Shown: piece after piece, positions 1-43,872 of the stretch | Position numbering within the stretch: the stretch's first letter is position 1 | How the letters are laid out: every line of letters starts with the position of its first letter | DNA from: an uncultured Opitutia bacterium | GTDB taxonomy: Bacteria > Verrucomicrobiota > Verrucomicrobiia > Opitutales > Opitutaceae | Direction: 5' to 3' | NCBI GenBank assembly: GCA_903855985.1 | Contig: CAIOAO010000019.1 | Span: forward strand, 1-43,872 | Length of the DNA stretch: 43,872 bases | Translations under genes and position numbers: made by a program | Notes under the pieces: model-generated | What the model saw: the letters and a program-made list of their open reading frames with translations, nothing else | What the model was told of the DNA's origin: nothing | Databases searched by the model: none

Positions 1-38
1 CAGCGTTCATTCTGAGCCAGGATCAAACTCTCCGAAAA
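1..38 (-). rRNA. 16S ribosomal RNA, 5' end only (runs off the left edge)
   Basis: The reverse complement of the first bases contains the universal bacterial 16S 5' primer site (AGAGTTTGATCCTGGCTCAG) followed by AATGAACGCTG. Counting from E. coli numbering puts the mature 5' end near base 38. Only about 38 nt of the gene are inside the window; the rest of the rRNA operon lies to the left. The 16S is transcribed leftward, divergent from accB. Confidence 0.95.
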
Positions 39-118
39 GAGTTCAGAACCTAGTGATTCTTGAACTACTGAATTTTGTGAGCCGAAGCTCACACTTGATT
101 CTTCTGTATTTGGAATTG

Positions 119-165
119 TTGATTGGGGGTCCCAATCAATCGTACAAAGTAAATTTCAAAGAGCC
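119..165 (-). promoter_or_regulatory. rRNA leader: boxA-like antitermination motif and hairpin
   Basis: On the minus strand, upstream of 16S, GGCTCTTTGAAAT at 165-153 resembles the rRNA boxA element (consensus TGCTCTTTAACA) bound by NusB/S10. Just downstream, 119-127 and 131-139 form a 9-bp perfect stem with a 3-nt loop. This layout is typical of an rRNA leader and its processing stem. The motif is seen directly; the function is inferred from position. Confidence 0.55.
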
Positions 166-388
166 TTCCGATTAGGGAAAGAGTTTCAGCAAGGATTCTT
201 TCGGAAGCTCCGTCAACACATTTTCCAAAAATTTCTTTTTGGACTAGTCGCCGAAGCCTTTTTGCACCGCCCTTTATCTTCACCTCGGCCAACATTTCTG
301 CGGCCCAAGTGAATCGAAGGGAGGCGGAACATGGTAACTGCCGCACGTGGTTCAAGTCCTATTTCAAAGTATTTTCGGATTATTCGTA

Positions 389-416
389 ACTATATGCCAT
401 ATAGCATGATATGCAA
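389..416 (-). promoter_or_regulatory. Candidate sigma-70-type promoter for the rRNA operon
   Basis: On the minus strand TTGCAT (416-411) and TATAGT (394-389) are separated by 16 bp, a reasonable -35/-10 pair. A start near 382 would give a leader of about 345 nt that contains the boxA-like motif. The spacer also holds a near-palindrome, CTATATGCCATATAG (390-404). This is the best candidate I saw by eye; other promoters are possible. Confidence 0.35.
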
Positions 417-1218
417 CGGCTTGCGGTACGCAATTTACTCTGATGCCCACCGCCCGTCTGCCATCCAGGAGCCGCAGCACCGTTCAGGAAGCAGCGCACT
501 GCTGGAATATCGGTATTTTGGATACAGCAATAAAAACCCCGGCGTTCTATTTTGGACCGGAGCACATACAGGTTGAACCTTGCGCGCCGTCCTGGGAGGT
601 GGTTTTGCAGCCCACGACAGCCTTTCCGCCCGCAAATGTTACATTGATCTAACCAATCCATGGTAGCACCCACCCAGCAGGGAGTTGGATCCCTCCACAA
701 CACTGATTCATTCCAGCCGTCAGTCCTACTGGTCCGCTGAATATCCCGTTAGTTAAACCGGCTCAACTCGAGGACCAAACAAGGATGCCGACTAGAACAC
801 TTCTCTTCGGTTATTGGAGGCAGACTGCATTAGGGCCTTCTTAATAGAACTCACAGTAGCCACTAGTCACAGTAGTCTAATGGGAGCTGCTTAGCACCAG
901 TTTTCACCAGATACCAATGATGTGATATTTGCGCGTTTTTGGCTTATTTATCGCACAAATGGCCATTTTATAGGCTATTTTCGCTCAACCAACGCCAATT
1001 ATCAGTTAATGCCAGATATCGAATTTCGGGCCATTCTGTTGCCTCTGATTGGCGTAATGCAGATTTGCATATTTTCGATATTTCCAAGGCAATTTGAGGC
1101 CTTTGCCCCCTGTTTTCACCCAAAAATTCAAAGATTGCTAAGATATTTTAAATCCTTTTGAACGTCCTGCTCCATTTTCCTACTAACACACCGCACTTCA
1201 ACTCAACCAAGGCATTCT
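417..1218. other. Intergenic region without a convincing gene
   Basis: This stretch separates the rRNA operon from accB. Bases 417-880 are of medium GC and carry only short ORFs with cysteine/arginine-rich, unrecognisable products. Bases 900-1200 are clearly AT-rich (for example around 1070-1160) and probably hold the accB promoter, but no single -35/-10 pair stands out. No tRNA, 5S or other RNA gene was recognised on either strand. Confidence 0.5.
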
Positions 1219-1707
1219 TTGGACCTAAAACAGATCAAACAAATCATCGAACTCATGAAACGCTCCGAGCTGAGTGAGTTCGCGGTCGAAGAAGAAGGTT
1301 TTAAGCTCAAAATCCGTCGCGGCGGCAATGGCGTGCCTCTGGTTTCCACCTCCCGGGGGTCTAACTCCCCTTTCCCGGTGAATGAGGCCGCTCCGGCCGC
1401 CCAGCCTGTATCATCCAATGCTCCCACCGCCCCCGCGCCCGCGGGCCCGGCCAAGGAAGAGGAAGGCGTTATCTACGTTAAGTCCCCGATGGTGGGCACT
1501 TTCTATCGCGCCGCGTCACCGGAGAGCAAGGCGTTCGCCGAGACTGGTACCAAGGTCACTGAGACGAGCGTGGTCTGCATCATCGAAGCGATGAAGATCA
1601 TGAACGAAATCCAGGCCGAAATCAAAGGCACCGTCATTGAGGCCCTCGTTGAGAACGGCCAGCCCGTCGAGTACGGCCAGCGCCTCTTTAAGGTTAAACA
1701 GGGCTGA
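1219..1707 (+). CDS. accB: Biotin carboxyl carrier protein of acetyl-CoA carboxylase
   Basis: AccB carries biotin between the carboxylase and carboxyltransferase steps that make malonyl-CoA for fatty acid synthesis. The 162-residue product has the family layout: an N-terminal region (1-37), an Ala/Pro-rich linker (about 50-80) and a biotinyl domain (about 84-161). The biotinylation motif EAMKIMNEI places the biotinylated lysine at K126. The only in-frame start giving the complete conserved N-terminus is TTG at 1219, preceded by AAGG at 1209-1212, so a TTG start is likely. accC follows 88 bp downstream on the same strand, as in the accBC operon of many bacteria. The gene is divergent from the 16S rRNA operon. 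Confidence 0.96.
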   Translation: MDLKQIKQIIELMKRSELSEFAVEEEGFKLKIRRGGNGVPLVSTSRGSNSPFPVNEAAPAAQPVSSNAPTAPAPAGPAKEEEGVIYVKSPMVGTFYRAASPESKAFAETGTKVTETSVVCIIEAMKIMNEIQAEIKGTVIEALVENGQPVEYGQRLFKVKQG

Positions 1708-1795
1708 TTTCGCCCAATTCCCCATGACCGCCGCGGGTGAGCCCGCATGATGCGCCCTGCGCGTTGCGGCCCGGGGACAGACCCCTGCCTACCAC

Positions 1796-3160
1796 ATGAT
1801 CCAAAAAATCCTCATCGCCAACCGCGGTGAAATCGCTCTCCGCATCGTCCGAGCCTGCCGTGAACTTGGCATCAAGACCCTCGCGGTTTACTCCGAGGCC
1901 GACGTCCAGTCACTGCACGTCCAACTTGCCGATGAGGCCATTTGCATTGGCGGACCCAAGAGCGCCGACAGCTACCTTCGCGCCGACCGCATCATCAGCG
2001 CGGCAGAGATTGCGGATGTAGATGCCATCCACCCTGGTTATGGCTTCCTGTCGGAAAATGCCAAATTCGCCGAGCAGTGCGAGTCATGTAACATCAAGTT
2101 TATTGGGCCCAAATCGAAGTCCATCAAGATGATGGGGGATAAAGCCATCGCCAAGGACACGGTCAAGAAGGCCGGTGTGCCCATCGTGCCTGGTTCCGAC
2201 GGTCCCGTCGAAAATGAGACCGAGGCGGTCAAGATCGCCCGTAAAATCGGCTACCCGGTCATTATCAAGGCCGTCGCCGGCGGTGGTGGACGCGGCATGC
2301 GCATCGCGCACAACGACATCTCCTTCGCCAAGGAATACCATGTCGCCCGCAATGAGGCCGAGAAGGCCTTTGGCAACGGCGCCGTTTACATCGAGCGCTA
2401 CATCGAAAAGCCCCGCCATATTGAGTTCCAGATCCTCGCCGACTCCCATGGCAAGGTGCTCCACCTGGGCGAGCGTGACTGCTCGGTCCAGCGCCGCCAC
2501 CAGAAGCTCATCGAGGAGTCGCCCTCGCCTTTCCTTACCTCGGATCTCCGTAAAAAGATGGGCAAGGCCGCGATTCGCGCCGCCGAGGCTGCCGCCTATG
2601 AGAATGCCGGGACCATCGAGTTCCTCGTCGATGCCAAAGGTAACTATTACTTCATCGAGATGAACACCCGCATCCAGGTGGAGCACCCGGTCACCGAGGA
2701 ATGCACTGGCATCGACCTCATCAAACAGCAGATCCTCGTCGCCAACGGCGAGAAGCTCTCCTTCGACCAGGGCGACATCAAGTTTGAGAAGCACGCCATC
2801 GAGTGCCGGATCAACGCCGAGGACCCCGCCCGCAATTTCGCCCCGTCCCCCGGCACGATCGGCCTCTATTATGCTCCCGGCGGCCATGGCGTGCGCGTCG
2901 ATTCCCACGCGTACAGCGGCTATGTCATCCCGTCGCATTACGACTCGATGATCGGCAAGCTCATCTGCTTTGGCACCACCCGGAAGGTTGCCCTCGAGCG
3001 CACCTACCGGGCCCTGAGCGAGTATATCATCCGTGGCATCAAAACCACCATCCCCCTCCACAAGGCCATCATGTCCGACCCGGTTTTCATCGAGGGCAAG
3101 GCCACCACGGCCTACATGGAGGACTTCATGAGCCGCACTCCGCCGGACTTGTTCTCCTAA
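1796..3160 (+). CDS. accC: Biotin carboxylase subunit of acetyl-CoA carboxylase
   Basis: AccC uses ATP and bicarbonate to carboxylate the biotin on AccB. The 454-residue length is normal for the family. The N-terminal biotin carboxylase domain begins [11 protein letters not shown]; the ATP-grasp region has K158 and the glycine-rich loop GGGGRGM (162-168). The catalytic segment [16 protein letters not shown] (286-301) contains E288, N290, R292 and E296. The C-terminal domain follows from about 335. The ATG at 1796 gives the standard N-terminus although no clear Shine-Dalgarno precedes it. It forms an operon with accB and is followed by an intrinsic terminator. Confidence 0.98.
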
Positions 3161-3190
3161 GACGCCCCCGACTGATTTGGCTTTTTTTCC

Positions 3191-3217
3191 GGGCCGGCCT
3201 CACCGCCGGCCCTTTTT
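3191..3217 (+). terminator. Intrinsic terminator of accBC
   Basis: GGGCCGGC (3191-3198) pairs perfectly with GCCGGCCC (3205-3212) across a 6-nt loop, followed by TTTTT (3213-3217). It lies between the convergent accC and prmA genes. In the minus direction the hairpin would be followed by an A run, so it should act only on the plus strand. Confidence 0.85.
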
Positions 3218-3226
3218 GCGTCCGGA

Positions 3227-4117
3227 TCAGTTCGGCCGGGTCAAAACCACATCGCTCCACTCGCCGAGGATGCGGGATTCGACCACCCAACCCGGCGCCA
3301 TCGCCGCGAAAACCGACCTCACCTGCGCACTTTCCACCGCCAGGATTCCGCTCAACACCAAGGTCCCACCCGGCGCCACCGCGGCCACCAGCTGCGGAGC
3401 AAATTGTATCAGGATGTTGGCCAAGATGTTGGCCAACAGGATGTCAGCGCTCTTTCCCGCCAGCCCGGTGACCAAGTCGCCCACGTAAAACGGCACCTTG
3501 CCGGCCAGGCCGTTGAGCTCGGCGTTCTCCTCACTCACTTTCACGGCCTCGGGGTCATTGTCGAAGCCCACGACCTCCTCAAACCCCAGTTTTGCGGCCG
3601 AAAGCGCGAGGATCCCGGATCCGCAGCCAGCATCAATCACGCGCCGCCGACCCCCTGTGCTCCCCGCGGGCGCCTGCCGGGCCTCAAGTTCCGTCAAACG
3701 CTCCACGCACAGCCGCGTCGTCTCATGATTCCCTGTCCCAAAGGCCATGCCCGGGTCGAGCCACAGTACCTCGTCACCCGCCGGAAGCCGGAAACTCGCC
3801 CGCTCCCACACCGGCACCCAGTGCAGCCGGCCGAACCGCCACGCCTTGAAATGCGCCTTGTAGCTGTCGCGCCAGTCGCCATCCGCCAGCATCCGCCACA
3901 CCGGCTCGCCCAGCGCGAGGCCGGGCAGCAGCCCGCTCAACTCGCTCCAGCGGTTCTTCGCCTCGGTCTCACCGGGAAAGATCCCGACCACCCAGGCCCG
4001 CTGGGCGATGGCGTCCTCGAGGAGGCTCCAGCCTTCGATCCCCAGCTCCAGCATCACATTGTCCGCCTCGTCCGCGCGTCCGGCGGGGATCTCCACTTTG
4101 ATTTCGCACAAATCCAT
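3227..4117 (-). CDS. prmA: Ribosomal protein L11 methyltransferase
   Basis: PrmA methylates ribosomal protein L11 using S-adenosylmethionine. The 296-residue product has the N-terminal substrate-recognition domain, the PrmA-type segment WRDSYKAHFKAWRFGRLHWV, then DPGMAFGTGNHETTR and a Rossmann methyltransferase fold. SAM motif I reads DAGCGSGILALSAAKLG, and the downstream NIL-type motif LLANILANIL is characteristic. It is the last gene of a minus-strand cluster (rfaE2-like, purN, araC-type, prmA), 45 bp after the AraC-type gene, and is convergent with accC. Confidence 0.93.
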   Translation of the reverse strand: MDLCEIKVEIPAGRADEADNVMLELGIEGWSLLEDAIAQRAWVVGIFPGETEAKNRWSELSGLLPGLALGEPVWRMLADGDWRDSYKAHFKAWRFGRLHWVPVWERASFRLPAGDEVLWLDPGMAFGTGNHETTRLCVERLTELEARQAPAGSTGGRRRVIDAGCGSGILALSAAKLGFEEVVGFDNDPEAVKVSEENAELNGLAGKVPFYVGDLVTGLAGKSADILLANILANILIQFAPQLVAAVAPGGTLVLSGILAVESAQVRSVFAAMAPGWVVESRILGEWSDVVLTRPN

Positions 4118-4162
4118 TCGCCGAAAATCCCCGGCTCCGTCATCCGCCGCAACGCCAATCCC

Positions 4163-4951
4163 CTACGCCGAACCCCGCCGCTTGCGGAAGTCGCGCGGGC
4201 TCAGCCCCGCCGCCGCCCGGATGGTCTTGTTGAAAAAATGCAGGTCAGGCAGGCCGACCTCGCCCGCGATGGTCTTCACCGCGAGCGTCGTGTGTGCCAG
4301 CAGGTGCAGCGCGTACTCAACCCGGCGCCGGCGGATGTAGCCCTCGATGGTCACGCCAAACTGCGAGCGAAACAGCCGCGTGAGGTGATTGTGTGAAATG
4401 TCCGCCCGCCGCGCGATGGCCGGGATCGCCAGCGGTTGCGACAGGTGCAGTTCGATCTCGCGCACCGCGCGGCTGAGCGCGGGATGCTGGCGCTGGTGTG
4501 GCACCCGCTCGGTCATGGGTTGGCCGGCAAGTTGCCATAAGACGTCCCACAGCCGCACCGATGCCCGCCGGGGCTGCGAGGGCAGCCAGCCCGCCGCTTC
4601 CTCCAGCGCCCGCGTGAGGGAATCAAACGCATCGCCCACGTCCTGCATCACGGGGATCGCCACCAGGTCGCCGCCCACCGGCAGCCGGAAGTGCGCGAAG
4701 GTGTGCTGTGACTCGCCCCGAAACCGGTAAACGATGCGCGCATTGGGCGGCGTGATCCCGGCCCAGCCCGGGGCGATCGCAAACTCGCGGCCGTTGATGA
4801 TCACCTGACCCTCGTAGCGGTACAGATGCAGGCACCACAGCTCGGGCAGCTGGTATTCCTCGACCGCCTGTTTGCGCCCGTGCACCGCCCGGCCGGCCTG
4901 CACCAGCTGCGGCGGATTCTTCAACGGCACCTGCCAGACGGCGGTATCCAT
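4163..4951 (-). CDS. AraC-family transcriptional regulator
   Basis: The 262-residue protein has an N-terminal cupin-like ligand-sensing region (about 20-110, with short beta segments and IAPGWAGITPPNARI) and a C-terminal AraC/XylS double helix-turn-helix (about 165-258). The HTH contains LAIPAIARRADISHNHLTRLF and the family signature ending AAGLSPRDFRKRR. It sits between purN (10 bp upstream) and prmA in the same direction, so it may be co-transcribed with housekeeping genes, which is unusual for a sugar-type regulator. Its target is unknown. The xylose-type importer 1.2 kb away is a candidate, but nothing in the sequence proves it. Confidence 0.88.
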   Translation of the reverse strand: MDTAVWQVPLKNPPQLVQAGRAVHGRKQAVEEYQLPELWCLHLYRYEGQVIINGREFAIAPGWAGITPPNARIVYRFRGESQHTFAHFRLPVGGDLVAIPVMQDVGDAFDSLTRALEEAAGWLPSQPRRASVRLWDVLWQLAGQPMTERVPHQRQHPALSRAVREIELHLSQPLAIPAIARRADISHNHLTRLFRSQFGVTIEGYIRRRRVEYALHLLAHTTLAVKTIAGEVGLPDLHFFNKTIRAAAGLSPRDFRKRRGSA

Positions 4952-4961
4952 GCCGCAAAAA

Positions 4962-5543
4962 TCAGCGCCCGCTCAGCCGGGCGATCACCGCCGGCAGCAG
5001 CGCGTGCTCGGCCGCGTGGACCTTCGCCGTGAGCGTGTCGATCGTGTCGGCCGGATCCACGCGCACCTCCGCCTGGTCGATGATCGGGCCTCCGTCCACG
5101 TCGAGCGTGACGGCGTGCACCGTGCAGCCGGTGACTTTCACGCCCCGCCGGAACGCCTGTCCGATGCTGTCCAGCCCCGGGAAGCTCGGCAACAGACTCG
5201 GGTGGAGATTGATGATCTTGCCGGCGAAGGCGCCCAGGAATCCCGGTTTCAGCACGCGCATAAACCCCGCCAGCACCACCAGATCGGGCGTGCATGCGTT
5301 GACCGCCGCGATAAACCGCGCTTCCCCCTCGCCCTCGAGCTTGGTCTTGAACGGCGCCGGATCCACAAAAGTCGCGGGCACGCCAAAGCGCGGTCCGAGG
5401 GCGAGAATACCCGCCGCGGGCTGGTCGGAGATGATCTGGACCACCCGGGCCCGGCCCAACCGGCCGGCCTGCTGCGCCGCCAGGATCGCCTCGGCGTTGG
5501 AGCCGCGGCCGGAGCCAAGGACAACCACGCGCATGGGGTTCAA
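4962..5543 (-). CDS. purN: Phosphoribosylglycinamide formyltransferase
   Basis: PurN transfers a formyl group from 10-formyl-tetrahydrofolate to GAR in purine biosynthesis. The 193-residue product matches the family in length. It begins with VVVLGSGRGSNAEAIL (phosphate-binding loop). The catalytic region INLHPSLLPSFPG supplies the conserved Asn and His, and LDVDGGPIIDQ contains the conserved Asp. The start at 5543 overlaps the stop of the upstream rfaE2-like gene as ATGA, which supports the first Met rather than Met4 and suggests translational coupling. Confidence 0.95.
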   Translation of the reverse strand: MNPMRVVVLGSGRGSNAEAILAAQQAGRLGRARVVQIISDQPAAGILALGPRFGVPATFVDPAPFKTKLEGEGEARFIAAVNACTPDLVVLAGFMRVLKPGFLGAFAGKIINLHPSLLPSFPGLDSIGQAFRRGVKVTGCTVHAVTLDVDGGPIIDQAEVRVDPADTIDTLTAKVHAAEHALLPAVIARLSGR

Positions 5544-6037
5544 AGTTTTCCCTCCGCCTTCATCTGGGCGATGCGGGCCGTGGTGCTGAAGCCCGCGAGA
5601 AAGGGCACAAAGGAGATTTCGGCGCCCACCTCTTGCAGGGCCTGCCGCTCTTCCGGGTTGAGCTTGTCCGGCGTATAGTCGCCCGACTTGCAGTAAATGT
5701 CGGGCTGCAACGCCCGGATCTCTGCGGTGAGACGCGGGGTGCCAAAAATCACGACCTGGTCCACGAACGCGAGTTCGCCGAGGGCCCGGGCCCGCTCGGT
5801 TTCACTTTGGATGGGGCGGGTGGGACCTTTGATGGCCTTGACGCTCGCATCGCTGTTGATGGCCACAATCAACGCGTCGCCCAGGGCCCGCGCCGCCTTC
5901 AGCGAATGGAGATGGCCTTCATGCAACAGGTCAAAAACCCCGTTGGTCAGCACCACCCGCTTCCCCGCGGCACGCAGGGCCTCCCGCGCCGCGACGGCGG
6001 CGGACAGGTTGAGCAGCTTGGGATTTTCCGTTTTCAA
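5540..6037 (-). CDS. rfaE2: D-glycero-beta-D-manno-heptose 1-phosphate adenylyltransferase (RfaE2/HldE C-terminal type)
   Basis: This cytidylyltransferase-fold enzyme activates heptose-1-phosphate with ATP for making ADP-heptose, the LPS inner-core sugar donor. The 165-residue protein has the nucleotidyltransferase signature LTNGVFDLLHEGHLHSL (TNGCFD-type with Val instead of Cys, and an HxGH motif), followed by AINSDASVKAIKGPTRPI and the family segment KSGDYTPDKL. It is a stand-alone adenylyltransferase, without the kinase domain of bifunctional HldE. It is the first gene of the minus-strand operon and overlaps purN by 4 bp. A role in LPS implies a Gram-negative envelope. Confidence 0.9.
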   Translation of the reverse strand: MKTENPKLLNLSAAVAAREALRAAGKRVVLTNGVFDLLHEGHLHSLKAARALGDALIVAINSDASVKAIKGPTRPIQSETERARALGELAFVDQVVIFGTPRLTAEIRALQPDIYCKSGDYTPDKLNPEERQALQEVGAEISFVPFLAGFSTTARIAQMKAEGKL

Positions 6038-6117
6038 GCGAACCGCGACGCTCGCATGGCGTTCCGCCGTTGTAAATTAACTTTCCCTGCCTTTCACTCT
6101 CCCAAGTTCCCCACCCC

Positions 6118-7155
6118 ATGAAATACCGACTCGGCCTGGTCGTGTTCTCGCTCGTGCTTTCGCTGCTCATCGGTCTCACCCTGCGCCGTGGCGCAGGCAC
6201 CGCGGCGGCCGGCCCGCACCGCCCGGTGATCGGTTTCTCGATGGACACCCTCAAGGAGGAGCGCTGGCAGCGAGACAAGGAGCTGTTCACCGCCCGCGCC
6301 CGCGAACTCGGCGCCGACGTGCTCGTGCAATCCGCCAACAGCGACGATGTCCGGCAGCTCAAGGACGTGGAGGCCCTGATCAGTAACCGTGTCGACGCGC
6401 TCGTCATCATCCCCCACGACGGAGCCGCCATGGCCAAGGCCGTGCGCCTCGCGCATGAGGCGGGCATCCCCGTCCTCTCCTACGACCGGCTCATCACCGG
6501 TTGCGACCTCGATCTCTACGTCGCCTTCGACAATCTCCGCGTCGGCGAACTGCAGGCCCAGTATCTCGTCGACACCTTTCACGGCCGCCATTTCCGCCTC
6601 GTGCGCATCTATGGCGCGAAGACCGACCACAACGCCCTGATGTTCAAGGAGGGCCAGGACAAGGTGCTCGCTCCGCTCATTGCCAACGGCTCGGTTGAGA
6701 TCGTGCACGAGGACTGGGCCGACGACTGGCGCCCGGAAAACGCCAAGAAGATCACCAACGCCGCGATCACCAAGGCGGGCCGGAATATCGACGCCGTGCT
6801 GGTGTCCAACGACGGCACCGCCGGCGGCTGCATCCAGGCGCTGCTGGAAGAGGGTCTCGCCGGGCAGGTCGTCGTGACCGGTCAGGACGCCGACCTTTCC
6901 GCCTGCCAGCGGATCGCCCGCGGCACGCAGGCCATGACGATCTACAAGCCGCTGAAGAACCTGACCCGCACCGCCGCCGAGTTCGCGAACAAACTGGCCC
7001 GCCGGCAGGCCATCGTTACCCACGATAACATCGACAATGGCCAGGTGAAAGTCCCCGCCGTTTTGCTCACGGTCGTCACCGTCACCAAGGAAAACCTCGA
7101 GTCCACCGTCGTCGCAGACGGGGTCCATGCTCGCGAAGCGGTGTTTCAAAAATAA
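6118..7155 (+). CDS. xylF: Xylose-type ABC transporter substrate-binding protein
   Basis: This is a periplasmic sugar-binding protein of the xylose/ribose family. The 345-residue product begins with a hydrophobic signal segment (about 5-23) and probably ends its signal peptide near AAAG (about 31). The mature part starts VIGFSMDTLKEERWQRD, typical of XylF, with NRVDALVIIPHD, VLSYDRLI and VSNDGTAGG further on. It has no lipobox cysteine. The stop and the xylG start overlap as TAATG. It is the first gene of a three-gene importer operon divergent from the rfaE2-purN cluster. The actual sugar cannot be settled from sequence alone; xylose is the family assignment. Confidence 0.9.
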   Translation: MKYRLGLVVFSLVLSLLIGLTLRRGAGTAAAGPHRPVIGFSMDTLKEERWQRDKELFTARARELGADVLVQSANSDDVRQLKDVEALISNRVDALVIIPHDGAAMAKAVRLAHEAGIPVLSYDRLITGCDLDLYVAFDNLRVGELQAQYLVDTFHGRHFRLVRIYGAKTDHNALMFKEGQDKVLAPLIANGSVEIVHEDWADDWRPENAKKITNAAITKAGRNIDAVLVSNDGTAGGCIQALLEEGLAGQVVVTGQDADLSACQRIARGTQAMTIYKPLKNLTRTAAEFANKLARRQAIVTHDNIDNGQVKVPAVLLTVVTVTKENLESTVVADGVHAREAVFQK

Positions 7156-8678
7156 TGCCCGCCCTGCTCGAAGCCTGTTCCATCACGAAGCGCTTCCCCG
7201 GCGTCACTGCGCTGCGCGAAGTGAGCTTTGACCTGCGCCCGGGCGAGATCCACGCGCTGTGCGGCGAGAACGGCGCGGGCAAGTCCACCCTGATCAAGCT
7301 CCTCTCCGGCCTGCACCCGCACGGCAGTTACGAGGGCGAGCTCTTCTTCGACGGTGCCCCGGCGCAGTTCGCCTCCATCGCCGACGCGCAGCGTACCGGC
7401 CTCGCCGTCATCTATCAGGAGCTCGCGCTGGTGGACGAGCTGACGGTCGCGGAGAACCTCTTCCTCGGCTGCGAACCCCGCCGCGGCGTGCTGATTGACT
7501 GGGATCGGATCTGGCGCGACGGGCGCGCCCTGCTCGCCCGGGTCGGACTCGACCTCGCTCCCGACACCCTCGTCGGCGACCTCGGCGTGGGTAGCAAGCA
7601 GCTGGTCGAAATCGCCAAGGCCCACGGCAAACACGCCCGGGTGCTCATCCTTGACGAGCCCACGGCCGCCCTGGCCGAACGGGAGGTGGACACGCTGCTC
7701 GAGCTGCTCCGCGATCTCCGCCGCCGGGGGATCGCGTGCATCTACATTTCCCACAAACTCGATGAGGTCTTCGCCGTCGCCGACCGCATCACCGTGCTGC
7801 GCGACGGCGCAACCATCACCACGCTGCCAACCTCGGCCACCGGCAAAAACGAGGTCATCCGCGCGATGGTGGGCCGGGAAATCGCCGAACTTTTTCCCCG
7901 CCATGCCTCGCATCCCGGCGAGGTCCTGCTGTCGGTCGAGGATCTCAGCGCCGCCGCGGTGAAGGGCGGGCCCGCCCGCTTGCATCACATTTCATTCGAG
8001 GTGCGCGCCGGGGAAGTCCTGGGCATCGGCGGCCTGATGGGCGCGGGCCGTACCGAACTGCTCATGCATCTCTTCGGCGCCTGGGGCGCCCGGCTCGGCG
8101 GCCACCTGCAGCTGGCCGGCCGGCCGTTCGACGCCGCCTCACCCGTGGCGGCCCTTGCCGCGGGCCTCGTGCTGGCGAGCGAGGACCGCAAGCGCTACGG
8201 CCTGATCCTCGCCGAGAGCATCGGGTTCAACCTCTCGCTCTCGTCCATCACCCGCCTGCGCCGAGGCGCGCTGATCGACGAGGAACGCGAGGCCCACGCC
8301 AACCAGGGACTCTTCTCTTCGCTCCGGGTGAAAGCCCCGTCGCTCGAAACGGCCGTCGGCACCCTTTCCGGTGGCAACCAGCAAAAGGTCGTGCTCGGCA
8401 AGGCGCTGATGACGGAGCCGCAGGTGGTCTTGCTCGATGAGCCGACGCGTGGCATCGATGTCGGCGCAAAGATCGAGGTTTACGCGCTCATCAACGAGCT
8501 CACCGCGCAGGGCAAGGCTGTCGTGCTCGTCTCCAGCGAGCTGCCCGAGCTCATGGGCATGAGTGACCGCATCCTGATGCTGCACGACGGGCGGGTCGGT
8601 GGAGAGTTCACCCGCGCCGAAGCCACGCCCGAACAGCTGCTCGCCGCCGCCATGGGCCGCACGCCAGCCGCCGCCTGA
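7155..8678 (+). CDS. xylG: Xylose-type ABC transporter, duplicated ATP-binding protein
   Basis: This energises sugar uptake with XylF and XylH. The 507-residue protein contains two ABC domains, as usual for CUT2-family importers. The first has Walker A GENGAGKST (37-45), a degenerate signature (LGVGSKQLVEIAKA) and Walker B VLILDEPTAAL. The second has a modified Walker A (GGLMGAGRTE), a canonical signature LSGGNQQKVVLGKAL and Walker B VVLLDEPTRGID. One intact and one degenerate half is normal for this family. It shares one base with xylF and is followed 2 bp later by xylH. Confidence 0.95.
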   Translation: MPALLEACSITKRFPGVTALREVSFDLRPGEIHALCGENGAGKSTLIKLLSGLHPHGSYEGELFFDGAPAQFASIADAQRTGLAVIYQELALVDELTVAENLFLGCEPRRGVLIDWDRIWRDGRALLARVGLDLAPDTLVGDLGVGSKQLVEIAKAHGKHARVLILDEPTAALAEREVDTLLELLRDLRRRGIACIYISHKLDEVFAVADRITVLRDGATITTLPTSATGKNEVIRAMVGREIAELFPRHASHPGEVLLSVEDLSAAAVKGGPARLHHISFEVRAGEVLGIGGLMGAGRTELLMHLFGAWGARLGGHLQLAGRPFDAASPVAALAAGLVLASEDRKRYGLILAESIGFNLSLSSITRLRRGALIDEEREAHANQGLFSSLRVKAPSLETAVGTLSGGNQQKVVLGKALMTEPQVVLLDEPTRGIDVGAKIEVYALINELTAQGKAVVLVSSELPELMGMSDRILMLHDGRVGGEFTRAEATPEQLLAAAMGRTPAAA

Positions 8679-8680
8679 CC

Positions 8681-9808
8681 ATGAAGAGCAAGCTCACCCT
8701 CCGCGACTTTTCGCTTTTGCTCAGCCTGCTGGCGATCGGCGGGTTCTTCGCGATTGCGGCGCCGCAGTTTCTCTCGGCGCGCAACCTCTCGATGCTGACG
8801 GTGGAACTCGCCATCACCGCCACGCTCGCCCTTGGCATGCTGCTGGTGATCCTGCCCGGGCACATCGACCTGTCGGTCGGCAGCGGCGTCGGTCTCATGG
8901 GCGGCATCGCCACCGTGCTGATCATCCATCACGGCTGGCCCGCCTGGGCGGCGATGACCGGCAGCGGGCTGGTCGCCCTCGTCCTCTGGATGGCGATGGG
9001 CGCGCTGATCATCCGGCAGCGCATTCCCGCCTTCATCATCACGCTCGGCGGCCTGCTGATCTTCAAGGGCGCCTTCTGGCTCGTGATCGGCAGCCACACC
9101 ATCCCGGTCGTCGCGGGTGGCTCGAGCAACCTCTACTCGCTGCTCACGACCTTCTTTCTTTCGCCCGCGGCCAGCGCCGTGCTGGCCACCCTCGTGTTCG
9201 CCGGGCTGGTCATCCTCAATCTCCGCGCCCGGCGGCGGCGCGCGACGCTGGGGTTCGCCGTGGACGACGCGGAGGTGGCGTTCCTGAAGCTTTTTGTCAC
9301 CGCCCAGGGCCTGCTCTTGTTTGTGCTCACGGTGAACCAGTTCCGCGGCATCCCGCTGCCGGTGGTGATCCTCGGCGTCGTGGCCCTCATGATCCAAATC
9401 ATCACGCGCCACACGCCCTTCGGCCGCCACCTCTACGCCATCGGTGGCAACGAAGAGGCGGCGTTTGTCTCCGGTGTGCCGGTGCAGCGCACGGTCATCG
9501 GGGCATTCACGCTGCTCGGCGGCATTGTGGCCATCACCGGCCTGATGCAGACGGCCTACGCCGGTGCCACGACCACCACGGTTGGCGACTCGATGGAGCT
9601 CGACGCGATCGCCGCCTGCGTGATCGGCGGCACCAGCCTGCGCGGCGGGCGCGGCACCGTGCTCGGTGTGATCTTCGGCGCGCTCATCATGGCCAGCCTG
9701 CTCAACGGCATGACGCTCCTCGCCGTCGCGCCGGAAATGAAATTCATCGTCCGCGGCGTGGTGCTCACGCTCGCGGTCTGGATGGACGTGAAGCTGGCGA
9801 GGCGCTGA
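8681..9808 (+). CDS. xylH: Xylose-type ABC transporter permease
   Basis: This is the membrane channel of the importer encoded by xylFGH. The 375-residue protein is strongly hydrophobic with about nine to ten membrane segments and shows the CUT2 permease features [15 protein letters not shown] near the N-terminus and [16 protein letters not shown] in the cytoplasmic loop. The C-terminus contains [21 protein letters not shown] Lys/Arg-rich cytoplasmic loop with [16 protein letters not shown] (about 180-195) separates the two halves. No xylose isomerase, xylulokinase or XylR gene is in the window. Confidence 0.94.
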
Positions 9809-9820
9809 GGCTCATCAAAA

Positions 9821-10150
9821 ATGAAAGACCCTCTTTCATCAAAGCCTTGGGCGACGGCCTACGATAAATACGGAGACCCTGCAGGCGAAGTAACTGGCAA
9901 CCCGGAGGGCCTACGTCGGTTGAGAGACATGATCGACGAGGCGCTCGTGAAAGGAGAAGTCGAAGTCCCTCGCGACGCAGGTTTCGACTTCTGTATAATT
10001 AAGGTGCAGGAAAAGCATCCGGAGGAGAAACCATCCACTGAAACCACACGTGATAAGCTCATCAAAGGCGGCTGCATCTCGGTTCTCTTGATCCTCGCGT
10101 TCCTCGTTCTTGCCGGGGTGGTCAAAACTATCGAATGGTTCACAAACTGA
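9821..10150 (+). CDS. Small protein with a C-terminal membrane segment, unrecognised
   Basis: I do not recognise this 109-residue protein. Residues 1-75 are hydrophilic and mixed in charge, with [16 protein letters not shown] as a likely helix. Residues about 82-105 form one hydrophobic helix ([18 protein letters not shown]), so it is probably tail-anchored with the bulk in the cytoplasm. It lies 12 bp after xylH on the same strand, but its base composition is visibly more AT-rich than xylFGH, suggesting separate origin or later arrival. Codon periodicity and a well-formed helix support it being real. Confidence 0.6.
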
Positions 10151-10226
10151 GCAACGGCACCCGCTCCAAATCTGGCGCGGTACAAAAGACTTCAGGCCCT
10201 GCGATTCCCTTCCACGCTTAGCGAAC

Positions 10227-11384
10227 TCAGAAGAACTTCTTGGCCTTCTCGAAGAAGCTCTTCGAGGTCGGCTCGCTGGCGTCGCCGCTGATGCGGGCGA
10301 ACTCCTCGAGCAGTTTCTTCTGCTCCGCCGTCAGCGATTGCGGCACTTCGACCTGCACCCGCACGAGCTGGTCGCCCTGCCGGCCGCCGCGGAGCGAGGG
10401 CATGCCCTTTTCGCGCAGCCGGAAGGTCGTGCCGCTCTGCGTGGCGTGGGGAATCTTGAGTGACGCCTTGCCGAACAGCGTGGGCACCTCGATCGTGCCG
10501 CCGAGGGTCGCGAGCGTGAACTTGATCGGGATCTCGCAGAAGAGGTTGTCCTCCTGGCGCTCGAACAGCTCGTGATCCTTCACCGACAGCACGATGTAGA
10601 GGTCGCCGGACTGGCCGCCGGCGAGGCCGGCCTCGCCGTTGCCGGAGGAGCGCAGCCGGGAGCCGTTGTCCACACCGGCGGGGATGCGGACGTTGAGCTT
10701 GGTGGTCTTGATCACGCGACCCTCGCCGTGGCAGGCCGTGCAGGGTTTCTCGATCTTGGAGCCCGAGCCGCTGCACGTGGGGCAGACCTGCGTAAAGGTG
10801 ATGATGCCGCCCGAGCGGCGGACCTGGCCCGCGCCGCGGCAGGTCGGACAGGTGATTTTCTTTGATCCGGGCTCCGCGCCCGCGCCGTCACAGCGCTCAC
10901 AAGCGGCGTGCTTGCGGAAGGAAATTTCCTTCTCCGCGCCGCGCGCGGCCTCCTCGAGGGTGATTTCCAGGTCGTAGCGCAGGTCCGAGCCGTCGCGCCC
11001 GCCACCCTGGCCGCCACCGCCGCCAAACATTTCGTCAAAAATACCCCCGCCCCCGCCGCCCTGCTGGCCGAACACCTCGCGGAAAATATCAAACGGGTCG
11101 TGAAACCCGCCCCCGCCGGACATGCCGCCGCGCCCGCGGGCCGCACCGGCGCCCGGACCCTCGAACGCCGCATGGCCGTAACGATCGTAGGCCGCGCGCT
11201 TTTCCGGGTCCTTCAGGATCTCGTAGGCATGGGAGATCTTCTTGAACATCTCCTCGGCCTCCTTGTTGCCCGGGTTTTTGTCCGGGTGATACTGCACCGC
11301 CTTTTTGCGGTAGGCTTTCTTGAGTTCGTCTTCGCCGGCGGTCTTTTCCACGCCCAGCAGCTGGTAGTAGTCTTCCTTGGCCAT
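10227..11384 (-). CDS. dnaJ: Chaperone protein DnaJ (Hsp40)
   Basis: DnaJ delivers unfolded clients to DnaK and stimulates its ATPase. The 385-residue protein has a J domain (1-70) with the HPD motif in YHPDKNPG, a long Gly-rich region (about 75-125), and a zinc domain with four CxxCxGxG repeats ([32 protein letters not shown]). The C-terminal client-binding domains follow. It lies 7 bp after grpE on the minus strand. dnaK is not in the window. Confidence 0.97.
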
Positions 11385-11391
11385 GGGTGCG

Positions 11392-11937
11392 TCAGGCTTT
11401 GGCGCCGTCCTTGTTCGCTGCTCCGCTCGACACGATCACCGCGGCGGGCCGCAACAGGCGGCCGTTGAGCGAATATCCCGTGCGCACCACCGTCACGACA
11501 TTGCCGTCCGGCACCGTCAGGCTCGGCTGGGCGGAAAGGGCCTCGTGGAGATTGGCGTCAAACGGCTGCCCCAGCGGGGAGATTTCCTTCAGGCCGTGGC
11601 TGGCGAGGGCCGACTTCAGCTGGGTCAGCACCATCTCCACCCCGCCCGAGAGCGTCTTGAGGTCGGCGCCCGGCTGCTTCGCCGCGTTCAGCCCGAGGGC
11701 CAGGTTGTCCATCACCGGCAGCAAATCCTCCAGCACACGGGAGGTGGCAAACTGGCGCAGCTCGTCCTTCTCGCGCACGGCCCGGCGGCGGAAATTCTCC
11801 AGGTCGGCCACGGCGCGCAGGTACCGATCGTAGTTGGCGGCGGCCTCCTGCTTCGCATCGGGCGCAGCCGGGGCTTTCGCCGCGGACTCGGCGGGTGGGA
11901 CAGGGTTGAGGGTGTCGGTCGGGTCGGAATCGGACAT
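11392..11937 (-). CDS. grpE: Nucleotide exchange factor GrpE
   Basis: GrpE promotes ADP release from DnaK. The 181-residue product has a low-complexity Ala/Pro/Glu N-terminus (1-32), a long helical region with the family segment [20 protein letters not shown], and a C-terminal beta domain with [20 protein letters not shown] and [19 protein letters not shown]. It is transcribed with dnaJ. The pair is 17 bp after the AsmA-like gene on the same strand and may be read through from manA. Confidence 0.95.
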
Positions 11938-11954
11938 AGGAAAGGATCAGCTAA

Positions 11955-12752
11955 CTACGGTTTGCGGCTTTCTTCAAGCGCATCGAAGAAACCTTTCACT
12001 TTTTCCCCGGTTTTGCGGCCGAGATTCTTGAAAATCCCCGCTCCCGACTTGGCGGCCTCCTTGGTCGCATCCGAAATGGCTTCACCCAGCTCGCCGGGAA
12101 CCAGGCCCTTGAGGGCGAGACCGACGGGCGCCAGGCTTTGCATGCCCAGCGGGCTCAACAACTGCTTCACGTTCGTCACATCGGTGTAGCTCTGGTTCAG
12201 GTGCAGGGGGTATTCGTGCGTCACCGGCAGCCGGCTGGAGTGGTCGACAATCACGAGCCGGTCCATGCGCAGGGTGAGATGGCGGACCAGGAAGTGGTGC
12301 GCCGGCGCCGCTGGCCGGGGCAGTTCCTCCCCGGTGGCCGTGAGGTGGTGCTGGAAAACCCCGGCGTTGGTCTGGCCGTCCGGGCGTATCACCAGCGTCA
12401 CACCGGCCACGTCGAGCACGATCGAATCAAAGACCGTCCGGCCTGACAGCAACGAGAACACCTGCAAGTCGCTCTGAAATTCCCTCACTTCCATGAACTC
12501 GGACACAGGAAACGTGGGCGGGTTGGTCACCACCAGGCCGCGCAGGTGCACCCGGCCGGTGAAGGGATTGGCTGTAAGGCTCTGCACCTTCGCGTCAAAG
12601 CCCGTGCGCGACCGCAGCTGCGAGGTGAGCACGGCCGGCAAAAACAGCATCCAGGCCAGGGCCACCGCGGCAAACATCACCGCCAGGGCGACCAGCAGTT
12701 TGAATAGCACGCCCCCTCGGGCGCCGGTGGATGTGCAGCGCGTACGACCCAC
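11955..12752 (-). CDS. AsmA-like membrane-anchored protein
   Basis: The 265-residue protein has one N-terminal membrane helix (about 16-38) and then a mainly beta periplasmic domain with AsmA/DUF748-like wording, such as LTANPFTGRVHLRGLVVTNP and FDSIVLDVAGVTLVIRP. Proteins of this type are linked to outer-membrane assembly or lipid transport, but the short length makes function uncertain. The C-terminus (about 215-265) is a charged helix. The start is GTG at 12752, 5 bp after the manA stop, suggesting co-transcription. The family assignment is by pattern only. Confidence 0.7.
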   Translation of the reverse strand: MGRTRCTSTGARGGVLFKLLVALAVMFAAVALAWMLFLPAVLTSQLRSRTGFDAKVQSLTANPFTGRVHLRGLVVTNPPTFPVSEFMEVREFQSDLQVFSLLSGRTVFDSIVLDVAGVTLVIRPDGQTNAGVFQHHLTATGEELPRPAAPAHHFLVRHLTLRMDRLVIVDHSSRLPVTHEYPLHLNQSYTDVTNVKQLLSPLGMQSLAPVGLALKGLVPGELGEAISDATKEAAKSGAGIFKNLGRKTGEKVKGFFDALEESRKP

Positions 12753-12757
12753 GGTGA

Positions 12758-13735
12758 TCAGACGAAGTTTTCCGTCACCAGCAGGATGGCCGTGGTCTCG
12801 GCGGAAAAGGTAAAGGCCCCCGCGTAGGGCAGGAGGACGTTCTCGCCCCGCCCCAGTGCGTGGCCGAAGGGCGCGCGCGAGCCGGTGCTGCTGTCCGCGT
12901 CACAGCGCACCGAGCCGCTCACCACGCTCAGCAGCCGCGGCTGCTCGTTTGCGTGGACGGAAAAGCGCTCACCGGCCCCGAGGACCACGCGGCGGATGCA
13001 AAACTCCGCGCAATCCGCGATTACGCCGGAGGTCGGCGCGGCCCGCACGGGCGCGGGTTCAAAGTCATTCCACTGGATGGAGCGGAGCGACTCGGCGATG
13101 TGCAGCTTGCGCGGCTGGCCGTCGAGGCCGACGCGACCCCAGTCATAGACGCGGTAGGTCGTGTCGGAGTTCTGCTGGATCTCGAGGATGAGGTTGCCCG
13201 CGTCGATGGCGTGGACCTGGCCGCTTTGCACCAGGATGGAGTCGCCGGCGGCGACGCGGAAGTGGTGGATGCACTGCTCCAGCGTGCCATTGGTGATGGC
13301 TTGCTCGAACTGCTCGCGCGTCACGCCCCGGCGCAGGCCCACAAGCAGGTGCGCATCGAGCGCGGTGTGGGCGATATACCAGTTCTCGGTCTTGGGCTCG
13401 CCCTTGAGCTCGGCGGCGACGGCCGCCGGCGGATGCACCTGCAGGCTGAGCCGCTCCCGGCAATCGAGCCACTTCACCAGCAGCGGAAACGGGCGCGACG
13501 CGGGCCACTTCGGCCCCATTACGTCGGCCGCATGTTTCGCGAGCACGGCATGGAGTGTCTGGCCCTTGAGGTTCCCGGCTTGCACGACGGACTGCGCCTC
13601 CGGGCGGTCCACGATTTCCCAGCTCTCGCCAATCGGCTGGCGGGGCGGCAGGGTGCGGCCAAAAGCGGCCTCGAGGGCCCGCCCACCCCAGACGCGCTCC
13701 TGATACAGCGGTTCAAAACGCAGAAGGTCGCGCAT
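12758..13735 (-). CDS. manA: Mannose-6-phosphate isomerase, class I
   Basis: ManA interconverts fructose-6-phosphate and mannose-6-phosphate, a zinc-dependent step feeding GDP-mannose and surface polysaccharides. The 325-residue product has the class I cupin features: LSLQVHPP (H101), a metal-ligand glutamate in KTENWYIAH (E117), and VQSGQVHAIDAG (H175) followed by LEIQQNSDTTYRVYDWGR. The length fits the short bacterial form. It is the first gene of a minus-strand group leading into the AsmA-like gene, grpE and dnaJ, and is divergent from ftsK. Confidence 0.93.
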   Translation of the reverse strand: MRDLLRFEPLYQERVWGGRALEAAFGRTLPPRQPIGESWEIVDRPEAQSVVQAGNLKGQTLHAVLAKHAADVMGPKWPASRPFPLLVKWLDCRERLSLQVHPPAAVAAELKGEPKTENWYIAHTALDAHLLVGLRRGVTREQFEQAITNGTLEQCIHHFRVAAGDSILVQSGQVHAIDAGNLILEIQQNSDTTYRVYDWGRVGLDGQPRKLHIAESLRSIQWNDFEPAPVRAAPTSGVIADCAEFCIRRVVLGAGERFSVHANEQPRLLSVVSGSVRCDADSSTGSRAPFGHALGRGENVLLPYAGAFTFSAETTAILLVTENFV

Positions 13736-13839
13736 GGCGGGAGGAAATAATTTTGTGCGAAAAAACCACTGAGGGAGTTTACATTTGACGGTCTAGGCGG
13801 ATAGCATGGAATCCGCGCTGTTTCGGTTGGTTTACACAA

Positions 13840-16350
13840 ATGCCCAAGTCGGAGACTTCAAACTCAAACGATGGTCCGTCGTTTCAAGCCCCGCGTTATC
13901 GTACTAACTGGTTTGAGGCAGTCACCTGCTTCATTCTAGGCAGTTACCTCACCGTGGCCTTGGTGGCCTATGAACCGGCCCAGAGCACTTTCCGTTCGAC
14001 CGGCCCGACCCTGAAAAATCCCGTTGGCTGGGTGGGAGCCGACGCCGTCTGGGTCCTCCTCTACGCCCTCGGCGCCAGCACCTGGCTGCTGCCGATCTTC
14101 CTGTTTTGGATGCTGTACGTGGCCATGACCAACACCCGTCACCTGGTCGTGACCCGCATCATCGCCATGGTGGTGGCGGCCGTCGCCCTCGCCAGCATCG
14201 CCTCCATGTTCAAGGAGGCCCAGTGGGGCAGCGATTATTTCCCCAACGGCCCCGGCGGCATCGCCGGGCTCACGCTGTATCACCGGCTGCTCGCGGACGC
14301 CCTCGGGCCCTTCGGGTCCAGCCTCCTCCTGGGCACGGTGTATGTTTTTGCGCTGATGTTTATTTTCACGAAGGACATCAGCCTCGAGCTCGAGCGCTAC
14401 CTCGTGATGTTGCAGGCTTGGATTGCCGCGCGCCGCAAGGACAAGGCCATGCTCGCCGAGCAAAAGCGCAACCGGCGCGAGGAACCGACCGTCGCCAAAA
14501 GCCCCGTCGCCGCGCCAACCGTCGCCGCCCCGCCGATCGGGCCAACCGGGAAAAAAATCTTTGTGCCGAAGGCCGAGGCCAAGCCGCTGACCGAGCCCGT
14601 GGCTGTTCCCGAACCCGTCAAGCCCGTCGCCGTTCCACCGGTGGCCAGGCTGGAGCGCCCGCCGGCCGCGGCCCGGCCCCCCTCCCCTCCCCTGCCGGTG
14701 GAACCGGCCGAGCCCGTAGCCGAACGCCGGCCCGCGGCGGCCGCGGCCGGTGCGCCCCTCAAGAAACTCGAGCTCAACATCGTCAAGCCCGAGGAACCCA
14801 AGAAATCCAAGACCGCCGTCCTCCCGGCGCGCAACGATGACAAGGATTACGAGTTCCCTCCCCTCTCGCTCCTCAAGGAACAGGTCAAGCCCACCGCCGC
14901 CAACAGCGAGGAGGAGCACCGCCAGAATGCCGAAAACCTGCTCCGCATCCTGGGCGAGTTCGGCGTCGAGGTGACCCTCGGCGAAATCCACGTCGGCCCC
15001 GTCATCACCCGCTATGAGGTCGTGCCCGCCGCCGGTGTCCGCGTCGAGAAGATCGCCGGCCTCGACAAGAACATCGCCCTCGGCATGCGCGCCCAGTCCG
15101 TCCGCATCCTCGCCCCCATCCCGGGCAAGGCCGCCGTCGGCGTCGAGGTGCCCAACCAGAACCCCACCCCCGTCGGAATGCGCGAGATCCTCGAGAGCGA
15201 GGACTGGAGCAGTGCCAAGGCCGAGCTGCCGATCGCGCTGGGCAAGGACGTCTCCGGCAAGCCGCTGATCTCCGACCTCACCAAGATGCCCCACCTGCTC
15301 ATCGCGGGTGCCACCGGCTCCGGCAAATCCGTCTGCATCAACTCCATCGTCTGCTCGATCCTCTACAGCGCGTCCCCGAAAAACGTGCGCATGATCATGG
15401 TGGATCCGAAGGTCGTGGAGCTGAAGATTTTCAATTCGCTGCCGCACATGCTGATCCCGGTCGTCACCGAGCCCAAGAAAGTGCCGGCCGCGCTCAAGTG
15501 GCTGCTCGGCGAGATGGAGCAGCGCTACCAGGTCTTCGCGAAGGTCAATGTCCGCAACATCGTCGGCTTCAACACCCGCAAGAAGTCCTCCCCCGAGACG
15601 CTCCTCGCCTCCGACACCCAGAGCTCCCTCACCGGCGTTGATCCGCTCGCGGCGGAGGACATCGAGATTCCCGACCGGCTGCCCTACATCGTCGCCATCA
15701 TCGACGAGCTCGCCGACCTCATGATGATCGCGCCCGCCGAGATCGAGACGAGCATCGCCCGCCTCGCCCAGCTCGCCCGCGCCGCCGGCATCCACCTCAT
15801 CATCGCCACGCAGCGGCCGTCCGTGAACGTCATCACCGGCGTCATCAAGGCCAACCTCCCCTCCCGCATCGCGTTCCAGGTCGCCTCGCAGGTGGACTCC
15901 CGCACCATCCTCGACACCAAGGGCGCCGACACTCTCATCGGCCGCGGCGACATGCTCTTTTCCCCGCCCGGCACCTCGCGCCTCGTCCGGGCGCAGGGCG
16001 CCTTTGTCGCCGACGACGAGGTCGGCGCCATCGTCGAGTTCCTCAAGAAAAACGGCCCGCCGCAGTACGCCGCGGCCGTCCAGCAGCAGATCGACCGCGC
16101 CGCCCGCGAGGAGGACGAGGAGGAGGCCGGCGAGGATGGCGACCTCGGCGATGACGAGGAATTGTACGCCCAGGCCCTGGACGTCCTGAAGTCGAGCAAG
16201 CGCGCCAGCACCTCGATGCTGCAGCGCCGGCTGCGCATCGGCTACAACCGTGCCGCGCGGATCATGGAGCTCATGGAGGAAAAGGGCGTGGTCGGCCCGG
16301 AGAACGGTTCCAGCCCCCGCGAGATCCTCGTCGATCTCGACACGCTCTGA
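13840..16350 (+). CDS. ftsK: DNA translocase FtsK/SpoIIIE
   Basis: FtsK pumps DNA during chromosome segregation at the septum. The 836-residue protein has four or five N-terminal membrane helices (about 25-185), a Pro/Ala/Glu-rich linker (about 210-340), the alpha/beta motor domain with Walker A GATGSGKSV (K496) and Walker B-type VAIIDELADLMM, and a C-terminal winged-helix gamma domain. In the gamma domain ALDVLKSSKRASTSMLQRRL and GYNRAARIMELMEEKGVVGP are typical. The RodZ-like gene follows 50 bp downstream. Confidence 0.97.
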   Translation: MPKSETSNSNDGPSFQAPRYRTNWFEAVTCFILGSYLTVALVAYEPAQSTFRSTGPTLKNPVGWVGADAVWVLLYALGASTWLLPIFLFWMLYVAMTNTRHLVVTRIIAMVVAAVALASIASMFKEAQWGSDYFPNGPGGIAGLTLYHRLLADALGPFGSSLLLGTVYVFALMFIFTKDISLELERYLVMLQAWIAARRKDKAMLAEQKRNRREEPTVAKSPVAAPTVAAPPIGPTGKKIFVPKAEAKPLTEPVAVPEPVKPVAVPPVARLERPPAAARPPSPPLPVEPAEPVAERRPAAAAAGAPLKKLELNIVKPEEPKKSKTAVLPARNDDKDYEFPPLSLLKEQVKPTAANSEEEHRQNAENLLRILGEFGVEVTLGEIHVGPVITRYEVVPAAGVRVEKIAGLDKNIALGMRAQSVRILAPIPGKAAVGVEVPNQNPTPVGMREILESEDWSSAKAELPIALGKDVSGKPLISDLTKMPHLLIAGATGSGKSVCINSIVCSILYSASPKNVRMIMVDPKVVELKIFNSLPHMLIPVVTEPKKVPAALKWLLGEMEQRYQVFAKVNVRNIVGFNTRKKSSPETLLASDTQSSLTGVDPLAAEDIEIPDRLPYIVAIIDELADLMMIAPAEIETSIARLAQLARAAGIHLIIATQRPSVNVITGVIKANLPSRIAFQVASQVDSRTILDTKGADTLIGRGDMLFSPPGTSRLVRAQGAFVADDEVGAIVEFLKKNGPPQYAAAVQQQIDRAAREEDEEEAGEDGDLGDDEELYAQALDVLKSSKRASTSMLQRRLRIGYNRAARIMELMEEKGVVGPENGSSPREILVDLDTL

Positions 16351-16400
16351 GCCGGAGAATCCACTTCCCCTTCACCCCCAACTCCCTTAGTCACACCCCC

Positions 16401-17219
16401 ATGCAATCCATCGGCGAGCGCCTCGAAGAGGCCCGGAAGAAGAAAGGCATCTCCCTTCGCGAGGCCGCGGAGGCCACCAAGATTCGCGGCGACTATCTTT
16501 CGCAGTTCGAGAACAACCGGTTCGACATCAACCTGACCGAGATCTACGTCCGCGGTTTTCTCCGCAGCTACGCCACCTACCTCAAGCTTTCCGGCGACAA
16601 GATCCTCAACGATTACGCCTCCCTCGGCCGCGGCGACGGCCGCCCGCGCCAGCCCAGCCGCGAGATTTACGGCCGCATGGATGTCTCGATCGCGTCCGCC
16701 GATGACCGCGGCGATGCCGCCGCCACCGAGGAAGCCGCCGCGCCCCAGGTCGCCCACCGCCAGCCCGCCGTTTCCCGCGGCACCAATGTATCGGCCGGCC
16801 CCGCCATCGATCCCGCCCTGCTGTTCAAGTTCGGCAAGTGGATCGCCGGCGGCATCATCTTTTTGCTCCTGCTCTGGGCGGTCATGGCCATCATCAGCAG
16901 CACCAAGTCCGCCGGGGTCGCCCACACGCCGCCGGCCACCACCACGAAGCCCGCGGTCGCCGCCCCGGTCGTGGAAAAGACCATCACCCTCGTGGCCCTC
17001 GATGCCGTGCGCGTGACGGTTGTGGCCCGCAATGACGACGATTCCGAGGGCGCGGAAATCTTCCGCGGCACCCTGGCGCGCGGCCAGACCCAGGAAATCC
17101 CCTGGCCCGGACCCGGTTCACTCTACATCAAGGCCAATGCCGGCGAGAACCTGCAGATCGAGTACAAGGGCAAGCGCTACGGCTCGCAGTTCACCGGCAA
17201 CAACCGCGCCAAGATGTAA
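16401..17219 (+). CDS. RodZ-like helix-turn-helix membrane protein
   Basis: The 272-residue protein has an N-terminal HTH_25-type domain (1-72) beginning IGERLEEARKKKGISLREAA and including ENNRFDINLTEIYVRGFLRS. A low-complexity linker follows (about 75-140), then a single membrane helix (about 147-166) and a C-terminal beta domain of the DUF4115 type (about 185-272). RodZ links MreB to the cell-wall elongation machinery. The layout matches RodZ, but short HTH-TM proteins of this class are diverse, so the exact role is inferred. It follows ftsK on the same strand and is convergent with the floA cluster. Confidence 0.82.
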   Translation: MQSIGERLEEARKKKGISLREAAEATKIRGDYLSQFENNRFDINLTEIYVRGFLRSYATYLKLSGDKILNDYASLGRGDGRPRQPSREIYGRMDVSIASADDRGDAAATEEAAAPQVAHRQPAVSRGTNVSAGPAIDPALLFKFGKWIAGGIIFLLLLWAVMAIISSTKSAGVAHTPPATTTKPAVAAPVVEKTITLVALDAVRVTVVARNDDDSEGAEIFRGTLARGQTQEIPWPGPGSLYIKANAGENLQIEYKGKRYGSQFTGNNRAKM

Positions 17220-17240
17220 GGTCGGGCCCGCCGGCCGCGC

Positions 17241-17789
17241 CTAGCGCAGGCCCACCGGCGTACCCAGCACCTCGCGCAGCACAAAGGCGCGGCGCAGGCT
17301 CGTAGGATCCCGCAGGTCCGCCAGCAGGTCGCCTCGCGACCCGGTCAGCAGCCCGCGTTCGGATTGGGACTCCGTCCGGATCGCCGCGGTCACCTGCGCG
17401 GCGCGGCGCTGCTCCGTCGCCCGGGCCTGCTCGAGGGCGCGCATCTGGCTGGCCAGCTGTTGCTGGCGCTCCAGCACGGCATTCGCCGCCGCCGTGACCG
17501 AAGGGTCCTCCCGCTCCTCTGCGAAGATGACCGGAGGTTCCATCCGGGGACCCACCGGGGCGGCTTCCGGCGCCACGGTCTGGCCGCGGCGCTCGGCAAT
17601 CTTGCGGCGGATCTCCTCCTGGATCCGCCGGGTGCGCTCGGCCAGCTCCGGATCGTAGTCCGCCGGGGCGCGGGCTGCCGAGGCCTGCTGCTCGGCGACC
17701 TTCCGCACCACCTTCGCCGCGTTGCGCACGACGGAGACGATCACGACGACAAAGACCAGCACCGGCAGGAACTGCATGAGCTCGCGCAT
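17241..17789 (-). CDS. Membrane-anchored coiled-coil protein, unrecognised, in the floA operon
   Basis: I do not recognise this 182-residue protein. It has one N-terminal membrane helix (about 5-21, LMQFLPVLVFVVVIVSVV) followed by charged helical stretches, including ELAERTRRIQEEIRRKIAER (about 50-69) and a second Gln/Ala/Arg-rich coiled region (about 105-140). The C-terminus is LRDPTSLRRAFVLREVLGTP. It starts 12 bp after the floA stop and so is probably the third gene of an nfeD-floA operon. Co-transcription suggests a scaffold or partner role in the flotillin microdomain, which is an inference. Confidence 0.75.
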   Translation of the reverse strand: MRELMQFLPVLVFVVVIVSVVRNAAKVVRKVAEQQASAARAPADYDPELAERTRRIQEEIRRKIAERRGQTVAPEAAPVGPRMEPPVIFAEEREDPSVTAAANAVLERQQQLASQMRALEQARATEQRRAAQVTAAIRTESQSERGLLTGSRGDLLADLRDPTSLRRAFVLREVLGTPVGLR

Positions 17790-17801
17790 GGCCGGGAGCG
17801 G

Positions 17802-18803
17802 TTACTTCTTGCCCTCGGGGTGCGCGATGCTCGAGCGCATCGCGGTGTCCGCCTGCACGTTTTCCATGCGGTAATAGTCCATCACGCCGAGCCGGCCGGA
17901 GCGGAAGGCCTCGGCCATCGCGAGCGGCACCTGGGCCTGCGCCTCGACGACCTTCGCCTGCATCTCCTGCACGCGCGCCTTCATCTCCTGCTCGACGGCC
18001 ACGGCCGCCGCGCGGCGGATTTCCGCCTGCGCCTGCGCGATGCTCTTGTTCGCCTCGGCCTGGGCCTCCTGCAGCTTGGCGCCGACATTCTCGCCCACGT
18101 CCACGTCGGCGATGTCGATCGAGAGGATTTCAAACGCCGAGCCCACATCAAGGCCGCGCGCCAGCACCGTCTTGGAAATGCTGTCCGGCGACTCGAGCAC
18201 GGCCTTGTAGTTTTCCGACGAGCCAATGGTGGAGACGATACCCTCGCCCACGCGGGCGATGATGGTCTCCTCCTTGGCGCCGCCGACAAAGCGGTCGAGG
18301 TGGGTGCGCACGGTCACGCGCGCCTTGACCTTCACCTGGATGCCGTCCTTCGCCACGCCGTCAATGGTGGTGCGGCCGCTGGCGGGGTTCGGGCAGTCGA
18401 TGACCTTGGGGTCGACCGAGGTGCGCACGGCCTCCTCGACGGACTTGCCGGAGCCCTTGGTCGCGAGGTCGATCGCGCAGGCGCGCTGCCAGTCGAGCGC
18501 GATGCCGGCCTTTTGCGCGGCGATGAGCGCGTGCACGCAGGCGATGACGTTGCCGCCGGCGAGGTACTGCGCCTCGATTTCATCCATGGACAGCTTGATG
18601 CCGGCCTTGGTGGCGCGGATACGGGCGTCCACCATCACGCTGTAGGGCACCTGCCGCAGCCGCATGGCCACGAGGTTGAGCATGCTGACCGGGGCCCCGG
18701 CCAGCATGGCGCGGAGCCAGACGCTGAAGAACGAGAAGATGATCGCGGCGAAAACGAGGACGAAGACGCCGATGATGAGGAAGACGAGTTGACTGGGGTT
18801 CAT
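17802..18803 (-). CDS. floA: Flotillin-like protein FloA
   Basis: FloA forms oligomeric scaffolds in functional membrane microdomains. The 333-residue protein starts with a hydrophobic membrane segment (about 5-30), followed by the FloA-specific region [20 protein letters not shown] and an SPFH-like domain with [21 protein letters not shown] long helical Ala/Glu-rich segment (about 225-290) ends the protein. It matches the FloA (YqfA) type rather than eukaryotic flotillin. The start overlaps the nfeD stop as ATGA, so the two are translationally coupled. Confidence 0.93.
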
Positions 18804-19270
18804 GGTAGTTTGGTGACAGTGAGGGAGAAATTCTGCTGGCCCGTGACCTTGAGCCGGGTGCCCACGGCCACGTGGCCGTCGAGCGAGAGCGCCTCGTAGC
18901 GCTGGCCGTCGATCTCAATCTGGCCACTGGGCATGAGCGGGGTGAGCGCCATCGCCTCCCGGCCGCTCAGGGCCGAGCTCTGCGCCAGCGGCGCCTGGCT
19001 CGTGCCATCCACGGCGGCATGGAGGAAAAACTTTTTGCCGATGCGGGTCTTGGGCAGCACCCAATACTCGATGTACAGCGCCACGGTCAGCAGCACCGCC
19101 CCGATGGCGAAGGCCAGCAACCCGCCGCCGATGCCATATTCCGTGAAGGCGCGCGCCGTGCCGGCCAGAAACGCCAGGGTGCCGGCGGTGCTGAGGATGA
19201 TGCCCGGCACGAACAGGTCGAGGACCAGCAGCACGATGCCGAAGATAAAGAGCAGGAGGATCGTCGTCAT
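18800..19270 (-). CDS. NfeD-family membrane protein
   Basis: NfeD proteins accompany SPFH/flotillin proteins. With the start at 19270 ([15 protein letters not shown]) the product has 156 residues. It has three or four membrane helices in the first 85 residues and a C-terminal OB-fold domain (about 95-156) with the typical pattern ending [15 protein letters not shown] and GTRLKVTG. The upstream in-frame extension to 19363 is Arg-rich and unlike the family, so the later start is preferred. It is the first gene of the nfeD-floA operon. Confidence 0.88.
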
Positions 19271-19418
19271 GGGTCGGGGGGTTCGACGCCAAGTTCGCAG
19301 CTTCCCCCCGGCGCCACAAGCGCCAAGCCGGTGGAAACCCCTCCGGCGTTTCCACTCCGTCACTTAGGCACGGAGAAAAACTTTGCGCGCCACGCGCCCC
19401 CGCCCTTACTCGCCTGCC

Positions 19419-20342
19419 ATGGAAAAGATTTCCCATCTGGGGCAGACGCTGACGCGCTGGCGCGTGGGTCAGTCCACGTTCCTGGCCCTGCCGGAAATCG
19501 GCGCGCGCCTGATGAACTGGAACATCACGCTCGGCGACGGCTCGGTGCGCGATGTCATCTACTGGCCCGAGACCTACGAGCCTGCCGACTTTTATAAAAT
19601 CCGCGGCGGCAACCCGATCCTGTTTCCCTTCAACGCCCGCTGCTACGACCGCGGTGACATCCACTTCTGGCGCGATGCCGCGGGCGTGCGGCGGGTGATG
19701 CCGATGCACGGGCTGGCGCGCCAGGGTGAGTTCAAGCTCACGCGGCTCGACGCCGGTGGTTTCGCGGCTCTGTTCATTCCGGGGGCCGAGGCGAAGGCCT
19801 GCTATCCCTTCGATTACGAATTCACGGTCACCTACCGCTTCGAGTCGTTCGGGCTGACCTGCGAATTCGCCCTGCGCAACCTCGGCGCCGTGCCGCTGCC
19901 CTGGAGCGCGGGCCACCATTTCTATTTCACTGTGCCATGGAGCGAGGGTTCGGCCCGCGGCGATTATCTCCTGCGCCTGCCCGCGACGAAGCGCTTCAAG
20001 CAGGACTTCACCACCGGGAAACTGCTGCCGGGGCCCGTCCTGCAGACCGACGAGATCCTGTCCAATCCCGCGCTCATTGACACCATCCACACCGGTTTGC
20101 GCAGCAATGAGGTGGTGTTCGGCGAGAAGGGCCGGCCGGGCGATGTCGTCCTGCGGATCGGCAACGCCAAAGTGCCGCCCGCCGACGCCACCATCGTCAC
20201 CTGGAGCGGGGGCGAGGATGCACCGTTTTATTGCGTGGAGCCCTGGATGGGCCCGCCCAACGCCCCCGAGCACAAACTCGGCCTGCACCTGGTTCCGCCG
20301 GGAGAAACCGCCACTTTTGCCGTCAGTATCACCGTCAAATAA
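19419..20342 (+). CDS. Aldose 1-epimerase-like protein
   Basis: The product interconverts sugar anomers or sugar-phosphate anomers, by family. The 307-residue protein begins MEKISHLGQTLTRWRVG and contains NPILFPFNARCYDRGDIHFW, MPMHGLARQGEF with a likely catalytic His, and LPWSAGHHFYFTVPW, which is characteristic of the galactose mutarotase fold. A C-terminal acidic segment GLHLVPPGETATF may carry the catalytic Glu. The ATG at 19419 is preferred over an upstream TTG at 19383. The exact substrate (hexose or hexose-6-phosphate) is unknown. The Rieske ferredoxin gene follows 19 bp downstream. Confidence 0.85.
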   Translation: MEKISHLGQTLTRWRVGQSTFLALPEIGARLMNWNITLGDGSVRDVIYWPETYEPADFYKIRGGNPILFPFNARCYDRGDIHFWRDAAGVRRVMPMHGLARQGEFKLTRLDAGGFAALFIPGAEAKACYPFDYEFTVTYRFESFGLTCEFALRNLGAVPLPWSAGHHFYFTVPWSEGSARGDYLLRLPATKRFKQDFTTGKLLPGPVLQTDEILSNPALIDTIHTGLRSNEVVFGEKGRPGDVVLRIGNAKVPPADATIVTWSGGEDAPFYCVEPWMGPPNAPEHKLGLHLVPPGETATFAVSITVK

Positions 20343-20361
20343 CCCACGCTCCCACCCCTCC

Positions 20362-20667
20362 ATGTCCCAACGCCATCCCGTCACCGCCCTCGCGTCCCTT
20401 CCGCCCGGCTCCGGCCGGGCGTTTACCGTCGCGGGCCAGCGCATCGCCTTCTTCAACGTCGCAGGCACCGTCCATGCGACCGAGGATGCGTGCCCTCACT
20501 CTGGGGCGCCGCTGTCGGAGGGCCAGCTGAACGGCTGTGTCGTGACGTGCCCGTGGCACAACATCCGCTTCGACGTCACGTCGGGCCGCATGCCCGGTTC
20601 CAAGGAAGATTCCCTGGCCGTGTACCCCGTCTTCATCAACGGCGACCAGATCGAGGTCGAGGTCTGA
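20362..20667 (+). CDS. Rieske-type [2Fe-2S] ferredoxin
   Basis: The 101-residue protein holds a Rieske cluster: CPHSGAP (C44, H46) and CPWHNIRFD (C63, H66) give the four cluster ligands with normal spacing. It is soluble, with no membrane segment or signal, like ferredoxins of ring-hydroxylating systems or the NirD-type small subunit. No reductase or oxygenase alpha subunit is nearby, although an Fe(II)/2-oxoglutarate dioxygenase-type gene lies on the opposite strand. The partner is unknown. The start at 20362 gives the minimal complete domain. Confidence 0.92.
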   Translation: MSQRHPVTALASLPPGSGRAFTVAGQRIAFFNVAGTVHATEDACPHSGAPLSEGQLNGCVVTCPWHNIRFDVTSGRMPGSKEDSLAVYPVFINGDQIEVEV

Positions 20668-20678
20668 GCCCGGATAGG

Positions 20679-20730
20679 AACACGGCGTCCACGCCGCGTT
20701 CAGGAGTCTCAACGCGGCTTGCGCGCCGCG
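20679..20730. repeat. Two adjacent GC-rich imperfect palindromes
   Basis: Between the Rieske and PhyH genes (convergent), AACACGGCGT (20679-20688) pairs with ACGCCGCGTT (20691-20700) with one mismatch. CGCGGC (20713-20718) pairs with GCCGCG (20725-20730). The paired hairpins with a shared CGCGGC/GCCGCG core resemble a dispersed extragenic palindrome. There is no T run, so an intrinsic terminator is less likely. Confidence 0.4.
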
Positions 20731-20737
20731 GCCCCGG

Positions 20738-21568
20738 TCAATGCAGCGAGCCCTTCCAGCCTTCGCCGCAAGGACCGCCGGATGACTGCGTCTCCACCTC
20801 GTAGGTGGTGCCGTCCATCCGTGTGAGCGGGTGGTAGCTGCCCGAGATTTTGCGGACATTGCCCGCGGCATAATGGCAGATGAAAGACCGGCGAAAACGC
20901 GTCGCCGAGCGGTTCGGGCCGGAACCGTGGATGAGGCTGCCATTGAAGAACAGGGTGTCGCCGGCCTTCATCGGGACGAGTTGGGCCTTCAAGCCCTTCG
21001 GCACCGGCACAAAGTGTGACGTGTAGCTCACGCGCGCATCGGCCACCGCGGGGCACACGACCTCCGCATTATTGGTCTTGGGCACGACCATCAGCGCGCC
21101 GTTTTCCGCGTCGCAGTCATCAATGGCGGTCCAGGCGGCGATGCACGAGCCCGGCTCCACCAGCAGGTAAAACTGGTCCTGGTGCAGGGCCTGGCCGCGG
21201 GCGCCGGGCGGTTTGAAATAAAACATGCTCTGGGTCGCCACCGGGTCTGCGCCGAAAAACGCCCGCAGCCGGTCCGCCACGCGGGGCAGGAGCATGAAAT
21301 GCTTCGCCCGGTCGTTGAACCGGTGCGGCATCATCACGCGCGGATACTGGTAGAGCGGGTCGTCGGGATTCTTCACGCCGTCGGCCTCCTTGCGCGGCTC
21401 GTAGAACCCGGGCACGCCGTCGGTGTGCATCCGGCCGAACAGCGCGCGGATTTCCTCGACCTCCGCCGGGGTGAACACGCCGCGGGCGAGGACATAGCCC
21501 TCGCGGGCAAACAACTCGGCCTGCTGGGCAATTTCCTGATCCGGGGCGGAAGAAAGGTCGGCAACCAT
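20738..21568 (-). CDS. Phytanoyl-CoA dioxygenase (PhyH) family oxygenase
   Basis: This Fe(II)/2-oxoglutarate-dependent dioxygenase family hydroxylates various substrates. The 276-residue protein shows the metal triad: HQDQF (H129, D131) and the distal His in LFFNGSLIHGSGPNRSATRFR (H214), with a nearby Arg (R224) to bind 2-oxoglutarate. The N-terminal region YVLARGVFTPAEVEEIRALF is typical of PhyH. It is divergent from an AraC regulator 79 bp away, which suggests the two are linked. The substrate is unknown. Confidence 0.9.
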   Translation of the reverse strand: MVADLSSAPDQEIAQQAELFAREGYVLARGVFTPAEVEEIRALFGRMHTDGVPGFYEPRKEADGVKNPDDPLYQYPRVMMPHRFNDRAKHFMLLPRVADRLRAFFGADPVATQSMFYFKPPGARGQALHQDQFYLLVEPGSCIAAWTAIDDCDAENGALMVVPKTNNAEVVCPAVADARVSYTSHFVPVPKGLKAQLVPMKAGDTLFFNGSLIHGSGPNRSATRFRRSFICHYAAGNVRKISGSYHPLTRMDGTTYEVETQSSGGPCGEGWKGSLH

Positions 21569-21647
21569 GGAAACAGCCTAGCATTAACCCGGGCTTTGGC
21601 CAATAAACCGCCTCGTCAAATACCTATAATATCCTCCTGCTTCGTCC

Positions 21648-22481
21648 ATGCCCGCCCGCGCCAACGCCCCCGCCCCGCCGCCGGGCATGCTCGTCACCGG
21701 GCACTTCCACAAGGGGCCGCGCTACCGGACCATTCGCGAGCATGGCACCCGGGACTGGCTGCTCGTCTACACGGTCAGCGGCCATGGCCGCTATGGGCAC
21801 GACCAGGGGGAGTTTGTCACGCAGCCCGGCGACCTGGTGCTGGTGCGGCCGGGCGTGCCGCATGACTATGGCACGGTACGCGGCGCGCGCCACTGGGAGT
21901 CGCTCTGGGCGCACTTCCTCCCGCGGCCGGGCTGGCTGCCCTCGCTCGACTGGCCGGAGGTCGCGCCCGGCATCCTGCGCCTGCCGCTGCACGGCCATGA
22001 AGCCGCGCCCCGGATCGCCCAGCGGTTCCGGGACGTCATCCGGCTCAACACCGTCCCCAGCCGGCAGCGCGAGGCGCTGGCCCTGAACGCACTCGAAGAG
22101 ATCCTGCTATGGTGCGACCTCGCCAACCCGCGCCGGGAGACGGCCGGGCTCGACAGCCGCATCCGCCGCTCGCTCGACTTCATCTGCGAGCGGTTCGCCG
22201 AGCCGCTGAATGTCGCGCGCATCGCCGCCCAGTGCGGGCTCTCGCCGTCGCGCTTCGCCCATCTCTTCCGCGCCCAGACTGGGGAGACCCCGCAGCGCTA
22301 CCTCGAGCTCCAGCGGCTGAACCGCGCGCGGCAGCTGCTCGAATTCACCCAGGAGCCGGTGGCGGTCATCGCCCGCAGCGTGGGCTTCGAGAACCCGTTC
22401 TATTTCACGCTGCGCTTCAAGCGCCACAGCGGTGCCAGCCCGCGGGCCTGGCGCCAGCGGCACCCGCCGGCGGGCCGGTGA
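21648..22481 (+). CDS. AraC-family transcriptional regulator with cupin sensor
   Basis: The 277-residue protein has a cupin sensor (about 10-120; [19 protein letters not shown], then [16 protein letters not shown]) and a C-terminal AraC double HTH (about 170-270) with [20 protein letters not shown] and [24 protein letters not shown]. The sensor resembles arabinose- or oligosaccharide-responsive members. It is divergent from the PhyH gene, so it probably regulates it and may regulate itself. A TATAAT at 21625-21630 lies upstream, but with no well-spaced -35 match. The ligand is unknown. Confidence 0.9.
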
Positions 22482-22524
22482 TTTTTCCCGTTACATTTTT
22501 CCCATTCTCGCGTCACCTTTTGCC

Positions 22525-22872
22525 ATGCCCACCGTTCCCCCAGTTTTCGCCTTCCTCCCCGACGTCGGCGGCGGGGAGATGGTGGTCGTGCTGCTCATCG
22601 TGCTGATGCTGTTCGGCGGGGACAAGATGCCGCAACTGGCCAAGGGCCTCGGCAAATCGATCCGCGAATTCAAGAAAGCCGCGAGCGGCGTGGAACAGGA
22701 GTTCAAGAAGGCCCTCGACGAGGTGCCCGACCCCGTCCCGCCGCCCAAGCCCTTCGCGCCTTACGTCCCGCCACCCGCGCCCTCCGTGGCGCCCACCCCG
22801 CCCGCCGCCACCCCGCCGCCGCCCGCGGCGCCGGTCAACCGTCTCGAACCGCCGTCCGCCCCGCCCAGTTGA
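22525..22872 (+). CDS. tatA: TatA/E-like twin-arginine translocase subunit with proline-rich tail
   Basis: TatA forms the protein-conducting part of the twin-arginine translocase for folded proteins. The 115-residue protein has a hydrophobic helix (about 17-31, [19 protein letters not shown]) with the family FG hinge, followed by an amphipathic helix ([21 protein letters not shown]). The last 45 residues are almost pure Pro/Ala/Val, longer than a typical TatA tail. The start at 22525 gives a short N-terminus before the helix. Its stop overlaps the downstream Smr start as TGATG. TatB is an alternative assignment. Confidence 0.8.
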
Positions 22873-23159
22873 TGAGCCGCGCCCTCCAGCCGGATGTCCT
22901 GCCGGTGCCGTTCCCGATCGCGGGTGAACTCGACCTGCACACCTTCCGGCCCGAGGACCTCGACGAACTGATCCCGGCCTATCTCGCGGAATGTGCCGCG
23001 CGCCACCTGCGCGATGTCCGCATCGTCCATGGCAAGGGCACCGGCCGGCTCCGCCTGCGCGTCCACGCCCTGCTGCGCTCCTCCCCGTTCGTGCGCACCT
23101 ACCGGCTCGGCGACGCCCGCTCCGGCTCGTGGGGCGCCACCGTCGTCACCCTTCGCTGA
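22872..23159 (+). CDS. Small stand-alone Smr-domain protein
   Basis: Smr domains are nuclease or nucleic-acid-binding modules also found at the MutS2 C-terminus. The 95-residue protein has GELDLHTFRPEDL (DLH at 21-23) and the second motif VRIVHGKGTGRLRLRVHALL, the two Smr signatures. It consists of the domain only, without MutS or coiled-coil parts. It overlaps its upstream neighbour (TGATG at 22870-22874) and overlaps the downstream phosphodiesterase start in the same way (23157-23161), so the three genes are likely coupled. Confidence 0.88.
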   Translation: MSRALQPDVLPVPFPIAGELDLHTFRPEDLDELIPAYLAECAARHLRDVRIVHGKGTGRLRLRVHALLRSSPFVRTYRLGDARSGSWGATVVTLR

Positions 23160-24391
23160 TGAAAACCAAATTTCCCTTCCTCGCCCTCCTGGCCGCCCTC
23201 GCCCTGCTCACCGGCTGCACGAGTGAGCCGATGGCGAAGGCCCCGGCACCGCCCCTGATCCTCATCTCGATGGACGGCTTCCGCTGGGATTATGTCGCGC
23301 TGCACCCCGCCGAGACGCCGCACCTGCAGCAGCTCATCCGCGAGGGAGCCTCCACCCGCGGGCTCATCCCGGTCTATCCCACCAACACGTTTCCGAACCA
23401 CTACTCGATCGTGACCGGCCTCTACCCGTCGCACCACGGCATCATCAACAACGAGATGTTCGACCCGGCGCTGCAGACCTTTTTCCACTACAACCGGCCG
23501 GTCTCGGCGCACGACGGCCGCTGGTGGGGCGGCGAACCGATCTGGGTCACCGCCGTGAAGCAGGGCCATCCCAGCGCCAGCTCCTTCTGGGTCGGTTCCG
23601 AGGCCGAGATCGGGGGCGTGCGGCCGACGTACTGGAAGAACTACGACTACAAGATCCCCTTTGAAACCCGCCTCGACGAACTCGTCGGCTGGCTGAACCT
23701 GCCCGCGGCGCAGCGCCCGGCCGTCATCACGTTCTATTTTGAGGAAACGAACGCCGCCGGCCACAAGTTCGGTCCCGATTCGCCGGAGCTCGCCGCCGCG
23801 GTCAAGCTCCTCGACCGCCACCTCGGCGAAATGCAGGACCGCCTGAAATCCGAGGGCCAGGCCGTGAACCTGGTCGTCGTCTCCGACCATGGCATGGCCA
23901 ACATCAGCCTCGACCGCGTGATCGTGCTCGATGACTACCTCGACCCCGCCTTCGTGCAGGTGGACTTTTTCGGCTCCGCCGCCGGCCTGCGCCCGCTGGA
24001 CGGCAACGCGCCCTCCGTCGTCCGCGCGCTCTCCGCCCTGCCGCACGCCAAGGCGTATCTCACGGCAGACCTGCCGGCGCACTTCCACGTCTCCGCCAAT
24101 CCCCGCAACCCTCCCGTCTGGATCGTGCCGGAGCAGGGCTGGGAAATCGAACTGCGCAACCACTTCAAGGCCGTGCGCTCGAGGTACCTGAAGGGCGACC
24201 ATGGCTACGACCCGTCGCTCATGGACATGCATGGCATCCTGATCGCCCACGGCCCGTCGTTTCGGCGTGGCGTGGTGATCGACCCGGTGGAGAATATCCA
24301 CATCTACAATCTCCTGTGCGCGGCGCTGCAGCTCACCCCGGCGCCCAATGACGGCGACGACCGGCTGGTCCGGGCCTTCCTGCAGCCGTAA
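23159..24391 (+). CDS. Type I phosphodiesterase/nucleotide pyrophosphatase (NPP family) lipoprotein
   Basis: The 410-residue protein is a predicted periplasmic or outer-membrane lipoprotein: a signal peptide (1-19) ends in the lipobox LLTGC, so Cys20 is the likely lipidated residue. The catalytic domain has ISMDGFR (D39), PTNTFPNHYSIVTGLYP with the presumed nucleophile T77, SDHGMANISLD and GDHGYDPSLMDMHGILIAHG, which supply the two-zinc site of NPP enzymes. NPPs cleave phosphodiester bonds in nucleotides or lipids; the substrate is unknown. Its start overlaps the Smr stop as TGATG. Confidence 0.93.
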   Translation: MKTKFPFLALLAALALLTGCTSEPMAKAPAPPLILISMDGFRWDYVALHPAETPHLQQLIREGASTRGLIPVYPTNTFPNHYSIVTGLYPSHHGIINNEMFDPALQTFFHYNRPVSAHDGRWWGGEPIWVTAVKQGHPSASSFWVGSEAEIGGVRPTYWKNYDYKIPFETRLDELVGWLNLPAAQRPAVITFYFEETNAAGHKFGPDSPELAAAVKLLDRHLGEMQDRLKSEGQAVNLVVVSDHGMANISLDRVIVLDDYLDPAFVQVDFFGSAAGLRPLDGNAPSVVRALSALPHAKAYLTADLPAHFHVSANPRNPPVWIVPEQGWEIELRNHFKAVRSRYLKGDHGYDPSLMDMHGILIAHGPSFRRGVVIDPVENIHIYNLLCAALQLTPAPNDGDDRLVRAFLQP

Positions 24392-24441
24392 AACCGTCCA
24401 TCCGGCCGGATCGCCGTTCCTCACTGCAGGACGGAATTGCT

Positions 24442-24469
24442 GAAACTTTTGCGGCGGAGCCGCGTTCTA
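24442..24469 (+). promoter_or_regulatory. Candidate ECF-sigma-type promoter upstream of the 78-residue membrane gene
   Basis: GAAACTT (24442-24448) and CGTTCTA (24463-24469) resemble the -35 GAAC and -10 CGTC-like pattern of ECF sigma factors, at about a 15-bp spacing. It lies 30 bp before the start at 24499. The match is by eye and modest. If real, it may be read by the ECF sigma factor at 26973-27488. Confidence 0.3.
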
Positions 24470-24498
24470 GAGGCATCAACCTCAACGCCTCTTCCGCC

Positions 24499-24735
24499 AT
24501 GAAACTCATCTCCCTCCTTTCCGCCGCCGCCCTGCTGGGGCTCGGTGTTTTCGCCCTCGACCTTTCCTTCAGTGCCCACGTCCTGGGCAGCTATGCCGCC
24601 GCGGCCTCGATCCTCGTGGTGCTCGGCGCCGTGCGGGACTACTCGCCTCGCCGCGCCTACTGGGAACCCGCCCCGGCCAGCGTCACCCGCTTCCCGTCCG
24701 CCCCCGAGTCCCCGCCCGCGCGCCTGGCTGCCTGA
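24499..24735 (+). CDS. Small membrane protein with two predicted helices, unrecognised
   Basis: I do not recognise this 78-residue protein. Its N-terminal half has two hydrophobic helices (about 5-20 and 28-45) and the rest is Pro/Arg/Ser-rich (about 48-78). The short length, two helices and good in-frame codon use in a plausible intergenic slot make it probably real. It lies between the NPP lipoprotein and a DUF4199 protein on the plus strand. Confidence 0.55.
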   Translation: MKLISLLSAAALLGLGVFALDLSFSAHVLGSYAAAASILVVLGAVRDYSPRRAYWEPAPASVTRFPSAPESPPARLAA

Positions 24736-24826
24736 TGCCGCCACGGGCGGGCCGTTCATCCCGCACCTGCACCGCCGGTCATTGCGGGATTGTTTTCGCT
24801 GCGGGAGCGCGCAAGCTGCCCCCGAA

Positions 24827-25369
24827 ATGAAAACACCCCTCATCTACGGTCTCTACATGGCACTGGCCGGGCTGCTCCTCAATCTCGGCCTCTATTTTGC
24901 CGGCTTTCACTCCGAAGTGGAGAAGCTGGGCACCGCCCAGACGATCAGCACAATCGGCGGCATTGTCTTTGGCGTCGGCCTGCTCGTGCTCGGCGTCAAG
25001 GCCCGCCGCGCCGAGATTCCCGCCACCGAGGACTTCGGCTATGGCCGCGCCCTCTGGGCCGGCGTGCAGATCGGTATTTTCGCCAGCATCTTCGGCGTCA
25101 TCACCAACTTCCTGTACATGGGCGTCATCAACCGCGGGCTCAAGGAACTCATGGTCCAGGCCCAGATCGCCAAATGGGAAGCCCTCGGCATGAGCAGCGA
25201 CCGCATGGAGCAGGCGGAAAAGATGATGCGCACGATGATGAATCCCGCGCTGCAGGCCGTGTTTGGCCTCATCTTCGGCATCGTCATCTGCTCGATCATT
25301 GCCCTGATCGTCGCGGCCTTCCTCAAGCGCCCCGCGTCGGACAACCTGACCCCGCCGGTTGCCGCCTGA
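24827..25369 (+). CDS. DUF4199-like four-helix membrane protein
   Basis: The 180-residue protein has four membrane helices (about 6-27, 38-60, 78-105, 143-167), with a cytoplasmic helical loop LKELMVQAQIAKWEALGMSS between helices 3 and 4. This matches the DUF4199 layout, a family of unknown function common in Bacteroidetes and other Gram-negatives. The start at 24827 gives MKTPLIYGLYMALAGLLLN. It ends just before the bidirectional terminator. Confidence 0.78.
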   Translation: MKTPLIYGLYMALAGLLLNLGLYFAGFHSEVEKLGTAQTISTIGGIVFGVGLLVLGVKARRAEIPATEDFGYGRALWAGVQIGIFASIFGVITNFLYMGVINRGLKELMVQAQIAKWEALGMSSDRMEQAEKMMRTMMNPALQAVFGLIFGIVICSIIALIVAAFLKRPASDNLTPPVAA

Positions 25370-25391
25370 TCCCCCGTCCTTTCCCTGCATG

Positions 25392-25424
25392 AAAAAGCCG
25401 GGCCCCCGCGGGCCCGGCTTTTTT
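25392..25424. terminator. Bidirectional intrinsic terminator
   Basis: GCCGGGCCC (25397-25405) pairs perfectly with GGGCCCGGC (25410-25418) around a 4-nt loop. AAAAA (25392-25396) lies before the stem and TTTTTT (25419-25424) after it, so the plus and minus readings both end in a T run. It sits between the convergent DUF4199 and PDZ genes. Confidence 0.9.
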
Positions 25425-25449
25425 ACGCAATCACACGACAGAATTAAGG

Positions 25450-26475
25450 TCAAAAGACCGCCGGCGGCCGGGCGGGCGGCGGGGGCGGCTGCGGCAGGCT
25501 GATGCCCTGGTGGTGCGGGCGGACGTCCTTCGCCTCGCCGGGCTGGAAGTCGTCATCCGTCTTGAAGCTGAAGTCCTGCATGGCCTCGAGTTTGTCGAGG
25601 CGGGCCCGCACGTCGGCGGGCATCGCCTTGCGCTCCTCGGGCGTGTTGACCGGGCCGGAGAACAGCGGCTCACCCTTGGCGTTCTTCGCGATCAGGGTTT
25701 TCTTGCCGTCCTTGATCGTGAGATCGAGCGAGCCGTCGTTGTCGCTGAACACCATGTTGCTGTTGCTGGTGCTGACCGAGATGTTGCGCATGCCGGGGCC
25801 GTGCTCCACCTGCAGGTTGAGCTCCCGCTCGCCGGGACCGTCTGGACCGCCACGGTCAATGAGGGACAGCACGCGGTCGGCGTCCTCGCGGCCCATGCCG
25901 GGCAGCGACTCCGCATCGGCGCCGCCAAAAGCGAACGCCATGTTTCCGCCGTGCAGGCCCGGACCTATCAGGGCCATCTTGGGCACGTCGTGCTTGGCGA
26001 GCTTCACCTTGGCGGTGTCCTGCTTGCCGCCGCGGATGTAGGTCAGCGTGACTTCGTCGCCCTCCTTGTGGTTGCGAATCAGCACCGAGAGCTGGCGCTG
26101 CTCGATGAGCAGCTGGTCGTCGAGTTTGACGAGCACGTCGTGCCGCTTGAGCGCGGCCGCCGCGGGGCTGTCAGACGAGACAACGGTCACGACGAGGCCC
26201 GCGTCCTTGGGCAGGCCGAGTTGGTCGGCCAGCGTTGCGCCGGCCGGGCTGGTCGCGACGCCGAGGAAGGTCACCGTCTCCATCTCGTGCGGTCCGCCGA
26301 TGATGATGCGGTGCTCGCGGTGATGGGGCGGCGGGCCTTTGCCGTCCGGGCCGCCGGGGCCGACGATGATGCGCATTTCCTTTTTCTCCTGCGGCGCGGC
26401 ATCCTGGGCCAGGACGGCCGGCAGGAACGCGGCGAGGCCGGCCATGGGAATGAGATAACGGGTGATGGATTTCAT
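25450..26475 (-). CDS. Secreted PDZ-domain protein
   Basis: The 341-residue protein has a signal peptide (1-23, PAVLAQDAAP) and a PDZ-like domain (about 65-150), with TFLGVATSPAGATLADQLGL and the carboxylate-binding-type segment DAGLVVTVVSSDSPAAAAL. No protease catalytic domain is visible. The C-terminal third is Pro/Asp/Gly-rich and ends in a polyproline tail (QPPPPPARPPAVF). Its gene follows the sigma factor and putative anti-sigma factor 34 bp downstream. PDZ-only proteins in such a setting may bind misfolded-protein signals, but this is inference. Confidence 0.82.
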   Translation of the reverse strand: MKSITRYLIPMAGLAAFLPAVLAQDAAPQEKKEMRIIVGPGGPDGKGPPPHHREHRIIIGGPHEMETVTFLGVATSPAGATLADQLGLPKDAGLVVTVVSSDSPAAAALKRHDVLVKLDDQLLIEQRQLSVLIRNHKEGDEVTLTYIRGGKQDTAKVKLAKHDVPKMALIGPGLHGGNMAFAFGGADAESLPGMGREDADRVLSLIDRGGPDGPGERELNLQVEHGPGMRNISVSTSNSNMVFSDNDGSLDLTIKDGKKTLIAKNAKGEPLFSGPVNTPEERKAMPADVRARLDKLEAMQDFSFKTDDDFQPGEAKDVRPHHQGISLPQPPPPPARPPAVF

Positions 26476-26509
26476 TGGGATCTGGGTTTTGGGTTATGGA
26501 TGATGGGTT

Positions 26510-26980
26510 TTATTGGAAACTGACCGGGACGACCCGCTCCTCAGTGCGGGGCACGCTCCACTTGAGGGAGGCCTGCGTGCGGGGATTCCGCCACGTGATG
26601 GTGTCCACGTAGGAACTGCGGGTGCGGAGTGCGGCGGTGCCGTCGGCGAGGGTCACGAGGCCCTCGTCACTCCGGGCGTAAAGCAGGTTTTCCGCGGACA
26701 CCGGCTTGTACCTGGCGGCCGCAACCACGGGCGCGGTGGCGGCCGGAACAGGGGCCAGAACCGGGGCGGAAGTCGGCGCCGGCGCGACGGGCTGCTCCCG
26801 CAGCAGGACCAATCCGGCCACCATCGCCGCCAGCGGGAGCGCGGTCCACGCCCAGAAATTGCGGCGGTGGCCGGGCGCGGCCGCGAGCTGGCGGGCGATG
26901 TCATCCGTCACCGCGCGCGACGGCGCGAGCGGACGCAGGCGTTTCAATTCGGCTTCAAGTTCCTGGAGTTCGTTATCCAT
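26510..26980 (-). CDS. Putative anti-sigma factor (membrane-anchored, partner of the ECF sigma)
   Basis: The 156-residue protein has a cytoplasmic helical N-terminus (1-40, ELQELEAELKRLRPL), a single membrane helix (about 43-60), a Pro/Ala-rich linker (about 62-85), and a C-terminal beta-rich segment (about 88-156). There is no classic zinc-binding motif of RsrA/ZAS type. The assignment rests on gene order and overlap: its start overlaps the sigma factor stop by 8 bp. That arrangement is typical of sigma/anti-sigma pairs. Confidence 0.6.
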   Translation of the reverse strand: MDNELQELEAELKRLRPLAPSRAVTDDIARQLAAAPGHRRNFWAWTALPLAAMVAGLVLLREQPVAPAPTSAPVLAPVPAATAPVVAAARYKPVSAENLLYARSDEGLVTLADGTAALRTRSSYVDTITWRNPRTQASLKWSVPRTEERVVPVSFQ

Positions 26981-27488
26981 GGCAGTCGGCCGCGGTCAGG
27001 GCGTCGCGCAGCGCCGCCAGCGCGTAGCGGTAACGCGAAGCGGCGGTGTTGGGCGGGATGCCGAGTTGCGCGGCAATTTGTTCAAAGGTGAGTTCGCCCC
27101 AGATCTTGAGCACGAGCACCTCGCGCTGTTCCTCCGGGAGGTCGCGGAGCGCCGTCTCGATGTCAGCGCGACGGTCATCGCCCTCAAGCGGGATGTGGAA
27201 AATGGGCTCGATGCTCTCCAGGCCGCCATCGGCGCGGACTTCGCGGGCGGTGCGGCGCGAGTTGCGGCGGGCAAGATCGGTGGCGGCCCGGCGCACGGAC
27301 GTGTACAAGAGCGCCTGGGGTTCCCCGCCCAGCTGGCGCTGATTCCGCCAGAACCGGACGAAGGCTTCCTGCACCACGTCCTCGGCATCCGCGAGCGACC
27401 GCGTCCACTGCCGCGCGCAAAGCAGCAGTTTCGGGCCGTAGTGCTGAAACCAGTCTCGCCAGGATTCATCGTCAGGAATGTCCGCCAT
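26973..27488 (-). CDS. ECF-type RNA polymerase sigma factor
   Basis: The 171-residue protein has a sigma-2 region with QWTRSLADAEDVVQEAFVRF (core binding and -10 recognition) and a sigma-4 region with LPEEQREVLVLKIWGELTFE and GIPPNTAASRYRYALAALRDAL (the -35-binding HTH). There is no sigma-1.1 or sigma-3 region, as expected for ECF. The start at 27488 gives MADIPDDESWRDWFQ; an upstream in-frame ATG at 27524 is also possible. It heads the sigma/anti-sigma/PDZ operon. Confidence 0.9.
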   Translation of the reverse strand: MADIPDDESWRDWFQHYGPKLLLCARQWTRSLADAEDVVQEAFVRFWRNQRQLGGEPQALLYTSVRRAATDLARRNSRRTAREVRADGGLESIEPIFHIPLEGDDRRADIETALRDLPEEQREVLVLKIWGELTFEQIAAQLGIPPNTAASRYRYALAALRDALTAADCHG

Positions 27489-27581
27489 GCTTTCGTTTGA
27501 GGGGGCTTTCCTGAAAAGCGTCATCGGGGCAGAAGTTTGTCTACCTTCAGCCCAAATAGTTTCCCCAGCCACGCAAATGGG

Positions 27582-27610
27582 CAAAAAAAAGACCCGGATT
27601 ACTCCGGGTC
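27582..27610 (-). terminator. Intrinsic terminator after the 61-residue membrane gene
   Basis: On the minus strand, GACCCGG (27610-27604) pairs with CCGGGTC (27597-27591), followed by TTTTTTTT (27590-27583). The 7-bp stem with a 6-nt loop and a long T run is a classic terminator. It follows the small membrane gene and separates it from the ECF sigma factor gene. Confidence 0.88.
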
Positions 27611-27634
27611 TCGCACAACAAAACTTGGCCGGGC

Positions 27635-27820
27635 TTACCGCCCAGTCAGCTTCTTCCAGGTGATGCGGTATTCAGCCGCAGCCATGGCAAGGAGCATCAG
27701 GACGACGCCAAAGCCGACCAGGGAGTCCACGTTGATCGCGGGGTGAGCACGGGAAAGCAGATAAACAGCGGCGCCAGTGAGGCTTAGGGTGACCGCCAAG
27801 GCGGTGTATTCGTTCTTCAT
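27635..27820 (-). CDS. Small two-helix membrane protein, unrecognised
   Basis: I do not recognise this 61-residue protein. Two hydrophobic helices (about 6-24 and 32-50) are separated by a short polar loop, and the C-terminus is basic (YRITWKKLTGR). It is divergent from the OxyR-like regulator, sharing the 113-bp intergenic region that carries an OxyR-type operator. It ends in a strong terminator, so it is a single-gene transcript. A role in the same response as the regulator is plausible but unproven. Confidence 0.7.
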   Translation of the reverse strand: MKNEYTALAVTLSLTGAAVYLLSRAHPAINVDSLVGFGVVLMLLAMAAAEYRITWKKLTGR

Positions 27821-27878
27821 GGTAATGATTCTTTCTTAGGTTTGCCGACCCATCTCGGGTCAACGCCGGCATTGTACC

Positions 27879-27935
27879 TCAACTCTTCAATAGTTGAAAT
27901 AATCGCTAACTATCGTATCTATAGATTTAGGCTAT
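27879..27935 (+). promoter_or_regulatory. OxyR-type operator (four tetranucleotides) and upstream inverted repeat
   Basis: At 27899-27935 the sequence reads ATAA-N7-CTAT-N7-ATAG-N7-CTAT, matching 15 of 16 tetranucleotide positions of the known OxyR consensus ATAG-N7-CTAT-N7-ATAG-N7-CTAT; only the fourth base differs (A instead of G). The last CTAT spans the ATG of the LysR gene (27934), so binding would overlap the start and suggests autorepression. Upstream, TCAACT (27879-27884) and AGTTGA (27892-27897) form a perfect inverted repeat. The matching bases are seen directly; binding is inferred. Confidence 0.65.
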
Positions 27936-28836
27936 GGAACTACACCAATTGCGTTACATGGTAGCGGTGGCGGAAACGGGTAACTTCACCCGGGCTTCCG
28001 AACGGTCGCACATAACGCAACCCTCTCTCAGCCAGCAGATTTTGAATCTGGAGAAAGAGGTCGGCCACAAGCTGTTCCACCGGCTGGGTCGCAAGGCGGT
28101 CCTGACCGAGGCAGGTGCGACGTTCCTCGAGCGCGCCCGGCGGATTCTCTTCGAGGTCGAAAACGCTGCCAAGGAGCTGAAGGACAGCCCGTCGCTTGAC
28201 CGCGTGATCACCGTCGGGGCCGTGCCCACGGTGGCCCCTTATCTCCTGGCCCCGCTGATCGAGCGCTGCCGGGTGACGCATCCCAATCTCACGGTGCACA
28301 TGCGCGAGGATTTCCGCAGCGACCTCACCCGCGCCGTCCTGGAGGGTGATCTCGACCTCGCCGTCGTCACTCTGCCCGTCAAGGACCACCGGCTGTCCAT
28401 CGAGCCGTTGCTCACCGAACCCTTGTTGCTAGTCGTCAGCCGCAGCCACCCGCTCGCCGGCCGTTCCCAGGTCACCGCCAACGACCTCGCGGAGGAGACC
28501 TTTGTGACCATGGGTGACTCCAGCACGTTGGCCGCCCAGATCCGGAGCTTCTGCGGCGACCATAATTTTGTCCCCAGGATCGGCTACCGCTGCGCCCAGG
28601 TGGCGACGCTGAAGCTCTTCGTCGCCATGGGCGCGGGCATTTCCATCCTGCCCCAGGTGGCGCAACTGCCCGAGGACCGGGGCACCCTCACCTATCTCCG
28701 CCTCACCGGCAGCGCCCCCACCCGTGAAATCGCCGTCATCCGCCACCTCCAGCGTTACCAGAGCCGGGGCGCCGAGCAGTTCCTCGCCCTGCTCCGCGAG
28801 CAGGGCCGCGTGAGCGCGAGCCCCTTCGCATCCTGA
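27934..28836 (+). CDS. OxyR-like LysR-family transcriptional regulator lacking the peroxidatic cysteine
   Basis: The 300-residue protein has a LysR winged HTH (1-60, MELHQLRYMVAVAETGNF) and a C-terminal substrate-binding domain. Residues 91-104 align with E. coli OxyR (VGAVPTVAPYLL versus IGLIPTVGPYLL). The segment ending SFC places C207 at the OxyR C208 (resolving) position, but the residue nine earlier is T198 where OxyR has the peroxidatic C199. Other cysteines are C112 and C220. It sits in an OxyR-type operator and precedes an MFS transporter by 41 bp. It may sense something other than peroxide. Confidence 0.9.
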   Translation: MELHQLRYMVAVAETGNFTRASERSHITQPSLSQQILNLEKEVGHKLFHRLGRKAVLTEAGATFLERARRILFEVENAAKELKDSPSLDRVITVGAVPTVAPYLLAPLIERCRVTHPNLTVHMREDFRSDLTRAVLEGDLDLAVVTLPVKDHRLSIEPLLTEPLLLVVSRSHPLAGRSQVTANDLAEETFVTMGDSSTLAAQIRSFCGDHNFVPRIGYRCAQVATLKLFVAMGAGISILPQVAQLPEDRGTLTYLRLTGSAPTREIAVIRHLQRYQSRGAEQFLALLREQGRVSASPFAS

Positions 28837-28877
28837 CGGTTGCTCTCCCGCCAAATAGACCAACGCTGTCCCCTTTC

Positions 28878-30158
28878 ATGCCTCCTTCCGGTCATCACCA
28901 TGCCCTTCCTCCCGGCACCGAGCGCGCCACGCTGCTCATGCTCGGGGCGGTGCAGTTCACGCACATCCTGGATTTCATGATCATGATGCCGCTGGGCGCG
29001 CAGCTGATGCGGGTGTTCAACATCACGCCGTCGCAGTTCACCCAGCTGGTCGCCTGCTATGGCCTGGCGGCGGCGGTGAGCGGGTTTGTGGGCGGGTTTT
29101 TCATGGACCGCTTTGACCGCAAGCGCGCACTGCTCGTGCTCTACGCGGGCTTCGGCATCTCCACCTTCGCCTGCGGTCTCGCCCCCACCCACCACTGGCT
29201 GATGGTGGCGCGGCTGGCGGCAGGGGCCTTTGGCGGACTCGCCGGCTCCATGGTCACGGCGATGATCGGCGACATCATTCCGCCGGAACGGCGCGGCCGG
29301 GCGATGGCCGTGGTCATGGGTGCATTCCCCGTGGCCTCCGTGCTCGGGGTGCCCGTCGGGCTGGTGCTCGCCGGCAAATACGGCTGGCACGCCCCATTCT
29401 TCATGCTCGGCGCCTGCGCCGGGGCGAACCTCCTGTTCGGCTCGCTCGTGCTCCCGCATCTCCGCACCGCCGTCGCGGACCACAATCCCCGCCGCCAGAT
29501 GCGCGAGATCCTTTCCCACCGGCTGCACCTGCGGGCGTTTGCCCTCGGCGGCGTCCTCGTGATGGGCGGCGGCGTGCTCATCCCGTTCATCGCGCCTTCC
29601 TTTGTCGCCAATGTCGGGCTCAATGAAACCTTCCAGCTCCCGCTGGTGTACGTCGCCGGTGGCCTGGCCACGATGATCAGCATGCCGCTGGTCGGCTGGC
29701 TGAGCGACCGCGTGGACCGGCTGTGGCTGTTCACCTGGCTGTCCGCCGCGGCCATCGTGGTGGTGCTTGTGATTGTGCGGCTCGGCCCCTCCTCCTTCGG
29801 CTTCGCCGCGCTCATGATGGCATTGTTCATGGTCCCGATGTCGGGCCGCTTCGCCCCGGCGATGACCATGGTCACCAACGCCGTGGAGTCCCGCTACCGG
29901 GGCGGCTTCATGAGCGTCAATTCCGCCCTGCAGCAGGCCACAAGCGGACTCGCCAACGTGCTGGCCGGCTTTTTTGTCACGCGCGATCCCGCCGGCCACC
30001 TGCTCGGCTACCCCGTGCTCGGCTATGTGTCCGTGGCCTTCTTCGTGCTCGCCGTGCTCTGCGCCATTGGCCTCCGCAACGCCGCGCCGCATGTCGCCAC
30101 CCCGGCGAAAAAGGACGTGCCCCCGCCGCCGCACGTCGAGGTCGAGGCCTTCACCTGA
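28878..30158 (+). CDS. Major facilitator superfamily transporter
   Basis: The 426-residue protein has twelve predicted membrane helices. The MFS loop 2-3 motif reads GGFFMDRFDRKRALLVLYAG, and the conserved A-T-G-rich helix segments GAFGGLAGSMVTAMIG and VMGAFPVASVLGVPVGLVLA fit the DHA1/drug-H+ antiporter type. The short N-terminus begins MPPSGHHHALPPGTERATL. It follows the OxyR-like regulator by 41 bp and precedes the U32 gene by 1 bp, so the three are probably co-transcribed. The substrate is unknown; drug or metabolite export is a family-level guess. Confidence 0.9.
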   Translation: MPPSGHHHALPPGTERATLLMLGAVQFTHILDFMIMMPLGAQLMRVFNITPSQFTQLVACYGLAAAVSGFVGGFFMDRFDRKRALLVLYAGFGISTFACGLAPTHHWLMVARLAAGAFGGLAGSMVTAMIGDIIPPERRGRAMAVVMGAFPVASVLGVPVGLVLAGKYGWHAPFFMLGACAGANLLFGSLVLPHLRTAVADHNPRRQMREILSHRLHLRAFALGGVLVMGGGVLIPFIAPSFVANVGLNETFQLPLVYVAGGLATMISMPLVGWLSDRVDRLWLFTWLSAAAIVVVLVIVRLGPSSFGFAALMMALFMVPMSGRFAPAMTMVTNAVESRYRGGFMSVNSALQQATSGLANVLAGFFVTRDPAGHLLGYPVLGYVSVAFFVLAVLCAIGLRNAAPHVATPAKKDVPPPPHVEVEAFT

Positions 30159-30159
30159 C

Positions 30160-32748
30160 ATGAAACCGCCCGCCGGAGACACGCTCGCCGCCCCCGGCCC
30201 CGCGCCGGCGGAGAACCGCGCCCGGCGGCCGGAGTTGCTCGCGCCCGCGGGGGACTGGGAATGCGCGCGGGCCGCCGTCGAGAACGGCGCCGATGCGATC
30301 TACTTCGGCCTCGAGCGCTTCAACGCCCGCATGCGCGCGAAAAACTTCACCACCGCCGACCTGCCCGCGCTGATGGAATTCCTCCACCGCCGGGGCGTGA
30401 AGGGTTACGTGACGTTCAACACCCTCATCTTCCCGTCCGAGCTCGCCGATGCCGCCGACTGCCTGCGCGCGATCATCGCGGCCGGCGTGGACGCCGCGAT
30501 CGTCCAGGATATCGGCATCTGCCGGCTCATCCGTTCGATCTCACCGGATTTTCCCATCCACTGCTCCACGCAGATGACCATCACAAGCGCCGCCGGCGTG
30601 GCATTCGCCCGCGACCTCGGCGCCCAGCTCGTGGTGCTGGCCCGGGAAAACTCCCTCGCGGATATTGCAAAGATCAATGCCGCCCAGGCCGCCGCCGAGG
30701 TGCAGCTGCCGCTCGAGGTCTTCGTCCATGGCGCACTCTGCGTCGCCTATTCCGGCCAGTGTCTCACCAGCGAATCACTCGGCGGCCGTTCCGCCAACCG
30801 CGGCGAGTGCGCCCAGGCCTGCCGGCTGCCCTACGACCTCATCTCCGACGGCAAACAGGTCCCACTGGGCGACCGCCGTTATCTGCTCAGTCCCCAGGAC
30901 CTCTCGGGCCTCGATGTGTTGCCCGACCTCGTGCGCGCCGGCGTGGCCTCCCTCAAGATCGAAGGCCGCCTGAAGTCCCCCGAGTACGTCGCCAGCATCA
31001 CGCGCGTCTACCGCTCGGCCCTCGACAAGGTGATGGCGGAGATGGCGGGCGCCGCATTCCTCCCCGCCTTTGATCCCAAGTCCGCCCGCTACGAGTTGGA
31101 GATGAGTTTCTCCCGCGGGCTCTACACCGGCTGGTTCCGCGGGAACAACAACCAGGAACTCGCCCACGCCCGCTTCGGCACCAAGCGCGGGGTGTTCCTC
31201 GGCGAGGTGCTGCGCGTGGCCCACGAAAGCGTCACGCTGAAGCTCGCCGCGCCGCTCAAGCCGGGCGATGGCATCGTGTTCGACGCCGGCAAGCCCGCCG
31301 AGCGCGAGGAGGGCGGACGCGTTTACCAGGTGATGCCCGGACGCGACTCCGAGGTGACACTGCGCTTTGGCGATGGGGACATCGACTGGCGCCGCGTGGC
31401 GGCCGGCCAGCTCGTCTGGAAAACCAACGACCCCGCGCTGGACCGCGACGTGCGCACCTCGTTCGAGGGCGAACAGATTCATTTCGCCCGGCCGATCACG
31501 CTCGAGGTCCACGGCCGCGCCGGCACCCCGCTCACCCTCATCGCCAACGATCACCGCGGGCATGTCGTGAAAACCGAGTCCACGATCGCGCTCGCGCCCG
31601 CGACGAAGCAGCCGCTCTCACCCGAGCGACTGCGCGAGCAACTTGGCCGCCTCGGCGGCACGCCCTTCCAGCTCGGGGAGCTGCACTCCCACCTTGAGGG
31701 CGAAGTGATCCTGCCCGTGAGCGAGCTCAACCGCCTCCGCCGCGAATCCGCCGCTGAGCTGGAAAAACTCCGCGCCCAGCCCCTGCGATGGCAAATCACG
31801 GAGCCCAAGCTTCCCGCCTTCGCCACCACCGCCGCACCCGCCAGCACTCCGGAGCTGATCGCCGTGATCCGCCTCCTCCCGCAGCTCGACGCCGCCTGGG
31901 CCGCCGGCGCCCGCACCATCTACTGCGAGTTCGAGAACCCGAAGTTTTACCGCGACGCCGTCACCCGCTTCCGTGAACTCCAACACTCCGAAACCGATAA
32001 TGGTAAATCGAAGACAGTAAATGGCTCCTCGATTTGGGTGGCGGCGCCCAGAGTCTTCAAACCGGGTGAGGAGTGGATCCTGAAACAGGTGCGCTCGTGC
32101 GACGCCGACGGCTATCTCGTCCGCAACTACGACCACCTCGCCTTCTTCGCCGGGGATCGGCGGCGCGGGGATTTTTCCCTCAACGTCGCCAACCCGCTGA
32201 CGGCGGATTATTTCCTGCATCACCATGGCCTGGAGCGCGTGACGGCGAGCTACGACCTGAACATCGCCCAGCTCGAGTCGCTCCTGCAGACCGCACCGCC
32301 GGCCTGGTTCGACCTCACCGTGCACCAGCACATGCCGATGTTTCACATGGAGCACTGCGTGTTCTGCGCGTTTCTCTCGACCGGCAAGGACTACCGCGAC
32401 TGCGGCCGGCCGTGCGACAGCCATGTGGTCACCCTGCGCGACCGCGTCGGCGCCGAGCTGCCGCTCCGGGCCGACGCCGGCTGCCGCAACACCGTCTTCA
32501 ACAACCGCGCCCAGACCGGCGCCGAGTACATCGCCCGCCTGCTGGAGCTCGGTGCCCGCAGCTTCCGCGTGGAATTCGTCAACGAGGAGCCGGCGGAAGT
32601 CACCCGGACGCTCGAGAAATACCAGCTGCTCCTCCGCGGCGAAATCTCCGGTGCCGACCTCTGGCGCGAATTGAAACTGCTCCACCAGCTCGGCGTGACC
32701 CGCGGCCAGATGGAAACCGCCCCGCAGGTCATCCACCGGAAGCAGTAG
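30160..32748 (+). CDS. U32-family (RlhA/PrtC-like) protein, long form with extra C-terminal domain
   Basis: The 862-residue protein begins after a short Ala/Pro-rich leader with ELLAPAGDWECARAAVENGA and has the U32 signature with clustered cysteines: FVHGALCVAYSGQCLTSESL followed by RGECAQACRLPYDL. Later, HMEHCVFCAFLSTGKDYRDC and CRNTVFNNRAQTGAEY form a second cysteine-containing region, as in long DUF3656-type members. RlhA-type proteins modify 23S rRNA by cytidine hydroxylation; others act in tRNA hydroxylation. The ATG at 30160 lies 1 bp after the MFS stop. An in-frame AT-rich insertion (about 31990-32036) interrupts the protein. Confidence 0.88.
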   Translation: MKPPAGDTLAAPGPAPAENRARRPELLAPAGDWECARAAVENGADAIYFGLERFNARMRAKNFTTADLPALMEFLHRRGVKGYVTFNTLIFPSELADAADCLRAIIAAGVDAAIVQDIGICRLIRSISPDFPIHCSTQMTITSAAGVAFARDLGAQLVVLARENSLADIAKINAAQAAAEVQLPLEVFVHGALCVAYSGQCLTSESLGGRSANRGECAQACRLPYDLISDGKQVPLGDRRYLLSPQDLSGLDVLPDLVRAGVASLKIEGRLKSPEYVASITRVYRSALDKVMAEMAGAAFLPAFDPKSARYELEMSFSRGLYTGWFRGNNNQELAHARFGTKRGVFLGEVLRVAHESVTLKLAAPLKPGDGIVFDAGKPAEREEGGRVYQVMPGRDSEVTLRFGDGDIDWRRVAAGQLVWKTNDPALDRDVRTSFEGEQIHFARPITLEVHGRAGTPLTLIANDHRGHVVKTESTIALAPATKQPLSPERLREQLGRLGGTPFQLGELHSHLEGEVILPVSELNRLRRESAAELEKLRAQPLRWQITEPKLPAFATTAAPASTPELIAVIRLLPQLDAAWAAGARTIYCEFENPKFYRDAVTRFRELQHSETDNGKSKTVNGSSIWVAAPRVFKPGEEWILKQVRSCDADGYLVRNYDHLAFFAGDRRRGDFSLNVANPLTADYFLHHHGLERVTASYDLNIAQLESLLQTAPPAWFDLTVHQHMPMFHMEHCVFCAFLSTGKDYRDCGRPCDSHVVTLRDRVGAELPLRADAGCRNTVFNNRAQTGAEYIARLLELGARSFRVEFVNEEPAEVTRTLEKYQLLLRGEISGADLWRELKLLHQLGVTRGQMETAPQVIHRKQ
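31990..32036 (+). repeat. AT-rich palindromic in-frame insertion inside the U32 gene
   Basis: Within otherwise very GC-rich coding sequence, this segment is clearly AT-rich. AAATCGA (32005-32011) and TCGATTT (32029-32035) form a 7-bp inverted repeat with a 17-nt loop. It encodes a polar stretch (SETDNGKSKTVNGSS) without disturbing the frame. It resembles a small palindromic insertion element. Confidence 0.5.
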
Positions 32749-33090
32749 GAATAGGGTTTGTCACACAAAGCGCAAAGAGGAGGCACCGAGAGCATCGAGG
32801 ATGAATGCCGCTTGGGCTGAGGGATCCTGATATTAATCCGCTGGCCGATCAGATCATCGGTGCGGCAATTGAGGCGCATCGCGAACTTGGACCGGGACTA
32901 TGGGCCTCCGCTTTTCAGAGGGCCCTGGCCCACGAAACGCGGTAGCATTCCGTCCCGCTTAAGGTGCAGGGGCCTCCCGGCCCGGGTCTGCGCCTAGCGC
33001 AGGCGTCGTCGGCTGCATTCACCTAATATGCAGGCGGGGACGCGTGCGCTGCCGTTCTGAGCCCGGGCTGCGAGGCTCGGGCCCCTTTCT
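32749..33090. other. Intergenic region with a decayed GxxExxY-family remnant and hairpins
   Basis: This gap holds no intact gene. It contains the GxxExxY remnant listed separately, a purine-rich stretch at 32765-32800, a perfect 6-bp hairpin (CTGCGC 32988-32993 with GCGCAG 32997-33002), and a GC-rich hairpin at about 33061-33083 followed by CCCCTTTCTTC, which may weakly terminate the upstream U32 transcript. Nothing else was recognised. Confidence 0.5.
32805..32945 (+). pseudogene. GxxExxY (PDDEXK_3-type) protein remnant, truncated
   Basis: An ATG at 32805 opens 46 codons ending in TAG at 32943-32945. The product reads NPLADQIIGAAIEAHRELGP then GLWASAFQRALAHETR, matching the N-terminal part of GxxExxY proteins (usually about 120-130 residues), which carry a PDDEXK-like fold. 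The rest of the protein is absent, although codons just after the stop give VPLKVQG, reminiscent of the next family segment. It is therefore a degraded copy, not a functional gene. It lies between the U32 gene and the DUF3185 cluster. Confidence 0.7.
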
Positions 33091-33312
33091 TCAGCTGCGC
33101 CGTGTCAGGCTGAAGGCGCCGGCCACGATCAGGATGCCGCCGCCGACAAAATACCAGGTGGCGTTCGTCACATGCGGTTCGCCGTCGAACTTGTTGGCGA
33201 CCGTGGCGGTAGCATTGGCCACGCTGCCGGCGACCGAATTCCGGCGCGAATTGCCGAGGTAACAGACGTAGATGCCGGCGATGATGAGGACGAGGGCGAT
33301 GATCTTATTCAT
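33091..33312 (-). CDS. DUF3185-like small membrane protein
   Basis: The 73-residue protein has an N-terminal membrane helix (about 3-20, IIALVLIIAGIYVCYLG), a polar central stretch and a C-terminal helix (about 53-69, WYFVGGGILIVAGAFSLT). The start at 33312 gives MNKIIALVLIIAG. DUF3185 members have this short two-helix form. It is the last of six small membrane-protein genes on the minus strand. A second DUF3185 gene lies at the head of the same cluster. Confidence 0.8.
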   Translation of the reverse strand: MNKIIALVLIIAGIYVCYLGNSRRNSVAGSVANATATVANKFDGEPHVTNATWYFVGGGILIVAGAFSLTRRS

Positions 33313-33389
33313 GGGGAGGTGGGGTTGAGGGACCGTGGTGTGACTTTGGGCAAAGGGACGCCCGGAGGGAATGAAATATCCGGGTCGGG

Positions 33390-33713
33390 TCAGCCGGCTG
33401 GCGTACGGGCCGGGCGGTTCAAGGCCGCAAAAGCGCGGCCGGCTGTGAAAATCATCGGGGCCCAGCGCAGCAGCTTGTCGAAGAATCCCACGCGGGGAAA
33501 CAGCACGCGCTTCAACAGCAGGCCCACGGGGATGACGGCGAGTTTGGCGAGCGGGCTGATCTGCCGCCAGAACACGATGGCCCGGTCCAGCCAGGCGATC
33601 GGGCGCAGGGCGCCGGCGGCCGCGGCCACGCAGTCCTCGCGCCGCCGCGTGATGCGCCGGCGCAGGATGGCCTTGTACACGGCCAGCTCGTTCAGCTCTC
33701 CGTCCGGATACAT
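33390..33713 (-). CDS. Small protein in the YqjK position of the YqjD-YqjE cluster
   Basis: The 107-residue protein begins MYPDGELNELAVYKAILRRR, a basic helical N-terminus, followed by ALRPIAWLDRAIVFWRQISP and a weakly hydrophobic stretch (about 57-70). It occupies the position of YqjK after YqjD and YqjE in many proteobacterial stress operons, but its sequence is not clearly the E. coli YqjK. Its start overlaps the YqjE stop by 22 bp, so the genes are coupled. Function unknown. Confidence 0.65.
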   Translation of the reverse strand: MYPDGELNELAVYKAILRRRITRRREDCVAAAAGALRPIAWLDRAIVFWRQISPLAKLAVIPVGLLLKRVLFPRVGFFDKLLRWAPMIFTAGRAFAALNRPARTPAG

Positions 33714-34081
33714 GTGCGGTCGACCTTGATCTCCGCCAGCGTGGCCGCAAACGGCTTGGGCTGCCGGGCGAGATGGCGGCGGAAGGCGACGATGATCGTC
33801 ACCATTGCGCCGGAGTAGAGCAGGGTCAGCCCGCCCAGCGCGGCCAGGCGCGCACTGTCCCAGAGCAGGTAGACCAGCGTGATGCTGGCAAACGTGATCG
33901 CCATGACCCCCGTGAAGATCGCCGCACTGATCCAGATGAAGACCTTGATCAGGCGGAGCTTCTCCTCCTGGAGTTCGACCGAGATGAGCTCGATGCGATC
34001 CTCGACGGTCCCGAGCAAACCGTCCGCAAACGTACGGACCGAATGCAGGATGCCCGGCGAAGCGGAGGACGGGGACACCAT
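33692..34081 (-). CDS. YqjE-like phage-holin-family membrane protein
   Basis: The 129-residue protein has a helical N-terminus with LLGTVEDRIELISVELQEEK, two membrane helices (about 47-70 and 80-100) and a basic C-terminus. This is the holin-superfamily III / YqjE pattern. YqjE is a membrane protein of an osmotic/stress-induced operon with YqjD. It overlaps its downstream neighbour by 22 bp and lies 12 bp after the DUF883 gene. Confidence 0.78.
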   Translation of the reverse strand: MVSPSSASPGILHSVRTFADGLLGTVEDRIELISVELQEEKLRLIKVFIWISAAIFTGVMAITFASITLVYLLWDSARLAALGGLTLLYSGAMVTIIVAFRRHLARQPKPFAATLAEIKVDRTCIRTES

Positions 34082-34093
34082 GGCAGGACTCGC

Positions 34094-34408
34094 TTACTTG
34101 CTGCGGCGGCCGAGCAGCACGCCGATCAGCAGGCCGAGGCCGGCGGCCACGGCGATGGACTGGTAGGGATTCTCGCGGATGGTCTCGTCGGTGTACTTGG
34201 CCCCGGCGACGACCTTCTTTTTTGCGCCGTCATACAGGTCGGACATGTGTTCCTGCATGGCCTCATAGCGCGAACGCAGGGCGCCCATGGTGTCATCGGA
34301 AACCTCGGCGGCGGAATCGCCAATCATGCCCTCGGCCTCGGCCACCAGGGCCTTGAGTTCGGTGAGCAGTTCCTTGGGCGAGTGGGTGGCGGATTTGTTG
34401 TTTTTCAT
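34094..34408 (-). CDS. YqjD-like DUF883 protein
   Basis: The 104-residue protein is a long helix (about 10-80) ending in a C-terminal membrane segment (about 84-100, SIAVAAGLGLLIGVLLGRRSK), the DUF883/YqjD/ElaB layout. E. coli YqjD binds ribosomes and anchors them to the membrane in stationary phase. The segment ENPYQSIAVAAGLGLLIG is typical of the family. It heads the YqjD-YqjE-YqjK-like trio. Confidence 0.85.
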   Translation of the reverse strand: MKNNKSATHSPKELLTELKALVAEAEGMIGDSAAEVSDDTMGALRSRYEAMQEHMSDLYDGAKKKVVAGAKYTDETIRENPYQSIAVAAGLGLLIGVLLGRRSK

Positions 34409-34459
34409 AAGGGCTGGGATTGAGGGTTGCGGTGACTGACCCCGGAGCCGGCGGCCGGT

Positions 34460-34621
34460 TCAGGAGGAACTCCGGCCCCGGAACATCGAGGCGATGAAGA
34501 GCACGAGAAAGATCACGAAGAGGATCTTGGCGATGGTCGCGGCCGTGCCGGCGATGCCGCCGAAGCCGAGCACGCCCGCCACGATGGCGATGAGGAGAAA
34601 GGTGATCGCGTAGCTGAGCAT
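34460..34621 (-). CDS. DUF1328 small membrane protein (YtjA-like)
   Basis: This short gene encodes 53 residues. The ATG at 34621 opens [20 protein letters not shown], then [20 protein letters not shown], ending FRGRSSS. Two hydrophobic helices with the GFGGIAG motif between them are diagnostic of DUF1328 (YtjA-type). It sits between the DUF3185 gene and the DUF883 gene in the same direction. Function is unknown, with a likely envelope-stress link. Confidence 0.85.
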
Positions 34622-34633
34622 GGCGCGGCCGGG

Positions 34634-34843
34634 CTAGAAATTGGATTTCGCACCGCGCAGCATGCCCGTCAGGCCGGCGCCGGCGGCGAGGATGCCGCCC
34701 AGCAGCAGCCAGATGGTCTGGTCGGTCGGCGCGCCGGTGAAGAGCCGGGAAAAGCCCGAGCCGACGGAGTCGGAGGCGCTGATGCCGTAGATGATGAGGA
34801 TGACGCCGCCAACGAGGAGTGCGAGGGAGAGACCTTTGTTCAT
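34634..34843 (-). CDS. DUF3185-like small membrane protein (head of the cluster)
   Basis: The 69-residue protein begins MNKGLSLALLVGGVILIIYG, followed by a polar SVGSGFSRLFTGAPTDQT segment and a second helix (IWLLLGGILAAGAGLTGML). This two-helix pattern with a GxS-rich middle matches DUF3185. It is the first gene of the small-membrane-protein run, 370 bp downstream of the histidine kinase gene, and is followed 12 bp later by DUF1328. The start at 34843 gives the shortest complete product. Confidence 0.8.
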   Translation of the reverse strand: MNKGLSLALLVGGVILIIYGISASDSVGSGFSRLFTGAPTDQTIWLLLGGILAAGAGLTGMLRGAKSNF

Positions 34844-35214
34844 GGAATGGATTTGGGTGTCGGAGTTGATGGGCCCGGAGCCAGTGGGATCAGGATTGCG
34901 CGAGCCTAGACACATGATGGCGCGCGTGGTTCGCGGTGGCGGACACGCTTTTTTTCGGGGCCAGCGGGTGGCGCGACGCGGCGACCGCCGAGGCGCTCTG
35001 ATTTAGGACTTCGTGCAACAGCAACGGCTTGACGGTGGTGACCGGTCCCGGTGTTTTTCCGGCCGCCGGGCGGTTTTTGATTTTGGGATGCATGAGAGTC
35101 GGTGATGGACCCCGGGCGCGGTGCCGGGGTGATCAGCCGATGCCATTGTGCGCCCATCGCGACCTGGCGGCGATGGGGTGAAACCCTATCCCGGGTCCCG
35201 GCGCGGCCCGCTGT
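34844..35214. other. Intergenic region upstream of the small-membrane-protein cluster
   Basis: This 371-bp gap separates the histidine kinase gene from the DUF3185 cluster and presumably contains the cluster promoter. A minus-strand ORF at 34890-35093 (67 codons, Ala/Pro/His-rich) is not convincing. A weak sigma-54-like pair (GG-N10-GC) occurs on the minus strand at 35156-35141, but the rest of the consensus is poor. No RNA gene was recognised. Confidence 0.4.
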
Positions 35215-37008
35215 TCAGCGCGGCAGCAGGAAATAAAATACCGTCCCCTGCCCTGCTTCACTCGTGCAGGCGATGCTGCCGCCATGGGACACGACAATCT
35301 CGCGTGCGATGGCCAGCCCGAGGCCGGCCCCGGAGATCGTCTGGCCGGGCGCGCGATAAAAACGCTCGAACACGTGCGGCCGGATCTCCGCCGGGATGCC
35401 CGGACCCTGGTCACTCACGGCCAGCCGGATGAAACCGAGCGGCGCCTCCGCCGCGCTGAGGCTGATCACTCCCCCCGGCGGCGAGTACTTGGCGGCGTTT
35501 GTCAGCAGGTTGATGAAAACATGCCGGATGCGGCTGCGGTCCACGCTGATCCCGGCGGCGGCGAGCGCCGGCTCGACGGTCACGACCAGCTTCAAGCCCG
35601 CGGGATCGATAAACCCGCGGGCCTCCGCGGCCATGTCCTGCAGCAGGTCGGTGATCGGCACGCGGCTGCGGTCGAGGCTGGACGCGCCGCTTTCCAGGCG
35701 CGCGAGGTCGAGGAGGTTGTCGAGGATGCGCAGCAGCCGGTCGGCCTCGTCCCGCACCGTCTCCAACAGCTCGTGCTGGGTGGCGGACAGGCCCGCGATC
35801 TTCTGCTCGATCAGCAGGTATACCGCCATCCGCAGGCTGGTCAGCGGAGACTTGAGCTCGTGGCTGACGGTGCCGACGAGGTTCGTCTTCGCATCGTCGA
35901 GCAGGCGGAATTTCGTGACATCCTGCAGGATGATGGCGGCGCCCTTGAACTCCGTGAGCTTGTCGCCGATCGCGAGGATGCGCGGGAGGTAATGGCGGTC
36001 CTCGCGGCCGACGCGCAGCGTGACCACCCTGGCATAGTCGGTCGGCAGGTAATGCCCGCCCGTCCGCAGCACCTCCGCCAGCGGCTCGGCGAGCCCGGGC
36101 GGGAACCCCGTCGCAAAATCCGCCGACTTCGCCAGCTCCTCGGCGGCCGGGTTGCGCACCTCCGTGGTGCCGTCCCGGCCCACGACAAACACCGGCTCGG
36201 GCGTGGACGTGAGCGTGGCCTCCATCGTGCGCTGCGTGCGCAGCACCTTCGCCAGCGTCGCATCCCGGTAGGCCCGCAGGTGCACCGCCATGGTGTTGAA
36301 GGCGCGCGCCAGCTGGCCGAGCTCGTCGGACGAAGTCACGGGCACCTCGCGTTCCAGGTCGCCGCCACCCAGCGCCACGGCGGACGCGGTCAGGGCCTGG
36401 ATGGGCTTGAGGAATGCATCCGCCATCCGCCACGCGAGGTAGAAAAAGAGCACGGCCACCACCACCATCGCGGCGATCAGCAGGTGCAGCGTGTCATCGA
36501 TCCGGGTTTTCACCCGGTTTTCCGCCGCGACGATCTCCTGCTGGTCGCGTGCGAGGAGCGCATCGAGCGTGTGGCTGACGGCAAAGTACGCGGCCTCGTT
36601 CTGCTTGAGGAGCTCGAGCGGGTTGAACGAGCCCATGCGCAGCGTTTCGTTGCCCACCCGGGTGAAGTCCCGGAACTGGGCGTCGAGCTGGTTAAGCAGC
36701 TCGGCCTTCTCCCGGCCGGGCTGGGCGAGCAGCTCGTCGTTGAGCCCGCGGTTGAAGCGGGCGCGGTGCTCGGTGAACCGCGGCAGCGCGCGGGCCGGAT
36801 CGCCCTGGCGCGCGTCGCCGAGTGCGTTGTTCATCTGCGCCGCGGATTCCCGGAGCTCCTGCACCACGCGGATCGAGCGGAAATCGCGCGCGAGGATGCC
36901 CTCGATGGAGCGGCCCAGCTCCTGGTTGGTGCGCACCGCGTAGAGGCACACCAGCAGGAAGAGCAGGAGAAGCGGCAGCAGGCCGAGGGTGAGGCGCGTG
37001 CGGAGCAT
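35215..37008 (-). CDS. Sensor histidine kinase, KinB-like
   Basis: The 597-residue protein has two membrane helices (about 5-23 and 185-203) flanking a helical periplasmic sensor, a HAMP-type region (about 205-260), a PAS-like region (about 270-370), a HisKA domain with the H-box VSHELKSPLTSL and a HATPase domain with INLLTNAAKYS (N), DQGPGIP (G1), FERFYRAPGQ (F) and GAGLGLAIAREI (G2). This layout is that of KinB, the partner of AlgB. The start at 37008 gives MLRTRLTLGLLPLLLL. It follows the regulator gene by 11 bp. Confidence 0.92.
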   Translation of the reverse strand: MLRTRLTLGLLPLLLLFLLVCLYAVRTNQELGRSIEGILARDFRSIRVVQELRESAAQMNNALGDARQGDPARALPRFTEHRARFNRGLNDELLAQPGREKAELLNQLDAQFRDFTRVGNETLRMGSFNPLELLKQNEAAYFAVSHTLDALLARDQQEIVAAENRVKTRIDDTLHLLIAAMVVVAVLFFYLAWRMADAFLKPIQALTASAVALGGGDLEREVPVTSSDELGQLARAFNTMAVHLRAYRDATLAKVLRTQRTMEATLTSTPEPVFVVGRDGTTEVRNPAAEELAKSADFATGFPPGLAEPLAEVLRTGGHYLPTDYARVVTLRVGREDRHYLPRILAIGDKLTEFKGAAIILQDVTKFRLLDDAKTNLVGTVSHELKSPLTSLRMAVYLLIEQKIAGLSATQHELLETVRDEADRLLRILDNLLDLARLESGASSLDRSRVPITDLLQDMAAEARGFIDPAGLKLVVTVEPALAAAGISVDRSRIRHVFINLLTNAAKYSPPGGVISLSAAEAPLGFIRLAVSDQGPGIPAEIRPHVFERFYRAPGQTISGAGLGLAIAREIVVSHGGSIACTSEAGQGTVFYFLLPR

Positions 37009-37019
37009 CGCGGGGAGCG

Positions 37020-38354
37020 CTAGAGCAGGCCGAGCTTCTGGCGCTTGCGGTAGAGCGTGGCAGGGTCGATGCCGAGCGTGCGCGCGGCGTCGTCGAGATT
37101 GTGCGAGAGCGCCAGGATGCGGCGAAGATGCTCCGCCTCGAGCGCGTCGAGGGTCACGCGGGCGCCGACGGCCACGGTCGGGTCGGCCGGGGTGCCGAAT
37201 TCCTCGGGCAGGTCGCAGAGCTCGATCGTCTCCCCGCTGGCGAGGATGGTCGCGCGCTCGATCACGTTGCGCAGCTCGCGGAGGTTGCCGGGCCACGGGT
37301 AGCCGGCCAGCGCGGAGAGCGCGGCGGGCGAGAAGGCCGTGAGCTTCTTGCGCACGCTGGCGGCGAAGAATTTCCGGTAGCTCTCGGCGAAACGCGCCAG
37401 GTCGCCCGGCCGCTCGTGCAGGCCCGGCAGGACCACGGTGATGACGTTGAGGCGGTAAAACAGGTCCTCCCGGAAACGGCCGGCCTTCACCTCCTCGGCG
37501 AGGTGGCGGTTGGTGGCGGCGATGACGCGGACATTGGCGCGGCGCGGGCGGTTCTCGCCGACGCGCTCGTACTCGCGCTCCTGCAGGAGCCGGAGGAGCT
37601 TGGGCTGGATCTCCGGCGCCAGCTCGCCGATCTCATCGAGGAAAAGCGTGCCGCCCTCGGCGGCGGCGACCTTGCCAAAGGAGTCCGCGATCGCCCCGGT
37701 GAACGAACCCTTCACGTGGCCGAAGAGCTCGGCCTCGAGGAGCTCGCGCGACAGGCTCGGGCAGCTGACGGTGACAAACGCGGCGTCGCGCCGGGCGCTG
37801 CGCTGGTGCAGTTCGCGGGCGAGGATGCTCTTGCCCGTGCCGCTGGGACCGAGGATGAGGATGCTGGCGGGAGTGTCGGCGGCCTTGAACGCCACCTGCA
37901 GGGCGCGCTGGGTGGAAGGTTCGGTGGAATCCAGGTCAATGGGCGGCGACTCGCGGGCGAGCTCGCTTTCCAGGGAGCGCACACGTGTCTCGAGGACCCG
38001 GTTCTTTTCAATCTTCGCCAGCACTGCACGGATCTGGTCCGGCGTGAAGGGTTTGGGGATGAAGTCGAACGCCCCGCGGCGCATCGCCTCGACCGCCGTG
38101 GCGATGTTGGCGTAGGCGGTGAACATCACGACGGCGAGCGTCGGCTGAACCTTGAGCAGCTTGGCGAGCACCTCGAGCCCGTCGTCCGCGCCCAGCTTCA
38201 GGTCGAGAAACACCGCGTCGAAATTCTCCTCGTCGAGGGCCTTCAGCGCCCGCAGCCCGTTCGGCGCCTCGGCGGCGTCATGCCCGCCGGTCTCGATGGC
38301 AATGCGCGTGGTTTTGCGGATGCCGGGCTCGTCATCAACAATAAGGACACGCAT
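37020..38354 (-). CDS. NtrC-family sigma-54-dependent response regulator, AlgB-like
   Basis: The 444-residue protein has a receiver domain (1-120) with phospho-acceptor D51 (AVFLDLKLG), an AAA+ domain with Walker A GPSGTGKS, the sigma-54-contacting loop GSFTGA (Ser instead of the usual Ala in GAFTGA), Walker B GGTLFLDEIGEL, and a Fis-type C-terminal HTH (LDDAARTLGIDPATLYRKRQ). AlgB is the closest layout match, fitting the KinB-like kinase next to it. The ATG at 38354 gives MRVLIVDDEPG. Confidence 0.92.
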   Translation of the reverse strand: MRVLIVDDEPGIRKTTRIAIETGGHDAAEAPNGLRALKALDEENFDAVFLDLKLGADDGLEVLAKLLKVQPTLAVVMFTAYANIATAVEAMRRGAFDFIPKPFTPDQIRAVLAKIEKNRVLETRVRSLESELARESPPIDLDSTEPSTQRALQVAFKAADTPASILILGPSGTGKSILARELHQRSARRDAAFVTVSCPSLSRELLEAELFGHVKGSFTGAIADSFGKVAAAEGGTLFLDEIGELAPEIQPKLLRLLQEREYERVGENRPRRANVRVIAATNRHLAEEVKAGRFREDLFYRLNVITVVLPGLHERPGDLARFAESYRKFFAASVRKKLTAFSPAALSALAGYPWPGNLRELRNVIERATILASGETIELCDLPEEFGTPADPTVAVGARVTLDALEAEHLRRILALSHNLDDAARTLGIDPATLYRKRQKLGLL

Positions 38355-38446
38355 GGGCGGGAGTGTGTTTCGCGTGGAGTGCGGGCCAATCCTAAAAGCC
38401 AAGGCGGGGCCACCGCAAGGGCGACCCCGCCAGGTCCAGCTTCAAC

Positions 38447-38656
38447 TCACTGACCCCGGGCAAAGCCCGCGGCAGTGTGACCGGACTCGACCGCGGCGTC
38501 CGGCGGGAGTTCCCCCTCGGCGGAATGCCGGCGGGGATAATTTTCGTGGCCGGGGCGATCCGGCTTGGGCGCGTCGCCCGGGTGGTGATGGTCGAGGCTG
38601 ATCAAGGCGCACATCAGCGCGCCCAGGGCGAAGAAAGCGAACAGCAGGGGTATCAT
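38447..38656 (-). CDS. Small His-rich membrane protein, unrecognised
   Basis: I do not recognise this 69-residue protein. It has one N-terminal membrane helix (about 2-20, MIPLLFAFFALGALMCALIS) followed by a His/Pro/Asp-rich tail (LDHHHPGDAPKPDRPGHENY). The many histidines could bind metal, but that is speculative. It lies 92 bp upstream of the response regulator on the same strand and may be co-transcribed with it. No clear ribosome binding site precedes the start. Confidence 0.5.
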   Translation of the reverse strand: MIPLLFAFFALGALMCALISLDHHHPGDAPKPDRPGHENYPRRHSAEGELPPDAAVESGHTAAGFARGQ

Positions 38657-38903
38657 GCCGGTAGCTTTGCTTTAACCATGCCAGCGTCGCGGGGCCGCGG
38701 CGGAGGTGTTGGGCCCCAGCGGTTTGCCCGGTTCAAGGGCGGCCGGGGCGTGGCGGACGTCCCGGCGGTCGTGCAAAATACCGGGAGAAGCCCGGTCGCC
38801 GGCGGCAATTTGCACGGCGCGGAGGGTTATTTTCCCGCTGGCGATTTCTTTTGTCGAATCCGACCCCAAAACCCTCTTAGCCTCGCGAACGTTCCACCCC
38901 TGC

Positions 38904-40136
38904 ATGTCCACGCCCACCGCCACTCCCCCCAAGGCCGCGGCCGCCGCGCCCACCCCGCCGGCGGTAAAACTGACCGACCTTGAAATCAAGGACGCCCAGC
39001 TGATCTTCGGTTCGGTCTGGTCGGACCTCGAGGCGGACTTCGGCCGGGAGAACCTGCGTTTCCCCAAGGAGATCATCCTCCTCGGCGGCGCGCCCGGCGC
39101 CGGCAAGGGCACCAACACCCAATTCATCACCAAGACCCGCGGCCTCACCTGCCCGCCGATCGTCATCAGCGCGCTGCTCGACTCCCCCGAGGCCAAGCGG
39201 CTGAAGGACGCCGGCCACATGGTGGGCGACCGGGAGGCGGTCGGCCTGCTTTTCCGCGAGCTGATGAAGGAAGCCTACCGCGACGGCGTCATCCTCGACG
39301 GCTTTCCCCGCACCAGCGTGCAGGTCGAGTGCCTGAAGCTCCTCGTGGACAAGATGCAGGCCCTGCGGCGCGAGTTTTTCACCACCCCGCTCGGCATCCA
39401 TTTCCGCCAGCCGACCATCCACATCATGGTGCTGTTCGTGGATGAGAAGGAATCCATCGCCCGCCAGCTGAAGCGCGGCAAGGAGACGCTCACGCACAAC
39501 GAGGAGGTCGCCCGCACCGGCGTCGGCCAGCTCTGGGAAGACCGGCCCACCGACCACGACGAGACCCTCGCGCGGCGCCGCTACCGGGTGTTCAAGGAGC
39601 AGACCTGGGATGCGCTCCAGTCCCTCAAGGAGATTTTCCACTACCACTTCATCAACGCCCAGGGGCCGATCGAGGAGGTGGAGCAGAACATCCTCAGGGA
39701 GCTCGAGTACCAGAGCACGCTCGAGCTCGACCCGCGCACCGTGGACCGCCTGCGCAACCTCCCCGTCGCCAGCGAGATCATCGTGCATGCGCGGCAGGAG
39801 CTGGTAAAGCGCCTCGACAGCCATGAGTTCGGCCAACCCGAGCTGTTCGCCAAGGTCGTCGCCTTCATCGCCCGGAAGATCATGCCGATCGTGCAGCGGC
39901 ATGCCATTTCCGGCTGCGCGCACATCAACACCGAGGACCCGATACTCGACGACTCGACGGCGCTCGCGATGCTGATCGATGTGTTTTCGGAGCGCGGCTT
40001 CCACGCCATGGTGGACATCCACCGCATCGAGGTGCCGGAAAGCGTCGACCTCGCCACCGGCGCGATCAAGTGCCGCACGAAAAAGGTCTACCGCATCCAG
40101 ATCCGCTTCCAGGGCTCGGAAATCCGCAGAGGCTGA
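38904..40136 (+). CDS. Adenylate-kinase-family protein with an extra C-terminal domain
   Basis: The 410-residue protein has an N-terminal tail (1-55, Pro/Ala-rich then helical), an adenylate kinase/NMP kinase domain (about 55-270) with P-loop GGAPGAGKGT (61-70) and the family signature ILDGFPRT (130-137), and the family-like segment RRRYRVFKEQTWDALQSLKE. The last 140 residues (about 271-410) form a helical then beta-strand domain that I do not recognise. Typical adenylate kinase is about 215 residues, so the extension is unusual. The start at 38904 is preferred over an upstream in-frame extension to 38706 that looks non-coding. Confidence 0.85.
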   Translation: MSTPTATPPKAAAAAPTPPAVKLTDLEIKDAQLIFGSVWSDLEADFGRENLRFPKEIILLGGAPGAGKGTNTQFITKTRGLTCPPIVISALLDSPEAKRLKDAGHMVGDREAVGLLFRELMKEAYRDGVILDGFPRTSVQVECLKLLVDKMQALRREFFTTPLGIHFRQPTIHIMVLFVDEKESIARQLKRGKETLTHNEEVARTGVGQLWEDRPTDHDETLARRRYRVFKEQTWDALQSLKEIFHYHFINAQGPIEEVEQNILRELEYQSTLELDPRTVDRLRNLPVASEIIVHARQELVKRLDSHEFGQPELFAKVVAFIARKIMPIVQRHAISGCAHINTEDPILDDSTALAMLIDVFSERGFHAMVDIHRIEVPESVDLATGAIKCRTKKVYRIQIRFQGSEIRRG

Positions 40137-40300
40137 CCGGACCGGAGTTGGGCCAAAAAAATGCTCAAGGGCGCTTGGGCTGCGAAGGTCTCTCCATTGC
40201 GCCTATAGGCGCGCGGGCAGCTAGATCCGTAGCCCCGGAAATTTTGTGCCTCTTCGCGGCCAAACCGGATCGAATTCCGATCCGTGTTCCCGGCCGGATA
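40137..40300. other. Convergent intergenic region with perfect palindromes
   Basis: Between the convergent adenylate-kinase-like and permease genes there is a perfect 14-bp palindrome GCGCCTATAGGCGC (40199-40212) and a hairpin CGGATCG (40266-40272) / CGATCCG (40278-40284). Neither has a T run on either strand. A protein-binding site or a terminator of non-classical type is possible. No gene was seen. Confidence 0.4.
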
Positions 40301-41551
40301 TTATTCGTAGCGCAGGGCCTCGATCGGGTCGAGGGATGCGGCTTTCCAGGCGGGATAAAAGCCGAAGCCGACGCCGATGCCCGAGCAGACGATCAGGCCG
40401 AGCGCGGCCCAGTCCCACGGGAATACCACCGACGCCTTGAGCATCAGGGCCAGCCCGTTGCCGCCGGCCACGCCGAGCAGGATGCCGAGCACGCCGCCGG
40501 CGAGCGAGATCGCGACCGACTCGATGAGAAACTGGGTGAGGATGCTGGCCTTGCGCGCGCCGATGGACTTGCGAATGCCGATCTCCTTCGTGCGCTCGGT
40601 TACGCTGACGAGCATGATGTTCATGATGCCCACGCCGGCGGCGAGCAGCGCGATGCCGCTGATGACGAACGAGCCCGCTGCAATCACGTCCGCCACCTTG
40701 GCAAACGTCGCGATGAGGGAGTCGTTGGAATACAGCTCGAAGTCGTTCTCCTGCTCGGGGCGGAGACCGCGCACGATGCGCATCGCGGTGATACCCTTGT
40801 CGATGGTCTCGTTGTACAGGAGCTGGGACGGCGCCTGCGTCGCGATGTTGATCGTGTGGCGGGCGACGCCGAAGTCGTTGAGGAACCGGGTGAGCGGGAC
40901 CATGACGATCGCGTCCTGGTTCTGGCCGAAGGAGGAGCCCTTGTCCGCAAAGACGCCGATGACCGTGTAGGTGCGCTCGTTGACCTTGATCATCTTCCCG
41001 AGCGGGGATTCCGAGGGAAAGAGCCGCTTCAGGATGGCCTGGCCAATCACGGCCACGGGCCGGGCGAATTCGACATCATCCGCGCCCAGGTTGCGGCCGA
41101 GGTCGATGGTGTACTGGTTGGCCGTGATGAAATGCTCGTTGCTGCCGCAGAACGTGATGCCGGGCGTGGTTTTCCGGTTCTGGTACCGGGCCTGCACGGT
41201 GATGTTGTTCTCGAAACTCTTCACGCAGACCACGTCGGCGACGCCCTCCATCAGCCGCTGGTAGCGCAGGGCCTCCTCCAGCGTGATGTCGCGCCGCATC
41301 TCGTAGCGGCGGCGGTTCGGCCCCTCCTCGTCGCCACCGCCGCCGTTGACGGGGTATTTGGCGAACTGGAACATGTTGGAACCGAGGAAACTCAGGCCGT
41401 TCTCGATGGAACCGCGCAGTGCCGACACCGCGGTCATCACGCCGATGACCGAGAACACGCCAATGGTGATGCCCATCATGGTGAGCCCGGAGCGGAGCTT
41501 GTTCACGCCCAGCGAACCCAAGGCCATGCGGAGGATTTCGGTAATGCCCAT
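40301..41551 (-). CDS. MacB-like ABC transporter permease (second of a tandem pair)
   Basis: The 416-residue protein has an N-terminal membrane helix (about 20-42, LTMMGITIGVFSVIGVMTAV), a periplasmic MacB_PCD-type domain (about 45-280), and three C-terminal helices (about 290-405) with VSVTERTKEIGIRKSIGARK, ending SLDPIEALRYE. This is the MacB/FtsX fold with four helices. It lies 5 bp after the upstream permease and is similar to it in sequence, suggesting a tandem duplication that may form a heterodimer. Confidence 0.9.
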   Translation of the reverse strand: MGITEILRMALGSLGVNKLRSGLTMMGITIGVFSVIGVMTAVSALRGSIENGLSFLGSNMFQFAKYPVNGGGGDEEGPNRRRYEMRRDITLEEALRYQRLMEGVADVVCVKSFENNITVQARYQNRKTTPGITFCGSNEHFITANQYTIDLGRNLGADDVEFARPVAVIGQAILKRLFPSESPLGKMIKVNERTYTVIGVFADKGSSFGQNQDAIVMVPLTRFLNDFGVARHTINIATQAPSQLLYNETIDKGITAMRIVRGLRPEQENDFELYSNDSLIATFAKVADVIAAGSFVISGIALLAAGVGIMNIMLVSVTERTKEIGIRKSIGARKASILTQFLIESVAISLAGGVLGILLGVAGGNGLALMLKASVVFPWDWAALGLIVCSGIGVGFGFYPAWKAASLDPIEALRYE

Positions 41552-41556
41552 GGCGT

Positions 41557-42945
41557 TTATTCGTAACGGAGGGCGACGACCGGATCGAGGCGGGCGGCGC
41601 CCCAGGCCGGGGCAAAGCCCGAGAGGATGCCGGTCACCACGGAGACCAGCATGCTGATGAACACGAGGTTGATGGAAAAATCGATGGGGAAGGACGGCAT
41701 GGCGGCCTGGAGGCCGAGACAGGCGCCGTAGGTCAGCAGCAGCCCGGCCACGCCACCGATCAGGCAGATGGAAACGGCCTCGATCAGGAACTGCAGGAGG
41801 ATGGTGCGACGGCGGGCGCCGAGCGCCTTGCGGGTGCCGATCTCCTTCGTGCGCTCCTTCACACTGACAAAGGTGATGTTCATGATGCCGATGGCACCGA
41901 CAAAGAGCGACAGGCCGGTGATGAACAGGCCGGCGAGGGCGATGCCCTGCTTCACGGGGTCGAGCACGGCCTTGAAGGCCTGCTGTTCGTTGATCGAGAA
42001 ATTGTCGCGCTCGCCCGGCAGCTGGCCGCGCACGCGGCGCGTCGCGCCCTCGAGCTCGTCGCGGGATTCCTCCAGGTGGTTCTTGTCCTTCACCTTCACG
42101 CGGACGTCCACGCCGCGCCGCAGGCCGAGGTATTTCTTGAAGGCCTCGAGCGGGATGAAGACCTGGTTGTCGAAGCTGAACAGGCCGAGGAACGAGCCCT
42201 GCTTGGCGAGCACGCCGATGACCGTGACCGGGTGGCCGCTCACCTGCACGGACTGGTCGAGCGGCGAGCGGCCCTGGAACAGGGCTTCCGCCACATCGGC
42301 GCCGAGAATGCAGACAGGGCGGCCGGAGTTGGCCTCGGTCTCGTTGAAGAAGCGCCCCTCGGTGAGATCCACGCTGCTGATGCGCGAGTACTCGCCCGTG
42401 GTGCCGAGGATCACCGAGTTGACCTTGTATTCGCCGTTCTTGACCGGGCTGCCCCGCATGGCGACGGGCACCGCGATCTCGAGCGTGGAGTTGGGCGTGC
42501 TCTCAATGACCTGGTTCAATTTCTCCGCGATGTCGGCAGTGATGCGCGGGCGGTTCTGGTAATTCCACCAGTCCTCCACCCCGCCCCACGGCCATTTCTG
42601 CACGTAAAGGATGTCCTCCCCCAGCATCGCGAGGCTGTTCGAGAAACCCTTGTCGATGCCGCCGATCGCCGTGCCCATCAGCGTCACCGCGACGATGCCG
42701 ATGATGACGCCGAGCGCCGTGAGCACCGACCGCATCTTGTTCGCGCGGATCTGCGCGAAGGCGATGCGGAAGGACTCGGTGAACTCGTAACGCAGACGCT
42801 TGCCCGACGGCAGGACAAAGAGCCAAAGATACAGCCAAACCGCCAAATATATGCCCACGGCGACGCCCAAGGGTAGAAACACCCAAATTAAGATGCCCAG
42901 AAGGAATCCGATCCAATTTGCCGGTCTCTTAAGCAGCGCTTTCAT
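41557..42945 (-). CDS. MacB-like ABC transporter permease (first of a tandem pair, extended N-terminus)
   Basis: The 462-residue protein carries an extra N-terminal hydrophobic region (about 12-45, IGFLLGILIWVFLPLGVAVG) before the usual first helix of the MacB fold (LTALGVIIGIVAVTLMGTAI). The periplasmic domain and the C-terminal helices with VSVKERTKEIGTRKALGARR, ending RLDPVVALRYE, match its neighbour. The extra helices distinguish it from the second permease. It lies 11 bp after the ATPase gene. Confidence 0.9.
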   Translation of the reverse strand: MKALLKRPANWIGFLLGILIWVFLPLGVAVGIYLAVWLYLWLFVLPSGKRLRYEFTESFRIAFAQIRANKMRSVLTALGVIIGIVAVTLMGTAIGGIDKGFSNSLAMLGEDILYVQKWPWGGVEDWWNYQNRPRITADIAEKLNQVIESTPNSTLEIAVPVAMRGSPVKNGEYKVNSVILGTTGEYSRISSVDLTEGRFFNETEANSGRPVCILGADVAEALFQGRSPLDQSVQVSGHPVTVIGVLAKQGSFLGLFSFDNQVFIPLEAFKKYLGLRRGVDVRVKVKDKNHLEESRDELEGATRRVRGQLPGERDNFSINEQQAFKAVLDPVKQGIALAGLFITGLSLFVGAIGIMNITFVSVKERTKEIGTRKALGARRRTILLQFLIEAVSICLIGGVAGLLLTYGACLGLQAAMPSFPIDFSINLVFISMLVSVVTGILSGFAPAWGAARLDPVVALRYE

Positions 42946-42956
42946 GGGACGGTAAG

Positions 42957-43694
42957 TCAGCCCACCGGTCCGTCGCTCTCGATCAGGCCGTCGCGGAGGC
43001 GGACGATGCGGCGGGCGTGCCGGGCGATGTCTTCCTCGTGGGTAACCACGATGATGGTGTTGCCCTGCTCGTAGAGCGTCTCGAAGAGGGCCATGATTTC
43101 GACGCCGGTCTTGGAGTCCAGGTTGCCGGTCGGCTCGTCGGCGAGGATGATGGAGGGGTTGTTGACCAGGGCGCGGGCGATGGCCACGCGCTGGCGCTGG
43201 CCGCCGGAGAGTTCGTTGGGCTTGTGGCTCATGCGCTCGCCGAGGCCGACGTCCTGCAGGGTGCGGGTCGCGCGCTCGCGGCGGATGGACGGCGAGAGGC
43301 CGGCATAGATCAGCGGCAGCTCGACATTGGCCAGCGCGGTGGAGCGCGGCAGGAGGTTGAAGGTCTGGAACACGAAGCCGATCTCGCGGTTGCGGATGTC
43401 GGCGAGCTCGTCGTCCTCCATCGAGGCCACGTTCTTGCCGTTGAACTCGTAACGGCCCGCCGTCGGGGTATCGAGGCAGCCCAGCATGTTCATCAGCGTG
43501 GACTTGCCGGAGCCGGACGGGCCCATGATGGCGAGGTACTCGTTGCGGTGGATCTTCAGCGAGACGCCACGGAGGGCATGGATGGTCTCCTCGCCCATCT
43601 GGTAGAGCTTGGTGACCTGCTCGATGTCGATCACGAGCGCGCCCGTGGGGCGCGTCACGCGGGGCGCGGAGGAAGCGGCGGTGGGAGGCGTCAT
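42957..43694 (-). CDS. MacB/LolD-type ABC transporter ATP-binding protein
   Basis: The 245-residue protein has one ABC domain: Walker [10 protein letters not shown], signature [15 protein letters not shown] and Walker [13 protein letters not shown], followed by the switch His in VVTHEED. The N-terminal segment [20 protein letters not shown] is typical of the MacB/LolD class. As a stand-alone ATPase it serves the two permease genes downstream. It lies 10 bp after the adaptor stop. Confidence 0.95.
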
Positions 43695-43704
43695 CGGTCG
43701 CGCC

Positions 43705-43872
43705 TTATTTCTTGTCGTCCTTCTTCGGCTTCTCGATCTGGACCAGGGCCCCGTCCTTCAGCTTGCGGCTGATGGCGGCGTAGCTGCCGGACACGACCTC
43801 GTCGCCGGCCTTCACGCCGCTCTTCACCTCGATGAGGGTGTTGTCGGCGATGCCGGTTTCCACCTTCTGGGC
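43705..43872 (-). CDS. Periplasmic adaptor (MacA/HlyD family), C-terminal 55 residues only
   Basis: Only the C-terminus is inside the window; the gene continues beyond base 43872. The visible part reads [20 protein letters not shown], then [20 protein letters not shown], ending in a Lys-rich tail (EKPKKDDKK). This is the usual end of MacA/HlyD-type membrane fusion proteins, which link an ABC exporter to an outer-membrane channel. Its position before the ATPase and two permeases fits a MacAB-like operon. The ATPase gene starts 10 bp after its stop. Confidence 0.75.

Follow-up and report, generated by a model that had tools for sequence, protein, structure and literature searches.

A predicted OxyR-lineage LysR-type regulator with threonine at the peroxidatic position and a divergent small membrane-protein gene in Opitutaceae

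Organization of the locus and alignment of the regulator

We analyzed a stretch of DNA of 43,872 nucleotides (here called the window) from an uncultured Opitutaceae bacterium, whose assembly comprises 2.9 Mb (completeness, 100; contamination, 0.69). A gene for a LysR-type regulator lies divergently from an open reading frame (ORF) for a predicted small membrane protein, with 113 bp between the start of the small ORF and the regulator start codon, ATG (Table 1). The regulator carries HTH_1 and LysR_substrate domains (174 bits, Pfam), the LysR-type architecture expected of OxyR, and is followed by an MFS transporter gene, which is probably cotranscribed with it.

Table 1. Features of the regulator locus, with positions in the window
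Feature	Position	Strand	Observation
LysR-type regulator, 300 aa, putative OxyR lineage, T at peroxidatic position	27934..28836	+	ORF, domains, trees
Codon C112	28267..28269	+	C in 83/99 family rows
Codon R128 (OxyR T129)	28315..28317	+	R 89, K 7 of 99 family rows
Codon S197 (OxyR H198)	28522..28524	+	S in 97/99 family rows
Codon T198 (OxyR C199)	28525..28527	+	T/S/A in 78/78 identity-chosen orthologues covering the position
Codon C207 (OxyR C208)	28552..28554	+	C 55/99, F 39/99 family rows
Codon C220 (E. coli A221)	28591..28593	+	C in 96/99 family rows
Predicted OxyR-type operator, ATAA-N7-CTAT-N7-ATAG-N7-CTAT	27899..27935	.	15/16 fixed bases; ends inside regulator ATG
Conserved extension ATAGTTGAAAT at -44	27890..27900	+	Exact in 57/97 upstream regions, all at -44
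Small ORF, 61 aa, predicted two-helix hairpin membrane protein	27635..27820	-	No Pfam family over cut-off, no NCBIfam match
Intrinsic-terminator-like hairpin and T run after small ORF	27583..27611	-	z -3.45
ECF sigma factor	26973..27584	-	Beyond terminator; linked in 42/91 family loci, 0/41 C199+ loci
MFS transporter, nearest NCBIfam model myxochelin exporter MxcK	28878..30158	+	302 of 525 bits (below cut-off); 41 bp downstream of regulator

Alignment with OxyR of E. coli K-12 (locus L160) placed PTVAPYLL (residues 98 to 105) of the window regulator on PTVGPYLL and GDSSTLAAQIRSFC on EDGHCLRDQAMGFC, with T198 opposite C199 and C207 opposite C208. The original prediction had recognized the first match but numbered it 97 to 104, and its assignment of T198 to the peroxidatic and C207 to the resolving position was confirmed with E. 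coli OxyR. The top-scoring solved OxyR in a phmmer search was the Corynebacterium glutamicum C206S protein, whose Ser206 sits on T198. Thus, the presence of threonine at the peroxidatic position of this OxyR-like regulator is confirmed as an observation on the sequence. C220 falls on A221 of the E. coli protein, and the outcome named beforehand as speaking against the assignment, C220 at the peroxidatic position, was seen in none of the alignments made; since no alignment or model made here puts C220 on C199, its candidacy as a displaced peroxidatic residue was rejected. In an AlphaFold model built with 58 sequences (mean pLDDT, 90.3), T198 is the first residue of a helix (residues 198 to 209) and C220 ends a strand (residues 215 to 220). 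The predicted place of T198 at the beginning of a helix resembles that of C199 in Neisseria meningitidis OxyR, described as opening helix alpha-3 (C199 to S207) (PMC2881104).

For residue counts, proteins shorter than 250 aa and identical proteins were removed, and three sets were formed among the matches listed: 79 distinct rows with at least 57% identity, the window regulator included (identity-chosen set); 99 rows without Cys at position 198, with distant LysR-type regulators (LTTRs) set aside (the family); and 41 OxyR-like rows with Cys in that column (the C199+ group). An MFS homologue follows the regulator gene at 63 of 95 family loci and at none of 41 C199+ loci, and a gene for peptidase U32/DUF3656 (window positions 29974 to 32748, plus strand) comes after the MFS gene and is kept at many family loci. 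On the other side (25450 to 27584, minus strand), the ECF sigma factor gene, a gene for a 156-aa protein, and a PDZ protein gene form a block that is conserved beside many family loci; the 156-aa protein, which had no Pfam or NCBIfam match, is an anti-sigma candidate by position only. We rejected the ECF sigma factor as a direct divergent target because the small ORF and the terminator-like hairpin intervene and the linkage is only partial (Table 1).

Changes in the peroxide pocket and cysteines of the family

OxyR is a textbook redox switch. As the original prediction had proposed, we checked whether T198 is kept in orthologues. The independent count comes from the identity-chosen set, with T in 33 rows, S in 36, A in 9, and one gap, since the residue is fixed by construction in the 99-row and 41-row groups, which were defined by Cys at this position (in the family, S 48, T 41, and A 10). 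The H2O2 site of OxyR has been described as including C199, T129, A147, P99, and T100 (PMC7038661) and T100, G197, and H198 (PMC13253662). T100 is kept in the window regulator as T99 (T in 90 and S in 9 of the 99 family rows), while C199, H198, and T129 are replaced by T198, S197, and R128, respectively. The change at T129 had been predicted correctly, although the corresponding residue is R128 and not, as first named, R127. In the 41 C199+ rows, position 128 is T in 40 and S in 1, and position 197 is H in 37 and N in 4. Taken together, the counts at positions 128, 197, and 198 imply that several pocket residues have changed together. Two further residues are conserved in the family, K227 (98/99) and R270 (92/99). 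We do not class the window regulator as OxyR because C199, H198, and T129 are all replaced in it.

The cysteines of the window regulator are C112, C207, and C220. The original prediction had suggested that C112 and C220 might make up a different switch; these positions are C in 83 and 96 of the 99 family rows, respectively. Although C207 occupies the resolving position, this residue is F, L, or T in 44 of the 99 family rows, and at least four changes at this position are needed on a 68-row tree (see below), which makes it doubtful that C207 is a kept resolving cysteine. C220 was present in 78/78 identity-chosen rows covering the position. As a separate observation, two OxyR-like proteins (L146 and L148) have C199 and a Tyr at the resolving position (HCAGRQISEFY and HCAGRQISEIY) and thus appear to be natural C199-only variants.

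The main alternative to a changed signal is that the protein still responds through the thiol of C220. By this explanation, the regulator would be a one-cysteine-type sensor of oxidants, electrophiles, or low-molecular-weight thiols that acts through C220 (or C207 in the genus of the window organism) by sulfenylation or S-thiolation, with no C199-C208 disulfide. Such sensors exist, in that DrOxyR (DR0615) of Deinococcus radiodurans has one cysteine, C210, by which it is reported to sense peroxide, and activates katE (PMC2225504). We translated its mutagenic C210A primer by hand (FDQVMHW-x-ADAGFT) and aligned it by eye with DQAMGFCFEAG of E. coli OxyR; by this primer alignment, C210 would correspond to C208 and to C207 of the window regulator, so that both proteins would lack the Cys of position C199 but carry that of position C208. 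Hence, as far as DrOxyR is described there, peroxide sensing can outlast C199, and the redox-insensitive protein considered in the original prediction is only one possibility. However, the window regulator differs from DrOxyR in having three cysteines, in belonging to a family that does not keep C207, and in having no peroxide gene seen beside it. The strength of the thiol explanation lies in the near invariance of C220 in the family (Table 1), although this residue may be a mere small packing residue, because it is also C in 6 of the 41 C199+ proteins and S, T, A, or G in the other 35. The replacement of C207 in nearly half of the family and the gene content of the window genome, given below, also argue against it, and we regard this explanation as possible but unlikely.

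Other LTTRs offer partial likenesses. Mycobacterial OxyS, which is linked to oxidative stress, does not use the C199-C208 pair but is described as acting via Cys25 in the DNA-binding domain and repressing katG (PMC3260234); a Cys occurs at column 25 in 24 of the 99 family rows, and the window regulator has none there. LsrB of Rhizobiales, for which the pairs C144-C273 and C236-C244 have been proposed (PMC11975290), likewise has cysteines other than the OxyR pair, a likeness to the window regulator drawn by position numbers only.

We also considered a locked OxyR, in which T, S, or A at position 199 would fix the reduced state and leave a constitutive autorepressor without a signal. The C199S variant has been described as locked reduced, and the C199T, C199S, and C199A variants of DepR are reported to have lost gel-shift bands, with C199S still footprinting a 21-nt region (PMC5908139). 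These same three residues are the natural ones in the family. On the other hand, R128, S197, K227, and R270 are newly conserved, which suggests that a new contact was selected for and not that function was lost, and a locked OxyR therefore seems quite improbable to us.

The operator and the divergent small-protein gene

LTTR sites are known to follow the T-N11-A rule. The more specific OxyR consensus is given as ATAGntnnnanCTAT-7 nt-ATAGntnnnanCTAT (PMC10580950), and the window regulator gene has at its own promoter a site that agrees with ATAG-N7-CTAT-N7-ATAG-N7-CTAT at 15 of the 16 fixed bases. Because the last CTAT runs into the regulator ATG, the scan had to take in the start codon; a scan ending before the ATG gave mostly 10 or 11 of 16. 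Across the family, the best site reached at least 13/16 in 95 of 97 upstream regions, and 95 lay in the same register over the regulator start codon. In the control, 6,750 single-base shuffles reached 13 in 0.06% of cases and 14 in none, and the E. coli oxyR-oxyS region itself scored 14/16. The best operator of 16 of 39 C199+ genes lies in the same register as in the family. A LTTR outside the OxyR clade (L199/L247 in genome G016, C1:6390303-6390339) has a 14/16 OxyR-type site just upstream, so that such a site is by itself no proof of OxyR descent.

The window operator is the sole site in its genome at two mismatches or fewer; at up to three, two sites were found, namely, the regulator operator (one mismatch) and another with three. 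We searched 16 genomes at up to two mismatches, 13 of which hold a family gene. Ten of these 13 (G000, G003, G004, G009, G014, G017, G024, G030, G033, and G093) have a single site, at the family regulator, and G019 (two sites) and G029 (six sites) each have one there; in G079, which also holds a family gene, no site was found at this threshold. Among the others, G015 has one site, at a C199-bearing gene, G016 has two, and G027, for which only a C199+ gene was fetched, has none. A reversed control pattern matched once in G030 and twice each in G019 and G029. Apart from the site at the family LTTR, G029 has three sites that precede small ORFs, a fourth that overlaps the start or 5' part of a long frame, and a fifth near which no small hydrophobic ORF was found.

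The divergent small ORF is a candidate target of the regulator. With the most hydrophobic ATG-initiated ORF of 45 to 100 aa taken as the test, it was present at 95 of 96 family loci and absent from all 39 C199+ loci; at places picked at random in the same loci, the test was positive for 72 of 960. Its pN/pS is 0.47 (16 close sequences). With the window small ORF as the query, matches were found in 20 of 54 genomes, the window genome included; 19 of the 21 matches listed adjoin a regulator gene by coordinates, and the remaining two are a match at the edge of a contig in G007 and a second, weak one in G001. The three extra operators before small ORFs in G029 (L250:2252-2288, L250:7935-7971, and L249:2652-2688) each lie 55 to 59 nt before a hydrophobic ORF of 56 to 58 aa that looks similar to the small partner, which provides an independent pointer to the small protein as the target. 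Helices are predicted at residues 2 to 25 and 31 to 51. The best of five models has a mean pLDDT of 81 and the others 65 to 73 (overall span, 65 to 81), with a pTM of 0.45; the predicted structure is thus weaker than the best score suggests. Scans of both Pfam and NCBIfam gave no Pfam family at the cut-off and no NCBIfam match, and, judged by these scans, the conserved small membrane protein predicted here is undescribed.

The genes around the tested C199+ regulators are mostly of another kind. Pfam analysis was applied to 11 of the 41 C199+ loci, picked after catalase-like ORF lengths had been seen, and found a catalase or peroxidase near the regulator in 10 (the exception being L196). Heme catalase occurs in 4 of 38 genomes, the window genome included in the search, each time adjoining a C199-bearing gene, judged by coordinates. 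The window genome gave no match to PF00199 (heme catalase) or the PF00141 peroxidase, the two families to which the search was directed. It contains four LysR_substrate matches, three of them over the cut-off, and the two of these other than the window regulator (L002 and L003) have P and S, respectively, in column 198; hence, no LTTR over that cut-off bears C199. The word paralogue in the original prediction therefore needs care for the window genome, although both family and C199+ genes do occur together in seven of the other genomes from which loci were taken. Our search of the open-access literature found nothing on OxyR or LysR regulators together with catalase in Verrucomicrobia.

Descent of the family and its likely role

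The family lacking C199 is widespread in Opitutaceae, as judged from sequence labels. Relatives in a species-genome collection were found at 71 loci, 68 of which (L035 to L102) are labelled Opitutae, Opitutaceae, Opitutus, or Verrucomicrobia; of the remaining three, two (L103 and L104) are distant LTTRs from other bacteria, and one (L105) is a fragment from Opitutus. In a 119-row tree built without columns 112, 198, 207, and 220, a clade with a support of 94 unites the 53 family rows and all 39 C199-bearing rows and leaves CynR, CysB, and other LTTRs outside. In both trees the family is monophyletic; in the 68-row tree, it (support, 99/91) lies within the C199 proteins, grouping with eight C199+ rows (98/92), and a branch (95/92) separates the family and the C199+ rows from seven other LTTRs. 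Of 200 bootstrap trees, 0% recovered the C199-bearing rows as monophyletic; forcing them into one clade cost 22.9 log units, with a p-AU of 0.066 (0.065 after long branches were removed). One change suffices at position 198 on this tree. Since the trees place the family inside the C199-bearing OxyR-like proteins, the cysteine was probably lost within the OxyR lineage, although C199+ monophyly, the alternative, was not rejected by the AU test (p-AU, 0.066). Separately, another family of the class has an OxyR-like protein (L174/L197:3001-3903) with C at positions 198, 207, and 220, encoded divergently from a manganese catalase, which is a possible intermediate.

Profile and fold comparisons give a different ranking. 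The NCBIfam profiles of CynR (190 of 277 bits) and CidR (183 of 415) outscore that of OxyR (158 of 329) on the window regulator, all below their cut-offs, and the OxyR equivalog cut-off was reached in none of the 57 genomes searched, the window genome included. In the fold comparison, the best Z of 25.2 was shared by CynR (204 residues) and OxyR (294 residues), so that this comparison fails to separate the two. Consequently, it is the trees and the DNA site that carry the case for OxyR descent. CynR, the one member of the CynR, CidR, and AlsR types included in the trees, falls outside the clade of the family and the C199+ group, and its upstream region (L162) scores only 9/16 for the operator. 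CynR-, CidR-, and AlsR-type LTTRs have a ligand-gated pocket. Another explanation, a common CynR/CidR-like LTTR in which C199 was never present and which resembles OxyR only as LTTRs generally do, would accord with the profile ranking, the tied Z, and the p-AU value, but the two well-supported branches joining the family to C199+ rows and the operator register shared with C199+ genes argue against it, and we consider it very unlikely.

OxyR descent is thus most probable for the window regulator, which still carries an OxyR-type address. It shares with OxyR of E. coli, C. glutamicum, Pseudomonas aeruginosa, and N. meningitidis the domain order, the PTV-PYLL motif, the operator pattern at its own promoter, and probably the tree position, whereas it differs from them in the replaced C199, H198, and T129, in having no catalase neighbor seen, and in the single strong operator in the genome. 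The earlier interpretation is therefore upheld in part: the suggestion that the protein may sense something else fits best, as lineage, operator, and replaced pocket agree. We consider it reasonably probable that this is an OxyR-lineage LysR-type regulator of Opitutaceae that has kept the OxyR operator, has lost the peroxide-reacting center, responds to another signal, and controls the small-protein gene. A fuller scenario, in which OxyR was made into a sensor of something else, has in our view an even chance of being correct; here, the operator over the start codon and the divergent layout would have been kept, C199, H198, and T129 would have given way to a site with an Arg, and an undescribed hairpin membrane protein, with extra copies behind the operator in one genome, would have taken the place of catalase as the target.

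By the first of these two readings, the regulator would bind its single strong operator and, as it covers its own start region, would probably repress itself and, in the window, the MFS gene behind it. It would also switch the divergent small-protein gene, which stands where a catalase or peroxidase gene is found in most of the tested C199-bearing relatives. What reaches the former peroxide pocket would be a signal other than direct oxidation of C199; the simplest candidate is a small ligand, probably anionic, bound by R128, T99, and T198. Given the changed pocket and the conserved Arg in place of T129, we tentatively put forward such an anionic ligand as the likeliest signal; the alanine at position 198 in 10 of the 99 family rows weakens the idea that a hydroxyl there contacts the ligand.

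If this reading is true, the family would be a lineage in which the residues of laboratory mutants (S, T, and A) occur naturally at C199, with the operator kept and the target changed, and would show how a peroxide sensor was rebuilt into another sensor. OxyR-like matches without C199 should accordingly not be taken as peroxide sensors. Besides, the locus exposes a small conserved membrane protein that lies outside all Pfam and NCBIfam models scanned, and a regulon of nearly one site would make both the signal and the output findable.
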